Shown here: positions 1 through 64,000 of the stretch, one piece after another | How positions within the stretch are numbered: position 1 is the first letter of the stretch | Layout of the letters: every line of letters begins with the position of its first letter | From: an uncultured Chlorobiaceae bacterium | GTDB lineage: Bacteria; Bacteroidota; Chlorobiia; Chlorobiales; Chlorobiaceae | Length of the DNA: 64,000 nt | Reading direction: 5' to 3' | Assembly (NCBI GenBank): GCA_903940125.1 | Contig: CAJAJL010000065.1 | Span: 1 to 64,000, forward strand | Notes under the pieces: generated by a model | Seen by the model: the letters and a program-made list of their open reading frames with translations, nothing else | Told to the model about the DNA's origin: nothing | Database searches by the model: none | Translations under genes and position numbers: made by a program

Positions 1-155
1 GGAGGGGCCAACCGTAGAAAAAAGCATCTATCGCTTCAATAAGTGGTAGCAAATCATTTTGAAATGACGTAATTTAAACCCGCTGCCTGGGTGATTGCTA
101 ATTTCCGAAATTGGATGATTTTTAATTTCCGACTACAGTTCCCCGATGCCAACGT
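1..155. other. Window edge, no clear gene
   Basis: A short open stretch in frame 2 (bases 2-49) reads as a plausible C-terminus, EGPTVEKSIYRFNKW followed by TAG, so the 3' end of a plus-strand gene may enter from the left. It is too short to identify. The remaining bases are AT-rich, and the element AATTTCCGA occurs twice, near 100 and near 125. I see no other coding signal. Confidence 0.25.
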
Positions 156-380
156 TTGGATTCGTTATTTGAACCCTCAATTATCTCCGGTACAAGCTTG
201 TTTCTTTCGGTGCGTTCAATACTTGATTTTGCGGAGTTTTTGCAGAAGAAATGGGCTGTTGGTGAAGTGAGTGTAGGTAAAGAGATGCTTATTGAACTTG
301 CTGGTGGTTTAGAGAATTCTAAAACGTTTTCAGGCGATATGATAGAAATTCAGAAACGGTTACGGGATGAGTGGGAATAA
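156..380 (+). CDS. Small hypothetical protein (74 aa), possibly a gene remnant
   Basis: This short reading frame starts with TTG. The middle (around KWAVGEVSVGKEMLIELAGGL) and the charged C-terminus look like real protein, but I recognise no family. No convincing ribosome binding site precedes the TTG, so it may be the surviving 3' part of a longer gene. A strong hairpin plus T-run lies about 60 bases downstream, as expected for the end of a transcription unit. The setting is an accessory region with other broken genes. Confidence 0.3.
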   Translation: MDSLFEPSIISGTSLFLSVRSILDFAEFLQKKWAVGEVSVGKEMLIELAGGLENSKTFSGDMIEIQKRLRDEWE

Positions 381-442
381 ATATCTTCTTGACAAACTCT
401 CTCATACGACGAAAAGCCCAACGGTCAAAAGCGTATACCAAT

Positions 443-495
443 AACCTCATGAGTATATCTGAAAAAGATAATGTTCATGAGGTTTATTTTTTTTT
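443..495 (+). terminator. Rho-independent terminator
   Basis: The arms AACCTCATGA (443-452) and TCATGAGGTT (475-484) pair perfectly. An inner ATATC/GATA pairing can extend the stem, and TTTATTTTTTTTT follows. It would end transcription of the small gene at 156-380. The rest of the sequence up to 663 shows no gene. Confidence 0.7.
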
Positions 496-663
496 AGGGG
501 ACGACATGAACTTGGGAACGGTGTTTTTATCGTATAGGAACGGGAGGAGTAATCAGTGCTGAAGGCTTAGAGGAAAATTTATTGGTTGCATATTCCATAA
601 TAATCTGACTTATATTCCGTATTTTATCCTTATAGAATCCATAATTTACGGTTATATGTGATC

Positions 664-1902
664 ATGGTTGCATCTTTGCTCTACCCTCGCAGGATTGAAG
701 CTCGTATCGCTGAAGCGCTGAGTGACACACCTGTTGTTCTTATCGCAGGGCCGCGTCAGGCAGGCAAAACTACCTTGGTTCGGCAGATGGCAACAGAGAG
801 TATGCGTTATCTTACGCTGGATGATGAGTTGACGTTGCTGTCTGCCAAAGATGATCCGGTCGGGATGATTCGCAGCCTTGATCGGGCTGTCATTGATGAA
901 ATCCAGCGTGCACCGCAACTGCTTTTGGCTATTAAGAAAAGCGTCGATGAGGATAGGCGCCCTGGACGATTCTTGCTGACGGGGTCTGCTAATGTTATGG
1001 TTCTGCCTTCCGTGGCGGACTCTTTGGCTGGCCGGATGGAGAGACTCGTTTTGCTGCCACTGTCGCAAAGCGAGCTTTATGGGAACACTGCGAATTGGAT
1101 TGATGCTGCTTTTGAAGGTCGGTTGCTCAATGTCACTACACATGTGGTCGGGCAGGGGTTGGTGGACACGGTTTTGCGTGGTGGGTATCCTGAGGCGATT
1201 TCCCGTACTGGCTCACGAAGGCGTACGGTTTGGGCTCGCCAGTATCTTGATGCGATCATTCAACGCGATGTTCGTGATGTGGCCAGTATTGATAAGCTCG
1301 ATCAATTACCCCTTTTTTTGCGTGCTCTGGCTCAGGTCTCTGGCCAGATGTGCAATTATACGCACCTTGGCGGCCAGGTCGGGCTGGATAGCAAAACGGC
1401 TGCCCGATATGCAGGGGTGTTTGAGCAGATGTTTTTGCTTAAGCGCGTGGAGGTCTGGGCTCGAAATCGATTGAAGCGTGTTGTTAAAACTCCAAAGCTG
1501 CAGTTTATCGATGCCGGTTTGCTGGCCACTTTGCTTGATCTTGGCGCTGACGAAGTTCAGAAAGATCGCCGCCGATTCGGGAGTGTTCTGGAGACCTTTG
1601 TATATGGTGAACTGCTCAAGCATAGTTCTACTGCTGAGGGTGATTACCGGCTGCTTTACTATCGTGACATTGACATGTTTGAAGTCGATGTGGTGATAGA
1701 AAATGCATCCGGTCACTTGATTGGTGTAGAGGTTAAAGCAAATGCAACAGTGAAAGCCAGCGATCTTCGAGGTCTGAAAAAATTGGCAAGTGTCGCTGGT
1801 GATATGTTCAAGATGGGGGTTGTGCTTTACGATGGTACTGAAACCATGCCGCTGGGTGATGGACTGTGGGCGGCACCGCTGTCGACTCTATGGGGTCAAT
1901 AA
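664..1902 (+). CDS. AAA-type ATPase with C-terminal DUF4143
   Basis: This is a DUF4143-family P-loop ATPase of about 412 residues. The Walker A motif GPRQAGKTT lies near residues 29-37 and a Walker B-like AVIDEIQRAP near 80. The C-terminal DUF4143 half ends with an EVDVVIE...GVEVKA pattern that resembles a nuclease fold core. Such proteins are common in accessory DNA and their cellular role is mostly unknown; proposed roles are toxin-like or host-adaptation functions. ATG at 664 is preferred to an in-frame GTG at 658, but neither has a good ribosome binding site. The frame is intact, and the protein starts and ends like full-length members. It stands alone upstream of a decayed Fic gene. Confidence 0.85.
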   Translation: MVASLLYPRRIEARIAEALSDTPVVLIAGPRQAGKTTLVRQMATESMRYLTLDDELTLLSAKDDPVGMIRSLDRAVIDEIQRAPQLLLAIKKSVDEDRRPGRFLLTGSANVMVLPSVADSLAGRMERLVLLPLSQSELYGNTANWIDAAFEGRLLNVTTHVVGQGLVDTVLRGGYPEAISRTGSRRRTVWARQYLDAIIQRDVRDVASIDKLDQLPLFLRALAQVSGQMCNYTHLGGQVGLDSKTAARYAGVFEQMFLLKRVEVWARNRLKRVVKTPKLQFIDAGLLATLLDLGADEVQKDRRRFGSVLETFVYGELLKHSSTAEGDYRLLYYRDIDMFEVDVVIENASGHLIGVEVKANATVKASDLRGLKKLASVAGDMFKMGVVLYDGTETMPLGDGLWAAPLSTLWGQ

Positions 1903-2090
1903 GAGAAGGAAGAAAAGTGCGCGCTTGACAGCGCATGAGGTCATGGCATCAACATTCATGAAAAAGGTACTCCCGCCGAATCCCAAGCTTTTCACCTGTT
2001 TGTCAGCTGTTGTTTAGCCGCTCATAGGTCAACCTCTCTTTTTTCTTCATCAAAGTCCATGGTTTTTATTTTAGGATAAAACTTATTTGC

Positions 2091-2931
2091 ATGCAACGAG
2101 AGCTTCAGGGACATTATGCAAAGGTATCGACGGTTGGTGAGAGCGTTCTGGCCTTTGTTCCTGCTCCACTTCCGCCGGATCCGTCAATTGACTGGACTCC
2201 GGAATTGCACAGCAAATTTGACAAGGCGTTGTTGGCTCTTGGTCGAAACCCGACCGGGTAATGCGGCGTTTGTGCCTCCACCGCCTGAAAAGGTGATGGA
2301 GTGAATGGGAAAACTGGAATTGTTTTTACACGATCAACCAGAACCTACCCCCATCCTGCTTAAGGCAGCACTTGCCCATGTACAGTTTGAGACGATTCAC
2401 CCCTTCCTTGATGGGAACGGACGTCTTGGTCGTCTTCTGATTACTTTGCTTCTCTGTGAGCAGGAGGTGCTGCAGCAGCCGATGCTCTATCTGAGTCTTT
2501 ATTTCAAGACACATTCTCAATATTATTACGAACTCCTTAACAATGTCCGCCTCACTGGTGACTGGGAAGCATGGCTTGATTTCTTTGCTGAAGCTGTCAT
2601 TGTTACTGCAATCCAGGCTGTTGAAACAGCTCAACAGCTTCTCGATTTATCGAACAGAGACCGGGTAAATATTATTGAGCTTGGCAGGGCAGCAGCATCC
2701 ACAGTGAAGGTTCACCGGGTTTTGATAGAGCATCCGATTGCTACGTCAGGACTGATTGTTGAAAAGACAGGCATAACCCCTGCTACAGTGAACAAAGCAC
2801 TTGAGCATCTTGTCCGTCTGGGGATTGTGACGGAGCTGACTAAGCAGAAGCGAAACCGCTTGTTCAGTTACAGCGGGTATTTTGATATCATGAATCGTGG
2901 AACAGAGTTACTGGGCCGGGAGTTGGGTTAA
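2091..2931 (+). pseudogene. Fic-family AMP-transferase, disrupted
   Basis: ATG at 2091 opens a frame beginning MQRELQGHYAKVST, followed by PAPLPPDPSIDW and FDKALLALGR. That is the usual N-terminus of Fic-N/Fic proteins. It stops at 2259. The sequence resumes one frame over at RPGNAAFVPPPPEKVME, normally more than 100 residues later, so the inhibitory-helix region and the region before the Fic core are missing. A TGA at 2302-2304 interrupts this frame. An open frame then runs 2305-2931 with the intact Fic motif HPFLDGNGRLGR and a C-terminal winged-helix-like part (ATSGLIVEKTGITPATVNKAL). Fic proteins transfer AMP or related groups to hydroxyl side chains. Internal deletion, frameshift and stop together make this a pseudogene. 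Residual expression of the 208-residue C-terminal piece cannot be excluded. Confidence 0.82.
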
Positions 2932-3433
2932 AGATGATTCGGATCCCCCTTTATGCATTAGAGCTTCAATCATGTGCTCGGGTGCAGGCATACTCTGGAG
3001 TTCTTTGTTGCCAAACTGGCCGATTACGACGAAAACCTCGATGAACTCCCTGCTTCGGATAACACAATTCAGCTATGATATGGGGATGCGTTGACAGAGA
3101 AAAGCACATGCGCTGTAATGAGTTCCGAAATTTCCACAGTTCGTATGCAGACTCTATAGAACGAGGCGGAATGTGACATTGGACATACTGGTATGGCAAG
3201 GTATGGCGATGGTTCGTCGTGTATTGTGACATATTTTTCCATTTTGCCTCCGAAAACAGGGCTATAGACTGTAATTTGTGTAATTTTAACATTTATTCGA
3301 GCGATAATCACGCCCCTCAAAAGCTGGTTTTCTCTTTTGAATTATCATGATTATGCAGTAGTGTCCGATAAACAATAAAGAAGGCCTGAAAAACGCTTGA
3401 TAAACGGCTTTTCCGTGCGTTAAGAAATATTGA
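2932..3433. other. Non-coding or decayed stretch
   Basis: About 500 bases hold no supportable gene. On the plus strand, around 2993-3078, a short frame reads LEFFVAKLADYDENLDELP and ends SDNTIQL before TGA. It looks like the C-terminal remnant of a real protein of unknown family. The opposite-strand frames lack recognisable content. The stretch sits between two pseudogenes, consistent with ongoing decay. Confidence 0.4.
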
Positions 3434-3468
3434 TTATCCTTTAAGAAAGCGATTTTCTTAAAGGATAA
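3434..3468. promoter_or_regulatory. Perfect 15-bp palindrome, candidate operator
   Basis: TTATCCTTTAAGAAA, a 5-base spacer, and its exact reverse complement lie immediately upstream of the probable GTG start at 3472. A further half copy, TTAAGAAA, occurs at 3420-3427. There is no T-run, so it is not a typical terminator. Its position over the translation start and ahead of a gene with an N-terminal HTH domain suggests an autoregulatory operator. This is inference from symmetry and position only. Confidence 0.5.
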
Positions 3469-3471
3469 GCT

Positions 3472-4505
3472 GTGAGTAATAAATAAATACAGGGGAGAGG
3501 AAATACGGCGCCAAATCGTCAGGGATGTTGGGGCCCATCGTGCTGATATTTCGAAGCATATTGCCAGAATATTTTCTATAACACCTCAAGCGGTATTTAT
3601 CCATATACAGCGCCTTGAAAAAGAGGGGTGGTTGCAATCCAGCGGCAGAGGGAAGGGAAAGAGATATTTTTTAGGGGATGTAAGGGGGCATAAGTCACTG
3701 TTTTCTCTTGCAGATGGATTAACTGAAGATGGTGTTTGGAGGGATGAATATTCAATTTGTCGTTGAAGGTTTGCCTGAGAACATTGTCGATATATGCCAC
3801 TACGGTTTTACTGAAATGGTAAATAACGTCATTGATCATTCGTGCGGGAAACATGTTTTTATTTCTGCTTTAAGAGATAAGGAAAAAATCATGATTTCCG
3901 TGATTGATGATGGAGAGGGCATTTTCAGGAAAATCAGGAGGTTGTGTAATCTGGATGACGAGCGCCAGGCTCTTTTTGAGTTATCTAAAGGAAAATTGAC
4001 TACAGCTCCGGATAATCATACAGGAGAAGGGATATTCTTTACTTCAAGAGCATTTGATGAGTTCGAAATTGATTCGAAAGGTGTGAGGTTTTGTCATGAT
4101 GATCAGTTCGAATTTGATGTTAATCTGGAGTCCGAATTTTCTGAAAACGAATCTGGTACCGCGGTATATATGCTCATCAAGAGAGATTCGACGCGTGATA
4201 TCCAGACGGGTTTTGATGACTATGCAGTACTGGCTGAATTTCAGTTTAACAACACAGTGATTCCTGTTCGGTTAGCGCAATACGAAAATGAGAAACTTGT
4301 ATCTCGATCTCAGGCGAAAAGGTTGTTGGCTCGTATAGAGAGGTTCAAGCATGTAATTTTTAATTTTGATGGCGTATCAGCTATAGGCCAGGCATTTGCA
4401 GAAGAAATATTTCGTGTTTATGCTCAGCATCATCCCGACATTGTGTTGTTACCAGTAAAAATGGAGCCGAATGTAGAGAAGATGGTTAAGAGGGCTTTAT
4501 ATTGA
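3472..4505 (+). pseudogene. HTH / HATPase / STAS-like (DUF4325) regulator, frameshifted
   Basis: Three frames carry one protein. GTG at 3472 gives MSNK then a stop. The next frame (from about 3500) encodes a winged-helix segment: EIRRQIVRDVGAHRADIS, then ITPQAVFIHIQRLEKEGWLQ. The third frame (from about 3729 to 4505) encodes a histidine-kinase-like ATPase core with FTEMVNNVIDHS (N box) and DDGEGIF (G1 box). It ends in a STAS-like domain, AIGQAFAEEIFRVYAQHHPDI, typical of DUF4325 proteins. The break lies near 3750, where the reading passes from WRDEYS to QFVVEGLPENIVDI. Intact homologues carry all three parts in one chain. The 258-residue ATPase-STAS part could still be made. Function is unknown; a DNA-binding switch is a reasonable guess. 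Confidence 0.7.
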
Positions 4506-4557
4506 TGGTATAGTGCCTCGCTATGATATTTACGCTTAATTGTAAACGGATTGCCTC

Positions 4558-5034
4558 ATGAAACTGAATGTAAAAAAATATGTCACCCGGCTATGGACCA
4601 TGTTCCTGCTTGCCGGACTGAGTATGGTTACTGTTTCTTCACTCTCCTCAGCGGCAGCGCCAAAGATTGGTGATAGCTATAATGGCGGGATTGTGTTTTA
4701 TGTTGATGGAACCGGACAGCATGGTCTTATTGCTGCCAAAGATGATATGACGGGTTCTTCTGGCAAGGCGGAAGGGTTCTTTAACTGGTATGGTGCGAAG
4801 GTTGCTGCGAATACATTTACTGAAGGGTATTGCGACTGGTTTTTACCGAACAAGGAGCAGTTGAATCAGCTCTATATCCATCGCAGCGCTCTTGGCGGCA
4901 TTCTGAATACCTATTACTGGAGTTCCTCTGAGAGCGATGCAGGCAAAGCGTGGGCGCAGGACTTCAGCAATGGCCAGCAGCTTGATGGTAATAAGACAAA
5001 CACAAGTCGTGTAAGGGCTGTCAGATTGTTTTAA
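4558..5034 (+). CDS. Secreted DUF1566 (Lcl-like) protein
   Basis: The protein has 158 residues. A signal peptide is visible: a basic N-terminus, then a hydrophobic stretch around residues 15-32 ending SSAAA. The DUF1566 pattern follows: GGIVFYVDGTGQHGLIAA, CDWFLPNKEQLNQLY, YYWSSSE and RVRAVRLF. Proteins with this domain are usually exported and may bind surfaces or carbohydrates, but no reaction is established. It begins about 50 bases after the frameshifted regulator. It is shorter than many members, lacking a longer insert before CDWFLP. Confidence 0.8.
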   Translation: MKLNVKKYVTRLWTMFLLAGLSMVTVSSLSSAAAPKIGDSYNGGIVFYVDGTGQHGLIAAKDDMTGSSGKAEGFFNWYGAKVAANTFTEGYCDWFLPNKEQLNQLYIHRSALGGILNTYYWSSSESDAGKAWAQDFSNGQQLDGNKTNTSRVRAVRLF

Positions 5035-5189
5035 ATTATTCCGTCTTTGCTGAGATGAGTTGCAGCAGCAAGTTGTTAATATTTTGCTCATTGGGGTAAA
5101 TTGTATATAAAATACCAGTTGATTTGTGGCTATTATAGAGGAAATACACTATAAGCTCAACATCTTCCGGGAGTTGGAGGCTCCGTGTT

Positions 5190-7268
5190 ATGAAGGTTTG
5201 TTTCCGGAGATTTCCGTCAGGAATAGTGATTCTGGGCCTTTATTTTCTTTGTTTAGGATGCAGTACCGAAACTAACCCTCTGGAATCCCCAGAGCCGCTG
5301 TACAAACAGGCACTTTCCTTCGGCAGTCGCGGGGACTATCGTAAGGCTCTTGATTGTTATAACAAAGCGCTCGCTCTTGATACTCTGAAAACTACTTCGT
5401 CGAGGATTGTCAAGGCATTGAATGAAAAAAGAGTCATTGAAGGTCTGACAGGTGAGTATTTCGAGGCGATCAAAACCACGGAACGTCTTGAAAAATTACC
5501 GTCGGGGATACTGTCCGATTCACTTCGTACTGCGCTGTTCACCGATAAAGCAACATTGTTTTGCGAATTGGGCAGCTTTGGTGTGGCTGCGGCTTCTCTT
5601 GAGCACATAGCTGCTCCTTCTCCTGCTGTCCGATTTGAACTGGCATCATTGTACCAAAAAACCGGTGATTTCCAGAAGGCAGCAGGAATATATCGCCATC
5701 TGTCAGGCTTGGAACATGATCCCATTACCAGGATTACAGCATATGCAGGACTTTTGCAGTGCAAGGTGTCGCAGCCGCAACTTGTTCATGAAAAGGCTGA
5801 TGCCATTGCTGTAAAGATTGCTTCTGAGTCGGGGAGGGTTTTAGCGATGAAAGGGGCATTGGAGCAAAGGATTCAAGCGCTAAGAGCAGCATCAAAAAGT
5901 GTTCAGCTTCTTGAGAAGCATCGCAGAAATGCCAGCTTTTTTCTGTTCAAGGCACTCATACTTGCCGAGGAGTCCCGCAATCCCTTGCTTGTACAGATTC
6001 TACGCATGGAATCGAATGCGGTCATAGTGCGCAAACCCGACCCTTTCCGTGAGGCTGCTGAATATTTTCGCATAAATAATATGCAGTATGCCCAGGCATC
6101 TGCTCTTCTGATGCTTGGCGGGAGCAAGTTGCCTAAAGATGATGAACGGATTGGCGCTTTGCAGCAGGGGGGGGCAATAATCAGAAATTTTGCTCCACCG
6201 TATCCGACTCAGGAGCTTCTTCAACTTGAAAAAAAATCAGCTCGTCGTCTGACCTGCTTACTGCTTGAAAAAGCGAGAATTTTTGAACTTTTTGATGCCG
6301 ATGAACAAACCGGTAATCTTGACTTGCAGCGTGCGTTGCAGATTTACCGAAAAAGCTTCAGTCTTGGTAAAGGTCATGAAGCTCTTGAAGCGGAAATCGC
6401 TCAATTGCAGCATGAAATTTCTGCACTGCTTCAGCGAAAAGTTGATATTTTCATCCGTGCAGCAGGATTAGAAAAAAACCGGAGTGCCGATCAGGCGCTT
6501 AACATCAAAAGAGGCAGATTGATTGAGCTTCTTCCCCAGGTGAGGTTTGTTAATCCGGTCGCAGCTGAAGCAATCCAGTTTATACCGGTAACGCTTCAAA
6601 CAGTTCAGTCTTCCCTGAAGGAGGATCAGGCAATCATAAAACCTCTTGTTTCAGACAGTCTCTGTGGTGTCATGCTTATCAGCAAGAGGCAGTTGCAGAT
6701 AGCGCGAAGCGGAGTGTGTTTCGATTTATTTAATACGGTTGGTTCAAAAACAAAGGCTTTCATTCGTGAACTTGCATCGCGTTCTTCCATCCACAGTCAG
6801 AGTTTTGCAGAGCAGGAGTGGTTTTATAAAGCATTTTATGAGCCTTTTGCCGGATCACTTGGAAGCTACAAGCATCTTGTTGTTATTAGCGATGATCTTT
6901 TTCCGTTTCATATTTTGAGCAGTACTTTGCATGTTAAACCAGAAAAAAGGTACTCATATCTGCGATCTATTAAAGAGTTTTCATTGTTATCAGAGCATCC
7001 CGTATCAGATCAGACGCTTTCCCGGATTCTTTTTTTCCGGGCTGATGAGGTAGCCGGAGCGAGACTGCAAAAACTTTTTTTTCCGCGCGACAGAGTTTTT
7101 CTTCTTTGGAAAAACTATAGCGTCGCTGAACTTGAAGCTTTTCGACAAAAGATCGGTCAAGAGATGCAGGGGACGGTTTCCGGGTCGGCGGCATTGTTTT
7201 CTCTTGGTATAAACCCTGATGTCGGGCGTGAACTATGGATGAATATTTCCTCCTACGGAATTGATTGA
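5190..7268 (+). CDS. TPR lipoprotein with degenerate CHAT-like C-terminus
   Basis: The 692-residue protein begins with a lipoprotein signal (hydrophobic stretch, then LCLGC with cysteine at about residue 24), so it is probably membrane-anchored outside the cytoplasm. Residues 35-430 hold tetratricopeptide-like helical repeats such as ALSFGSRGDYRKALDCYNKAL. Residues about 470-610 resemble the front half of a CHAT (caspase-like) domain: IIKPLVSDSLCGVMLI followed by HLVVISDDLFPFHIL. The HG and AC segments holding the catalytic His and Cys of active CHAT peptidases are not visible, so it may be a non-enzymatic scaffold. It stands alone, with about 90 bases before the rodZ-like gene. Confidence 0.6.
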   Translation: MKVCFRRFPSGIVILGLYFLCLGCSTETNPLESPEPLYKQALSFGSRGDYRKALDCYNKALALDTLKTTSSRIVKALNEKRVIEGLTGEYFEAIKTTERLEKLPSGILSDSLRTALFTDKATLFCELGSFGVAAASLEHIAAPSPAVRFELASLYQKTGDFQKAAGIYRHLSGLEHDPITRITAYAGLLQCKVSQPQLVHEKADAIAVKIASESGRVLAMKGALEQRIQALRAASKSVQLLEKHRRNASFFLFKALILAEESRNPLLVQILRMESNAVIVRKPDPFREAAEYFRINNMQYAQASALLMLGGSKLPKDDERIGALQQGGAIIRNFAPPYPTQELLQLEKKSARRLTCLLLEKARIFELFDADEQTGNLDLQRALQIYRKSFSLGKGHEALEAEIAQLQHEISALLQRKVDIFIRAAGLEKNRSADQALNIKRGRLIELLPQVRFVNPVAAEAIQFIPVTLQTVQSSLKEDQAIIKPLVSDSLCGVMLISKRQLQIARSGVCFDLFNTVGSKTKAFIRELASRSSIHSQSFAEQEWFYKAFYEPFAGSLGSYKHLVVISDDLFPFHILSSTLHVKPEKRYSYLRSIKEFSLLSEHPVSDQTLSRILFFRADEVAGARLQKLFFPRDRVFLLWKNYSVAELEAFRQKIGQEMQGTVSGSAALFSLGINPDVGRELWMNISSYGID

Positions 7269-7354
7269 GGAGGGGAAAAAAGACTCTTTTTGTAAATTTG
7301 CAGGAGTGAAAGTTTTAGTATGTCATTGTGTTATTGTAAGCGGGGTTGTTTTCT

Positions 7355-8305
7355 ATGACGGAAAAGGTGCCAAGCAGCATAGGACTGGAGCTTCTTGTAA
7401 GGGAGTTGAAAAATGCCAGAACGGGAAAAAACCTTTCTATTGACGATGTCAGCCATCTGACCAGGATTCAAAAGAGCTATCTCGAAAAAATTGAGGAAGG
7501 GGATTTCAGCTTTTTGCCAAAGGTATATATTTTCACTTTCATCAAAGAATATGCGCTCCTGATGGGAGTTGGAAACGATGAAACTTTTGAACAATGCAAG
7601 AAGGATCTGCAGCTTACCTCTCCTCCGAAGAGTGATGTTTCCATTGATAGGGATGTACGTCGAAATGTGAACTTCCCGTCTTTCCGGTTTCCCGGTAAGA
7701 GGGTGTTCTTGATTGTCACTATTGTGTTTATTGTTGTTCTTGCTGGGCTTTCCCTTTTTTTTATAAACGATAAGATGCGGTTTTCAGCTCCTCACTCTCC
7801 GAAGGCAGTTACTCTTCCTTCCCCGACTGGAGACGATACTGTTGCTGTTGCTGAACAGATTTCAGATTCCCTTATGATTACCGGTGCGAATAAACATACA
7901 CTCAATAACACATTTTCACCTTCTGATCAACCATCATCGTCCAAAGTTGATTCTGTTTCGACTTCAGCTCCAAAAGCCAGGGTTTCATCTTCAGATTCTG
8001 CCCATGCACCGCTCTTAAATTCCAAAGAGTGGTTTAAAGACGTATCTTTTCTTCCATCGTCAAAATCTTCTCCTTACCGTAAGGTGCTTGTCGTCCGCTT
8101 GGTGGACGATTATTCATGGGTCAAAGTGATCGCTGATGACAGTGCTAAAGTCTACCCCGGCGGTCAGTTTAAAAACGGTCAGGTGCTTCGATATGAGGCT
8201 CGTTACAAGTTCTGGGTTAATATTGGAAGACCAAAATATGTCGAGTTGTACCTTAACGGGAAAAAAATCCCTCAGTCAGCGGATCGCACCCTTATCCTTC
8301 AGTGA
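7355..8305 (+). CDS. rodZ: RodZ-like cytoskeletal HTH membrane protein
   Basis: An N-terminal HTH domain of the RodZ type (GLELLVRELKNARTGK, then LTRIQKSYLEKIEEGDF) precedes one transmembrane segment (about residues 110-130, VFLIVTIVFIVVLAGLSLFF). A Ser/Pro-rich linker and a C-terminal DUF4115-like domain (VVRLVDDYSWVKVIADD) follow. RodZ links MreB to the rod-shape elongation machinery. This one is 316 residues, a normal length. ATG at 7355 is preferred over TTG at 7346 because GGGG lies about 10 bases upstream of it. Green sulfur bacteria are often rods or short curved cells, so the role is plausible, but the name rests on domain order. Confidence 0.75.
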   Translation: MTEKVPSSIGLELLVRELKNARTGKNLSIDDVSHLTRIQKSYLEKIEEGDFSFLPKVYIFTFIKEYALLMGVGNDETFEQCKKDLQLTSPPKSDVSIDRDVRRNVNFPSFRFPGKRVFLIVTIVFIVVLAGLSLFFINDKMRFSAPHSPKAVTLPSPTGDDTVAVAEQISDSLMITGANKHTLNNTFSPSDQPSSSKVDSVSTSAPKARVSSSDSAHAPLLNSKEWFKDVSFLPSSKSSPYRKVLVVRLVDDYSWVKVIADDSAKVYPGGQFKNGQVLRYEARYKFWVNIGRPKYVELYLNGKKIPQSADRTLILQ

Positions 8306-8608
8306 ACATTTTCAATGCCGCCAGCAAATTTTTTTTTTAAAGAGGGTGTCGTTTTTCGATATAAATAGGATAAATTAAGTCTTACTAAAGGAATTAATAG
8401 CGTTGTTTAAACATTTCTTAATGCATTGTTCACCAATTCCGGATTCTTGATGACGTTAATTGTTGTGATAAAGAATGTTTATTGGCTATTATTGCTGTGA
8501 CAGCACCAGCCGAAATCTGTTAACCTGAATTTATAAAGATCAGTAAAAGCAATGCATAACGTAACATTAGTAATGGCATAAGCCGAAACCACGAATATTG
8601 AAAGAATT
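8306..8608. other. Intergenic region upstream of nifS
   Basis: About 300 AT-rich bases without a gene. A T-run (8327-8337) follows the rodZ-like stop but has no convincing hairpin. The rest probably carries the nifS-nifU promoter. I could not identify a clear -35/-10 pair or a regulator palindrome. Confidence 0.4.
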
Positions 8609-9814
8609 ATGGCAGACATGAAGGTTTATTTTGATAACAATGCCACGACACCGCTGCATCCGGAAGTGAAGAAGGAGATGATTGCGGCGATGGAGATGTT
8701 TGGCAATCCTTCCAGCATGCATTCTTATGGACGTGAAGCAAGGGCAAATGTTGAGAACGCCCGCAGGAAGGTCGCTGATTTTATCGGGGCCACCGAAAAA
8801 GAAATTGTTTTTGTCGGAAGCGGATCGGAAGCCAACAATACCGTGCTTTCTCTTTTTGTCTGTGGTTCGAGCCAGTGTATTCCTGGTTCAAAGATGCGCA
8901 GTTCTATTATTACCACAAAAATTGAACATCCCTGTGTTCTGGAAACCTCTGAATGTCTTGGACATCGAGGTGTACGGGTAAAGTATCTGGATGTTGACCA
9001 GTATGGGAAAGTCGATCTTGATCAACTTGCAGGGATGCTTGGCGATGATGTTGGCCTGGTTTCGATCATGATGGCAAACAATGAGATCGGCACCATCCAG
9101 GATATCGAATCTATTGCGAAAATGGTGCATGAAAGTGGCGCTTTGATGCATACTGATGCCGTGCAGGCAGTAGGTAAGGTACCTGTTGATGTCAGAAAGC
9201 TTGGCGTGGATTTTCTTACCATTTCAGCTCATAAAATATATGGCCCGAAAGGTGTTGGTGCCTTGTTTGTAAAGAAAGGTGTGCCATACTGCCCTTTGAT
9301 TCGTGGAGGTCATCAGGAGCTTGGCCGTCGTGCAGGTACAGAAAATACTCTCGGTATTCTCGGTCTTGGAAAAGCGGTTGAAATGAGAGCTCTCGAAATG
9401 CCGGAGGAGGAGGATCGTCTCCTCGAACTGAAGCATATTCTCAGAAAAGGGATTGAAGAGAGTATTGATGATATTCATTTTAACGGGCACCCTACTGACG
9501 CTCTTGCCAGTACGCTTAACGTGTCATTTACAGGTGTTGAAGGCGAAGCTATACTGCTTTATCTTGATATTGAAGGAATTGCGGTCTCTACCGGATCAGC
9601 ATGTGCATCCGGGTCTCTTGATCCTTCGCATGTGCTTCTTGCGACTGGTGTGGATGCCGAGCTTGCACATGGCTCGATCCGGTTCAGTATGGGTCGGGAA
9701 AGTTCAAGGCAGGAGGTGGATTACCTCCTTAACGTTTTACCGGGAATAATTGAAAGAATCAGAAACATGTCAACGGCTTATATTAAAGGAGGATTGCATG
9801 CTGCAAGCAGGTGA
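8609..9814 (+). CDS. nifS: Cysteine desulfurase, NifS type
   Basis: This PLP enzyme takes sulfur from cysteine for Fe-S cluster building. It opens with FDNNATTPLHPEV. The PLP lysine lies in ISAHKIYGPKG (about residue 209) and the sulfur-carrying cysteine in GSACASGSLDPSH (about residue 332). The long-loop form with SACASGS fits NifS/IscS. At 401 residues it is normal. The start at ATG 8609 lacks a strong ribosome binding site; ATG at 8618 is an alternative. Its end overlaps the start of nifU, so the two are co-translated. In phototrophic green sulfur bacteria the pair may serve general Fe-S assembly as well as nitrogenase. Confidence 0.92.
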   Translation: MADMKVYFDNNATTPLHPEVKKEMIAAMEMFGNPSSMHSYGREARANVENARRKVADFIGATEKEIVFVGSGSEANNTVLSLFVCGSSQCIPGSKMRSSIITTKIEHPCVLETSECLGHRGVRVKYLDVDQYGKVDLDQLAGMLGDDVGLVSIMMANNEIGTIQDIESIAKMVHESGALMHTDAVQAVGKVPVDVRKLGVDFLTISAHKIYGPKGVGALFVKKGVPYCPLIRGGHQELGRRAGTENTLGILGLGKAVEMRALEMPEEEDRLLELKHILRKGIEESIDDIHFNGHPTDALASTLNVSFTGVEGEAILLYLDIEGIAVSTGSACASGSLDPSHVLLATGVDAELAHGSIRFSMGRESSRQEVDYLLNVLPGIIERIRNMSTAYIKGGLHAASR

Positions 9815-10409
9815 GTGGGCATATAGTGAAACACTGAAGGAACATTTTATGAATCCTAAGAATATTCTTCAGGGAGAGAATACTGATGAATTCGATGGTG
9901 TTGGAATGGAAGGCAACCTGCAGTGCGGGGATCAGATGATGGTCGTGATTAAGGTGGACAAGGAAAAAGAGGTGATTACTGATTGTCAGTGGAAAACCTA
10001 TGGTTGTGCCAGTGCTATTGCCAGTACCTCCATTCTTTCCGAAATGGTCAAGGGCAGGACACTCGACCAGGCATTTCATATTTCACCAAAAGAGGTGGCA
10101 CAGGCACTTGGAGGTCTTCCGGATCATAAAATTCACTGTTCAGTGCTCGGTGATAAGGCTTTGCGGGCTGCCATAAATAATTACTATACCCGCAACGGTC
10201 AGGAAGACAAGGTAAAGCAGGAACAGTCCAAAGTGATCTGTCAGTGTATGAGTATTACCGATCATGATATAGAGGATGCGGTACTTGAAGGTGCACGTAC
10301 CTATTTTGAACTGCAGGAGCGTACCAAGCTTGGTACAGTATGTGGTCAATGCAAAGACGAAGCTGAAGTGCTGCTCGAAAAATTCAAGCATATTCATTTC
10401 GGTGTCTGA
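9798..10409 (+). CDS. nifU: NifU-like Fe-S scaffold, short form
   Basis: The N-terminal IscU-type scaffold domain has cysteines in NLQCGDQMM, TYGCASAIAS and KIHCSVLGD. A BFD-like [2Fe-2S] domain follows: ICQCMSITDHDI and TVCGQCKDEAE. The chain ends there (203 residues), so the C-terminal Nfu domain with CxxC found in classic NifU is absent. ATG 9798 is chosen because AAAGGAGG lies 5-12 bases upstream; the start overlaps the nifS stop. It should receive sulfur from NifS and build clusters for delivery. The frame opens earlier, at TTG 9750, but that has no ribosome binding site. Confidence 0.9.
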   Translation: MLQAGEWAYSETLKEHFMNPKNILQGENTDEFDGVGMEGNLQCGDQMMVVIKVDKEKEVITDCQWKTYGCASAIASTSILSEMVKGRTLDQAFHISPKEVAQALGGLPDHKIHCSVLGDKALRAAINNYYTRNGQEDKVKQEQSKVICQCMSITDHDIEDAVLEGARTYFELQERTKLGTVCGQCKDEAEVLLEKFKHIHFGV

Positions 10410-10444
10410 AGATCTCTCTCAAGAGCATGTCTGGAGCATAGATT

Positions 10445-10918
10445 ATGTGGTCACATCCGGATCGTGATAAAAACAAAGATGGGGGACAGTATTGTCCCCC
10501 ATCTTTGTTTTTTATTACCCTTGCCTTAACAGCCTTTTTGGCTAATTTCTGCTGGGAATCCCTGCACGGATTGCTTTATAAAGGACATCCCGGAATGGCG
10601 GCGTCGGACTATGTGCCAATGATGCTTTCAATGGCGGCTATGGACACACTCGGTATAATCGGACTTTACTGCTTTACGGCTCTTGCAGCTCGCAGATGGT
10701 TGTGGAGGCTTGGTTATTATAACAGTTTGATTTTTTTTCTTTCCGGAGTTTGTTCTGCTTATGCGGTTGAGTATGTAAGCATCTATATCCTGCATCTTTG
10801 GCAGTATGGTCCCTCCATGCCGATGTTGTTTGGTGTCGGGATTTTTCCCTTGTTGCAGCTCTCGCTTACCGGTTTATTATCGGTTTTTATTGCACGGCAT
10901 ATTGCGCTTGAGCGATAA
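10445..10918 (+). CDS. Small multi-pass membrane protein, unknown
   Basis: The frame gives up to 157 residues with about four hydrophobic segments, for example FFITLALTAFLANF, LGIIGLYCFTALAA and LFGVGIFPLLQLSL. I recognise no family. The first 20 codons coincide with a perfect 20-bp hairpin (10469-10512). The true start may therefore be TTG at 10505, giving a protein that begins just before the first membrane segment. No good ribosome binding site decides this. It lies between nifU and miaB on the same strand. Confidence 0.55.
   Translation: MWSHPDRDKNKDGGQYCPPSLFFITLALTAFLANFCWESLHGLLYKGHPGMAASDYVPMMLSMAAMDTLGIIGLYCFTALAARRWLWRLGYYNSLIFFLSGVCSAYAVEYVSIYILHLWQYGPSMPMLFGVGIFPLLQLSLTGLLSVFIARHIALER
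10469..10512 (+). terminator. Terminator hairpin after nifU
   Basis: Perfect 20-base arms (10469-10488 and 10493-10512) surround GTAT. The core GATGGGGGACA pairs with TGTCCCCCATC, and the A-run/T-run flanks make it a bidirectional intrinsic terminator. It most likely ends nifS-nifU. It overlaps the beginning of the membrane-protein frame at 10445-10918. Confidence 0.8.
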
Positions 10919-10961
10919 ATGGTTATTATTTTAACAATACGTTACAGGATGAAACAGCTTC

Positions 10962-12308
10962 ATGATCACGACAGGAATTAATAACACTTTTTTTATTCAT
11001 ACGTTCGGATGCCAGATGAATCAGGCTGACTCCGGAATCATAACAGCTTTGCTGCAGCACGAAGGATATTCTCTTGCAGACAGTGAGGATGAAGCAGGAA
11101 TTATTCTGCTCAATACCTGTGCTGTCAGGGAAAACGCTGTCGATCGAATTGAACATTATCTTCAGCATCTGCAAGGACTGAAAAAAAGAAACAAAGGCCT
11201 TATTGTCGGCGTGTCCGGGTGTGTTCCTCAATATCAGAGGCAGGAGATGTTTTCAATCTCTCCGGCAATAGATTTTCTTGCCGGCCCTGATACCTACCGT
11301 TCTCTTCCATTGCTTATTCAGCAAGTTCGAGCCGGGCAGAGACCTTCCTCTTTAGAGTTTAATTCTGCTGAAACCTATGAAGGAATTGATCCTGTCAGAC
11401 AAGGGGCGATAAGTGCCTTTGTGCCGGTCATGCGGGGCTGCAACAACATGTGTGCGTTTTGCGTTGTGCCGTTTACACGCGGTCGGGAACGCAGCCATCC
11501 ATTCAGTTCGGTTATTAGCGAAGTCCGGCAGCTTGTTTCTTCAGGGTACAGGGAGATCACCCTGCTCGGACAAAATGTCAATTCATACCACGATCCGGAA
11601 GAGGGCCTGGATTTTGCAGCTCTTCTGGACGCCGCCAGTCGAGAAGCGCCCCTGGCAAGGATCCGGTTTACTACCTCTCATCCGAAAGATATCTCCGAGG
11701 CGCTTGTGCGTACTATTGCCGATCGTCCGAATATCTGCAATCATATTCATTTGCCGGTGCAATCCGGTTCTTCAAGAATGCTTGCTCTTATGAACCGCGG
11801 ACATACTATTGATGAGTACAGGGAAAAAACAGCATTGATTCGTGAGGTAATTCCAGGAGTTGTTCTGACAACCGATATTATCGCCGGCTTTTGCGGTGAG
11901 CAGGAAAAGGATCACCAGGCCACACTTGAACTGCTCTCGGAGATACGATTTGATTTGGCATACATGTTTTTTTACTCTGAAAGGCCGGGAACCCTTGCCG
12001 CTCGAACGCTTGAAGATGATGTTCCCGAGGCGGTGAAAAAACGCAGGTTGCAGGAAATTATAGATCTGCAGAACAGCATATCTGAAGTTCTTTATCAGGG
12101 AGCAGTTGGAACGGTTGTCGAGGTTCTTGCAGAATCGGAAAGTAAACGATCCTCGCAGCAGCTTATGGGACGTACTGACACCAATCGGGTTGTAGTTTTT
12201 GATCGTGCGCATTATCAGGCAGGCGATCTGGTGAAAGTACTTATTACATCAGCTACTTCTGCAACATTGATCGGCAGGCCGGAGTATTCTGTCGATTATG
12301 AGTCGTGA
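10962..12308 (+). CDS. miaB: tRNA-2-methylthio-N6-dimethylallyladenosine synthase
   Basis: This radical-SAM methylthiotransferase modifies A37 of tRNAs. The N-terminal domain begins with [16 protein letters not shown] and supplies the first auxiliary-cluster cysteines (GCQMN, NTCAVRE, SGCVPQ). The radical-SAM CxxxCxxC lies in [15 protein letters not shown]. The C-terminus is a TRAM-like RNA-binding domain. The 448-residue length is normal. It depends on two [4Fe-4S] clusters, and nifS-nifU lies just upstream. Confidence 0.93.
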
Positions 12309-12430
12309 AGCGGCAAGGATATATTCCCTTTCTATTAAGAGTTTTTTATCTGACGCTGGATTTGTAAATTACGGTTTCTGAACCATTTTAATAAAAAGCT
12401 CGTAGGTGGGCTTCGGAGATAAGTAAAAGC

Positions 12431-13438
12431 ATGTCAGTTCCCGTAAAACTTGGGTTGATCGATAAAGTTAGAGCACATCTTGAACTGCTTGATCCTGTTA
12501 CCTGGATCAGCGTTTTTCCATGCCTTGCAGGAGGTGTTATGGCTTCCGGGGCAATGCAGCCAACTGTTCACGACTATCTTCTTCTGCTTGCCATTTTTCT
12601 GATGTTTGGTCCTCTCGGTACCGGTTTCAGTCAGTCAGTCAATGACTATTTTGATCTTGAACTTGACAGGGTCAATGAGCCTTCCCGTCCAATTCCTTCC
12701 GGTCGTTTGACTGAAAAGGAGGCTTTAGGGAACAGTATTGTCGTACTTTTACTCGCGATGGGGATTGGAGTGTTTATCGGTGTGCATATTGGTGGAGTTC
12801 GCGGGCTGGTTATTGTTCTGTCGATTATGGCTGCTCTTTTTGTCGCCTATATTTATTCCGCTCCACCTCTTAAGCTGAAAAAAAATATCCTTACCTCCGC
12901 TCCAGCCGTCGGATTTTCTTACGGGTTTGTTTCTTTTTTATCGGCGAATGCCCTGTTCGGGGATATTCGTCCGGAAGCCCTATGGCTTGCCAGCTTGAAC
13001 TTTTTTATGGCTGTTGCCTTGATTATTCTTAATGATTTCAAGTCGGTGGAAGGAGATAAGGAGGGTGGACTCAAGTCCTTGACTGTGATGATCGGTGCCA
13101 GAAATACCTTTCTTGTGTCATTTTTGATTATTGACGTTGTTTTTGGAGTTTTGGCCTACCTTTCTTTTACCTGGGGTTTTATTATTCCCTCGGTGTTTGT
13201 TTTAATTGGTCTTGCTCTCAATCTCTCTATTCAGGTGCAGCTTTTACGGGATCCAAAAGGCGGAATATCATTTATGAAAGGGGCTGTTGAAGATGGATTC
13301 GGTAATGCAATAGGTAAAAGTGATGTTCAGGAACACAATACATTTCTCAGGTTTCAGGTCATAAACAATATCTTGTTTTTACTCAACAATCTGCTTGTTG
13401 CTGGAATGGTTGGATTGAAATACATTAAGGTTCTATGA
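12431..13438 (+). CDS. bchK: Bacteriochlorophyll c synthase (UbiA family)
   Basis: This UbiA prenyltransferase of 335 residues has about eight membrane segments. The first Asp-rich motif is NDYFDLELDRVNEPSRPIPSG and the second is NDFKSVEGDKEGG. The NEPSRPIPSG signature is that of chlorophyll/bacteriochlorophyll synthases, which attach a prenyl tail to chlorophyllide. Green sulfur bacteria have several: BchK for antenna BChl c/d/e (farnesyl tail), and BchG and ChlG. I choose BchK from context, since bchK in Chlorobium lies close to lpxH, hisG and cruC. bchG cannot be excluded without alignment. The product would act at the cytoplasmic membrane and feed chlorosome pigment. Confidence 0.72.
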   Translation: MSVPVKLGLIDKVRAHLELLDPVTWISVFPCLAGGVMASGAMQPTVHDYLLLLAIFLMFGPLGTGFSQSVNDYFDLELDRVNEPSRPIPSGRLTEKEALGNSIVVLLLAMGIGVFIGVHIGGVRGLVIVLSIMAALFVAYIYSAPPLKLKKNILTSAPAVGFSYGFVSFLSANALFGDIRPEALWLASLNFFMAVALIILNDFKSVEGDKEGGLKSLTVMIGARNTFLVSFLIIDVVFGVLAYLSFTWGFIIPSVFVLIGLALNLSIQVQLLRDPKGGISFMKGAVEDGFGNAIGKSDVQEHNTFLRFQVINNILFLLNNLLVAGMVGLKYIKVL

Positions 13439-13578
13439 AGTAGAGGTAGTGCTAAGGCTCTGTCAGCATCAATAGGGTTACAGTTGAGGGGTTTTGTGTT
13501 CAGGGATCGCTGAACCAGTCTATTTTCAAATAATGTTGTTGTTCAGGAAATAGCGTAATCTTAAATCATTATGATGCT

Positions 13579-14292
13579 ATGAATACTCTTCATGCAACCT
13601 TTTTTTCGCTACCAGTCGTATGGCATAACGCACTGGTTACTTTGCTGACCTTTGTCTATGTGTTCAGCGTTCCTCCCCTTATGGATTATCTGGTGACCAA
13701 TCATGCGCTTCCAAGGGATATCAGCCGAAAAATTACACACATCTGTGCTGGTTCAGCCATTGTTTTTCTTCCCCTTTTTATTGATACAGGGTGGTCGCAC
13801 TATCTCAATATAACCGTGTTTGCTGTCTGGACGGTACTGCTGATACAGAAAGGGTTGTTTGCTGCAGATGACGACCAGGCGGTGAAAACCATGACCCGTA
13901 CCGGTGACAAGCGTGAATTGCTGAAAGGTACACTCTATTTTGTGATTGTGGCCATGATCTGCGGTACTCTCTATTACAAACAGTTTCCCGGTGTGCTGGC
14001 GATGGCTATTCTCGGCTGGGGAGATGGTCTGGCCCCTATAATCGGTACCAGGTATGGCAAATTGAAATATCGGGTACTGAGTGATAAAAGTGTTGAAGGT
14101 AGTCTTGCTTTTCTTGTCGGCAGTATTTTTGCGGGGTTGTTTTTTGTCTGGCTCATTGTCCCTGAACTGTTTGATGCAGGAAAGATTGTCACTATTGCAC
14201 TTATAGCCACAGTGGTGGAAGGTGTAAGTCCTAAAGAGGTTGATAATCTTACCATACCTTTTGCGGTCATTGTCACTGCCTGTTATTTGTGA
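13579..14292 (+). CDS. Phytol/farnesol kinase-like membrane protein
   Basis: A 237-residue polytopic protein of the dolichol/phytol kinase (VTE5/VTE6-like, CTP-dependent) family. Conserved parts include DISRKITHICAGS near the N-terminus, AILGWGDGLAPIIG in the middle, and KSVEGSLAF, typical of the nucleotide-binding loop region. Plant relatives phosphorylate phytol for salvage. Its position 140 bases after bchK suggests it phosphorylates prenyl alcohol, perhaps farnesol released from antenna pigment. That substrate is inference. The annotation phosphatidate cytidylyltransferase is sometimes given to this fold. Confidence 0.7.
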   Translation: MNTLHATFFSLPVVWHNALVTLLTFVYVFSVPPLMDYLVTNHALPRDISRKITHICAGSAIVFLPLFIDTGWSHYLNITVFAVWTVLLIQKGLFAADDDQAVKTMTRTGDKRELLKGTLYFVIVAMICGTLYYKQFPGVLAMAILGWGDGLAPIIGTRYGKLKYRVLSDKSVEGSLAFLVGSIFAGLFFVWLIVPELFDAGKIVTIALIATVVEGVSPKEVDNLTIPFAVIVTACYL

Positions 14293-14317
14293 AATGAACG
14301 CATAAAGATGGGGGGAT

Positions 14318-15046
14318 ATGCCGGCCACTTATTTTATCAGCGACATTCATATAGGGCTGCAGTCACCAAAAAGCGAGCAGCTGAAGCTGGATAACCTCGA
14401 ACGGCTTTTTGCCATCATCAAGGCGGAAGGCCGTTCACTCTATATGCTTGGAGATATTCTCGACTACTGGATGGAGTTCCGTCATGTCATTCCAAAGGGT
14501 TTTTCCAGATTTTTATGTTTATTGTCTGATCTGGTAAGCCATAACATTGAGGTGGTTTATGTAGCGGGAAACCATGATTTTTATCTTGGGCGATTTTTTG
14601 ATGATGAGCTTGGGGTAAAGACGATATACGGTCTGCATGAACGGTTGATTGATGGTCGTAAATTTCTGATTGCTCATGGAGATGGGTTGGGGAAGGGGGA
14701 TATAGGATACAAGCTTTTTGCCCGGGTTGTAAGAAACCGCTTTAATCTCTCACTGTTGGAGTTACATCCGGATCTCGCTATCAGCCTGATGAAATATTTA
14801 TCACGGTTAAGTCGTAACCATAAAAAAGTCGATCGTGTGTTTGAAACAGATCGTTTGTTAAACTTTGCAGAAACATTGGCGGCAGAAAAGAAGTTTGACT
14901 ATTTTGTGTGCGGTCACAATCATGTTCAGGGCATAATGGAGCTTTCTGTTTCTCCCTGCAGGTATGTCAATCTCGGATCGTGGATTGATGGCAGTTTGCC
15001 TTATGGATTTTTCAAAAATGGAGTTTTTCAACTCAAGGAGTTATAA
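14318..15046 (+). CDS. lpxH: UDP-2,3-diacylglucosamine diphosphatase
   Basis: A calcineurin-like metallophosphoesterase of 242 residues with the metal-binding series SDIHIG, GDILDYW, AGNHDFY, AHGDG and CGHNHVQG. It hydrolyses UDP-2,3-diacylglucosamine to lipid X in lipid A synthesis at the inner membrane. The final motif is GHNH rather than the more usual GHTH, so assignment within LpxH-like proteins is likely but not certain. GGGGGG lies just upstream of the ATG. It sits close to the kinase-like gene and 26 bases before hisG. Confidence 0.82.
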   Translation: MPATYFISDIHIGLQSPKSEQLKLDNLERLFAIIKAEGRSLYMLGDILDYWMEFRHVIPKGFSRFLCLLSDLVSHNIEVVYVAGNHDFYLGRFFDDELGVKTIYGLHERLIDGRKFLIAHGDGLGKGDIGYKLFARVVRNRFNLSLLELHPDLAISLMKYLSRLSRNHKKVDRVFETDRLLNFAETLAAEKKFDYFVCGHNHVQGIMELSVSPCRYVNLGSWIDGSLPYGFFKNGVFQLKEL

Positions 15047-15071
15047 CGTTAATTTATAGACAGTCTTTGCT

Positions 15072-15956
15072 ATGAGTAATTCACACAAGGTTCTGAAACT
15101 TGGTTTGCCGAAAGGGAGTCTGCAGGATTCAACAATCGATCTTTTTGCTCATGCAGGATTTCATTTTTCTGTTCAGAGCCGTTCCTATTTTCCCTCTATA
15201 GATGATGACGAGCTGGAGGCTATTCTTATCAGGGCACAGGAAATGGCTCATTATGTTGAACTTGGTGCTTTTGATGTCGGGTTGACGGGTAAAGACTGGA
15301 TTATTGAAACAGATGCGGATGTGGTTGAGGTTGCTGATCTTGTCTATTCAAAAGCCTCGATGAGGCCTGTACGCTGGGTTCTTTGCGTTCCGGAAAACTC
15401 TCCCGTACAATCGGTCAAAGACCTTGAAGGCAAGCATATTGCTACTGAAGTAGTTAATATTACAAAGAAATACCTTGCAAAGAACGAGGTCAATGCCATT
15501 GTGGAGTTCAGTTGGGGAGCCACTGAAGTCAAGCCGCCCGACCTTGCTGATGCTATTGTTGAAGTGACCGAAACGGGCTCATCTCTCAGGGCAAACAAGC
15601 TCAGGATTGTTGATACTATTCTTGAGTCCAATACAAAATTGATTGCCAATAAAAATTCATGGAATGATCCCTGGAAACGTGAGAAGATAGAGAATATGGC
15701 CATGCTGCTGGAAGGGGCTATTAACGCCCAAGGCAAAGTAGGCTTGAAAATGAATGCGCCGAAATCTTCTCTCGACAAGATTATTGTAATTATTCCAGCT
15801 TTGCGCCAGCCGACCATATCGCATCTTTCCGAAGAGGGGTGGGTGGCACTTGAAGTTATTGTTAAAGAAAAAATTGTTCGCCATCTGATTCCGGAACTGA
15901 AACGAGCCGGAGCTGAGGGAATATTTGAGTATGATATCAACAAACTGATTGATTGA
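15072..15956 (+). CDS. hisG: ATP phosphoribosyltransferase, long form
   Basis: The first enzyme of histidine synthesis joins ATP and PRPP. The sequence starts [16 protein letters not shown] and includes [13 protein letters not shown] and a PRPP-type region [16 protein letters not shown]. The C-terminal regulatory ACT-like domain ([17 protein letters not shown]) shows the long form (294 residues), which needs no HisZ and is feedback-inhibited by histidine. It is followed at once by an intrinsic terminator. Confidence 0.93.
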
Positions 15957-15986
15957 CAGGCGTCACGGTCCAATTCATGAACTTGC

Positions 15987-16012
15987 AGGCTGCCCGAAAG
16001 GGTGGCCTTTTT
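15987..16012 (+). terminator. Terminator of hisG
   Basis: AGGCTGCCC, GAAA, GGGTGGCCT form a 9-bp stem with one G-T pair and a tight tetraloop, followed by a T-run. It lies 30 bases after hisG and ends only 10 bases before the next gene's ATG. Confidence 0.75.
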
Positions 16013-16022
16013 TATCGTTCCT

Positions 16023-17165
16023 ATGCTGTTATTCTATCAGATCGTTGTTTTGTTTTCATTACTGTTTTTTTTAGGGCTTTTGCTGAGAAATCTGATTGAC
16101 TTCCCCTGTATGCCGGAGAATTCTTCTCAGGCAGGGCCTTTTGTTTCGGTTATGGTACCTGCCCGTAATGAAGAACTGAACATCGAACGCTGTGTCCGAT
16201 CACTTTTGCGACAGGACTATGAAGCATTTGAGATTCTCGTTCTTGATGACGGTTCAACCGATGCTACCCCTGAGTTGTTGAATTGTCTACTCAAGGAGTC
16301 TGGCGGGCGATTGCGGGTACTCCGTGGAGAAACGCTTCCCTGGGGATGGCACGGCAAGGCATGGGCTTGTTTTCAGCTCAGCCGTCAGTCAAAGGGCGAT
16401 CTTTTGCTGTTTACTGATGCTGATACCATGCATGAGCCTGATGCTCTCCGTCGTTCCGTTGGAGCAATACAGGGATCAGGGGCAGATATGCTCTCTCTTA
16501 TGCCCTATCAGGAGCTGGGATCGTTCTGGGAAAAGATTGTGGTGCCGCTTGTCCACGTTATTCTTATGTGCTACCTGCCCCTTCGTTTTGTCCGTACAAG
16601 CCCGAGACCGGCTTTTAGTTTTGCCAACGGACAGTTTATTTTTTTTCGAAAGGAATTTTATGAGCGTATTGGTGGTCATGCCGCAGTTAAAGACGCTCTT
16701 GTGGAAGATGTCTGGCTCTGCAGAGCCGTCAAAAAAGCAGGAGGGCGCGTTATCGCTTTTAATGGCGCGGATGTGGTGAGTTGCAGGATGTATCATAATT
16801 TTAAGGAGATCTGGGATGGGTTTTCCAAAAATCTTTTTGCTGCCATTGGCTACAGCTCTCCAGGTCTGTTGATGCTGGTGTTGATAATCGTTGCACTCTA
16901 CATTGTACCCTATGCATTTCTGTTTGGTTCACTGCTGGTCGGGAGCTTGGACGTTGCAATGTTCTGGATTCCTCTATTCCAGATTATCATTGCTCTTCTC
17001 TGCAGGGTCATTATTGCCGGTGTGTTTCGCCAGTCAATTCCAATATCTTTCCTTCATGTTCTCTCCCAGATGGTGCTGGTTGGAATAGCGATTAACTCAT
17101 TTGTTACAATAAAATTCGGCAGGGGCAGCAGCTGGAAAGGTCGAAACTACAATTTTTCCCGATAG
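16023..17165 (+). CDS. cruC: Carotenoid (chlorobactene) glucosyltransferase
   Basis: A family-2 glycosyltransferase of about 380 residues with a hydrophobic N-terminal anchor (LLFYQIVVLFSLLFFLGLLL), the GT-A nucleotide-binding start SVMVPARNEELNIERC, DDGSTDATPE, the DxD motif LFTDADT, and the acceptor-site region VEDVWLCRAV. Three membrane segments close the C-terminus. CruC of Chlorobium glucosylates hydroxychlorobactene; the neighbourhood bchK-lpxH-hisG-cruC matches what I recall for C. tepidum. ATG 16023 is chosen because GTG 16002 falls inside the hisG terminator stem. No good ribosome binding site precedes the ATG. Generic glycosyltransferase is the fallback. Confidence 0.72.
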   Translation: MLLFYQIVVLFSLLFFLGLLLRNLIDFPCMPENSSQAGPFVSVMVPARNEELNIERCVRSLLRQDYEAFEILVLDDGSTDATPELLNCLLKESGGRLRVLRGETLPWGWHGKAWACFQLSRQSKGDLLLFTDADTMHEPDALRRSVGAIQGSGADMLSLMPYQELGSFWEKIVVPLVHVILMCYLPLRFVRTSPRPAFSFANGQFIFFRKEFYERIGGHAAVKDALVEDVWLCRAVKKAGGRVIAFNGADVVSCRMYHNFKEIWDGFSKNLFAAIGYSSPGLLMLVLIIVALYIVPYAFLFGSLLVGSLDVAMFWIPLFQIIIALLCRVIIAGVFRQSIPISFLHVLSQMVLVGIAINSFVTIKFGRGSSWKGRNYNFSR

Positions 17166-17282
17166 CGGGGAGAATTCGGGGAAGGTGATATTTTTTTTTA
17201 AATTGCACGATTAAAATCAGCGCTTTCAACCAGGGCGAACTGTATCGAGTTAAGGAGTATCAATTCAAACAAGACTATTGTT

Positions 17283-18233
17283 ATGGGTTTCTTATCGAAC
17301 ATATTCGGAAAAAAGGAAGTGGAATTGAAGCTTCCAAAGGTTATTGAGGATGAGAATCTGATAAAAACGATGGAGGGTCATCTCGACAGGGTGCTGGGTG
17401 TAAAATTCAGTGCCGATGGGAAAAAACTTGTGAGCGGTAGTTTTGATGAACAGGTCATGCTGTGGGATGTTGAATCCGGCAGACAGCTGCTTACAATGAA
17501 AGGGCATGAAACCTGGGTTGAGTGCATCGATATCAGCCGAGATGGCAGACGGCTTGCAAGTGGCAGTACCGACAGCACAGTAAGAATATGGGATGCTTCA
17601 ACCGGACAGTGTCTGCATGTCTGTAAAGGTCATGATACTGCTGTACGCATGGTGGCCTTCAGTCCGGACAGCAGAATTGTGGCAAGCTGTTCACGTGATA
17701 CAACAATCAGGTTATGGGATGTTGAAACCGGAAAAGAACTATCCCGGCTTCTCGGTCATAAGTCATACATCGAATGTCTTGCTTACAGTCATGATGGTAA
17801 AAAAATAGCCAGTTGCGGAGAAGAGCCGATTATAAAAATCTGGGATGTCGAAACCCGGAAAAATATCGCCAACTTCAACACAAATGACAGACTCTCCCAT
17901 GCTTTAGTCTTCAGTCCGGATGATACGCTTATTGCATTCTGCGGGCGGGATGCCAAGGTCAAGATTCTGAACGCTGCAAGTGGTGAAATTATTACGGTCT
18001 TTGAAGGTCATGAAGATGCAGTGCGCAGCGTTTGTTTCAGTCCTGATGGCACCAAGGTTGCCAGTGCGGCAAACGATGAATCCGTTCGACTTTGGGATGT
18101 AAAGTCAGGGAAGCAGCTGCATTCTTATCGAGGTCATGTGCTCGAGGTGCAATCGGTTGATATCTCTCCTGACGGAAAAATAATAGCGAGTGGAAGTGAT
18201 GATCGCAAGATCAAACTCTGGGCAATAAAGTAG
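17283..18233 (+). CDS. Seven-repeat WD40 protein
   Basis: The 316-residue protein has a 20-residue lead (MGFLSNIFGKKEVELKLPK) and then seven WD40 repeats of 40-42 residues. Each ends in variants of LWDV, IWDA, KIWDV or KLWAI. Repeats begin near MEGHLDRV, MKGHETWV, CKGHDTAV, LLGHKSYI, FNTNDRLS, FEGHEDAV and YRGHVLEV. The fifth is the most divergent (FNTNDRLS, KILNA). Seven blades suggest one closed propeller acting as a protein-binding platform. No signal peptide is seen, so it is probably cytoplasmic. Its partner is unknown. It has its own upstream spacer of about 120 bases. Confidence 0.88.
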   Translation: MGFLSNIFGKKEVELKLPKVIEDENLIKTMEGHLDRVLGVKFSADGKKLVSGSFDEQVMLWDVESGRQLLTMKGHETWVECIDISRDGRRLASGSTDSTVRIWDASTGQCLHVCKGHDTAVRMVAFSPDSRIVASCSRDTTIRLWDVETGKELSRLLGHKSYIECLAYSHDGKKIASCGEEPIIKIWDVETRKNIANFNTNDRLSHALVFSPDDTLIAFCGRDAKVKILNAASGEIITVFEGHEDAVRSVCFSPDGTKVASAANDESVRLWDVKSGKQLHSYRGHVLEVQSVDISPDGKIIASGSDDRKIKLWAIK

Positions 18234-18460
18234 TAAGCGCTTCTCATCGGGTTTACGACAGCCGGGAGCTCTGAAAATGGGCCCAATGGTTTTTTTTGTC
18301 AAAAATAAAAAAGTGTTGTAAACTGCACAACTTCCTTTTTGAATTAGCTTAAAGTGAGTAAATTCATTTTACGAAAATTACATTCGTTTTTGAGCGCCTC
18401 ATGTCGAGGTTCGTTCATAGTAACGCCAAATTTAAATGGCAAAAATAAAAAGAGGTAGAT

Positions 18461-18670
18461 ATGGGTAATCAGGTTGAAGGAACTGTTAAATGGTTCAACG
18501 AAGAAAAAGGTTACGGCTTTATTGAGCAAAAAGGCGGAAAAGATGTGTTTGTGCATCACAGTGCTATCAATGGTACGGGTCGCAAAACACTTGTTGAAGG
18601 CCAGAAAGTCTTGATGGAAGTAACCCAGGGAGCGAAAGGTCTTCAGGCTGAAGACGTAACCCCTCTCTAA
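18461..18670 (+). CDS. Cold-shock-like RNA chaperone
   Basis: A single cold-shock domain of 69 residues. The RNP1 motif KGYGFIEQ and RNP2 motif VFVHHSAI are intact, preceded by [11 protein letters not shown]. It binds single-stranded RNA or DNA. AGAGGTAG lies just upstream of ATG. The 227-base leader region is AT-rich, as is common before csp genes, and could hold a structured 5' UTR. I saw no certain thermosensor. Confidence 0.93.
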
Positions 18671-18825
18671 ATTATTTTTGAACCATAGAACGGTTCTTCA
18701 TGCCGTTTTGTCCGAGCGGCTTTGCCTGCGGATTAGTTATCAGCACTATCGTATTTTATGAATGTGGTTGTCATGATTAACCGCACGAGGCTTTATTCAG
18801 GAGAAGCCGAAAAGATTCAACTATG

Positions 18826-18871
18826 GCAGAAACACAGAGGGCGCATAACAATGCGCCCTTTGTGTTTCTGC
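18826..18871. repeat. Long hairpin between csp and the HAD gene
   Basis: Arms at 18826-18846 and 18851-18871 are 21 bases each, with one mismatch (G-T in RNA) around the loop AACA. The core AGGGCGCAT pairs with ATGCGCCCT. No T-run follows, so it is not a standard intrinsic terminator. It could be an RNA processing or stability element. Confidence 0.6.
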
Positions 18872-18945
18872 GCATATTGCTGCAGGCAAAGTCGTGGGGT
18901 AACAGTAAAGCGATTAATATCATCAGAACAGACGAAATAAAGAGT

Positions 18946-19551
18946 ATGAGCATTATTTTACTTGATATCGGAAACGTCATTGCATCCGTAGACTTTTTTC
19001 GATTTTGCAGGGGAGTTGTACCCGATGATTCTTCAGACCTGCAGGCAGTCTACAGAAAATATTGTGAAGGAGAGTTGAAAACAAAGTTTGATCAAGGTAT
19101 TATTGCACCACTTGACTATCTCTGCATGATTGGTCGTGATTCTCTGACTGGGAATTTTAGTCATGGTAAAATCAGGGAACTATGGCAGGATGTGTTTTCC
19201 CCGTTGGAAGGTGCAGAGGAGGGAGTGGAAACTCTCAGCCGGGAGCACCAGCTCTGGGTTATGAGCGATACTGACCCACTGCATTTTGCTTTTCTTCTGA
19301 ACCAATATTCGTTTTTAAGGGAGCGGGAACGTTACTATCTTTCTTATCAGCACGGGTTTCTGAAAAGTTCACCCGAAGCATTTGCATATCTTCTTGATGA
19401 TTCCGGATTAGCAGCACATGAATTTGTGCTGATTGATGACCGGCCAGAAAACTGCAGCTCGGCTGCAGTGGTGGGGATAAAAAGCATCATATTTGAAACA
19501 TGGCCAGAAACAGTAGCCGCAATTGCTGCTTTGCAGTCAGAACCACTATGA
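18946..19551 (+). CDS. HAD-superfamily hydrolase
   Basis: A 201-residue protein. The nucleophile motif is ILLDIGNV near residue 6, in the DxGN form typical of epoxide-hydrolase/haloacid-dehalogenase-like HADs. MSDTDP provides the second motif and FVLIDDRPENC the final acidic motif. Substrate cannot be told from sequence. The start is ATG 18946 with AAAGAG upstream. A longer frame from 18823 is rejected because its first part is the hairpin at 18826-18871. It is followed after 9 bases by arfB, with which it may be co-transcribed. Confidence 0.82.
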   Translation: MSIILLDIGNVIASVDFFRFCRGVVPDDSSDLQAVYRKYCEGELKTKFDQGIIAPLDYLCMIGRDSLTGNFSHGKIRELWQDVFSPLEGAEEGVETLSREHQLWVMSDTDPLHFAFLLNQYSFLRERERYYLSYQHGFLKSSPEAFAYLLDDSGLAAHEFVLIDDRPENCSSAAVVGIKSIIFETWPETVAAIAALQSEPL

Positions 19552-19560
19552 TGATATGTC

Positions 19561-19983
19561 ATGACTGATGTTAAGAAAATCAAACACATGGTTACGGTTC
19601 CGGTCGCCGAAATCGAACTGCATGCAATGCGTTCACAGGGAGCGGGTGGCCAGAATGTCAATAAGGTTGAGACCGCGGTTCATCTGCGCTTTGATATCAG
19701 AGCATCATCTCTTCCGGATGATATGAAGGAGCGGCTACTCAGCATGAGGGATCAGCGTCTTTCAAGAGAAGGAGTTCTTGTTATTAAAGCACAGCGTTTT
19801 CGTTCAAGAGAGAAAAATCGGGAAGATGCTTTTGACAGGCTTCAGGAAATTATAGGAAGCGTGACCAATGTTCCTAAAACACGCAGGAGGACAAAGCCAA
19901 CTTTGAGTTCAAAAGTAAAACGACTTGAAAAAAAGGAGAAGCGCTCAGATATCAAGTCGCTGAGAGGTCGCATCGACTGGTAG
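19561..19983 (+). CDS. arfB: Alternative ribosome-rescue factor, peptidyl-tRNA hydrolase
   Basis: A 140-residue release-factor-like protein with the GGQ loop (RSQGAGGQNVNKVETAVHLR) and the basic C-terminal tail rich in Lys and Arg (KRLEKKEKRSDIKSLRGR) that inserts into the empty mRNA channel. It lacks the codon-recognition domain of RF1/RF2, as ArfB/YaeJ does. It frees stalled ribosomes without a stop codon. Confidence 0.88.
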   Translation: MTDVKKIKHMVTVPVAEIELHAMRSQGAGGQNVNKVETAVHLRFDIRASSLPDDMKERLLSMRDQRLSREGVLVIKAQRFRSREKNREDAFDRLQEIIGSVTNVPKTRRRTKPTLSSKVKRLEKKEKRSDIKSLRGRIDW

Positions 19984-20018
19984 TGAAGTAATGGTAAGGA
20001 TAATAAGGAGAATATGCA

Positions 20019-20753
20019 ATGGGCGTTGAACCGGATTTGATTCCTGGCATCTATAACTATTGCGACCGATGGTGCGAGCGTTGCACCTATACTTCTCGTT
20101 GCCTTCAGTTTCAGGTTGAATCTGAAGAAATACAGAGCGGTGATGCCTTGAGAGATTTTGATGCATTGAATGTCCGTTTTTGGCAGGATATGGGCGAAGC
20201 GCTTATTCAGGCCATGCGTCTTATCAAGGAAATGGCGGAACAGGAGGGTATCGATTCTGAAGATTTGCATAAGGAAACAGTATTTTCCGAACCACTCAAA
20301 AGTATCCAGCTTACCGCTCGCGAACATCCTTGCGCTAACGCAGCTCTTGTCTATTCAGGGATGGTTAACGAATGGTTTGCTGCTGTTGACGAGTTCTCTG
20401 AAGCTGAAGAATCATTGTTGACCAATCATCCCCTCTTTCTTGATGAGCATTTCCAGGTTATAAGACATTATCAGTATTTTATGTATCCAAAAATTGTCCG
20501 TGCGATCGAAGGAAGAATGAGCGACCCTGCTGCAGCAAAACATGAACCTCAAAGCGATGCTCACGGTACTGCTAAAATTACCCTGATAGCTATTGATCGC
20601 TCCCTTGCAGCATGGAGCGTACTCTATGCTGAATATCCTGCACATGAGGATAAAACACTTTCAATTCTTATACATCTTGACAGACTGCGCCGATCACTTG
20701 AAGTCGTATTTCCTGCAGCACGCGCCTTTGTTCGACCGGGATTCGATGCGTAG
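20019..20753 (+). CDS. Conserved unknown with N-terminal cysteine cluster
   Basis: A 244-residue protein with no signal peptide. The start at ATG 20019 has AAGGAG at a good distance. Near residues 15-28, YCDRWCERCTYTSRC gives a CxxxCxxCxxxxxC pattern that could bind zinc or an Fe-S cluster. The rest is mostly helical and acidic. I do not recognise a named family. It may share a transcript with arfB, 35 bases upstream. Confidence 0.75.
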   Translation: MGVEPDLIPGIYNYCDRWCERCTYTSRCLQFQVESEEIQSGDALRDFDALNVRFWQDMGEALIQAMRLIKEMAEQEGIDSEDLHKETVFSEPLKSIQLTAREHPCANAALVYSGMVNEWFAAVDEFSEAEESLLTNHPLFLDEHFQVIRHYQYFMYPKIVRAIEGRMSDPAAAKHEPQSDAHGTAKITLIAIDRSLAAWSVLYAEYPAHEDKTLSILIHLDRLRRSLEVVFPAARAFVRPGFDA

Positions 20754-20797
20754 TCACCCTGACAATTTTTTAAGACAACCATCATCAAACAGAAGTT

Positions 20798-21700
20798 ATG
20801 CTTAAGACAAACAGACAGCATCTTGTAGAGTTTCTGCTGCAGTGTCAGCCCGGACAACCGAGAACCAGAGGAAACTGGGAAGTTGACCATCACGGGAATC
20901 CCTTTATTCTTCCTTCGATCGGAGGCATTACTCTGAATGTGCAGGTAGGAGACTCTGCTTTCGGCTGGCAAGGTGATCATATCGAACCAGGAGTGAGCTG
21001 CACTGCCGATACCAATAAACCCTTCGAGCATCCGAATGTTGGTCTGCAGATCTATTCCTGCGCCGGTAACATTGCCACTGTTGCAACCGGTGAAGCAAAA
21101 GGTGCCGAAGGCACTGTGCTCGGTCATCACGGTGGGTCGGAACATGTGATCGTTGATTTCGTACGTGATGTCAAAGAAAAGCTGCTCTACAGCGATACCA
21201 TCATTATCCGCGGGAAAGGTCAGGGTCTCAGGCTTTTGGATTATCCTGACATAATCCTCTTCAATCTCGATCCCGATCTTTTTATGGCTATGAATATTCG
21301 GGAGCTTGAAGGCGGAGTGCTTGAAGTGCCTGTTACAACGGTTGTTCCGGCAGTCTGTATGGGATCAGGAATTGGTTCGGCTCATGTGGCAAAAGGGGAT
21401 TACGATATTATGACCAGCGATGCTGAAACGGTAAAAGAGTACGGCATTGACAAAATCCGCTTCGGTGATTTTGTCGCACTCATGGATCATGACAACCGTT
21501 ATGGACGAGCATATCGTAAAGGTGCCGTGAGTATCGGCATAGTAGTACACAGCGATTGCATGGAAGCAGGTCACGGGCCTGGTGTTACCACGCTCATGAC
21601 CTGCGCATCGTCACTCATCAGACCGGTAATCGATCCTGAAGCCAATATTGCAGATCGCCTTGGAATCGGAACGGTATTGAACGGAGATAAAAAAAAGTGA
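20798..21700 (+). CDS. DUF4438 family protein
   Basis: A 300-residue protein matching the DUF4438 type. Recognisable parts include [50 protein letters not shown], and [15 protein letters not shown] near the end. The many conserved Gly/His/Asp residues suggest metal or ligand binding, but no activity is established. No signal peptide or membrane segment. It begins 44 bases after the Cys-cluster gene. Confidence 0.75.
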
Positions 21701-21807
21701 ATAGAGGAAGAAAAGTCGCAAACTGTCAATATGGTTGATATTTTTTTTGTCATGAGATATTTATCTGTATTTTATCCGGATAATATTAATTCATAACGTA
21801 ACAGATA

Positions 21808-22404
21808 ATGAACAGAGAAAATATTCAATATTGCACAGCATTTGATGGCAGTCGCTGTATTGCATCAGGAAAGCTGGTAGAGGTTATCAAAAAGGTTAAA
21901 GAGAAGATTGATATTGGTGAAGCTCTCTCGGTTTTGATATTTGACGATATCAGCAGTGAACTTGTTGAAGTGGATTTTCGTGGAACGATGGAAGATGTTC
22001 TGAAGAGTTTGGGAAATTCCCCAGCACTTGAAAACAATCAGGAAGCCATTCATCGAGGGCCGGGACGCCCGAAGCTGGGGGTTATTCCCCGGGAGGTCAC
22101 CTTACTGCCAAGGCATTGGGAGTGGCTTAACAGTCAACCTGGAGGCGCATCTGTGGCTCTTCGTAAACTGGTTGAGGAAGCTCGGCGCATGAACAGCGAT
22201 CGGGATCAGTTGCGTACAGCACAAGGGGCTGTCTACAGATTCATGTCGGCCATGGCTGGTGATCTGCCGGGATTTGAGGAGGCAGCAAGAGCCTTGTTCG
22301 CTGTAAATTCAGGAAAGTTCAATGAGATAGTAACCACATGGCCGGTCGACATCAGGGAGCATGTTCAGAAACTTTCTGGAAGTATATTCAGGAATGAGGA
22401 GTGA
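21808..22404 (+). CDS. DUF2239 family protein
   Basis: A 198-residue protein matching DUF2239. The N-terminal part reads CTAFDGSRCIASGKLVEVI. The diagnostic middle is GPGRPKLGVIPREVTLLPRHWEWL, then PGGASVALRKLVEEAR, and a C-terminal FMSAMAGDLPGFEEAARALF. The middle resembles an HTH-like or RHH-like helical arrangement. Function is unknown. It ends before a shared bidirectional terminator and is convergent with bchE. Confidence 0.82.
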   Translation: MNRENIQYCTAFDGSRCIASGKLVEVIKKVKEKIDIGEALSVLIFDDISSELVEVDFRGTMEDVLKSLGNSPALENNQEAIHRGPGRPKLGVIPREVTLLPRHWEWLNSQPGGASVALRKLVEEARRMNSDRDQLRTAQGAVYRFMSAMAGDLPGFEEAARALFAVNSGKFNEIVTTWPVDIREHVQKLSGSIFRNEE

Positions 22405-22422
22405 GGAAAAAATCAATTTATA

Positions 22423-22460
22423 CAACAAAAAGCCCTTCAACAACGAAGGGCTTTTTGTTG
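22423..22460. terminator. Bidirectional terminator between DUF2239 gene and bchE
   Basis: Perfect 16-base arms (22423-22438 and 22445-22460) around AACAAC. CAACAAAAAGCCCTTC pairs with its exact complement, giving T-runs on both strands. It serves the convergent pair. Confidence 0.9.
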
Positions 22461-22479
22461 CATGATCGGACAAGTGTTA

Positions 22480-24120
22480 TCAGCAGTTGCGGACTGTTGA
22501 AGAGGTACGATCCTTGATAGTTGTTTCGTCGAACTCGTCCCAGTTGTGCTCATCGTGCTCACGCTGGTAACCGGCCTCTTTAAGACCGAAGCTCATGTCG
22601 GCAACCATTTCCGGACGCAGTTCCTTGAGGTTCTTTACCTCGTTCTGGGTCAGAATCCTGGACTTGTCAAAACCAAGGTCGATCTCGATCTTGTTATTTT
22701 TTGTCTTGACACGATCAATATCATAGAAGCGCTTGGTAATGGTGGTCTGGGCAAAAGCCTTCAGACAGCCAAGCATATACTTGCGGACATAGGGATCCCT
22801 GATCCATGGATAGCTGAAGAAGGTCTTGCGTGCGTAGAAACGGGCGTATGATTTCAGAACCAGTTTCAGCACATCTTCGCGCTCCATGTTGTCGGGCTTG
22901 ATAATCGGCGTCACAAAGTTGTAGCGGGAGTAGTCGCGGACTTCTACCCTGTCGCCAAGCTCTTTGAAGAGATCCGAGAAAGGCCATGGGGTGTAAATGG
23001 TCCAGTTGGCCATATCCGGATCCCAGTCTTTACAGAGCTGGTAGGTTTCCTCGATGGTTTCAGGGGTTTCGTGCTCGAGTCCCATAACAAACTGGGCTTC
23101 TGCTACAATACCGTTTTTCTGCAATAGCTTGATGGCAAGCTTGTTTTCTTCAATGGTTGTCTCTTTGCGGAATCGGTTGAGGTTCATCTGGCTGGCAGCT
23201 TCAGTGCCGAGCGAAACGTGTACCAGACCGGCTTTACGGAAGAACGGCAGAAGGTCTGCATCGCGCATGATATCGGTTACACGGGTATTAATGCCCCAGG
23301 TAACATCAAGTTTGCGGTCGATAAGCTCCTGACAGAGTGAAACGAATTTCTGTTTATTGATGGTTGGTTCTTCGTCAGCAAGAATGAAAAAGCCTACCTT
23401 GTACTTTTTCACCAGCACCTCTATCTCATCGACGAAAGTCTTCGGGCTGCGTGCACGGTAGCGGCGCCAGAACTGCCACTGTGAACAGAAGGTACAGGTA
23501 AATGGACATCCTCTGGCAAAGTTAGGAACCGCAAGACGGCAGTTAAGAGGTGTATAAATGTATTTATCCCAGTCGTAAAGGCTCCAGTCTGGAGTGAGAG
23601 TATCGAGGTCTTCAATGACCGGATGTGCCGCAGTGGCGAACACCTTGCCGTCGTCGTCGATATAAGCTATACCGGTAATTTCAGCACGGTTCTTTCTGTC
23701 AGTACCAGCGTCAATTTCTCTGATAAGGTTAACTGTAACTTCTTCACCTTCACCGCGGACAATGTAATCGGTTTCCGGTGCTTCGCTCAGTACCTGAGGG
23801 TACATGAAGGTTGAATGAATACCGCCCATAAGTGTCCGGATATTCGGATTCACTTTTTTAGCGAGTTTCATGATATCCTGTGCCTTGAAGATAGAGGGTG
23901 TGATGTTGGTAGTCATCACCACATCCGGCTTGTTTTTGCGGATGATCTCCTCAATCTGATCGTCAGTAAGGTAGTCGGCCATGGCGTCAACAAATCGCAC
24001 CTGATCGTACCCTGCCTGTTTCAGTGCGCCACCGATATAAGCTACCCAGCTTGGCGTCCAGTTACCGGCAATTTCAGCTCCGCCTGAATGATAATTTGGC
24101 TGAACCATCAGTATTTTCAT
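22480..24120 (-). CDS. bchE: Anaerobic Mg-protoporphyrin IX monomethyl ester cyclase
   Basis: BchE forms the fifth ring of bacteriochlorophyll without oxygen. The N-terminal third is a cobalamin-binding-like fold (MKILMVQPNYHSGGAEIAG, then DVVMTTNITPSIF). The radical-SAM motif is GCPFTCTFCSQWQF, with CxxxCxxC. The 546 residues match BchE and exclude shorter oxygen-dependent AcsF. GGAGG lies upstream of the ATG. It is last in the bchH-bchM-bchE order, 145 bases after bchM. The reaction needs cobalamin, SAM and a [4Fe-4S] cluster. Confidence 0.93.
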   Translation of the reverse strand: MKILMVQPNYHSGGAEIAGNWTPSWVAYIGGALKQAGYDQVRFVDAMADYLTDDQIEEIIRKNKPDVVMTTNITPSIFKAQDIMKLAKKVNPNIRTLMGGIHSTFMYPQVLSEAPETDYIVRGEGEEVTVNLIREIDAGTDRKNRAEITGIAYIDDDGKVFATAAHPVIEDLDTLTPDWSLYDWDKYIYTPLNCRLAVPNFARGCPFTCTFCSQWQFWRRYRARSPKTFVDEIEVLVKKYKVGFFILADEEPTINKQKFVSLCQELIDRKLDVTWGINTRVTDIMRDADLLPFFRKAGLVHVSLGTEAASQMNLNRFRKETTIEENKLAIKLLQKNGIVAEAQFVMGLEHETPETIEETYQLCKDWDPDMANWTIYTPWPFSDLFKELGDRVEVRDYSRYNFVTPIIKPDNMEREDVLKLVLKSYARFYARKTFFSYPWIRDPYVRKYMLGCLKAFAQTTITKRFYDIDRVKTKNNKIEIDLGFDKSRILTQNEVKNLKELRPEMVADMSFGLKEAGYQREHDEHNWDEFDETTIKDRTSSTVRNC

Positions 24121-24265
24121 CGGTCTCCATCCTCCAGATATGTTTTTACAAAATAGGGATTACAGTACGTAACAAAGAGAACCTTGATTAGACTGTTAAA
24201 AATCCCTGAATTATTAATTTACAACTTTTTTATAAAATATTCATACGGTTTTCATCATATCATCG

Positions 24266-24964
24266 TCACTTGTGAGATGAGTTCATAAGCATGGTGTGAT
24301 AAAATCCCCAACTTATCTTTTCCCGATTTTTCAGTTTCATTCCGGCTGCGTCCATAGCCTTCTGCATTTCCTCTTCACGAATCATCTGGATGGTTGTGCG
24401 GCGTTCCTTTTTCGGGAAATAACCGCCAAGCCAATGCTGGAATGCAAGAATGTTATTGTAGGGAGCATAGGTGAAAATAACTGAGCCTTTAGTCAGGCTG
24501 CTCAGGTTGCGGAATGCCTGGGAAAATCCTTCAGCAGGGTAATGGATCAGTACGTCAAAGCATACCACTGCATCATAAGTTCCGCTTACCGATTCAATGG
24601 TGTTTACTTCAAACTCCATGTTATTCTGAACTCCCTGTTTGGTAGCTTCTTCTTTTGTTTTAGCCACCATTTGTGAAGCGATATCGACAGATTTCACTTT
24701 GTAGCCCTCTTTTGCAAGACGAATACTGAACAGTCCTGTTCCGCATCCTGCATCAAGAACGGTTGCACCTTTCGGAAGCCCAAGTTGCTGCAGCCAGTCA
24801 AATGCCTTGTCCATCATAACGGCATGACCTTGACGGACAGTATTGCGTACGGAAGAGAGTTTATCGTCACCGTATATTGATGCCCATCGCTGAAAGCCCT
24901 GGCCGTCGAAATACGAACGGAGCATTTTTTTGTGTTCTTCAGCATTGAAAGAGGAACTGCTCAT
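24266..24964 (-). CDS. bchM: Mg-protoporphyrin IX O-methyltransferase
   Basis: A class I SAM methyltransferase of 232 residues. The SAM motif I is [16 protein letters not shown] near residues 70-85, then [11 protein letters not shown], typical of BchM/ChlM. It methylates the propionate of Mg-protoporphyrin made by the chelatase and passes the ester to BchE. It lies 57 bases after bchH on the same strand. Confidence 0.93.
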
Positions 24965-25021
24965 GGTATAAGTTTTTGTCGTTATGTGATAGGTGTTATA
25001 AAATTTTATTTTGCCAAAGCT

Positions 25022-28000
25022 TCAATGATGAACCCCTTCAATTCTGGTTTCAAGATCGGCATAGAGTTCCTGAAGTTCTTCAATGGTACTCTCCTCTGCT
25101 TCCCAGAATCCTCGAGAGTGCGCTTCGAGCAGGCGCCTGGTCATCGACATGGTTGCATGCGGGTTAAGGGCAGCAAGTCGTTCCAGCATGGCCTTGTCCT
25201 GCAGAAAAGTTTCGTTGAATTGATCGTAAGTCCACTTTTTAACTGCCGAGGCAGTGGCACTCCATCCATAGGTGTTGCTCAGATGGGACTCGATCTCCCT
25301 GACACCCTCATAGCCGTGCTCAAGCATGGCTTCATACCATTTCGGATTCAGCAGTTTAGTGCGTGCTTCAAGCGAAACCATCTCTTCAAGTGAACAGATC
25401 CTCTGCTTTGTTCCAACGCCATCGATATCGCCAACCATGACTTTTGGTTTCGTTTTACTGAGGTGCTCAACGGTTTTTGAAACTCCGCCAAGATACTCAT
25501 AATAATGATCAATATCAGAAATACCGATTTCATAGCTGTCGATATTCTGGAATGTCAGGGTCACATGCTTCAGTGCGGCGCGAAGCGCATCGGGGCACTC
25601 CTCCCACATACCAGTGGAAGAGACAGCAAAACTCTTACGACTGACAAAGGCTTCGGCAAGCTGGTTGTCCTCTTCCCAGGTACTGCTTTCAACCAGATGG
25701 TTTACATTTGCCCCATAGCTGCCGGGTGCATTGGAATAGACCCTGTTCGATGCCTCATCGAAGGTGCAGTTTCTCTCAAGCATCTCCTTCTGCACATGCT
25801 TTCGAAGAAAGTTCATCTCTTCGGGTTCATCGGCTGCAGCTGCCATACGGGCTGCCTTGTCAAGCAGACGTACTTGCACCGAAAGCAGATCTCTGAAAAT
25901 ACCACTGATTGTCATGACCACGTCAATCCGTGGACGGCCAAGTTCTTTCAGAGGGATAAGCTCAACATCACCGATTTTTCCAAGTTCATCTGTTTTAGCT
26001 TTCGCACCCATCAGAGCCAGTGCCTGGGCAACCCCTTCACCGTCGCTTTTCAGGTTATCTGTTCCCCAGAGAATCAGGGCTATGGATTCAGGGGGTACAG
26101 AACTTTCCTTGCTGTATTGCAGGAGCAGCTCTTCGGCAGAACGTTTACCAGCGTGCTGAGCAAACGGTGATGGAATGGTATAGGGATCAAGGCTGTGAAT
26201 GTTTCTGCCTGTCGGCACGATGTCAGGGTTTCGAACCAGATCGTTGCCTGGGGAAGGAGGAATGAATCTGCCCTCTAGTGCATGGAGCACTGCCTTGAGT
26301 TCATGATTTTCAGTAAGATTGATGAGAACGATGTTCATGAAATGCCAGAAGCGTTGCAGTTCTCCAGGTTTCGTGCCTGCCTCCCGGTGAAGATAGTCGT
26401 CGGCTGCCGATATCCTGACGGCCAGGCTGCCTTCAAGTAATCTTGACACAGAAAGGTTTAAAATTTTTTTAGTATCAAAATGTCCGGTAAAGCGCTTGAC
26501 AGCTTCGCGGGAGATTGCCGATACCTGTTGCCATCTCTGCTGAGCCTCCCTGTTCGTTTCTAATTGATCAAGCAGCTCCACATAATTGTAATTCAGGTGA
26601 CTGCAGATCAGTGCAGGCAGGGATTTACCCTCAAGTTCCGGTCGGCTGTGCCCGGCAAGAAGGGCAAGATGATCGCTGACACTTTCCAGTGAAGGGGCCT
26701 CACCCATGATATGCAGTCCAAGGGGTATCATGCGCTCCTCAATCAGGTAAAGTTCGCTGTGCAGTTTAGTGATATACTCTTCTGCAGGCGGATTATTCTG
26801 GCCGCTTTCAATTTCAAGAGCGACTGCAAGCTCCTTGATCTCATCAAGCAGTTCATCTGAAGCATTGCTTCTGTATCCGGCAACCAGATCTTTGAGTTTC
26901 CGCAGCCCCTTGTAGAGTCCGGCATGTTCCAGCGGGGGTGAGAGATAGCTTATCAGCGTGGCGAATCCACGTCGTTTTGCAATGGCACCTTCGCTTGGGT
27001 TATTGACACAGTAGCAGTAAAAGTTAGGAAGAGCTCCGATCAACTTTTTTGGCCAGCACAAGCTGGACAGTCCCACCTGTTTGCCTGGCATAAACTCCAG
27101 CGCGCCATGTGTGCCGAAGTGCAGTACAGCATCTGCGCTGAAGCAGTGTTCGATCCATGTATAGAACGCTGCAAAGGCATGGTTCGGTGCCGCATCCTTG
27201 GCCATGAGAAGGCGCATCGGATCGCGCTCATACCCAAAACTGGGCTGCTGGCCGATAAAAATATTACCGAGTGAACAGCCGAGAATATGAAAGCGTGTCC
27301 GGTCATTGAGGATTTCGCCGGGAGCGTCTCCCCAGAAGGGTTCGATGTTTTCATAGGCAGGAAAAAGCCTGCGGTACTCATCGACCGGTAAATGCCCCTC
27401 AACATTACCGTCTGTACCGTATACAAGACGGTTTCCTTCAAGAAGTCGATCTTTCAGCCCTTCAGCAGTCTCAGGAACTTCCACATGGTATCCTGCAGTT
27501 TTCATCTCCAGCAGAAGTCGGTGAAGGCTCTCAAATACATTGAGGTATGCTGCCGTCCCTGCATTGCCAAGATTTGGCGGGAAATTAAAGAGTATAATGG
27601 CAATTTTCTTACTACTGGGCGGTCTCTCCTGTAATCTTAAAAAGCGTTGTACTCGTTCAGCAATAATTTTCACCTCTGCTTCAAGCGGTATTGTCTGTTC
27701 GCTGCCTGTTTCCGTGCCGGCATAGATCTGGGGTTCTATGGAGCCGTCCAGTTCTGTTACTGCTACACTCAAAGCGGTTTGCAGTGGTGTCAGGCCAAGA
27801 TTACTTTCGCGCCACTGTTCAATGGGCTGGAAGGAAAGAGGAATAAGATTCAGGCAGGGGACATCAAGTTTTTTCAGAACTACTATCGCTTCAGGTGCCT
27901 TGTTTTCCGCAGGGCCGCCCACAAGTGAAAAACCTGTAGCATTGATCAAAAGAGCAGGCTTCAGAGAACCGGGTGTTTCAGAGTTGAAAAACCTATCGAG

Positions 28001-28852
28001 CACTGGACGAAAATCGAGGCCGCCACTATAGGCGATACAGCACTTGATTCCTTTCGATTCAAATAAATGGATTAAATAATTGAGATGCGCCATGTTTTTG
28101 CTCAATACAGTTGAGCGCATGGCAAGAATTACCACAAGCCCTGTTTCAAGGCTGGATTTATTCCGTTGCAGCCATTCAAGAAAGAGCGGAGCAGAGAAAA
28201 ATGGTTCAGGTGCTTCAGGATGGCAGATTGCCGCATCGGGGTAAAAGAGCGGATCATCCTGAGGAAGCTTGCCTTTCCATCCGGGGACGTAACGGTCAAT
28301 CAGCAGGGAAAGGAATCGTTCCATATTTTCCTGTGACCCGTTCAGCCAGAACTGGTGTGCTGCAATAAAAGTATGGATATCGCGCGCCCTTCCAGGCAGG
28401 TGCTTCATGATTTTACTGACATTACGCACGAGCGTAAGCTGGCGCTGGCTTTCTCCATGACTGTGCTTGGGCATCAGTTTTGAAACCCATTGCTTGAAAA
28501 TATTCGATTCTTTTGGCTCTTCTTTTTTCGGTTTACGGAGTGAAAATTTTCCAAGTCGTGTCTGCGTGATCAGCGCGGGATTGCTGGTAATGATACAGAT
28601 CGGGCAGGTTAGACCTTCAAGCAGTTTTTCCAGAGGTCGTACAATTTCTTCGCTGAAAAGCATCGAGCCGAATACTACATCTGCATTCGGAAGAGTATTT
28701 TCAAGCGTTTCCCAAAGTTGTTTGCTGTTATGAAGTCCAAGACTGAAAACTGAAACTTCCAGTCCAGTATTGAACCTCCTGTTCAACTCGCCAGCAGCAG
28801 CTTTCAGTGTGCTGTTGTTGGTAGCCTCCATCGTAAGGAAGACAAAATGCAT
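25022..28852 (-). CDS. bchH: Magnesium chelatase large subunit BchH
   Basis: A 1276-residue CobN/BchH-family protein that binds protoporphyrin IX and accepts Mg from BchI/BchD. Conserved family segments are visible: [55 protein letters not shown], and [17 protein letters not shown]. The N-terminus ([15 protein letters not shown] and [19 protein letters not shown]) resembles the purple-bacterial BchH type, and the downstream bchM and bchE support bchH rather than bchS or bchT. AGGTTAC precedes the ATG. Which paralogue supplies BChl a and which supplies antenna BChl is not decided by sequence alone. Confidence 0.85.
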
Positions 28853-28981
28853 AAGTGTAACCTGTCAATAAAAAATTATTGCCTTCAGCTTTTTCACATA
28901 TTGTGAAGCGTCAGGTTTGGTGATCCCTTAAATGTTAAAGAGTCGTTTTAGGAATAGTTCCACGGAAAGAGGGAAGGGAAA

Positions 28982-29404
28982 TCAAATCAGTAAGACGGGA
29001 TTTTGCTGAAGGAGGTTGCCTGGCTTGAGCAGAGAGGAAGCACTTGAATGATCATTATTGTACACATCTCTAACACTATTCGTTATTAAAAGATGCTGTT
29101 GATGAAGAATATCAGGGAATGGGGGAATCCCTGATTGTAAAGTAAATGATGAAGAGGAGTGCTGGGGTTGTGAGCTGAAAAAACGATGTATATGTTCAAG
29201 TCCGTAGTGCAGCGCGTGAGAGTTTTCAGGAACTGAAAGTTCACGAGGGGCAAGTGTTCCGCCGGAAAGTGACTTCTTTGACTTGGAGTTGAGAGATGTT
29301 GTTTTGACAAGAACGTTGAAACCGACAATAGAAATCACAAAGAAAAGCAGAATCTCAAGTGATCGGCAGATGCTGCGTATGATATTTTCCTTTCCTATGT
29401 CCAT
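28982..29404 (-). CDS. Small hypothetical membrane protein
   Basis: A frame of about 141 residues starts at ATG 29404 (MDIGKENIIRS). One hydrophobic segment (about residues 14-30, LEILLFFVISIVGFNVLV) is followed by a Ser/His-rich tail. I recognise no family and there is no clear ribosome binding site. Support is only that it fills an otherwise empty gap of about 730 bases between bchS and bchH. It could be spurious. The remaining bases (28853-28981 and 29405-29519) would then be promoter sequence for bchH and this frame. Confidence 0.35.
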   Translation of the reverse strand: MDIGKENIIRSICRSLEILLFFVISIVGFNVLVKTTSLNSKSKKSLSGGTLAPRELSVPENSHALHYGLEHIHRFFSSQPQHSSSSFTLQSGIPPFPDILHQQHLLITNSVRDVYNNDHSSASSLLKPGNLLQQNPVLLI

Positions 29405-29519
29405 ATGTCCATATTTAAAGAAATATACCAAACAGATCGCCAAAAAAGAAACCTGAGGAGCTAATGCCAGGTTGCATAGAGTGGATCTTTCTGTTTGCTC
29501 AAGCTAATATTATTATGAA

Positions 29520-29553
29520 ATGAAAAAGCACGGAGGGAACCGTGCTTTTTCAT
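29520..29553 (-). terminator. Terminator of bchS
   Basis: Perfect 14-base arms around AGGGAA, core AAAAAGCACGG. On the minus strand a T-run closes the stem about 30 bases after the bchS stop. It separates bchS from bchH transcription, so the two chelatase genes are probably separate units. Confidence 0.85.
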
Positions 29554-29579
29554 GTAAGTGGAGAGTGTTTCCACCTGTT

Positions 29580-32500
29580 TTAAATTTCTATTCCTTCAAG
29601 GCGGTCTTCGAGGTCGGAATAAATTTCCTGGAGTTTTTCGATCATGTCCGGGTCTGCGCTCCACATTCCTCGTCCGCTGGCTTCAAGCATGCGACCCACA
29701 ATGTTTTTGAACGCTTTAGGATTTACCTTCATGAGGCGCTCACGCATTTTCGGGTCCATAGCGTATGTTTCAGCTGCTTCCTTGTATACCCAATCGTCAA
29801 CACCCTTGGTAACAGCGTCCCAGCCCAGCATATAGGTAAAGCGGTTGCTGATTTCGGCTGCACCGCTGTGGCCCTGATCAAGCATTGTCTCAAACCACTT
29901 CGGGTTGAGCAGTTTGGAGCGGAACTCGACCTTCAGAGCTTTGTCAGCATCGTCGATTTTCACATCTGCTGTAAAGGTCTCAACGTAGTTCAGTTTAACA
30001 TTGTCTCCTTTCGGGTTGCGGCGACGGGCTGAAAGCTGCAGTGCTCCCGATGATGAGAAGTAGCGGTCGATATCCGTAATGCCGAATTCAGCCGAGTCCA
30101 CCTGCTGCACAACGCGATCAACGGTGCTGAGCAGGCCTTTAAGAATATCAGACTGCTGGTCGCCGTATCGGTTACCGCCATAAGCAAAACCGGTGCGTTT
30201 GATAAACATATTGTCGAGATCTTCTTCGGACTCCCATGCGGAATCTTCGACAAGTTCTTCAACCTGTGAACCGTAGGCTCCTGGAGCTTGAGTAAAGAGG
30301 CGCGAGGTGGCGCTCTCGAAATCCTTTCCCTCTTTCAACGATGCGTCAACATGTTTTTTGATATGATTCATCTCATAAGGCTCAATTGCTTTTGCTGCAT
30401 CCTTGACCAGTTTATCAAGATGATCGACAAGCACACCAAAAGTGTCGCGGAAAATAGAGCTGATCTGGATCAGTACATCAATTCTCGGGCGGCCAAGCTT
30501 TTCAAGCGGAACGAGACGGTAGTGGCTTATTTTACCCTGTGCATCGTATGCCGGTTCAGCGCCCATGAGGTGTATGATGACGGCAACGGCCTCACCCTTG
30601 CTTTTGATGGTATCAAGACCCCAGAGTACCTGAGCAATTGTCTCCGGGTACTGGCCGTCGTTCTCCTCAATGTGGCGTTTCAGAATGGACTCGGCAATCT
30701 GCTTCCCTCTTTTGAAGGCAAGTTCTGAAGGAATGCGCCAAGGATCAATGGCGTGGATGTTGCGACCGGTCGGCAGAATGCCTGCACCGTCACGCACAAG
30801 GTCGCCGCCGGAACCTGATGGGATATACTCACCGCACAGAGCTCTGAGGAACCCCTTCATCTCATTGCGGTTGTCCTCAAGTGCGCGCTTGAGAGCAACA
30901 CCTTCCTGCAGGGAAATATTGATAGCCTCAACCATCTCCTGCGGCACCTTTGCTCCTCCGGTCATCTTGTTGAAGACCGTTGTCGGATTGGTCTGCCCGA
31001 AAATAGTTTTTTCAATGAACTCTCTGGTATGTTCGTCCACCGTTTCACGGGACTTGAGGGCCTGCGGTTCACCCTTGCGGGCGCGAGTGGCAAGCGAGGC
31101 ATAGTCGCCGTAAGTTTCATCCTCACCGATTGCCTGCATGATGATCGATGGCAGTGACTTTTCATTACCACGCACCTTCAGGTACTCTGTAATGGTAGTT
31201 ACCTGGGTTTCAAGTTTTGGAGTTTCGCCGAAGACATGCAGGGAGTTAGAAATCAGGCGTCCCTCAAGCTCCATCATGTAGGTATATAGCCGGCTGATAT
31301 AGTCCTGGAAACTCTCCCCCTCAACGCGCGGGCAGTCATCTGTTAAATTGAGCTGCTGTGCTTTAGTGATGATAACTTCTTCTGTCTCTACGTCAACGAT
31401 CTTCTCAAGTCCACGTTCGCGATAATCGTTCAGCATCTCCTTGAATGCCGGCAGTTCTTTGTATAAACCTGCTCTTGCCAGCGGTGGGATGTTGTGCGAA
31501 ATCATTGTAGCATATCCGCGGCGTTTTGCGATATTCGCTTCGCTCGGGTTATTGATCGGATAGATATAGAAATGCGGAACCTCACCGAGCAGGGCGTCTG
31601 ACCAGCAGTCGCCGGTTACACCGAGCTGCAGCCCGGGCATCCATTCCGCAGTGCCATGCATACCAATGTGTACCAGGGCGTTTGCTCCGAATACGCGGCT
31701 GATCCAGCGGTAAAAGGCTATATACTGATGATGAGGTGTGTTCTCCTTGTCAAACAGCAGGCGCATCGGATCACCCTGAATGCCAAGACGTGGCTGAACC
31801 CCGATAAAAATATTGCCGAGTGTTATGCCGCCGATAAAAAGTCTGTCAGGTTTAATCGGGGCAATGTCACCGGGAAATCCGCTCCAGCGCCCTTCAATCC
31901 GCTCACGCTCTCTAACGCTTGTGATGCTGTTGAACAGTTCCCTGTCAATAGAAAAGCAATCCTGCTCGTGTGCCTGAATTTCGTAATCAGTGGCTTTGTC
32001 AAGCATGCCAAGCAGCGCTTCTGGAGACTCCGGCAGCTCACCGATATTGTAACCCTCAGCACGAAGCGAAACAAGAATGTTGTAGATGCTCTTTGGTACG
32101 TCGAGCAGAGCGGCACTGGCTTTTTTACCCATACCGGGTGGGTAGTCATAGACTACAAGGGCAACTTTCTTATCTCTGTTGGAAACCTGTCTAAGCTCAG
32201 AAAATTTTTTGGCAAGTCCCGCAAGTCGTTCCAGGCGGTCCGGAACAGTTTGCAAACGACCATCCTTAATAGCACCAAGCACGACCGGACATACTGCGCC
32301 ATCCATTTCAGGCAGCGAATAAGTCATGGCCGACTGGAGGGGGATAACACCCTGCGATTTCCATGAAGTGAAATCCTGTATAAAAAGAGGTTGTGATACG
32401 ACGTACGGTGCGTTGATTTTTCCGAGTATCTCTTCGCGTGCGGCTGACGATGCGCCTGGTGTGGTTGCGCCCGCAGGGCCACCGACAAAGCCGAAACCCA

Positions 32501-33383
32501 TCATGTTAACCAGCATGTCGATGTTGTTATGCGTAAACCACTCTCTGGCGGCTACATGGCCCTCAACACCCATAACAAAGACCGGTAAGGGATTAAGACC
32601 TTTGGCTTCGATGGCGCGGATGGTATTGTCGATATACTCCTTTTCCTGCAGCAAGTGCTTCCGGAAAAACAGGAGGCCAATATTTCTTCTTTTTATTGAG
32701 GCCTTATCCCGTTTGTGAAGCCATTTTTCATAATGATGCAGATCTTTCTGATATTCCGGAGCATCGGGGTGGTAAAAGCCCATGGTCGGAACTTCCTGAA
32801 CCTTTTCAACTTTGATGTTTACCTCGAAGTACTCGGCTACGATATAGTTGAACATCGATGCCAGATTGTCAGCAGTCGGGTTCATCCAGTAGGTGTACAC
32901 CTGCATCCAGTTCTTGAAATCTTTTGCCTTTTTGGGAATCAGCGGCAGCATGGTGCGCATTATTTTCAGAAGCTTCATATAGCCGTACAAAGCATCCTCA
33001 TCGCGGCCCTTTACCAGCATCTTCGCAACTTTTTTGACGATATCCGGCATTCCGCTCCCATCACCTGATACCACATAATTGCCGATTTTTGTCAACTGCA
33101 TCACTTCAGGCATCGATTCATAGGCAAAAATCACTTTTACCTTAGACTCTCCGATTTGCTCTTGAAGCCAGTCCGCCTGTCCTTTAAACTGTATCAGGGT
33201 GGTAAAAATACAATCGGCATTATGGATTGCCTTGGCTGTTTCAGGATTCTGATGCTCAAGATCCTGATCGGTCCATTGGGTCAATTCGACGTGTGCGGCT
33301 ATCTTGGAGGTTACCTCGCGCCATACACGCTGGTTGCATTGCTCCATCCCGACAATAGCGGCAATTCTGATTTTATCGTGCAT
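29580..33383 (-). CDS. bchS: Magnesium chelatase large-subunit paralogue (BchS type)
   Basis: A second CobN/BchH-family protein, 1267 residues. Its segments include ALVHIGMHGTAEWMPGLQLG, HFYIYPINNPSEANIAKRRG, PTGRNIHAIDPWRIPS and GRPRIDVLIQISSIFRD. The N-terminus differs from the neighbouring bchH (YESMPEVMQLTKIGNYVV, resembling ChlH-type sequences). Green sulfur bacteria have three such subunits (H, S and T), and BchS lies near bchH in Chlorobium as I recall. BchT is the alternative. These paralogues are thought to regulate or specialise flux to antenna bacteriochlorophyll. It ends at its own terminator. Confidence 0.78.
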   Translation of the reverse strand: MHDKIRIAAIVGMEQCNQRVWREVTSKIAAHVELTQWTDQDLEHQNPETAKAIHNADCIFTTLIQFKGQADWLQEQIGESKVKVIFAYESMPEVMQLTKIGNYVVSGDGSGMPDIVKKVAKMLVKGRDEDALYGYMKLLKIMRTMLPLIPKKAKDFKNWMQVYTYWMNPTADNLASMFNYIVAEYFEVNIKVEKVQEVPTMGFYHPDAPEYQKDLHHYEKWLHKRDKASIKRRNIGLLFFRKHLLQEKEYIDNTIRAIEAKGLNPLPVFVMGVEGHVAAREWFTHNNIDMLVNMMGFGFVGGPAGATTPGASSAAREEILGKINAPYVVSQPLFIQDFTSWKSQGVIPLQSAMTYSLPEMDGAVCPVVLGAIKDGRLQTVPDRLERLAGLAKKFSELRQVSNRDKKVALVVYDYPPGMGKKASAALLDVPKSIYNILVSLRAEGYNIGELPESPEALLGMLDKATDYEIQAHEQDCFSIDRELFNSITSVRERERIEGRWSGFPGDIAPIKPDRLFIGGITLGNIFIGVQPRLGIQGDPMRLLFDKENTPHHQYIAFYRWISRVFGANALVHIGMHGTAEWMPGLQLGVTGDCWSDALLGEVPHFYIYPINNPSEANIAKRRGYATMISHNIPPLARAGLYKELPAFKEMLNDYRERGLEKIVDVETEEVIITKAQQLNLTDDCPRVEGESFQDYISRLYTYMMELEGRLISNSLHVFGETPKLETQVTTITEYLKVRGNEKSLPSIIMQAIGEDETYGDYASLATRARKGEPQALKSRETVDEHTREFIEKTIFGQTNPTTVFNKMTGGAKVPQEMVEAINISLQEGVALKRALEDNRNEMKGFLRALCGEYIPSGSGGDLVRDGAGILPTGRNIHAIDPWRIPSELAFKRGKQIAESILKRHIEENDGQYPETIAQVLWGLDTIKSKGEAVAVIIHLMGAEPAYDAQGKISHYRLVPLEKLGRPRIDVLIQISSIFRDTFGVLVDHLDKLVKDAAKAIEPYEMNHIKKHVDASLKEGKDFESATSRLFTQAPGAYGSQVEELVEDSAWESEEDLDNMFIKRTGFAYGGNRYGDQQSDILKGLLSTVDRVVQQVDSAEFGITDIDRYFSSSGALQLSARRRNPKGDNVKLNYVETFTADVKIDDADKALKVEFRSKLLNPKWFETMLDQGHSGAAEISNRFTYMLGWDAVTKGVDDWVYKEAAETYAMDPKMRERLMKVNPKAFKNIVGRMLEASGRGMWSADPDMIEKLQEIYSDLEDRLEGIEI

Positions 33384-33465
33384 AGAATTACAAAAAGATG
33401 TGCGTTTGTTGTGGTTTTAACAGGATTGCAAAATGTAATAAAATCCTGTGATGTATACTAACGAT

Positions 33466-33504
33466 TAAAAAAAGAGCCAGCCCCTCATTAAGAAGGGCTG
33501 GCTC
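33466..33504 (-). terminator. Terminator of the TonB-dependent receptor gene
   Basis: GAGCCAGCCC (33474-33483) and GGGCTGGCTC (33495-33504) form a GC-rich stem. On the minus strand it is followed by a T-run (AAAAAAA at 33467-33473 on the plus strand). It lies 33 bases after the receptor stop and before bchS. Confidence 0.85.
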
Positions 33505-33536
33505 GGGTAATCACGACTTATTGCTGGATGGGTTTC

Positions 33537-36173
33537 TTAGAAAGTGAAATCCACTCCGGCAACATAGCTACGGCCTGGGGCACGGAACCATTCCGCTTCC
33601 TCGTATTGTACGTTGCCGATATTGTTGCAATGCAGACTTGCAATGATGTTTTTATCAATCTGGTACTTTGCTCCAAGATTGAACACTATGAAGTCACCGG
33701 GGTAGTACAAGCCATCAGGATTAGGGAAAAATGAGATAGCTTTGTACTGACAGACATACCGTCCTGTGAGGTTCAGAGCAAGTTTGTTAAGAGGTTTCCA
33801 TGTCGCACTTCCCGATATGGTATTTTCTGGGCGATATGGCAGCCATTTCGGGTCAGGGTTCAGGTCAAGTGTCGTGTCTTGACCCTTTACATAGGAAAGG
33901 TTTTGTGCATTCATGTAGGTGTATGCCGCATTGAATGCCCAATCGCTGCTCGGCCTGTAGTTCAGGTTGGTCTCTACTCCCCAGATGCGGGCTTTTGTGA
34001 TGTTCTTGTACTGGTAGGTCAGAGTAGACAGGTCTATGACAGACTGGATAAGATTATCGTAATTATTGACAAATCCTGCCACATCAAGCGAGACCTTGTC
34101 ACTGAACTGCTTATAAACGCCCAACTCATAAGCAGTCATGGTTTCTTTGTCAAGACGGGGGTTTGGTGTTCCCCTAACCATTCCTCCATCACGAACAAAT
34201 CGTTCCTCCAGAGTTGGCGCTCGGAAACTGTTGCCCCATGATGCACGGAACGACATGTCATCCATCGCCTTGTAGTTCATGGCTATACGTGGACTAATGG
34301 CATCAACCGATCTGTTTTCAAGAGGAATCAGAGTTCCACCTGCCGTAAGTTCAGCCTGAGTGGCATCAATGCCGCTCCAGTCGTAGCGCAGGGAGATCAA
34401 TGAGGTTAGACTGTCGGTGATTTTCCATTCATCCTGAAGGAATGCTGCTGCATTTTTCTCCTGTATATTATGAAATGTGTTTGGTACAGGAAACTCGGCA
34501 GCTATCTGAGTGGTTTTTACATCGGTAATATTGCCGTCAACGCCTAACAGGAAGCGCTGGTTGTCCGTAGCTCTCCAGTCAAGCTTTGCCCCTGCACCGA
34601 AACGGTCGGCTATATTTTCATTGAAATCGCCTGGTTTTCTTGTTGTTAATGGATAGACTTGGGGTGTGTTCGTAAGGTTGTAGTCTATGTGCGAATCATT
34701 GTACGTATAGTATACCTTGGTGTCGAGGCTGAGCTTATCACTAAGCAGGTTCACATAATTAGCTCCTACCAGTGAACTTTTTCTTTTGATGATGTCGTCC
34801 GTGTAGACATCATAGGTTTTAAAATTAGTAAGAGCCCCTGCCGAGTTGATAATCGCAGCTAACTGAGCGGCGGATACTGAAGTCGGACCCATACGAAGAG
34901 GAAATGTTGGCCAGCTTGTTAACGAACTAAAGCTAGCTGGTAACAGTGATCGGAATGCAGGTGAAATAGGCAGGCCTTGATTTGCTGTAAGATATTGAGC
35001 AAAAGCCGCCGTACTTTGAAAAACATTCACTCTGGTCCAGACATCATAGGCGTATTCAGGGTGCGGTACATAAGTCGTGGTGGCTGCTGACAGGTCATAC
35101 GGCCAGTTATAAGCATAGCCGCCTTCAGTCTGATTGTAAAAAGCACTGATCTGGATGTACTGCTTTGCATCAATATCGTACCGCGCCTTCAGCTTAATAT
35201 CGTTCAGCAGTGTCTGGGCGTTCTGTCGATATCCTTGATCGTCAGCGTGCGAGTAGAGCAGGTCATAACTCCATGGACCGCTCTTGTTCCCAATACCGAC
35301 ATAACTGTTCCAAAGCCATGGAGTGAAGTTTTTGCGATATACGCTCTGGTCACTGGAAGGAGGGGCATCATAAAATCCACCACTTACTCCTGCTTTTACC
35401 TCAAAGGTTTCAGGAATATGACCGTAGACATTAACTACGCCGCCCATAGCTCCTGAGCCATAAAGAGTTGCTGCTGCACCTTTTAGCACTTCAACCTTGT
35501 CGGCAGCATTCATGTTGACTGTCGTCCACACAATCTCACCGCTTTCCGGGTTGTTGATAGGGAATCCGTCGTAATGGCCCTGTACCCTTGTACCGATACC
35601 ACCGCCCTGAAATGTGTTGGAACCTCGAATTTGTAATGTTGCAGTTGCCTGTCCGCCTGCGCGCGTGACCACGACACCGGGAACATCTTCAATTACCTGA
35701 TCAAGGGTTGGGTTGGTTTGCTGCTTGATTCTTTCCTGTGATACTACATTAACAGTTACCGGTACTTCAAGTCGATCCTGTTTGTAGAGTGCAGCACCAA
35801 CCACGACTTCAGATGCCATAACGGTAGACTGGCCAATGGTGAAGTTTGCTGTAGAGGTTTGTCCGGAAGTAACGGATACAACCTGACTTGTTGGAGCGTA
35901 ACCTACTATGGAGACAGAGACTTTTTCTTGTTTGGCGGGGACTTTGTAGATGGTGAAGTTGCCGTTCGCGTCGGTTGATGTTCCGATGTTGGTGCCGGCA
36001 ATTGTTACCGATGCACCGAAAACACCTTCTCCGTCAGCTTTGTCGGTGATTTTGCCCTTAACAGTGCCGGTGTCAGCTCCGTAGGAGGGGAGAGGTACCA
36101 GCAAAGCCATCAGGCTGAACGCCGATACAACAAAACGGACAAAGCGAGACGCTTCTGCATGTTTTGTCTTCAT
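33537..36173 (-). CDS. TonB-dependent outer-membrane receptor
   Basis: About 878 residues starting at ATG 36173 (MKTKHAEASRF); an upstream in-frame start at 36209 is less likely. A signal peptide ends near SYGADTG. A carboxypeptidase-regulatory-like beta domain (GTVKGKITDKADGEGVFGAS) follows. Then comes the plug (VTVNVVSQERIKQQTNPTLD, VEVLKGAAATLYGSGAMGGVVNVYG) and a 22-strand-type barrel ending with an aromatic residue (VAGVDFTF). Substrate is unknown. Lying just upstream of bchS it might import a metal or cobalamin, which BchE needs, but no cobalamin riboswitch was seen upstream. Confidence 0.9.
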   Translation of the reverse strand: MKTKHAEASRFVRFVVSAFSLMALLVPLPSYGADTGTVKGKITDKADGEGVFGASVTIAGTNIGTSTDANGNFTIYKVPAKQEKVSVSIVGYAPTSQVVSVTSGQTSTANFTIGQSTVMASEVVVGAALYKQDRLEVPVTVNVVSQERIKQQTNPTLDQVIEDVPGVVVTRAGGQATATLQIRGSNTFQGGGIGTRVQGHYDGFPINNPESGEIVWTTVNMNAADKVEVLKGAAATLYGSGAMGGVVNVYGHIPETFEVKAGVSGGFYDAPPSSDQSVYRKNFTPWLWNSYVGIGNKSGPWSYDLLYSHADDQGYRQNAQTLLNDIKLKARYDIDAKQYIQISAFYNQTEGGYAYNWPYDLSAATTTYVPHPEYAYDVWTRVNVFQSTAAFAQYLTANQGLPISPAFRSLLPASFSSLTSWPTFPLRMGPTSVSAAQLAAIINSAGALTNFKTYDVYTDDIIKRKSSLVGANYVNLLSDKLSLDTKVYYTYNDSHIDYNLTNTPQVYPLTTRKPGDFNENIADRFGAGAKLDWRATDNQRFLLGVDGNITDVKTTQIAAEFPVPNTFHNIQEKNAAAFLQDEWKITDSLTSLISLRYDWSGIDATQAELTAGGTLIPLENRSVDAISPRIAMNYKAMDDMSFRASWGNSFRAPTLEERFVRDGGMVRGTPNPRLDKETMTAYELGVYKQFSDKVSLDVAGFVNNYDNLIQSVIDLSTLTYQYKNITKARIWGVETNLNYRPSSDWAFNAAYTYMNAQNLSYVKGQDTTLDLNPDPKWLPYRPENTISGSATWKPLNKLALNLTGRYVCQYKAISFFPNPDGLYYPGDFIVFNLGAKYQIDKNIIASLHCNNIGNVQYEEAEWFRAPGRSYVAGVDFTF

Positions 36174-36459
36174 GATTGTGTTATAGTTTAGTTGCAATGA
36201 TACGAACAAAAAACATGGCTAATATTTTTTTGACCTTGTTTGCGCACATAATCATCAGCACAGTCTATCAGCAATCAGAACAGGAATACATATAACATTT
36301 CAAATAGCACGTGTCAGATAGTTGTTAATTTATTAAAAAAAAACAGAAAGGTGCAACTAATACTATAAACGTTATTCTATGTGCAATAGTTGGTGGTAGT
36401 GCAAATCCCCGTTGAATTCCGGGGAGAGCTGCAATAAACGGATGGGGTATATTATACGT

Positions 36460-37662
36460 TCAAATAACGCCAAGTTCTTTACCTATGGAGATAAATTCAT
36501 TAACAACTTTTTCAAGATGTTCACGTTTGTGGGTTGCCATAAAGCTTGTACGGAGAGCTTCGTGCCCCGGCATGACACCAGGGCGGATGAAGGCGTTGAC
36601 GTAAACACCGGCATCGAAGAGCTTTTTCCAGAAGAGAAGAGTTTTCATCTGATCCTTGATCAGGACGGTAACGATCGCAGTGCGTGAGGGCAGGAGTGTG
36701 AACCCGGCGTTTAGAAGTCCTTGGCGAACATAATCGGTATTTGAAATAAGACGTTCAATACGCTCGGGCTCATTGCGGATGATTTCGAGTGTTGACAGCA
36801 CGGCTGCCACGCTTGCCGGAGTGGGCGAAGCACTGAAAATAAGTGAAGATGCGTTATGTTTGATATAGTTGATGACGCTCCTGTCACCTACAACATAACC
36901 CCCGAGAGATCCAAAAGTTTTCGAAAAAGTACCCATGATGAGGTCGACTTCATTTACAAGATCAAACTCAGATGGGGTGCCCCTGCCTCTTTTTCCGATT
37001 ACACCAACAGCATGAGCATCGTCAATAAGAATTCTGGCATCATATTTCTTTGCCAATTTCACCAATCCTCTCAGATCCACAATTTCTCCTGAAACTGAGA
37101 ATACCCCATCAGAAACGATCAGTCGTCCTGCATTTCCTGGAATATTCTGAAGAACGCGCTCCAGGTCTTCCATGTTATTGTGGTTATAACGTACCAGATT
37201 TGCTCCTGCTCCCTGAGCCATGATGGCCGCAGCAACAAGGCTTGCATGGTTATCGCGGTCGGACACAATATATTCGCCCCGTTGAACCAGAGTGGGGATA
37301 ATGCCTTGCCCTGTCTGGTAGCCAGTGCTGAAGAGCAGGCAACGCTCTTTTTCAAAAAAGTCCGCAAGCTTTTCTTCAAGTTCAATGTGCAGATTGACTG
37401 TGCCTGTCATGTAACGGGAACCGCTGCAGCTTGTCCCGTATTTATTAATAGCTTTTATCGAAGCCTCTTTTACTCTTGGGTCGGCGGTAAGCCCAAGGTA
37501 GTTATTTGAACCGGCCATAACCAGTTTCCGTCCTCCAAAAGAGACTACCGGACCTTCGTTTTCGTCTATGGGGTGAAAAAAAGGATATAAACCCTGTGCT
37601 TTTACTTCGTCGGCCAAAGTAAAATCAAGGCATTTTTTAAAGAGGTCTTTTGTTTTATCCAC
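36460..37662 (-). CDS. Alpha-oxoamine synthase, serine palmitoyltransferase-like
   Basis: A PLP-dependent alpha-oxoamine synthase of 400 residues. Visible parts are [55 protein letters not shown], and the PLP lysine in [13 protein letters not shown]. The family includes BioF, Kbl and Spt. The N-terminal [15 protein letters not shown] and [13 protein letters not shown] patterns resemble bacterial serine palmitoyltransferases more than BioF, and no biotin gene is near. Green sulfur bacteria are reported to contain an aminosphingolipid. It is divergent from an SDR gene at 37900. Confidence 0.7.
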
Positions 37663-37899
37663 AGTAACGCAAATTTACTTCAGCTGTAACAAAAAAAAGC
37701 TGGAATTTCTTGTATTTACGGTCATTTGTTAGTGATGTTTCCATCGATGACCGGGTTTTAAGCAGGCTGGATTTAGCCACGTACCGAAATGTATTAAAAT
37801 TTTTGTTTTTTTGTTGAAACACTCTCTGGTTTTTTTCCTGTTGGGATTGCTCACATTGAAATCTGCTTCGGAAAAGCTTGAATAAAAAAAAATAATGAT

Positions 37900-38892
37900 A
37901 TGCCTGAAACAATACTTCTGACTGGTTCCACTGGGTTTATTGGTTTAAGGGTGCTGGATTATCTTGCAAATAAGGGTGATATAATAAGAGTATTTCTTCG
38001 CACTGAAAGTGTCGTTGGAACTCTCCCCGAAGGTGTGGAGGTCGTTCGAGGCAGTTTCAGCGACCTGGAAGCACTTGCCTGTGCGGTACGGGGTGTTGAC
38101 AGGATAGTGCACCTCGCGGGGTTGACAAAAGCAGTTGATGAGGCAGGGTACAATGCTGGTAATGTAACACCGGTGGAAAATTTGCTTGACGCAATCAGTG
38201 AACATAACAAAACATTGAAGAGGTTTCTGTTTGTGTCATCGCTTACCGCTGCAGGTCCTGCTTCGGAAGGATTATGCGGTGTCAGGGAGTCTGATTTTCC
38301 AAATCCGGTGAGTGCTTATGGGCGAAGTAAACTAAGGGCTGAAACCCTTTGTATGGAACGATCAACTGACATTCCGATTACTATAGTTCGCCCCCCCGCT
38401 GTTTACGGACCTGGCGATCGGGATGTGCTGCAGGTTTTTCAGATGCTTGCCAAAGGGGTATTGGTGACAGCTGGCAGTGCGGCAAAGCAACGTTTCAGCA
38501 TGATTTATATTGATGATCTTGTCAGCGGTATCATGATGGCTGCCCGTGCGGATAAGAGCGTTGGCCGTATTTATTATATTACCTCTCGCCATTCATGTTC
38601 ATGGGATGACCTTATTGCCGCTTCGCAGCCGGTAATCGGTTTTAAGAAACTGCTCAAAATCTCGCTCCCTAAACCGCTGGTCTATCTTGTTGGTTTGGTG
38701 ATAGGATCGGCAGGCGTGTTTTCCGGAAAACCTTCGTTGATCAATCGCGATAAGGCGAATGAACTCGTTCAGGATTATTGGGTCTGCTCTCCTGATCGGG
38801 CTGAGCTCGATTTTGGTTTTAATGCTGGCACATCTCTTGACGAAGGTGTTGCAAAAACGATATCCTGGTATTATCGTCAAGGATGGATGTGA
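37900..38892 (+). CDS. NAD-dependent epimerase/dehydratase-like extended SDR
   Basis: An extended short-chain dehydrogenase of 330 residues. The nucleotide-binding loop is TGSTGFIG at the N-terminus. The catalytic YxxxK is in SAYGRSKLRAE and a serine precedes it (FVSSLTAAG). RPPAVYGPGDRD is the usual C-terminal family segment. A C-terminal membrane-like segment is near LPKPLVYLVGLVIGSAG. Because it is divergent from the Spt-like gene, a ceramide-reductase (CerR-like) role is possible but not shown. It is convergent with holA. Confidence 0.78.
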   Translation: MPETILLTGSTGFIGLRVLDYLANKGDIIRVFLRTESVVGTLPEGVEVVRGSFSDLEALACAVRGVDRIVHLAGLTKAVDEAGYNAGNVTPVENLLDAISEHNKTLKRFLFVSSLTAAGPASEGLCGVRESDFPNPVSAYGRSKLRAETLCMERSTDIPITIVRPPAVYGPGDRDVLQVFQMLAKGVLVTAGSAAKQRFSMIYIDDLVSGIMMAARADKSVGRIYYITSRHSCSWDDLIAASQPVIGFKKLLKISLPKPLVYLVGLVIGSAGVFSGKPSLINRDKANELVQDYWVCSPDRAELDFGFNAGTSLDEGVAKTISWYYRQGWM

Positions 38893-38922
38893 ATTCGGGA
38901 TACCCCGGTAAGATGATATTGA

Positions 38923-39963
38923 TCAGCGAAGCAGTTTCTGCATAAGGCTGAGCAGCAGATATTTTTCATCAGGATAGGGTAGCAGCCCTTTAAGCGCTGC
39001 ATCTGTTTTCCTGAGTGCAGCGACAGCGCGTTCGGTATCCTGCAGAGAAAATGATCTGGTGTATGTGAGGTAGTTTTTAACGAAGTACTCCTGCTTGCCG
39101 TACATACCGAGAATTTTGGCGATTTCTGTCGGTGGAAGTTTCCGGACATCGGGCAATGAAAGTTTCCAGAGACGCATATAAAAAGTGGTAAGAAAGCGGA
39201 CGATGTTGCCAAGCCCCTCTTTCTGTCCCTCATGATCCATGATCATGAGGGATATACCGCTGCAGAGTCTCAGATTTCGTTCAGCAAGAGCTTTTTCAAG
39301 TTCGAAGACGTTGTAGGTGCGCGATATACCGACGCATTCATAGACATCGGATGCTGTGATGCGTTTATCGATGCATCGGGCAGAGGCGTACATAATTATT
39401 TTTTCGATCTCGTGGCATATTTCCCGTGCTGATGGTTGGATATAAGTTGTAAATGCCTTGAGTGCATCAGGTTCAAATTCCCATCCGGACGATTTGGCTC
39501 TATTGGATGCAAAGATGTCAGGAGTTTTGATGATCGGGAAATCATGGCGATATTTTTTCAGCGCGCTGAAAAAATTATTTTCCAGATCTTTTTTTTCGAG
39601 CGGATCAGCATCGAATACAAGAACGGTAAATTCAGCTGGATTTTCGATATAGCTGCTGAATTTTGCATCGTGCTGTTTTTGCAGCTCTTTTGTCAAAGGT
39701 TTTTTGATTTTGTCAAATTGCCGGACAATGATAAGCTGTTTTGAGGTGAACATCGGGTATTCGGAGGCTTTCGATATCAGTTCACCCGGTGTGAAATCAG
39801 GGCCGAAAAGGATGTGCGTGTTGCATGATGCATCGCTTTCTGATGGGAACAGCGCTGTTCTGATCATGCTGGCACACTCTTCCTTAAGGTAGCTTTCAGG
39901 GCCATAAAAGAAATAAACCGGTGAAATAATTCCGGCAAGAATGTTTTTCTTCAGTGCATCCAT
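38923..39963 (-). CDS. holA: DNA polymerase III delta subunit
   Basis: The clamp-loader delta subunit, 346 residues. The start is [17 protein letters not shown], typical of HolA, with later segments [26 protein letters not shown] and [20 protein letters not shown]. It opens the sliding clamp and lacks an ATPase P-loop. It is third after pyrK and ssb on the minus strand. Confidence 0.88.
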
Positions 39964-40008
39964 CGGGGGTTGGGTGCAACGGATTGCACCCTGTATATTA
40001 AAGTGAAT

Positions 40009-40464
40009 TTAGAAAGGCAGGTCATCTTTTTCATCTTCAAGCAGTGGCCCCGAAGGTTGAGCTGAAAATGCAGGCGGGGTGCTTTGCGGCCGCTCATAAC
40101 TTTGTGGTGCTCCTTCGTTATATACCTGTCCGGAAGGCTTGCTATCAAGCATATTCATTTCGGTGATCACAATCTCAGTAGTGTACTGCTTCACTCCCTC
40201 TTTTTCCCAGCTTCGTGTCTGCAGTCTTCCCTCTATGTATACCTGCGATCCTTTGTGCAGATACTCTTTGCATATTTCTGCCAACCGTCCCCAGGCAACA
40301 ACTCTATGCCATTCCGTTCTCTCCTGCCACTCTCCCTGCTGGTTTTTGAACTTTTCGCTTGTTGCGACAGTAAAGTTAGAAACGGTTGTTGAACCCGCCT
40401 GACGGCTTTCCGGTTCTCCACCGAGTCTTCCGAGAAGAAATACTTTATTAACGCCTTTTGCCAT
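40009..40464 (-). CDS. ssb: Single-stranded DNA-binding protein
   Basis: An SSB of about 151 residues with an N-terminal OB fold ([52 protein letters not shown]). A glycine/proline-rich linker is followed by the acidic tail DEKDDLPF that contacts partner proteins. ATG 40464 (MAKGVNK) is chosen over an upstream TTG at 40488. It lies 45 bases ahead of holA. Confidence 0.93.
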
Positions 40465-40537
40465 AGTGTTGTTCTCTTCGTTGATCAAAATTTTCGGGAA
40501 TTATATCTACATTGTTTAAAAGATATATCTATACCTG

Positions 40538-41332
40538 CTATACTACAAGCAGTTTTGCATCAATGACGGGGCCTTCCCGACAAAGGAGAACGGTTCGTAC
40601 ACCTTCGTCCGGAGTATTGATTTCAACGCTGCATCCGTAGCAAATGCCTATACCGCAGCCCATCACTGATTCGAGTGAGATATCACATGCTATACAGTGT
40701 TCCATGCTGAATTTTGCAAGTGCTTTCAGCATAGGATTGGGACCGCAGCCAAAAAGTTTGATGGGGCCTTCTTTTTCGATATCTGGCAGATCTCTTCGGA
40801 GCAGATCAACCACTGTACCTTTGAAGCCATTGGAACCGTCATCTGTTGCGAACCGGCAGTTACTGAGGTTTTGGGGGAGCAGATCATGTTTTGTCCGTCC
40901 ACCGATCAGGTTGATCACTGTTTTGCCTTGCGCTGCCAGTGTTTTTTCCAGAAAAAGCATTGGAGCTGTGCCGATTCCTCCAGAAACCAGAATGGCCGTG
41001 TGAAAATCATGGCTGGTAATTGCAAAAAAGTTTCCCAGCGGTCCAAGCACCATCACTGTCGAACCCTCTTTGGAATCGCTGAAAATAGCAGTGCCGCATC
41101 CAATGGATTTGACCATAATTTCAATTAGCGTTCCCTGGACGTTGTGAATGGAAAAAGGTCTTCTGAGCAATGGTTGTGATGTAGTGTTGACCTTTACATT
41201 GACAAAGTTGCCGGGTCTTGCGGTTGAAGCAATTGACGGGCAGTTCATGGTGATGATACTGACATTGCTGCTGATGCGGCGTGTCTGGACGATGGTTGCC
41301 CTGACATCGACAATAGTATTTGTTTCGAGCAT
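40538..41332 (-). CDS. pyrK: Dihydroorotate dehydrogenase electron-transfer subunit
   Basis: A 264-residue ferredoxin-reductase-like protein. The FAD-binding segment is RRPFSIHNVQG and the NAD-binding segment is ILVSGGIGTAPMLFL. The [2Fe-2S] cysteines are in MGCGIGICYGCSVE, with a last one in VLLCREGPV. PyrK pairs with PyrD of class 1B in pyrimidine synthesis and uses NAD. It is first in pyrK-ssb-holA. Confidence 0.87.
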   Translation of the reverse strand: MLETNTIVDVRATIVQTRRISSNVSIITMNCPSIASTARPGNFVNVKVNTTSQPLLRRPFSIHNVQGTLIEIMVKSIGCGTAIFSDSKEGSTVMVLGPLGNFFAITSHDFHTAILVSGGIGTAPMLFLEKTLAAQGKTVINLIGGRTKHDLLPQNLSNCRFATDDGSNGFKGTVVDLLRRDLPDIEKEGPIKLFGCGPNPMLKALAKFSMEHCIACDISLESVMGCGIGICYGCSVEINTPDEGVRTVLLCREGPVIDAKLLVV

Positions 41333-41663
41333 AACGGGGCTCTTCAGAAAAAGTGAAAGTGCATTACTGAGATGGAATAATTAAGCGAGTGGAGCGCTCA
41401 TTTGCAAGCCATTCTCTGACATTCCGTTATTGAGGCACCTTTCTTTCATTGTTAATCCGCTCATTTGCATCAGTTGCATCAAAAGGTCGATCGCTCAATT
41501 GCTTTCCGGCGAATAATCATTGCAGAAAAAAAATAATAACAGGGATTAAAATTTTTAACATTGCCTGAAGTGTGTATGTTTGTTTCTTTTGTAGTGTCAT
41601 TTCAGAGTTATATCTTTGACTCTTATGATTTTTCCTCTGTATACCTAAATCAATGTTTGGTTC
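41333..41663. promoter_or_regulatory. Divergent regulatory region, pyrK / ArsA-like gene
   Basis: This 331-base gap must hold promoters for both divergent genes. CGCTCATTTGCA occurs at 41395-41406 and again at 41458-41469. CGCTCAATTGC occurs at 41492-41502. Spacings of 63 and 34 bases are close to whole helical turns, as expected for a regulator binding one DNA face. TTTGACTC near 41615 could be part of a -35 element of the plus-strand promoter. No known regulator is named. Confidence 0.45.
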
Positions 41664-42890
41664 ATGCGTATTTTAACGTTCACAGGTAAAGGCGGGGTAG
41701 GCAAAACCAGTGTTTCTGCGGCTACGTCTGTCCGCTTGTCTCAGTTGGGCTATCGTACCCTTGTCCTCTCAACCGATCCCGCTCACAGCCTTTCGGATTC
41801 ATTTAACCTCCCTCTCGGCGCAGAACCGACAAAGATCAAGGAAAATCTCGATGCAATTGAGGTCAATCCATACGTGGATCTCAAGCAGAATTGGCATTCT
41901 GTACAGAAGTATTATACAAGGATTTTTATGGCCCAGGGTGTTTCAGGAGTCATGGCTGATGAAATGACCATTCTGCCAGGAATGGAAGAGCTTTTTTCCC
42001 TCTTACGTATCAAACGGTATAAAGCCTCCGGTCTTTATGATGTTCTGGTGCTTGATACTGCCCCGACAGGGGAGACCTTAAGGCTGCTTTCACTCCCCGA
42101 TACCCTTGCATGGGGGATGAAAGCGGTGAAAAATGTCAATAAATATCTTATCAAGCCGCTCAGTAAACCTCTGTCGAGGATGTCTGATAAAATTGCATTT
42201 TTTATTCCTCCCGCAGATGCCCTGGATTCAGTTGATCAGGTATTTGATGAACTCGAAGATATCCGCGATATTCTTACTGATAATAAAAAATCTACTGTTA
42301 GACTGGTGATGAATGCAGAGAAGATGTCGATCAAGGAAACCATGCGTGCATTGACTTATCTGAACCTTTACGGCTTCAAGGTAGATATGGTTCTTGTCAA
42401 CAGGCTGCTTGATATCAACGAGGATTGTGGATATCAGGAGAATTGGAAAGCCATTCAACAGAAATACCTTGGTGAGATAGAAGAAGGGTTCTCTCCTCTT
42501 CCTGTAAAAAAACTCAGGATGTACGAGCAGGAAATTGTCGGTCTCAAGTCGCTTGAAATGTTTGCTAAAGACATGTATGGTGATAGTGATCCTTCAGATA
42601 TGATGTATGACGAACCGCCGATCAAGTTTGTCCGCAATGGAAATGTCTATGAGGTGCAGTTGAAGCTGATGTTTGCCAATCCTGTCGATATCGATGTATG
42701 GGTGACCGGCGATGAACTCTATGTCCAGATTGGTAATCAGCGTAAAATCATCACACTTCCTATCAGTCTGACCGGTCTTGAGCCAGGGGATGCAGTTTTT
42801 AAGGAAAAGTGGCTTCACATTCCCTTTGATCTTGATCGTCACGAGGAGAGCCGGATGCAAAAAGAGCAAAAAGCGTATGATAGAGGCTAA
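41664..42890 (+). CDS. ArsA/Get3-like ATPase, chlorosome-linked (first copy)
   Basis: A 408-residue P-loop ATPase of the ArsA/Get3 group. The deviant Walker A is [10 protein letters not shown] at residues 8-17. Switch motifs are STDPAHSLSDSF and DTAPTGETLRLL. After about residue 330 a beta-rich tail (VDIDVWVTGDELYVQIGNQR) resembles the Hsp20-like C-terminal domain of some ArsA proteins. Only one cysteine is present (EDCGY), so neither the arsenite-binding cysteines of ArsA nor the zinc CxxC of Get3 is there. Arsenic transport is unlikely. It lies 128 bases ahead of csmC. A role in delivering or assembling chlorosome envelope proteins is inference from position. Confidence 0.85.
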   Translation: MRILTFTGKGGVGKTSVSAATSVRLSQLGYRTLVLSTDPAHSLSDSFNLPLGAEPTKIKENLDAIEVNPYVDLKQNWHSVQKYYTRIFMAQGVSGVMADEMTILPGMEELFSLLRIKRYKASGLYDVLVLDTAPTGETLRLLSLPDTLAWGMKAVKNVNKYLIKPLSKPLSRMSDKIAFFIPPADALDSVDQVFDELEDIRDILTDNKKSTVRLVMNAEKMSIKETMRALTYLNLYGFKVDMVLVNRLLDINEDCGYQENWKAIQQKYLGEIEEGFSPLPVKKLRMYEQEIVGLKSLEMFAKDMYGDSDPSDMMYDEPPIKFVRNGNVYEVQLKLMFANPVDIDVWVTGDELYVQIGNQRKIITLPISLTGLEPGDAVFKEKWLHIPFDLDRHEESRMQKEQKAYDRG

Positions 42891-43018
42891 ATTCTCAAGG
42901 TGAAGAGCACTTGTTTAGATCAATTTTTATGTTTATGTTTTTAACATATAAGTTCATTATCACATAATCATAACAGAGGCACTGTTTAAACAGATGTCTC
43001 ATTTCCTTGGAGAGTAGA

Positions 43019-43438
43019 ATGTCGGAATCGTACCAGAAACTTCGTAAGGATTTCAAAGAGCTTGACTTTACTGATCGCCTTACGTTTCTTGCTGAAAGCG
43101 TTCTTTTAACTGGTCAGAGTGCAGTTGTTGGTGGCCTGAATCTTGCAGGCAATGTGTTTGATACAGTAACCGGCACCGTAGGTGCTGTTATTGATGCTTC
43201 AGGTATCGGGAATCTTCTCGGCAGTACAGGTGGTGTCGTTGGTGAGACCATCGACCGCGTTGCGATTACTGTTAAAGATGCATCAAGAACCGCAAACGAG
43301 TTGTATGCAAGCGCTGTTGAAACTGTTGAAAATGCTACAGGAAATGCCGCAACGGCGGTAGGAGATGCAGGGGTATCTGCTTCTGAAGTAGTCAAGAATT
43401 TTACCGGATCCTTTCAGAAAGGTCCGATAAGAAAATAG
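43019..43438 (+). CDS. csmC: Chlorosome envelope protein C
   Basis: A 139-residue chlorosome envelope protein. The start is ATG 43019 ([17 protein letters not shown]), with GGAGAG close upstream. The central part is small-residue-rich and hydrophobic ([31 protein letters not shown]), as expected for a protein in the lipid monolayer around BChl aggregates. CsmC is known to sit immediately upstream of csmA in Chlorobium, as here. It belongs to the CsmC/CsmD family. Confidence 0.87.
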
Positions 43439-43588
43439 AAGTACTCCGTTTGTACTTACAGTTCATTTTTCTGTTGTAGGAAGAACAATCTTTTTCTTTT
43501 GTTTTTTTGTTTATTACCGTAAATTACTAAAAGAATAGTCTTTTAACTTTCTGATAACTTTCCAATAATTAAATTCCAAGGAGGAATT

Positions 43589-43834
43589 ATGAGTGGTGGT
43601 GGCGTTTTTACCGATATCCTGGCTGCAGCCGGACGTATTTTTGAAGTTATGGTTGAAGGGCATTGGGAAACCGTCGGTATGCTGTTTGATTCTTTAGGCA
43701 AAGGTACCATGAGAATCAATCGCAATGCTTATGGTAGTTTGGGCGGAGGCGGAACAAGCCTTCGTGGATCATCACCAGAAGTTACAGGCTATGCTGTTCC
43801 TTCAAAAGAAGTAACATCAAAGTTTGCGAAATAA
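43589..43834 (+). CDS. csmA: Chlorosome baseplate protein A precursor
   Basis: An 81-residue precursor. The chain starts [18 protein letters not shown]. His25 in [10 protein letters not shown] is the BChl a ligand of the baseplate. The final 20 residues, from [10 protein letters not shown] to SKFAK, match the C-terminal propeptide that is removed in known CsmA, leaving a mature protein of about 61 residues. A perfect AAGGAGG lies upstream, fitting very high expression. CsmA forms the paracrystalline plate that passes energy from antenna BChl to the FMO protein. It follows csmC by 150 bases and ends at its own terminator. Confidence 0.97.
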
Positions 43835-43856
43835 GCACCGAAACATGTCCGTTTTC

Positions 43857-43895
43857 AGGCAGTGAAACGTATTTGGTTTCACTGCCTTTTTTATT
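43857..43895 (+). terminator. Terminator of csmA
   Basis: AGGCAGTGAAAC, GTATTTG, GTTTCACTGCCT: a perfect 12-bp stem, then TTTTTTATTTT. It closes the csmC-csmA unit 23 bases after the csmA stop, so the next gene needs its own promoter in the 200-base gap. Confidence 0.92.
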
Positions 43896-44112
43896 TTGGC
43901 AGTAGTAAGCCCATCTCGAAAAACAGCCTCCTTCTTTCATTTGATGCATGATGTCCGCTCTTGCTTTTTTATCTCCAGTCCTGTTTAAAATCAGCCTTAA
44001 TAGTTTATGAAGTCGAAAGCACTTCGGTTAATCGAGTAATTTCTGTTTATTCTAAAAATTTGATAGATTTCGGCTCAAAGTCCCAATAGTATTAAGTGAA
44101 CGAGTGTGGTTA

Positions 44113-45651
44113 ATGGCTAATTTATCTTTGTATATCTCAGCGCAGACTGAACAGGATGATGTAACTGAGTTTTTTCAGAAGCGCCTCATGAATGCGGATG
44201 AGAATCCCATTGCATTTTTTGAAGGTGTTTTTTATGAATCACATCAGGAACGCGTAGGTAATATTGCTTTTCAGGATTACTTGATTTATACTGACAAGGC
44301 GGTATATTTTTGGGCAAGAGGTTCCAGTAGAGATTATCTTGATAGATTTGATCTAGGTTCCGTTTCAGTCAACAGTCGGAATAAAGATCATGATTTTGCG
44401 ACCCTTAATTTTAAGATTCGTCGTGATGGGAAGGATCCTGTTTATGTGATATTTGACATGGTGGAACTTGGGGAGGCTGAATTGATATCACGCCTTCAAA
44501 CTGTTATTGAGTCAATTATAGAAGAACACCTTGGTCTTAATTATTGCAAGGAACTGCCTGATGATGTTGCTGATATAGTTCTTCGTGGAGCTCGAGGAAT
44601 ATGTGTTCCACAAGCAATTTCTGTTCGTTTTGATGCTCCAAATATTGCTCAGCAGGAAAGCCATATAGGGTATGGTCAGGATCTGCTTGAGCAGTACAAG
44701 GCGAATATCGGATATGCCTCTCCTGAGCAGCCACAGCATTACAGCGGACAACCTGCGGGTGGAGCAAAGGGTGGAGAACGTCAGTCCGGGGGCTTTTCCC
44801 CTGCAGATGCTTTAAAGGGAATTGAAAATATTCTTCCCAAGGACCCGGCTTCACTGAAACGAATTGCCGAATCAATAAAAGAGATGGTTGGCGATGCTCC
44901 GTTCAAAATTCGTGAACAACTTAAGAATGATCTGCAGCATGTTCCCGGTATGCTCACAGCTCTCAATGAACTGGTTATCAGTATTGCTGATAATCCACAG
45001 GCTGAGCGCTTTGTTCTGAATATTGTTAAAACTGCTGTGCGCAATGACGGGATGATCGGTTCGGTTAACAAACTTATGAAACTGACTTCCAGTTTTGGTG
45101 GAGGGGGAAAGAAATCAGCACAGAAGAGTTCGTCAAGAACCGGCGTTCATGACTCAAATGATGATTTGCCGAAGAATCAGCAACGACGCAGAGTCGATGA
45201 CGATAGTGAAAGCACGGTGAGAAGAAAGAGTATTCATATTAAAAGTGATGATGAAGCAACATTGAATGATGATTGTTTCGGGAATGATATTGGTGGAAGG
45301 CAAGAGAATACCATCTCTGCGGCATCTGCAAAAAACATGAAGATTATGGGCGACGTTGATGAAGATGCCGCTCCAAAACGTAAAAAGCTTACGATAAAAA
45401 CTGATGATGAGAGTACGCCATCCCTTGTGAAAAACATGATGAGTATGGATGACTTGATCGTTGAGGATCGAGTTGATAAAAGTACCACAGGTGTACACCG
45501 GAAAAAAATCAGGATTATGGCGGATACGGAACCGGAAAGTACTCATCCGTCTGCAGCGGCTTCCTCGGCGCCGTTATCAGATAGCAAAGCCGTTGATCCC
45601 GGTAAAGTTACTGGGGGTGAATATGATAACGAAGGACAAACTCAACGGTAA
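44113..45651 (+). CDS. Unknown chlorosome-cluster protein with repeated charged tail
   Basis: About 512 residues from ATG 44113 ([16 protein letters not shown]); GTG 44104 is an alternative. Residues 1-150 look like a compact beta-rich domain ([34 protein letters not shown]) possibly of the bacterial PH/GRAM-like kind. A Gln/Gly-rich linker and a helical segment ([20 protein letters not shown] to SSFGGGGKK) follow. The last 160 residues are disordered and charged, with recurring units: [38 protein letters not shown] and a weaker [11 protein letters not shown]. No signal peptide or membrane segment. I do not recognise the family. It lies between csmA and the second ArsA-like gene, so a role in chlorosome assembly is plausible but unproved. 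Confidence 0.75.
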
Positions 45652-45698
45652 CAAGCGTTCATTCAAAATCAAGTCCACTCAATAGTTTTATAATAAAC

Positions 45699-46853
45699 AT
45701 GAGAATTATTCTTTACTTGGGTAAAGGAGGGGTAGGAAAAACTACCGTGTCAGCTGCAACTGCAACTGCAATCGCCCGGAAAGGGCAGCGTGTTTTGATT
45801 ATGAGTACCGATGTAGCTCACAGTCTTGCCGATGCATTGAGCGTTGAGCTCTCTTCAACTCCGGTAGAAGTTGAAAAGAATCTTTTTGCCATGGAGGTGA
45901 ATGTTCTTGCGGAAATAAGGGAGAACTGGAGTGAGCTTTATTCCTATTTCTCTTCGATTTTAATGCATGATGGTGCGAATGAAGTTGTCGCAGAAGAACT
46001 TGCGATTATGCCTGGTATGGAGGAGATGATAAGTCTGCGTTATATCTGGAAGGCTGCCAAGTCAGGTAATTATGATGTGGTTGTTGTTGATGCCGCACCA
46101 ACAGGTGAGACTATGCGTTTGCTGGGAATGCCGGAATCTTATGGATGGTATGCAGATAAAATAGGCGGTTGGCACTCTAAAGCTATTGGTTTTGCTGCTC
46201 CTTTGTTGAGTAAATTTATGCCGAAGAAAAATATCTTCAAGCTTATGCCCGAGGTGAATTCGCATATGAAAGAACTCCATGCCATGCTTCAGGATAAATC
46301 CATAACGACATTCAGGGTAGTGCTGAATCCCGAAAATATGGTTATCAAGGAAGCCTTGCGGGTGCAGACCTACCTCAACCTGTTTGGTTATAAGCTTGAT
46401 GCGGCAGTTGTTAACAAGATTCTTCCTCAAAGTTCATCTGATGACTACCTGCAGAGCCTTATAGATATTCAGAGTAAATATCTCAGGGTCATTGATAACT
46501 GCTTCTATCCTGTGCCGATTTTCAAGGCCAAACAATCAATAGCTGAAATCATCAATACCGACAGACTCTATGAATTGAGTCAGCAAATTTTTGAGGATAA
46601 AAATCCAGCTGATGTGCTTTACATTGATGACAAGACTCAGTTGCTGGAGAAGGTCGATGGCAAATATGTACTGAGCCTTTATCTGCCGAATGTTGAGGTG
46701 ACAAAACTTAATGTGAATATCAAGGGAGATGAGCTGCTTGTGGATATCAACAACTTCCGCAAAAGCATTATTCTTCCAAATGTTCTGGTTGGTCGAAAGA
46801 CTGAAGGTGCCGACTTTGCTGAAGGCAACCTTAACATCACTTTTGCCAACTGA
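45699..46853 (+). CDS. ArsA/Get3-like ATPase, chlorosome-linked (second copy)
   Basis: A 384-residue paralogue of the gene at 41664. Walker A is [10 protein letters not shown]; the switch motif is [13 protein letters not shown], where the usual Pro is Val, and [12 protein letters not shown] follows. The Hsp20-like tail is [20 protein letters not shown]. It too has a single cysteine (DNCFYP) and lacks metal-binding Cys sets. It begins 47 bases after the repeated-tail protein, so the two are likely co-transcribed. With the first copy it brackets csmC, csmA and the unknown gene. ArsA/Get3 proteins form dimers, and the two copies may form a heterodimer; that is inference. Confidence 0.85.
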
Positions 46854-46893
46854 TTTAGCCGCAATACACTATAGCTGAGCTAATCCGCGCATA

Positions 46894-47442
46894 TCAAAAA
46901 GACAGACTGTTTTCGGAAGCAGTCTGTTTTTGTTTTATGGCAACGGTTTCTTTTACTCGTATCAGTACTGATCGGTCAGTGCAGCATTCGAGCAACTGCA
47001 GGATGGTTTGCTGCATTGCAGGGTGCAGCGGATTGGCAATGTCAAGCAAAGGAATAAGCACAAATTTTCTATGATGCATTTCGGAATGAGGGATAGAAAG
47101 CGTTCCGGTGTGGATACACAGGTCATCATACAGAAGAATGTCGAGGTCAATGACTCTTGGACTCCATCGAGGATAAGCATCAGGTCGTCCCAGTTCCTGC
47201 TCAATAATTTTGCAATACCGGCGAAGTGTTTCAGGAGGAAGGGTGGTCTCAAGAAGGACGACTCCGTTATAAAATCGGTTCTGTTCAGTTTCACCGACCG
47301 GTTCGGTCATATAGATCGATGATACTCTGTAAACTGATGTGTTCGCAAGAAGAGTGAGCCGGTCAACGGCTGCCTGAAGGTGATAGAGACGGTTTCCAAC
47401 ATTAGAACCGATTCCGAGAAATACCTTGTGCTTCCGCATCAT
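46894..47442 (-). CDS. folK: 6-hydroxymethyl-dihydropterin pyrophosphokinase
   Basis: A 182-residue HPPK in folate synthesis. Visible motifs are VFLGIGSNVGNRLYHL, MTEPVGETEQNRFYN and the ATP/Mg motif SPRVIDLDILLYDD, followed by IPHSEMHHRKFVLIPLLDI. It starts directly after the folB stop codon on the same strand, showing translational coupling. Its last codons form part of the terminator hairpin. Confidence 0.92.
   Translation of the reverse strand: MMRKHKVFLGIGSNVGNRLYHLQAAVDRLTLLANTSVYRVSSIYMTEPVGETEQNRFYNGVVLLETTLPPETLRRYCKIIEQELGRPDAYPRWSPRVIDLDILLYDDLCIHTGTLSIPHSEMHHRKFVLIPLLDIANPLHPAMQQTILQLLECCTDRSVLIRVKETVAIKQKQTASENSLSF
46896..46936. terminator. Bidirectional terminator between ArsA-like gene and folK
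   Basis: ACAGACTG and CAGTCTGT, with A-run and T-run flanks, form a stem with a 10-base loop and one bulged G. It ends the ATPase transcript. The folK stop (46894) lies at its far edge, so the folK C-terminal codons are part of the stem. Confidence 0.8.
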
Positions 47443-47820
47443 TCAGGCACGTTTGAGGGAATAATCGGCTTCTGCGTAATCACAGATACCATCAACTGGC
47501 GGGTTGCGTTTCCGAACCTTGATACTGACTCTATCAAGAATCTGAAAATCCTGTAGAAGTTCACATGCTATGTTATACGCTACAGACTCAATAAGAAAGT
47601 ATTTTTTCAGGGTCAGTGCTTCTCTAATTTTTCTGTATACCGCTCCATAATCGACGGTTTTGGTTATGTCATCGTTTTGTGCTGCATCGGTAAAGTCGAA
47701 TGAAAGTTCTGCATCGACCTCATATTTCCCCCCGATAGTATGTTCTTCTTTGAGTACCCCATGGTGTGCATAAAAAACGAGATTTGTTAACCGGACGCAT
47801 GCCTGGGTGTGGTGTGCCAT
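47443..47820 (-). CDS. folB: Dihydroneopterin aldolase
   Basis: A 125-residue FolB, starting at ATG 47820 (MAHHTQACVRL). Motifs are VFYAHHGVLKEEHTIGGKY, KTVDYGAVYRKI, and the late RVSIKVRKRNPPVDG. It cleaves dihydroneopterin to the FolK substrate. It lies next to folK and 2 bases after the YopX-like gene, so the three genes form one operon. Confidence 0.9.
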   Translation of the reverse strand: MAHHTQACVRLTNLVFYAHHGVLKEEHTIGGKYEVDAELSFDFTDAAQNDDITKTVDYGAVYRKIREALTLKKYFLIESVAYNIACELLQDFQILDRVSIKVRKRNPPVDGICDYAEADYSLKRA

Positions 47821-47822
47821 AG

Positions 47823-48161
47823 TCAAGGCCTGATCTCCTTGTTGTCATATTTATTGCCGATAACTTCACATTCAGGAACACAATACCACAAAAGCATATC
47901 GGAGCTGCCATCATTGAGTATTTTAAAACTACCCGCTTCAAAGACAACTGTAACGATATAATCATCCCACTGTAACAGATCTCCTTCGTAAATTTCGTGA
48001 CCATCTTTGTCATAGAGTCCGGTAAACTGAAGCCATTCAGATCGTTGCCTGAACTCAAGAAAATCGATATCCCTGGTATTTACCGTGGAGAATTGCCAAC
48101 CCTCTTGAAGGGTAGCAATGTTTTGAAATAATGCCTTAAATTTAATCTTATTGATATTCAT
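47823..48161 (-). CDS. YopX-domain protein
   Basis: About 112 residues from ATG 48161 (MNINKIKFKALF). The family pattern is LQFTGLYDKDGHEIYEGDLLQWD and a closing VIGNKYDNKE. YopX proteins are common in phages and their function is unknown. Upstream in-frame starts exist as far as 48233 but look non-coding. Its stop codon is 2 bases from the folB start, an unusual position for a phage-type gene, so it may have been captured into the folate operon. Confidence 0.72.
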   Translation of the reverse strand: MNINKIKFKALFQNIATLQEGWQFSTVNTRDIDFLEFRQRSEWLQFTGLYDKDGHEIYEGDLLQWDDYIVTVVFEAGSFKILNDGSSDMLLWYCVPECEVIGNKYDNKEIRP

Positions 48162-48414
48162 CACAGTCATCAATAAACAACCAGGAAACAGGGCAGGGTT
48201 TCGAGGCAATTTCAGAAGCCGGTATCTGCCCATACCTCATGTACAACAATATAATAATTCTGTATCTCGTTAATACACTGGGGCTAAAATCATTTTTCAC
48301 CGGCAGTTCACAAAGTCTCGCTGAGTATAAGGTTTGGTCCACTGCTGTTTTTTACAAAATTTCACTACCTTCAATGCGAAAGGCCTTTTTATTAATGTAT
48401 CAAGAGCGGCAATT

Positions 48415-49293
48415 ATGAATAACAAAGCTCGTAACGATTTTTACGAGGGGTGCCGTGCAAGGGCGATTATGCTTGCTCTCGAAGAGGATCGCTATACAGG
48501 TGATATTACCACACTGGCAACTATTGAGCCTTTTCATGAAGGCAGTGCTGTGATCAAAGCTAAGGAGGACGGTATTGTTGGCGGGGCTGATGTTGCCATG
48601 CAGGTTTTCTCTGCCTGCGATCCTCTTCTTTCGGTTGTGCTCCACCGGAGGGATGGAGATGCAGTAAGCCGAGGAGATATTATTCTTGAAGTTAAGGGAA
48701 AACTTGCACCTCTGCTTATCGGTGAACGTACTGCGCTTAATTTTATGCAGCGTATGTCAGGTATAGCTACCAGAACAAGGGCCTATGTTGAGAAGGTGAA
48801 GCATACAAATGCCAAAATTCTTGATACACGGAAAACTGCACCTGGTCTGCGCTATTTTGATAAAGAAGCGGTAAAAATAGGTGGAGGGGTGAACCACCGT
48901 TTTGGCCTGTTCGATATGATTCTTATCAAGGACAACCATATTGATGCTTCTGGAGGTATTGCTCAGGCAATCAGACGAGCACAGAAATATCGCGAAAAAA
49001 AACATCTTGATGTAAAGATCGAAACCGAGGTACGCTCCATGGATGAGTTAAGCAGGTCTCTGGTATGTGCTCCTGATATTATCCTTCTCGATAACTTTAC
49101 TCCAGATCTTATCAAGGAGGCAGTTATCTATGTCAAGGAGACCTGTCACACGGTGCTTCTTGAAGCTTCTGGCAATATTGCCATGCACAATGTGCAGGAT
49201 GTTGCCGAAACCGGTGTTGATTTTATTTCTATCGGTGAATTGACGCATAGTGTCCGGGCGCTTGATCTTTCAATGACAATTAAGCTTGTTTGA
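48415..49293 (+). CDS. nadC: Nicotinate-nucleotide pyrophosphorylase
   Basis: Quinolinate phosphoribosyltransferase of about 292 residues. The start is ATG 48415 (MNNKARNDFYEG); the frame extends back to 48334 but without sense. The N-terminal ALEEDRYTGDITTLAT and the active-site segment ILDTRKTAPGLRYFDKEAV, then KIGGGVNHRFGLFDMILIKDNH, are those of NadC. It converts quinolinate to nicotinate mononucleotide in NAD synthesis. Confidence 0.95.
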   Translation: MNNKARNDFYEGCRARAIMLALEEDRYTGDITTLATIEPFHEGSAVIKAKEDGIVGGADVAMQVFSACDPLLSVVLHRRDGDAVSRGDIILEVKGKLAPLLIGERTALNFMQRMSGIATRTRAYVEKVKHTNAKILDTRKTAPGLRYFDKEAVKIGGGVNHRFGLFDMILIKDNHIDASGGIAQAIRRAQKYREKKHLDVKIETEVRSMDELSRSLVCAPDIILLDNFTPDLIKEAVIYVKETCHTVLLEASGNIAMHNVQDVAETGVDFISIGELTHSVRALDLSMTIKLV

Positions 49294-49305
49294 CAGAGGA
49301 GGGAT

Positions 49306-49668
49306 GTGGAGATAGGAGTTGATATTGTCGATCTTGACCGCATCGAAAGAGTTTATCGCCGGTATGGAATGAAGTTTCTTCAGAGGTTTCTTTCCGAGAA
49401 GGAAATCGCTGTCTGTCTGCATAAGCCGCAAGTCATAGCAAGTGTCGCCGGTCGGTTTGCAGCGAAAGAGGCAGTTGTAAAGGCGCTTGGAACCGGATTT
49501 ACCGGTGATGTGCACTGGAAAAGCTTTGAAATACTTAATGATGAGCAAGGTCGTCCTTTCGTGCGATCTGTTGATCCAGATTGTTTCCCTTCTGGATGCT
49601 CAATGAAAATATCTATTGCTCATGATCGGCATTCTGCCGTGGCAACTGCACTGATGTATAAAAAATGA
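49306..49668 (+). CDS. acpS: Holo-[acyl-carrier-protein] synthase
   Basis: A 120-residue AcpS that transfers phosphopantetheine to ACP. Motifs are IGVDIVDLDRIERVYRR and GRFAAKEAVVKALGTGF. The start is GTG 49306, supported by GAGGAGGG just upstream. It follows nadC by 12 bases, so the two share a transcript that ends at the downstream terminator. Confidence 0.93.
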   Translation: MEIGVDIVDLDRIERVYRRYGMKFLQRFLSEKEIAVCLHKPQVIASVAGRFAAKEAVVKALGTGFTGDVHWKSFEILNDEQGRPFVRSVDPDCFPSGCSMKISIAHDRHSAVATALMYKK

Positions 49669-49705
49669 AAGCGGGGAAAGTGGAGTTTCTGATTGTTGAC
49701 AGGAC

Positions 49706-49745
49706 AAAAAAAGCAGGTGTGATTTCTCACACACCTGCTTTTTTT
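49706..49745. terminator. Bidirectional terminator between acpS and tig
   Basis: AAAAAAAGCAGGTGTG and CACACCTGCTTTTTTT form a long stem with an 8-base loop and T-runs on both strands. It serves the convergent acpS and tig genes. Confidence 0.93.
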
Positions 49746-49758
49746 ACGATGAAAAAAA

Positions 49759-51042
49759 TTATCCTTTGTGAGCCGGAATTGGCGTCTCTTCTTCGGCGAT
49801 GGTGACCGCAGACTTGATAATATTGTAGATTTTATCTTTAAGAATAGTATCTGTGATGTAATCTCTGAATTCGGAAGACATATAGGTATTCAGAAGATCT
49901 TCCGCATTTGTTGTACCATGTTTATCCGCTTCCTTTTCTGCATAAGCTTTAATGTCATCGTCCGATACTTCAAGATTGTTGAGTTCCGCTATTTTCTGGC
50001 AGATAAGAAGCCACTGGGCATGTCTTATGGCATTAGGGTTCATTGAAAGGTTGAACTGCTCTTCGTCAAACCCTTTTGGTAAACGTCCACCCATTTGGCG
50101 TTTGGCATTTTCTACCAGCATTTTTGCAAAGGATGCGACAATTGATTTCGGAGCAGGTACAGGGTTGTCATCAATCAGTTTAGCTGAAATAGACTCGAGC
50201 AAATCCTCCTCGGATTTTAATAAAAAGTGCTGTTCGATCTGGATGTGCACGTCCGCAGTGAAATCAGCCACAGATTCAAATCGCTGTCCCGTGATCTCTT
50301 TGACAAGATCATCCGTCAGTTCCGGCAGTATCAGTCGTTTAATCTCGCTGATGGCAACGCGGTATCGGGAGGGTTCTGCAGATGCATCTTTCCGGTCGTT
50401 TTCAATATCGACGCTATCTCCTGCTTTTTTCCCTATAAGCGCCTTATGGAAAGGATTCTCTTCGGGCAGGTACTCAAGACTGAAGTGACGGTTTTCAGTT
50501 TTCTCAGCCTCTATTGGTTCACCGGCTTCATCAAGTTTGTATACATCTCCGATTACAGTGTCGGTTGACAATGCAGCTTCATCGACGCTGATCAAAGTGC
50601 CGCGACTCTTCAAAATCATATCTATCTCATGCTCGACGTCCTTATCAGTCACTGTATAGCGGGCCTTGGTGAAAGAATAATCGCTGAAATCTTTCAGTTC
50701 GAATTCAGGATGGATCTCATAAGAGAGCAGAAGGGTAAGCTGTTCGGGTTCAAAGGTGAAATTGATTATCTGTGCGCGGCTTGCAGGTTTAATATTTTCG
50801 GCTTCAGCAACTTCCCCAAAATATTTTGAGGCCATTTTTTCAGCTATTGTCGCCTCAATGGATGGCCCAGCCAGTTTTTTTATCAAGCTTGCAGGGGCAT
50901 GTCCTTTTCTGAATCCCTTGATCTGTATGCTTCTCTTGGCTTCTTCAAGTTCCTGATTATATTCGGTACCGAACTCTTCCGTGGAAAGTATAATTTCGAG
51001 TTCCTGTTCGGTTTCACTGACGTTCTTGATATTCTTTTGCAA
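49759..51042 (-). CDS. tig: Trigger factor
   Basis: The ribosome-associated chaperone, 427 residues. The ribosome-binding signature is [14 protein letters not shown] near residues 40-53. A central FKBP-like region ([20 protein letters not shown] ending [13 protein letters not shown]) is followed by a long helical C-terminal domain ([20 protein letters not shown]). It binds nascent chains at the exit tunnel and may have prolyl-isomerase activity. Confidence 0.94.
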
Positions 51043-51133
51043 GGCTCTCTCTGGTTAATTAGTGAGTGTGAAAAATTGAAAGTTAAGAAGATACGAATTA
51101 ATCCTGTGTTTTAAAACAGACCTTATCGAGCAT

Positions 51134-52420
51134 TCAGCTTACCCGCCCTGGTTTATACACCAATGTCGAATATGGTATATTATGGAGCAGCTGCAAGGCA
51201 GCTTCTGCGACATCGTCAGTCGTGACTGCCTCGATTGCGGCTGTTTTTTCTTCAGGTTCGATATATCTGCCAAAATAGGAAATATCAGATGCCATCTGTG
51301 ACATTCTGCGGGTCATTTTTTCCATACCCATGATATGTGATCCGAGTAGTTTAGTCTTTGCAGCCCGAACTTCTTCCCTGTCTGGACTTTTCAGTGAGTC
51401 GCTCTGGAGCAGCTCTTTGATGAGTTCCAGAGTGACCTTCGTCTTGTTGCTGTCGGTGCCGGCATAAATATTCAGCGTGGTAAGATCATCGTAAAATGTG
51501 AGAGACGAATAGACGTTATAAGCCAGGCCCCTCTTTTCACGAAGTTCAAGATTAAGGAGAGAACTCATACCATTACCGAGCATCGAGTTCAGCACCATCA
51601 GGCTGTAAAACAGAGGGTCATGCCGTGCTATGGCGGTGCCTAGGACGATCTGCGCCTGGCAGACTCTTTTTTTCAGCGTCAGGACAAAAGGAGTATAATG
51701 CTCTGGAAGGAACGGCTGGCGAACGTACTGGCTGCCCGATGATTCTCTGAGTTTACCGAGAAAACGTTCACCTAGCCGCAAGATCTCATCGTGTTCAACC
51801 TTTCCGGTAGCAGTGAGCAACATTTTATGCGGGACATAGTGTTGCCGCATGAAGTTTTTCAGAGTATCGCCCGTGAAATTTCCAACGCTTTCTTCAGTTC
51901 CGAGAATCGGTTTACCCAGAGGGTGAACGGGAAAGGAGCGCAGATCAAACTCTTCAAAAATAAGTTCTTCGGGAGTATCGTTGACGCTGCTTATCTCCTC
52001 AATGACAACCTCTTTTTCTTTGTCGATCTCTTCTGGTGGAAAAACCGGATCGCAAACAAGATCCGAGAGCAGGTCAAAGGATGGCTCAATATGTTCGGCG
52101 AGGCAGCGGAGATAGATGCAGGTTTGCTCTTTGGTGGTAAATGCATCAAGGTAGCCGCCGTTTTTTTCAATATTTCTGGCAATATCGAGGTAGGAACGAC
52201 GTCCGGTACCTTTAAAAAGAGCATGCTCAATAAAATGTGCCAATCCCGGGTACTGTTCGGGGTCATCACGTGAGCCCGCATCAATCTGAATTCCGAGAGT
52301 AATGCTTTGTACATAAGGCACTGCATCTGTCACAATTTTTAATCCATTCGCCAGTTCATCTTGATGTACTGATTCTTTTGAAGAAGAAGTTGAAAGATGC
52401 AGGGATTTTTGTTTTGACAT
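51134..52420 (-). CDS. M16-family zinc peptidase
   Basis: A 428-residue pitrilysin-type peptidase. The inverted zinc motif HxxEH is in LAHFIEHALFKGT near residues 60-72, and a downstream acidic pair (VVIEEISSVNDTPEE) supplies the third ligand. It ends with a mitochondrial-processing-peptidase-like fold (REKRGLAYNVYSSLTF). No signal peptide, so probably cytoplasmic. The substrate is unknown. Confidence 0.9.
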   Translation of the reverse strand: MSKQKSLHLSTSSSKESVHQDELANGLKIVTDAVPYVQSITLGIQIDAGSRDDPEQYPGLAHFIEHALFKGTGRRSYLDIARNIEKNGGYLDAFTTKEQTCIYLRCLAEHIEPSFDLLSDLVCDPVFPPEEIDKEKEVVIEEISSVNDTPEELIFEEFDLRSFPVHPLGKPILGTEESVGNFTGDTLKNFMRQHYVPHKMLLTATGKVEHDEILRLGERFLGKLRESSGSQYVRQPFLPEHYTPFVLTLKKRVCQAQIVLGTAIARHDPLFYSLMVLNSMLGNGMSSLLNLELREKRGLAYNVYSSLTFYDDLTTLNIYAGTDSNKTKVTLELIKELLQSDSLKSPDREEVRAAKTKLLGSHIMGMEKMTRRMSQMASDISYFGRYIEPEEKTAAIEAVTTDDVAEAALQLLHNIPYSTLVYKPGRVS

Positions 52421-52613
52421 TACTGAATATTTTTCTAAAGCTTATGACAGGAAGTTGAATGCAATGTAGTTTTAATTCTTATTTTTGTAAACAGTGAAAC
52501 TTTAACGTCTTTTATACGTTACTTTACTACAGAGATTATTCAATGAAAACAAAGCTGTTTTCGGAAGTTTTACTACCGAATAGGTGGAATAAAGCGGAGA
52601 TATTTAGCGTTTA

Positions 52614-53603
52614 ATGCCCAGAACAACAATTGTTATAACCGGTGCAACAGGATATATAGGATCCCAGCTTGTTCTTGCCCTGCTTTCTAAATTCTCGGGA
52701 GAGATCAGCTGCAGGGTGATTGTGAGGAAAAGTTCGGAGTGTTCTTTTCTGGAGGGTTTGCCAGTTGATATCGTTCGTGCTGATCTTCTTGATTCACTTG
52801 CTCTGATGGAGGCGTTTAAGGGAGTGGATACGGTGTTTCATTGTGCCGGACTGATTTCCTATACGAGGCATTTTCGTAATGCACTCTATGATACCAATGT
52901 TCTTGGAACAAGAAACGTTGTCAATGCCTCTCTTTTCAACAATGTCAGAAGGCTTGTCGTGACCAGTTCAATTGCAGCCATCGGTGCTACAGAAGATGGC
53001 ACACCTGCCACCGAAACGACATCATTTCAGGAGTGGCAACGCAGGAATGGTTATATGGAGTCCAAACATCTGGCTGAACTCGAGGGATTACGCGGTGTGG
53101 CTGAGGGGCTTGATGTTGTAATGGTGAATCCCGGTGTCGTGATTGGTGTTGACCGGAACAATCCTGCTTCGATCAGTTCATCGAATGATGTTTTGAGTTT
53201 GATCTATCAGGGAAAGCTGCCGCTCTTTCCTTCAGGAAGTACAGGTTTTGTAGATGTTCTCGATGTGGTTGATGCTCATCTTGCAGCATGGAAGAAGGGT
53301 CGTTCAGGAGAGCGGTATGTTGTTGTTGGTCATAACCTCTCGTTCCGTGAGCTTTATGCCCGTATAGGGAATCTTGCCGGCAGTAGTTCCAGACCTTCAT
53401 TTATGGTGCCGTATAGCATGGGTTTTCTTGCCGGTCTTGGCGGTGAACTTTGGTCGATACTGTCGAACAGTCCCTCGTTTATAAGCCTGGAAAGTATACG
53501 TATTTCATCAAGGCTGCTTGCTTACAGCAATACCAGATCGGTGCAGGAGTTGAGCTTGAGTTACCGGGAGCTCTCTGAAACGCTTAAGACCATTATAACC
53601 TGA
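52614..53603 (+). CDS. NAD-dependent extended SDR (epimerase-like)
   Basis: A 329-residue extended SDR. The nucleotide loop is TGATGYIGSQLVLAL. A serine (RLVVTSSIAAIGA) and the YxxxK (NGYMESKHLAEL) are the catalytic set. VNPGVVIGVDRNNP follows. It resembles dihydroflavonol-reductase-like members, but no substrate is clear. It lies 36 bases ahead of recA. Confidence 0.82.
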   Translation: MPRTTIVITGATGYIGSQLVLALLSKFSGEISCRVIVRKSSECSFLEGLPVDIVRADLLDSLALMEAFKGVDTVFHCAGLISYTRHFRNALYDTNVLGTRNVVNASLFNNVRRLVVTSSIAAIGATEDGTPATETTSFQEWQRRNGYMESKHLAELEGLRGVAEGLDVVMVNPGVVIGVDRNNPASISSSNDVLSLIYQGKLPLFPSGSTGFVDVLDVVDAHLAAWKKGRSGERYVVVGHNLSFRELYARIGNLAGSSSRPSFMVPYSMGFLAGLGGELWSILSNSPSFISLESIRISSRLLAYSNTRSVQELSLSYRELSETLKTIIT

Positions 53604-53639
53604 AGAATCCTCTTTTTTCAATTTTATTACTCATGCTTC

Positions 53640-54686
53640 ATGGATACGCAAAAAATTGACCAGAAGGCAGTCGGGGTTGATCCGGCAAAACTCAAACAAC
53701 TGAACCTTGCAGTCGAAGCTCTTGAAAAACAGTTTGGCAAGGGAGCTATCATGCGCCTTGGTGATGATTCGGCGGTAATGAAGGTGCTCTCCATTTCAAC
53801 AGGATCAATGGCGCTTGATTTTGCGCTTGGAGTCGGCGGACTTCCTCGTGGTCGTGTAACCGAAATTTACGGACCTGAATCATCTGGTAAAACAACCCTT
53901 GCCTTGCATGTTATTGCTGAAGCGCAGAAGGAGGGAGGTATTGCGGCAATAGTGGATGCCGAACACGCCTTTGATCCCTCTTACGCCCGAAAGCTCGGTG
54001 TTGATATCAACGCACTGCTTATCAGTCAGCCGGAATCAGGCGAACAGGCACTCTCTATTGTAGAAACGCTTGTCAGAAGTGGCGCCATTGATGTTGTTGT
54101 GGTTGATTCTGTAGCAGCTCTGGTGCCCCAGGCTGAGCTAGAAGGTGAAATGGGTGACAGTGTTATGGGTCTTCAGGCCCGTCTGATGAGCCAGGCATTG
54201 CGCAAGCTTACTGGTGCCATCTCCAAATCAAGCTGTGTCTGTATTTTTATTAACCAGCTTCGCGATAAAATCGGGGTCATGTACGGCAGTCCTGAAACGA
54301 CGACAGGCGGCAAAGCTCTGAAATTTTATTCCTCAGTGCGTCTCGATATTCGTAAAATTGCCCAGATCAAGGATGGCGAGGAGAGTACCGGGAACCGCAC
54401 AAGGGTGAAAGTTGTTAAAAACAAGGTTGCTCCTCCGTTCAAGAGTGCCGAGTTTGACATTCTTTACGGTGAAGGAATATCCGCCATCGGAGAGTTGATC
54501 GATCTCGGTGTTGAGTTTGGTGTTGTAAAAAAAGCCGGGTCATGGTTCAGTTATGGTCAGGACAAACTTGGTCAGGGACGGGAAACCGTCAAGAAGGCTT
54601 TGCGTGAAGATCCCGCACTCTATGCAAAGATACATGCGCAGGTCAAGGAGTTGATGGCTCGACCTGCCGAGGTAATTAACGGATAG
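53640..54686 (+). CDS. recA: Recombinase A
   Basis: A full-length RecA of 348 residues. Walker A is GPESSGKTT. Further hallmarks are [35 protein letters not shown], and [22 protein letters not shown]. It drives homologous recombination and the SOS response. No LexA box was looked for successfully. It is followed 2 bases later by dusB. Confidence 0.98.
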
Positions 54687-54688
54687 GT

Positions 54689-55732
54689 ATGAGAATCGGA
54701 ACCATTGATATTGACCTGCCTGTTATGCTTGCGCCTATGGAGGATGTGACTGACAGGGCATTCAGGCAGCTGTGCAAGCGGCATGGCGCGGACATTGTCT
54801 ATACAGAGTTTATAAGTGCTGAAGCACTGCGTCGGGGTGTTGAAAAGTCAGTGCGCAAGCTGACGGCAGATGCTGTCGAAAGACCACTTGCCATACAGAT
54901 TTTTGGCAGCAGCATCGAGTCGATGATTGAGGCCGCTGTGATAGCTGAAGAGTACAGTCCTGATTATCTTGATATTAATTTCGGGTGTCCGACCAAAAAA
55001 GTTGCCGGCAAAGGTGCCGGTGCGGCATTGCTAAAGGAACCTGAAAAGATGGCGCAAATTGCTGAAGCGGTTGTTCGTGCTGTAAGTATTCCGGTGACTG
55101 CCAAAACAAGAATAGGCTGGGATCGGGAGTCAATCAATATTGTTGATGTCATGCATCGTCTTGAGGATGTCGGCATTCAGGCCCTTGCCGTTCATGGGCG
55201 TACGAGAAGTGAAATGTATAAAGGGAAAGCGGACTGGAACTGGATCCGTGAAGTGAAAGCGCATGCACGGATACCGATTATTGCGAACGGCGACATCTGG
55301 ACTGCAGAAGATGCGGTTGCCATGTTTGACCAGACCGGGGCGGATGGTGTGATGATAGGCAGGGGTTCGATAGGCAACCCTTTTATCTTTGAACGGGCAA
55401 AGCAATTGGTGAAAACCGGCAAGCTGATGCCGCTGCCGGATTTCAGGGAAAGAATACAGGCCGCTGTTGAGCATTTAAAGCTTTCAGTTCAGTTCAAGGG
55501 TGAAAAGTATGGAGTGCTGGAAATGCGTCGTCATTATGCAACCTATCTGAAAGGTCTTCCAATGGTATCGCGTGTCCGCAATAAACTGGTGCGCGAAGAT
55601 GGTTGGGAGCAGGTTATCGATATGTTGCTCGCATACGCCGAGGAGTGTGAAGGATATGCAAGGGATGGAACTATCCGTGATAGTGCTGAATATCTCAACG
55701 ACCATTCAAACAGACTTGAATTAAATTACTAA
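54689..55732 (+). CDS. dusB: tRNA-dihydrouridine synthase
   Basis: A 347-residue FMN-dependent Dus. LAPMEDVTDRAFRQL opens the TIM barrel. The catalytic cysteine is in NFGCPTKKVAGKGAGAAL, followed by the late motif GVMIGRGSIGNPFIF. It reduces uridine in tRNA. DusB is the usual assignment for single Dus proteins of this type. It overlaps no gene but follows recA directly. Confidence 0.9.
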   Translation: MRIGTIDIDLPVMLAPMEDVTDRAFRQLCKRHGADIVYTEFISAEALRRGVEKSVRKLTADAVERPLAIQIFGSSIESMIEAAVIAEEYSPDYLDINFGCPTKKVAGKGAGAALLKEPEKMAQIAEAVVRAVSIPVTAKTRIGWDRESINIVDVMHRLEDVGIQALAVHGRTRSEMYKGKADWNWIREVKAHARIPIIANGDIWTAEDAVAMFDQTGADGVMIGRGSIGNPFIFERAKQLVKTGKLMPLPDFRERIQAAVEHLKLSVQFKGEKYGVLEMRRHYATYLKGLPMVSRVRNKLVREDGWEQVIDMLLAYAEECEGYARDGTIRDSAEYLNDHSNRLELNY

Positions 55733-55753
55733 GTAATAAATATTAAATAGGTT

Positions 55754-56794
55754 ATGAGTAACTCGGATTTTGGCTGTCGAGTAGCGGTGTTTGGTGCAAC
55801 CGGCCTGGTGGGACGCACTATGCTCAAGGTTCTGGAAGAGAGAAATTTTCCTGTAAGCGACATCGTTCCGCTTGCTTCACCCAGAAGTGCCGGTCAGGTT
55901 GTTCGGTTCAAGGGGCGGGAGTATATAATACAGGTTCCATCAAAAGAGGTGTTTCGGGGTGTCGATATAGCGCTTTTTTCAGCAGGTGCTGCTGCCAGTA
56001 AAGAGTGGGCTGCGATTGCTGCAGCGGAAGGTGCCGTTGTTATTGATAATTCGTCTGCATTTCGAATGGATCCTGATGTGCCTCTTGTGGTGCCGGAGGT
56101 TAATCCTGGAGATATTTTTAAAGGAGATGGTACGCCTGAACCTATTATCGCCAATCCAAACTGTTCAACCATTCAGATGGTCGTGGTACTCAAACCTCTT
56201 CATGACCGCTACGGCGTGAAGAGAATTGTGGTGTCCACCTATCAGTCTGTTACAGGGAAAGGGAAGGTTGGACGGGATGCCCTTGAAAGCGAGCTGGCTG
56301 GTGAGAAGCAGGATCAGTTTACCCATTTTCACCAGATAGCCTTCAACGCAGTGCCGCAGATCGATGTGTTCACGGAGAACGGCTATACCAAGGAAGAGAT
56401 GAAGATGGTGAATGAAACCCGAAAGATCATGGGAGATAACTCCTTAAGCATTTCACCTACCACAGTCCGTATTCCTGTCTATGGCGGACATGGAGAGTCA
56501 CTTAATATAGAACTTGAGCGCGATTTTGATATCGACGAAGTGCGCGAGCTTCTCAGTCGTTCACCGGGGATTATCCTTCAGGATGACCCTTCAGCGCGCA
56601 TCTATCCCATGCCGTTGACCTCTTATGAGCGTGATGAGGTTTTTGTAGGAAGGATTCGTCGTGATTACTGGCATCCTCAGACGTTGAACATGTGGATTGT
56701 AGCAGACAATCTCAGAAAAGGTGCTGCAACCAATGCTGTTCAGATTGCCGAGGTTGTCATCGCGAAAAACTTATTGTGCCGTCAGCTCCAGTAA
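55754..56794 (+). CDS. asd: Aspartate-semialdehyde dehydrogenase
   Basis: A 346-residue Asd. NADP-binding GATGLVGRTMLKVLEE starts the chain. The active-site cysteine is in ANPNCSTIQM, with HQIAFNAVPQID and RIPVYGGHGESLNIE later. It makes aspartate semialdehyde for lysine, methionine and threonine. Its stop codon lies in a long palindrome shared with the convergent gene. Confidence 0.95.
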   Translation: MSNSDFGCRVAVFGATGLVGRTMLKVLEERNFPVSDIVPLASPRSAGQVVRFKGREYIIQVPSKEVFRGVDIALFSAGAAASKEWAAIAAAEGAVVIDNSSAFRMDPDVPLVVPEVNPGDIFKGDGTPEPIIANPNCSTIQMVVVLKPLHDRYGVKRIVVSTYQSVTGKGKVGRDALESELAGEKQDQFTHFHQIAFNAVPQIDVFTENGYTKEEMKMVNETRKIMGDNSLSISPTTVRIPVYGGHGESLNIELERDFDIDEVRELLSRSPGIILQDDPSARIYPMPLTSYERDEVFVGRIRRDYWHPQTLNMWIVADNLRKGAATNAVQIAEVVIAKNLLCRQLQ

Positions 56795-57644
56795 GAGCCA
56801 TCAGTGCGGTGCTGATGGCTCTTACTGCTGACGCAGAAGAGATGGAACAGTTTTGCGGGTTGCTTATAGGTATCGATGGAGGTAACCCGAGAGTTTTCAG
56901 GGTAATTGAGGTTTGTTTTCCGATCAGCGCCATCATTATTCTGTCGGCCATTGTGCCAGTAACCTGTACACTTGTTTCGTGGCTGATCGGATTATCTACA
57001 AGTTCCTTTATGGCGAAGTATTCCCTCTCTTCCCTGTTATTGACATGATGGAAGGCGAATTTTTCAATGCGCCCATTTCTTGATATGGTGAGAAGTACAT
57101 AGTTGTTTTCAAGCTCAAGGATAACTTGTGTTTCTCCGGTGAGCTTCGAGAGGTAAAGCATAGGCAGTTGCGGAGAGCCGCTGAACACTATCCGATGATT
57201 ACTTGAAAAGAACTCCGAAACGGTTCTGCACAGTTCTTCAGGATAGAAGAGCAAAAGCTGTCTGTTGTGCAGTCCGGTGAAGGTATGGTCGTTATAGGCC
57301 GTATTGTCACAGCTGTATTTTTCAGGGTTGGTTAAAAAATATCCTGCTTCAATGGTGCAGTATTCCCTGCATTCATCCGGGCTTGCATTGGCAGAAAAGT
57401 AGGCCGGAAGGGGCAGATAGGTTCCCGGTTCAATACAAAGCGCAAGGTCTTCGTTCTGCCACTCTTTAAGGTAACGCTCAAGTTTGTTCAGGATGCGCTT
57501 CCCTTTGCCTGAAGCAATGTCGCCAAGGCCTGATGGAAGTGTTTTACATGCGCTGAGGCTGTATCCGGTGTTTCCAGATGTTTTAAGCCGGACAACAGTG
57601 CATTCTTTTGTGTTGATGGAGCATGCTATCAGGCTTTTACTCAT
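56757..57644 (-). CDS. DUF3822-like protein
   Basis: A 295-residue protein resembling the DUF3822 type, which has an actin-like/ASKHA fold in some relatives. Visible segments are LLFYPEELCRTVSEFFSSN, VILELENNYVLLTISRNGR and EREYFAIKELVDNP. Its function is unknown. Its last about 40 bases overlap the end of asd, and its C-terminus (SSASAVRAISTALMALTG) is encoded by the palindrome at 56779-56833. It follows the ComEA-like gene with a shared base, so the two are coupled. Confidence 0.6.
   Translation of the reverse strand: MSKSLIACSINTKECTVVRLKTSGNTGYSLSACKTLPSGLGDIASGKGKRILNKLERYLKEWQNEDLALCIEPGTYLPLPAYFSANASPDECREYCTIEAGYFLTNPEKYSCDNTAYNDHTFTGLHNRQLLLFYPEELCRTVSEFFSSNHRIVFSGSPQLPMLYLSKLTGETQVILELENNYVLLTISRNGRIEKFAFHHVNNREEREYFAIKELVDNPISHETSVQVTGTMADRIMMALIGKQTSITLKTLGLPPSIPISNPQNCSISSASAVRAISTALMALTGADGTISFSR
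56779..56833. repeat. Long palindrome at the asd/DUF3822 junction
   Basis: CAGTAAGAGCCATCAG (56789-56804) and CTGATGGCTCTTACTG (56812-56827) pair perfectly over a 7-base loop. The pairing extends with CGTCAGC on the left past a 3-base bulge. No T-run is present on either strand. It begins at the asd stop and lies inside the coding sequence of the opposite gene. Confidence 0.8.
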
Positions 57645-58159
57645 TATTCCAAGGTGAAATGTTGTTTTAGGACTTCAAGCTTTTTGTTGCTTATCCCTTT
57701 GACTTCAAGAAAGTCCTGAAATTGTTCCACTTTTCCGCCTTTCTCTGTTCTGAAAGTAATCAGTCGACCAGCCATAACCGGCCCGATTCCTGGAATTTTC
57801 TGTAATTGCATATTGCTGGCCTTATTGAAAGAGATTGTTCCGGCAAATACTTTTTTCAATAATGAGCGGTGTTTCGGCTTCTTTTCAATCGTCTTCTCCT
57901 TTTCTTCGGCAGCAACCTCTTGCAACATATCTTCTTTAACTGTTGCCTGTTCTACGGTGGCAAGCTGGATAAGGCTGTCGACTTCTGTTTCCCGATAGCG
58001 GGTAGTTTCGGCCTTTTTTATAAGGAGGTCTGCGTTTTCAACCGAATAGATATTCTTCATAATAACCCCAAGCACCAGAAATCCCATAAGAATCGATACC
58101 ATGTAAATTTCAGCTCTGGTGAGGCTGAGTCTGATGGCCAGTTTTTCAAGGAAATTCAT
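57644..58159 (-). CDS. ComEA-like helix-hairpin-helix membrane protein
   Basis: A 171-residue protein. One transmembrane segment is near residues 19-36 (YMVSILMGFLVLGVIMKNI). A coiled, acidic region (LQEVAAEEKEKTIEKKP) follows. The C-terminal DNA-binding helix-hairpin-helix pair is SFNKASNMQLQKIPGIGPVM and FQDFLEVKGISNKKLEVL. ComEA binds incoming DNA in natural transformation. No other competence genes are visible nearby, so the role is likely DNA binding at the membrane but not proven. Confidence 0.75.
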   Translation of the reverse strand: MNFLEKLAIRLSLTRAEIYMVSILMGFLVLGVIMKNIYSVENADLLIKKAETTRYRETEVDSLIQLATVEQATVKEDMLQEVAAEEKEKTIEKKPKHRSLLKKVFAGTISFNKASNMQLQKIPGIGPVMAGRLITFRTEKGGKVEQFQDFLEVKGISNKKLEVLKQHFTLE

Positions 58160-58180
58160 AGTGTTAAGCTATTACTCTTT

Positions 58181-59332
58181 TTATACAAAAATACGTTTTA
58201 CTCTGGAAGAAACCGAACAAAGTGTTTCGTAGCTGATAGTGCCGGCAATGTCGGCAAGTTCGTCAGCTGAAGGCCCCTCCCATCCAAAAAGAATAGCTCT
58301 GTCTCCTGTTTTGACATCATGTTGTGTGCCGAGGTCCACCATGATCTGGTCCATCGTCACCGTACCTGCCTGATGGTAGGTTTTGCCGTTGATCATAACC
58401 GCAGATCGATTTGACAGTGCCCTGAAATAGCCGTCAGCATATCCGGCCGCGATTGTTGCAATATGCCGTGGCCCTGGTGCAGTCCATGTCCGGTTATAGC
58501 TGACTGTAGTTCCGGCAGGTACCGTTTTTATAAAAATTACTTTTGCCTCAAACTGCATGACTGGTTGTACATCGAGACGGCACGGAGTGATCTTTGCTGG
58601 ATGATAACCGTAGAGCAGAATGCCTGGACGAACCATATCAAGCCATGAGTCCTGCAGCGAAAGGATTGCTCCGCTGTTTGCTGCGTGTTTCAAGACCCTA
58701 CGGTTGGAAGCATGCTCGTATTCTGAAGTAAGTGTTTTAAATAGAGCAAGTTGTTTTTCTGTGAAGCCATTGGTTGATGTGCTGTCGGCAAAGTGGGTAT
58801 AGATACCCTTAAGTTCAAGGGAAGGAGATTGGTCGATCTCTCTGAACATCTCCATCGCTGTTGAAGGGGAAATACCGAGTCGTCCCATACCAGTGTCGAC
58901 TTTGACCTGTATGGAAAGTGTTTTGTCATGCTTTGTGGCAATTTCCTTTGCAGCCTGAAGAGTTGCGGTATCGCAGAGTGACAAGTCAATGCCGTATTTC
59001 ACGAAAAATTCAATATGAGAGGGCAGCGGTGCAGAAAAAGCCAGAATACTTGCAGTTTTTTTAAGTGCGCCGCCGGTTTTCAGTTCAACAGCTTCATGGA
59101 TGTTTGCTACACCAAAATCTTCTATACCAGATGCTTCGAGTGTTTCAGCAACTTTGTGGACATTATGGCCATAAGCATTTGCCTTGACAATCCCCATGAT
59201 ACGTGCTTTTCCACCTATCCTTTCACGGATGAGCCGGGTATTTCTGGTAAGGTGTTCAAGGGAGATAAGGGCTTGAGTCATGGTTTCGGCAGGCATTTCT
59301 CTCGCAGAAAAGCCCGGATTTGGGTTGTCCAT
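58181..59332 (-). CDS. alr: Alanine racemase
   Basis: A 383-residue PLP enzyme. The PLP lysine is in GIVKANAYGHNVHKV near residue 50. The second catalytic residue, Tyr, is in TTVSYNRTW, and VDTGMGRLG and LDMVRPGILLYGYHP match the family. It makes D-alanine for peptidoglycan. The first Met may be at 59332 or a few codons later (MPAETM); both lack a strong ribosome binding site. Confidence 0.93.
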   Translation of the reverse strand: MDNPNPGFSAREMPAETMTQALISLEHLTRNTRLIRERIGGKARIMGIVKANAYGHNVHKVAETLEASGIEDFGVANIHEAVELKTGGALKKTASILAFSAPLPSHIEFFVKYGIDLSLCDTATLQAAKEIATKHDKTLSIQVKVDTGMGRLGISPSTAMEMFREIDQSPSLELKGIYTHFADSTSTNGFTEKQLALFKTLTSEYEHASNRRVLKHAANSGAILSLQDSWLDMVRPGILLYGYHPAKITPCRLDVQPVMQFEAKVIFIKTVPAGTTVSYNRTWTAPGPRHIATIAAGYADGYFRALSNRSAVMINGKTYHQAGTVTMDQIMVDLGTQHDVKTGDRAILFGWEGPSADELADIAGTISYETLCSVSSRVKRIFV

Positions 59333-59533
59333 AAGGTGCTTGCCGTTTTGTGGTTACAGGGGGATGTTTCCCTGGTTCCGGAACTTTCTGTAAAAAAACA
59401 TATTTTGTTTCTGATTATCAAATATTGAATAGTCGCTTATTCCGCCTCTATCGCGAATTGAGCAATTAATGTATATTTTATTTGAGTGTTGTCAGGGCTT
59501 GTTGTCACTTTAACCTACTTTTCAGCTACTATC

Positions 59534-60907
59534 ATGTCGAACCACGATATATTCGGGCTGGCAGCAGAAACACCGCTGGTTCTTGTCAAACAGATGGCCC
59601 GCAACATCCGGCCCAGGGTTATGGCCAAGCTCGAGTATCTGAACCCGGCTTGTTCGCACTATTACCGTGTGGCATCAGCCCTCATTACTGATGCTGAAGA
59701 GCGCAAACTGATTTATCCGGGAATGACCCTTGTTGACTGGACCTGCGGCAACAGCGGTATAGCACTGGCCATGGCAGGTGTCAGACGAGGGTACAAGCTC
59801 CTTTTTGCTGCACCTGATAAAATATCGAAGGAGAAGCAGGAGGTGCTCAGAGCTATTGGTGCGGAACTGGTTATTACACCTTCAGACGCTTTACCTGGAG
59901 AGCCTCGCAGTTGTATGAATGTTGCTGAAAGTCTGGTTAAAAGTATTCCTAATGCCTTTTATGCAGGTATGTACGATAATCCAGTCAGTATAAAGGTTCA
60001 CAGTGAATCTACCGGCAGCGAAATATTTCACCAGACGGAGGGCAAGGTTACCCATGTTTTTGTCCCGATGGTTTCAGGTGCCATGGCTTCCGGTCTTGGC
60101 CGTTTTCTGAAAGAGAGAAATGCCAAAATCAGTATTATAGGCGTTGAATCACAAGGTTCAATATATGCGGGTCTTTTGAACAAGGTAAAGCCTGGCACAC
60201 CGGTTTTTACAGAACTTGAGGAAATAGGTTCCTTGCAGGAATCGGCTTTCTGGGATCCATCGGTTATCGATGATGTTATACAGGTCAGCGATTATGACGC
60301 GTTTAACTGTGGAAGGGAACTCTTGAGGGCAGAAGCTGTATTTGCCGGTGGAGCCTCCGGTGCGGTTATGTCTGCAGCGCTTCAGGCTGGTAAGGAATAT
60401 GGTGAGGATGATTGTGTTGTTGTTGTGATGAATGATTTCGGAGGTTATTATCTCAGCAAAATGTACAGTGATGAATGGATGAGGAAGCGGGGCTTTTACC
60501 GAAAAACGAAATCAGCTCTTGAGCAGATTACCGCAGAGGATATTCTGCAGTTGAAAGTACGCAGGGATCTGATTGTTGCATATCCTGAAAATACCCTTGC
60601 TGAAGTGTTTGAAATGATGAAGCAGAACGATGTTTCCCAGCTTCCGATTGTATCCTATAATGCTCCGATCGGCAGTATCAGCGAAAATAAAATTCTTTCC
60701 ATTCTTATTGAAAACGATGAGGCGATGAACTCAAAGGTTGTCGGGTTCATGGAGCAGCCTTTTTCCGTTTGCCAATTGGATGCTACAATTTCCGAATTAT
60801 CTGACAAATTGCAGCAAAGTGCATCAGGTGTGTTGATAAGTCTGTCAGACGGAAGGCTTCAACTCCTTACTAAATCGGATCTTATTGATGCGTTGACTCA
60901 TAAGTGA
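59534..60907 (+). CDS. Cystathionine beta-synthase-like protein lacking the PLP lysine, with CBS domains
   Basis: About 457 residues from ATG 59534 (MSNHDIFGLAAETPLV). The fold-type II PLP domain is clear: AKLEYLNPACS, CGNSGIALAM, VGVESQGS-like (IIGVESQGS) and GGASGAVMSAALQ. Two CBS domains (RRDLIVAYPENTLAEVFEMM, then PFSVCQLDATISELSDKL) close the chain. In normal enzymes the first motif reads NPGGSVKDR, but here it is NPACSHYYR, so the Schiff-base lysine is Tyr. The glycine-rich phosphate loop, usually GTGGTITG, is VSGAMASG. It is therefore probably not a PLP enzyme. The CBS domains suggest nucleotide sensing. No partner gene is adjacent. Confidence 0.85.
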   Translation: MSNHDIFGLAAETPLVLVKQMARNIRPRVMAKLEYLNPACSHYYRVASALITDAEERKLIYPGMTLVDWTCGNSGIALAMAGVRRGYKLLFAAPDKISKEKQEVLRAIGAELVITPSDALPGEPRSCMNVAESLVKSIPNAFYAGMYDNPVSIKVHSESTGSEIFHQTEGKVTHVFVPMVSGAMASGLGRFLKERNAKISIIGVESQGSIYAGLLNKVKPGTPVFTELEEIGSLQESAFWDPSVIDDVIQVSDYDAFNCGRELLRAEAVFAGGASGAVMSAALQAGKEYGEDDCVVVVMNDFGGYYLSKMYSDEWMRKRGFYRKTKSALEQITAEDILQLKVRRDLIVAYPENTLAEVFEMMKQNDVSQLPIVSYNAPIGSISENKILSILIENDEAMNSKVVGFMEQPFSVCQLDATISELSDKLQQSASGVLISLSDGRLQLLTKSDLIDALTHK

Positions 60908-61057
60908 GGCATATGAAATTATCTGGTTGCTTTTTTGATGGGATTTACTTAATTAAGCACCTCTGAACATTCCTCTTTTTTTTTAGGTTTGATGCACTAT
61001 ATTGCGCAATGAAGCTGGAAAAAATGTCAGGCAAGATACTTCCTGACCCATACAATC

Positions 61058-61678
61058 ATGGATAAAACAGAGAAGATCCCGACGATTGATGAGCGGGCTA
61101 ACCACCAGCAATATGATATGAAGGTAGAGTCCAGAAAAAGGCAGTTTATTTTAGATGGTAAGATCAAGGCTTGCTTCTGTGAAGGATGCGGTCAGATTAC
61201 CGACAAGACGTTTGTTGGTGAATGGATTCCGAGTGATAAGCCGAAGGACGATGATTTTTTGACGGCAGTTCCGGTTAAAAAACATAAAGAAGGGAAAAAT
61301 GGCGTCAGTGATGTGCCACCTGCAGCTGAAAACCAGTACTGGATTCGCTGTTCGCAGTGCAATCAGGTTTTTCTGCTTAAGGAGTGGCAGATACAGATTG
61401 ACAGGGAAGTGAGCCCCGAAGAGTTGAAAGCTGAAGATTGTCAGGTATACTCGCCCCATGGTATTTATGCTAAAGGGGATGCTCTCTTTCATAAGGCGCT
61501 TGGTGAGGTTGGAGTGGTCAGGGAAAAACAGGCTACGGGAAGTGGAGCTTTTGTGATTATTGTGGAATTTTGTAAAAGTGGCAGGAAACAGCTTCTTGAA
61601 AATGTACAGCTGAATTCTTCAAAAGAAAAAAATTCGGAGAGCCTTACCGATATTATTAAATTAAAATTAAGACGTTGA
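61058..61678 (+). CDS. Unknown protein with zinc-ribbon and CarD-like C-terminal parts
   Basis: A 206-residue soluble protein. Two CxxC-type pairs, ACFCEGCGQ (residue about 42) and IRCSQCNQVF, could form one zinc ribbon. The C-terminal part GIYAKGDALFHKALGEVGVV followed by VIIVEFCKSGRKQLLENVQL resembles a small SH3/CarD-like beta fold. No named family is recognised. It precedes rpsU on the same strand, 24 bases before the rpsU start. Confidence 0.7.
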   Translation: MDKTEKIPTIDERANHQQYDMKVESRKRQFILDGKIKACFCEGCGQITDKTFVGEWIPSDKPKDDDFLTAVPVKKHKEGKNGVSDVPPAAENQYWIRCSQCNQVFLLKEWQIQIDREVSPEELKAEDCQVYSPHGIYAKGDALFHKALGEVGVVREKQATGSGAFVIIVEFCKSGRKQLLENVQLNSSKEKNSESLTDIIKLKLRR

Positions 61679-61702
61679 TCTTTTAAAAGGGGGTGAATTA
61701 GA

Positions 61703-61900
61703 TTGGTTAGTGTGCAGATAAATGATAATGAATCGATCGATAAAATGCTGAAGCGCTTCAAGAAAAAGTATGAGCGTGCAGGAGTTTTAAAGGAGTTTCG
61801 TGCAAACGCATACTTTGTTAAACCTTCGATTGATGGTCGTTTAAAGCGTTCGAGAAGCAGACGTAGAGCCCAGCGGGCAAATGAAGAACGTAATTCATGA
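61703..61900 (+). CDS. rpsU: Ribosomal protein bS21
   Basis: A 65-residue, very basic bS21 ([20 protein letters not shown], ending [17 protein letters not shown]). The start is TTG 61703 with GGGGGTG about 10 bases upstream. It belongs to the small ribosomal subunit near the anti-Shine-Dalgarno. It ends at its own terminator. Confidence 0.95.
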
Positions 61901-61927
61901 TTATTCTGATGGGAACAGTTATGCAGG

Positions 61928-61959
61928 GCAGCTCCTTTACGGGAGTTGCTTTTTTTTTG
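61928..61959 (+). terminator. Terminator of rpsU
   Basis: GCAGCTCC and GGAGTTGC form an 8-bp stem with one G-T pair, followed by nine T. It lies 28 bases after the rpsU stop and 22 bases before aroA. Confidence 0.88.
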
Positions 61960-61980
61960 TAAACACCAATCTATTGGCTC

Positions 61981-63282
61981 ATGAGAGTGTTCAAAGGTGA
62001 AGTTACAGCATTGCCGCCAGACAAATCGATCTCCCATCGTGCAGCACTTATAGGTGCGTTATCGGAAGGTACAACGGAGATTACGAATTTTTCCGGTGGA
62101 TTTGATAATCAGTCAACACTCAGCGTGTTGAAGGATGCCGGCATTACGATTCGGCAGCTTGAGGAGGAGGGAACAGACGGCCGTCGTATTCGGAAGGTAG
62201 TTATCGAATCGAAAGGATTATGGAGTTTTCAAGCCCCATCCGATCCGCTGATGTGCAACAATTCAGGCAGTACCATGCGAATGTTTGCCGGTATTCTCGC
62301 AGCTCAGCCATTTACAAGTAAGCTGACAGGCGATAGCTCGCTGATGAAGCGGCCAATGAAAAGGGTTGCTGACCCGTTACGCATGATGGGTGCCTCTATT
62401 GAGCTTTCAGCATCAGGAACCGCTCCCATCCTGATCAATGGTTCTAAAGATCTCAAACCCATCGAGTATCGTCTTCCTGTCCCTTCAGCGCAAGTGAAAT
62501 CACTTGTGGCTTTTGCCGCTCTTCATGCCGATGGTGAAACCAGGATTATTGAAACCGTGCGTTCGCGCGACCATACTGAAGTGATGCTCGGTCTTGAGAC
62601 GGTGGAGCAAGAGGGTGAACGAGTCATAGTGGTACCTGGTAGAAGATGTATTGCAGCAAAACCGTTCTATATTCCTGCTGACCCTTCCGCAGCATGTTTT
62701 ATCGTTGCGCTTGGTCTGCTTGCCCGCGGTTCGGAAATTTTGATCAGGGATGTCTGTCTTAACCCTACAAGAGCCGCATTTCTTGATATTCTTTTAGACG
62801 CCGGAGCTGATATATCAATTGAAAACCAGAGAGTGGTTGGTGGTGAATCTATTGGAGATATTCTTGTTCGAAGCCATGCGGGGCTTGAACCTCTGCTGAT
62901 CAGCGACCCTCAACTGGTTGCCTTTATCATTGATGAAATTCCCATGCTTGCCGTGCTCTCTGCCTTTGCATCCGGTCAGTTTGAACTTCATAACGCAGCC
63001 GAGCTGAGAACCAAGGAGAGTGACCGGATTGATGCTATTGTAGTCAATCTGAAGCGTCTTGGTTTTGATTGCGAGCAGTATCCAGATGGCTTCATCGTCA
63101 AGGGTCGCTTGTTAACACCCTTTAGCACTGTTGTGATTGACAGCTTTGATGATCACAGGATTGCCATGAGCTTTGCCATTGCCGGCAAGGCTACAGGGAC
63201 ACCACTTGATATTTCTGATATCAACGTTGTCGGTGTTTCGTTTCCGAATTTTTTTGAAATGATTGAGAGTCTGGAAGTCTGA
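61981..63282 (+). CDS. aroA: 3-phosphoshikimate 1-carboxyvinyltransferase
   Basis: EPSP synthase of 433 residues. The substrate motifs are [32 protein letters not shown] and [26 protein letters not shown] and DDHRIAMSF are late conserved motifs. It converts shikimate-3-phosphate and PEP to EPSP for aromatic amino acids. It starts 22 bases after the rpsU terminator and is convergent with the hydrolase gene. Confidence 0.97.
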
Positions 63283-63312
63283 TGCGTCATGACCGGCAGG
63301 AACAATGCAACG

Positions 63313-64000
63313 TCAGCGCAATCGGACTTGTTCAAGATGGTCAAGCAGTGCGCGGTTGAAATTTTCGGGCTGCTCCATATTTGAGATATGTCCTGCGTCC
63401 GCAATCAGATGCAGCTGTGATCCGGAAATGCGGGAGCTTATGCTTCTGGCCGTTTCAGGGGTAGTGAGCTTGTCCTCAGCTCCGTTAAGGACCAGTACAG
63501 GGCAATGAATTGATGAAAGGATCGAGCTTGCATCGGAACGCATCATGATTGCCCGCATTGCTGCGGTAATAACCCTGGATGGCTGCTGTCTTATGATATT
63601 CTCGGCTTGAGCCACCAGTTCCTGCCTCGTTGTGTAGGTCGTTGCGGTAAAATAATTTGGTATCATGCGCCGTATTGCCTCTTCAGCTCCGCCAGTTTCA
63701 ACGGCATGTATGAATGCCTCTCTTGTACTTCTTGCTTCGGGTGTATCACCTTCTGCCCTGGTATCACAGAGTACCAGTGATGCTGTTTTTTCAGGGTAAA
63801 GTCTGTAAAATTCAAAAGCCTGATATCCACCCATCGAAAGGCCGGCAATAGTCGCTTTTTCTATCTTGAGTGATTCAAGAAGTATTGAAAGTTCGTGGGC
63901 GTATTCAGTAAAGTTCCAGTTTGCTTTTTCGACCGAACCCTCTATGCCATAAGCGTTTGGTGCTATAACAGTAAAGCCGGTCTTGCCAAAGGCTTCAATC
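63313..64000 (-). CDS. Alpha/beta-hydrolase, partial at window edge
   Basis: The frame runs open to the window's right end, so the N-terminus is missing. The nucleophile elbow is AGLSMGGYQAF (Ser), the acid region is PVLVLNGAEDKLTT and the histidine is in IADAGHISNMEQPENFNRAL. The sequence resembles lactone or enol-lactone hydrolases of the 3-oxoadipate kind, but no catechol genes are visible. At least 229 residues are present. Confidence 0.87.
   Translation of the reverse strand, partial: IEAFGKTGFTVIAPNAYGIEGSVEKANWNFTEYAHELSILLESLKIEKATIAGLSMGGYQAFEFYRLYPEKTASLVLCDTRAEGDTPEARSTREAFIHAVETGGAEEAIRRMIPNYFTATTYTTRQELVAQAENIIRQQPSRVITAAMRAIMMRSDASSILSSIHCPVLVLNGAEDKLTTPETARSISSRISGSQLHLIADAGHISNMEQPENFNRALLDHLEQVRLR

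Follow-up and report, generated by a model that had tools for sequence, protein, structure and literature searches.

The window analysed here, a stretch of 64,000 nucleotides from an uncultured Chlorobiaceae bacterium, carries a gene for a homologue of cystathionine beta-synthase (CBS) that has a tyrosine in place of the Schiff-base lysine for PLP. This raises the question of what such a protein does and why it is kept. The gene occupies positions 59534 to 60907 of the forward strand and encodes 457 amino acids, arranged as a PALP core (residues ~8 to 318), a linker and a C-terminal Bateman module with two CBS motifs (residues ~330 to 457; positions 60521 to 60904, forward strand). Its start codon is the ATG at 59534, which opens the sequence MSNHDIFG kept across orthologues; an in-frame GTG is located upstream at 59486. 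Pfam matches were obtained for PALP at residues 10 to 299 (E = 2.9e-56) and for CBS at residues 342 to 392 (E = 2e-11). Only the first CBS motif is found by Pfam, and the second is visible in profile alignments to the M. tuberculosis and human enzymes. The NCBIfam equivalog TIGR01137 (cysta_beta) scored 337 bits, under its curated cut-off of 510 bits. With a fold-type-II PALP core, a C-terminal Bateman (CBS-pair) module, and orthology with CBS indicated by full-length alignment, synteny and the match of the AF2 model, the ORF was assigned as a full-length CBS homologue. The best PDB match of that model (pLDDT 84; Foldseek) was full-length M. tuberculosis CBS (MtbCbs; 7xnz), and structures of CBS catalytic cores matched it at 2.0–2.6 Å. 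Full-length superpositions gave an rmsd of 15 Å or more, most likely because the Bateman module of the model sits differently relative to the core.

Inspection of the cofactor site confirmed two observations of the first-pass annotation of this DNA. The lysine motif NPxxSxKxR reads NPACSHYYR (residues 37–45; 59642 to 59668, forward strand), with Lys43 replaced by Tyr (codon 59660–59662), and the PLP-phosphate glycine loop GTGGTITG reads VSGAMASG (residues 180–187; 60071 to 60094, forward strand). The lysine is absent from all 72 non-redundant full-length Chlorobiaceae proteins, its position being taken by Tyr in 70, Asp in one and Ser in one. Lysine is present in 25/25 relatives, ten from the sister families f3 and f4 and 15 from other Bacteroidota genomes (f1 denotes the Chlorobiaceae; f2, f3 and f4 are sister families of the same order). 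In the glycine loop, T184 is changed to Met (68/72) and G183 to Ala (69/72), and Ser274, which contacts the pyridine nitrogen in active CBS (contact list from PMC9232105), is replaced by Ala in 70/72 (60353 to 60355, forward strand). Further substitutions are Q146M, R305Y, T74S and D44Y/C, the last affecting the Asp that follows the lysine. T184, S274, G183, Q146 and R305 are each invariant across the 25 lysine-bearing relatives. The same annotation had regarded the fold and the C-terminal CBS pair as intact; this holds for the fold but not for the rest of the active site, given the changes at residues 274, 146, 305, 74 and 44.

A replacement lysine was sought in the core and none was found; lysines were gained only at residues 324, 326, 425 and 457, and a compensating lysine near the lost one was therefore rejected. 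Residues S41, G182, S181, in most proteins N73, and much of the core are kept. Side chains in the motif blocks have become significantly larger (6 of 5000 random sets), which is suggestive of a former PLP pocket filled by bulkier residues; when only the eight PLP contacts from the literature were considered, the result was not significant (325 of 5000 random sets). A pocket-filling figure of 472 cubic angstroms was not relied on, as the residue set behind it had been picked after the changes were seen.

Retention of the lysine in orthologues had been named in advance as a sign of sequencing error or a lineage-specific change. It is retained in the sister families, but within the Chlorobiaceae its loss is fixed. 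Sister orthologues have the codon AAA, as opposed to TAT or TAC for Tyr in Chlorobiaceae, and this difference of two bases recurs across independent assemblies, so that sequencing error or a change in a single strain was rejected. Pseudogene decay was likewise dismissed, in agreement with the initial view that the gene is not randomly decaying, since no internal stops were present in the full-length Chlorobiaceae orthologues inspected and the median dN/dS of the whole gene was 0.08–0.11 (core, about 0.10–0.13; linker plus Bateman module, 0.04–0.06). Orthologues, some of them only as fragments, were detected in 79 of 86 Chlorobiaceae species genomes, and the seven genomes without a match are draft assemblies of 77–97% completeness. 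Named public orthologue loci belong to Chlorobium, Pelodictyon, Chlorobaculum and Chlorobiaceae MAGs, with Prosthecochloris not among them. Catalytic residues are thus gone from a protein kept under purifying selection, and its assignment as a non-catalytic pseudoenzyme is strongly supported at the level of sequence. A search of the available literature retrieved no described CBS pseudoenzyme and nothing on CBS in green sulfur bacteria.

The origin of the pseudoenzyme was traced by phylogeny and gene order. The tree unites the pseudoenzymes in one clade (support 100/100), whose stem has a length of about 1.0 changes per site, and this clade groups with the sister-family proteins, apart from the Bacteroidota outgroups. 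In the window the gene is flanked upstream by the divergent alanine racemase gene alr (58181 to 59332, reverse strand) and downstream by a gene for a small zinc-ribbon protein (61058 to 61678, forward strand) and by aroA (61981 to 63282, forward strand). The order CBS, zinc-ribbon, aroA is common to the sister-family loci that retain NPGGSIKDRI and GTGGT, which together with the tree argues that the orthologue was altered in place and is not a spare paralogue. The genome of the window encodes six PALP proteins; apart from the pseudoenzyme itself, only two CysK-like proteins match it at E ≤ 1e-20, and as neither match extends to a Bateman module, no second CBS was found in this genome. These comparisons date the loss of the lysine and of most contacts to the cofactor to the ancestor of the Chlorobiaceae sampled, where it happened a single time and at the gene's original locus. 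In genome G087 of family f2 (L167:3943-7682), alr, zinc-ribbon and aroA follow each other with conserved flanks and no CBS between them, and the gene has apparently been cleanly deleted. Three outcomes are thus seen at one locus within one order: an enzyme with intact motifs, a pseudoenzyme and a deletion. The usual source of a pseudoenzyme is a spare paralogue, whereas in the Chlorobiaceae the orthologue itself changed.

The zinc-ribbon protein has two CxxC pairs and a Tudor/KOW-like C-terminal barrel, and its true start is probably Met21 (61118). It occurs throughout the order, and distant relatives of its C-terminal part are found in many Bacteroidota. Searches of Pfam, NCBIfam and PDB sequences gave no match, and a fold search returned weak Tudor/KOW-like matches (model pLDDT 67). 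Functional pairing of this protein with CBS was downgraded: family f2 keeps it where CBS is gone, making it a weak partner candidate, and none of the outgroup loci inspected had a relative of it next to CBS. In G002, a genome of a Chlorobaculum-like genus, the zinc-ribbon gene (L112:6710-7264) has an in-frame stop amid a conserved stretch. Elsewhere in the window, the reverse strand encodes at 56757 to 57644 a 295-amino-acid protein that has no Pfam or NCBIfam match, a conserved position between asd and comEA, and about 35–40% identity between Chlorobium and Chlorobaculum.

The distribution of cysteine biosynthesis genes offers a reason why catalysis could be lost. A CysE-type serine acetyltransferase (called at E ≤ 1e-35) is encoded in 83/86 Chlorobiaceae genomes and in both f2 genomes, but is absent from nine of the ten f3/f4 genomes that keep a lysine-bearing orthologue; the exception, G090, has both CysE and the lysine-bearing CBS. 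In one f4 genus, a cystathionine gamma-lyase-type gene follows the lysine-bearing CBS gene. The sister families would accordingly make cysteine via reverse transsulfuration and the Chlorobiaceae from O-acetylserine and sulfide. The combined pattern across families suggests that the O-acetylserine route probably rendered CBS catalysis dispensable in the Chlorobiaceae; the correlation tracks phylogeny and therefore represents few independent events. A CysK-like gene followed by a second-type serine acetyltransferase gene, scoring about 160 bits to cysE (below the cut-off), was noted at G000:C79:56185-58131, outside the window, and the second type is found near CysK in many Chlorobium genomes.

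Why the protein persists is indicated by the distribution of constraint along its length. The ratio of Bateman to core distances was 2.32 (95% CI 1.96–2.77) in the lysine-bearing outgroups and 1.67 (95% CI 1.30–2.14) in the lysine-bearing f3/f4 enzymes, and dropped in the pseudoenzymes to 0.37 for comparisons inside Chlorobium and 0.44 for those between genera (95% CI 0.25–0.62). In active enzymes, a term used here for sequences with the full set of catalytic motifs, the Bateman module thus changes faster than the core; in the pseudoenzymes it changes more slowly (about 0.4-fold) and is their most conserved part. This inversion implies that selection on the pseudoenzyme acts mainly on the formerly allosteric part. 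Within the module, the counterparts of the S2-site residues Q445, T535 and D538 of human CBS are kept as Q369 (72/72), T446 (68/72) and D449 (72/72), the latter two forming the ribose-binding T-x-x-D pattern. The stacking residue F443 of the human enzyme corresponds to Val in the pseudoenzyme and to Ile or Val in the lysine-bearing relatives as well, and the SAM residue W433 of MtbCbs has no match. The human enzyme no longer binds SAM when it carries F443A or D538A (PMC10995199). Specificity for SAM is therefore not established by the residues retained, and the strong conservation of the module could reflect oligomerisation alone.

Taken together, the former CBS enzyme appears to be a regulator now. 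The first-pass annotation had proposed a non-catalytic regulator; the non-catalytic part is well founded on the family-wide loss of the lysine and PLP contacts under purifying selection, while the regulatory part is indirect and draws on the constraint shift and the retained S2 residues. Our preferred reading, which we consider fairly probable, is that the protein is retained for the sake of its Bateman module, as a scaffold without catalytic activity, and probably senses an adenosyl ligand, either SAM or an adenine nucleotide, acting via protein contact. Its ancestor would have been a working, Bateman-regulated CBS, whose inactivation may have been tolerated because O-acetylserine and sulfide serve as the source of cysteine (CysE plus CysK) and reverse transsulfuration is not needed, as the co-occurrence data suggest. 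The Bateman module might bind SAM or AMP/ADP/ATP at the S2-type site, to judge from its constraint, and binding could shift the conformation or oligomeric state, with the dead PLP-fold dimer serving as a scaffold or output surface that touches a putative partner, most plausibly an enzyme of sulfur or methionine metabolism such as a CysK paralogue. Only tentatively do we extend this to a single-copy, vertically inherited enzyme having been converted at its own locus, in the family ancestor, to a dedicated ligand sensor that informs sulfur or methionine metabolism of SAM or energy status.

Other PLP enzymes have non-catalytic subunits that modulate or stabilise them, and two CysK-like genes are present in the same genome. 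The protein might hence be a structural regulatory subunit without ligand sensing, forming hetero-oligomers with the active fold-II paralogue CysK and modulating or stabilising it, with the Bateman module mainly an oligomerisation interface. We regard this as unlikely: the Bateman module does mediate tetramerisation of MtbCbs (PMC9232105), and plant TSB-like kept allosteric activation of its partner after losing catalysis (PMC12727527), but S2 residues are kept beyond the needs of an interface (Q369 and D449 are invariant), identity to the CysK of its own genome is merely about 33–36%, and pairing with CysK is not known for the sister CBS enzymes.

The core could also have acquired a new activity, its remodelled pocket (Tyr43, Tyr305, Phe302, Met184) running a PLP-independent reaction or binding a new small ligand. 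Several new residues are indeed near-fixed (M184 in 68/72, F302 in 72/72, Y305 in 70/72, E/D230 in 72/72). Yet single species have Asp or Ser instead of Tyr43, wide variation is seen at positions 40, 44, 71, 73 and 180, which is not typical of a catalytic pocket, the larger side chains of the motif blocks suggest filling, and the core is under weaker constraint than the Bateman module; we hold a new enzyme to be improbable. Least credible is a slowly decaying relic or a residual PLP enzyme using non-covalent PLP or another base. PLP might bind without covalent attachment, as G182, S181 and, in most proteins, N73 remain, along with S41 and much of the core. Gone, however, are the Schiff-base lysine, which no other lysine of the core replaces, and most contacts to the phosphate and pyridine; the PLP absorption peak of MtbCbs disappears in the K44A mutant (PMC9232105), and open frames with low dN/dS in dozens of species argue strongly against decay.

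If the sensor reading is true, catalysis was given up and the allosteric module took over as the function. How a regulated enzyme gives rise to a regulator can be tested directly here, in terms of the ligand of the Bateman module and of the target it controls after the catalytic output has gone. In reconstructions of sulfur metabolism in green sulfur bacteria, annotation of the Chlorobiaceae genes as cystathionine beta-synthase should be avoided.

Among known systems, MtbCbs (Rv1077) and human CBS are closest: they are encoded by homologous genes and share with the Chlorobiaceae protein the domain order, the full-length fold (family profile E = 1.3e-112) and the Q/T/D residues of the S2 site. 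Unlike them, it lacks the PLP lysine and most PLP contacts, so that no catalysis is expected, and its constraint has moved from the core to the Bateman module. TSB-like of core eudicots (PMC12727527) resembles it in that a fold-type-II PLP enzyme gave up catalysis of its own and persists in a non-catalytic role, and provides a precedent for conversion of such an enzyme to a non-catalytic activator. TSB-like, however, is a paralogue beside an active TSB and has a known partner, TSA, whereas here the only CBS copy of the genome was converted, and this copy differs further in having a Bateman module. For the proposed action only, AcuB, an energy sensor composed of Bateman and ACT domains (PMC13121692), is a precedent for a non-enzymatic Bateman protein that binds a ligand and acts on a partner enzyme; it differs from the Chlorobiaceae protein in its ACT domain and known adenine-nucleotide binding, and homology is claimed for the Bateman module alone.
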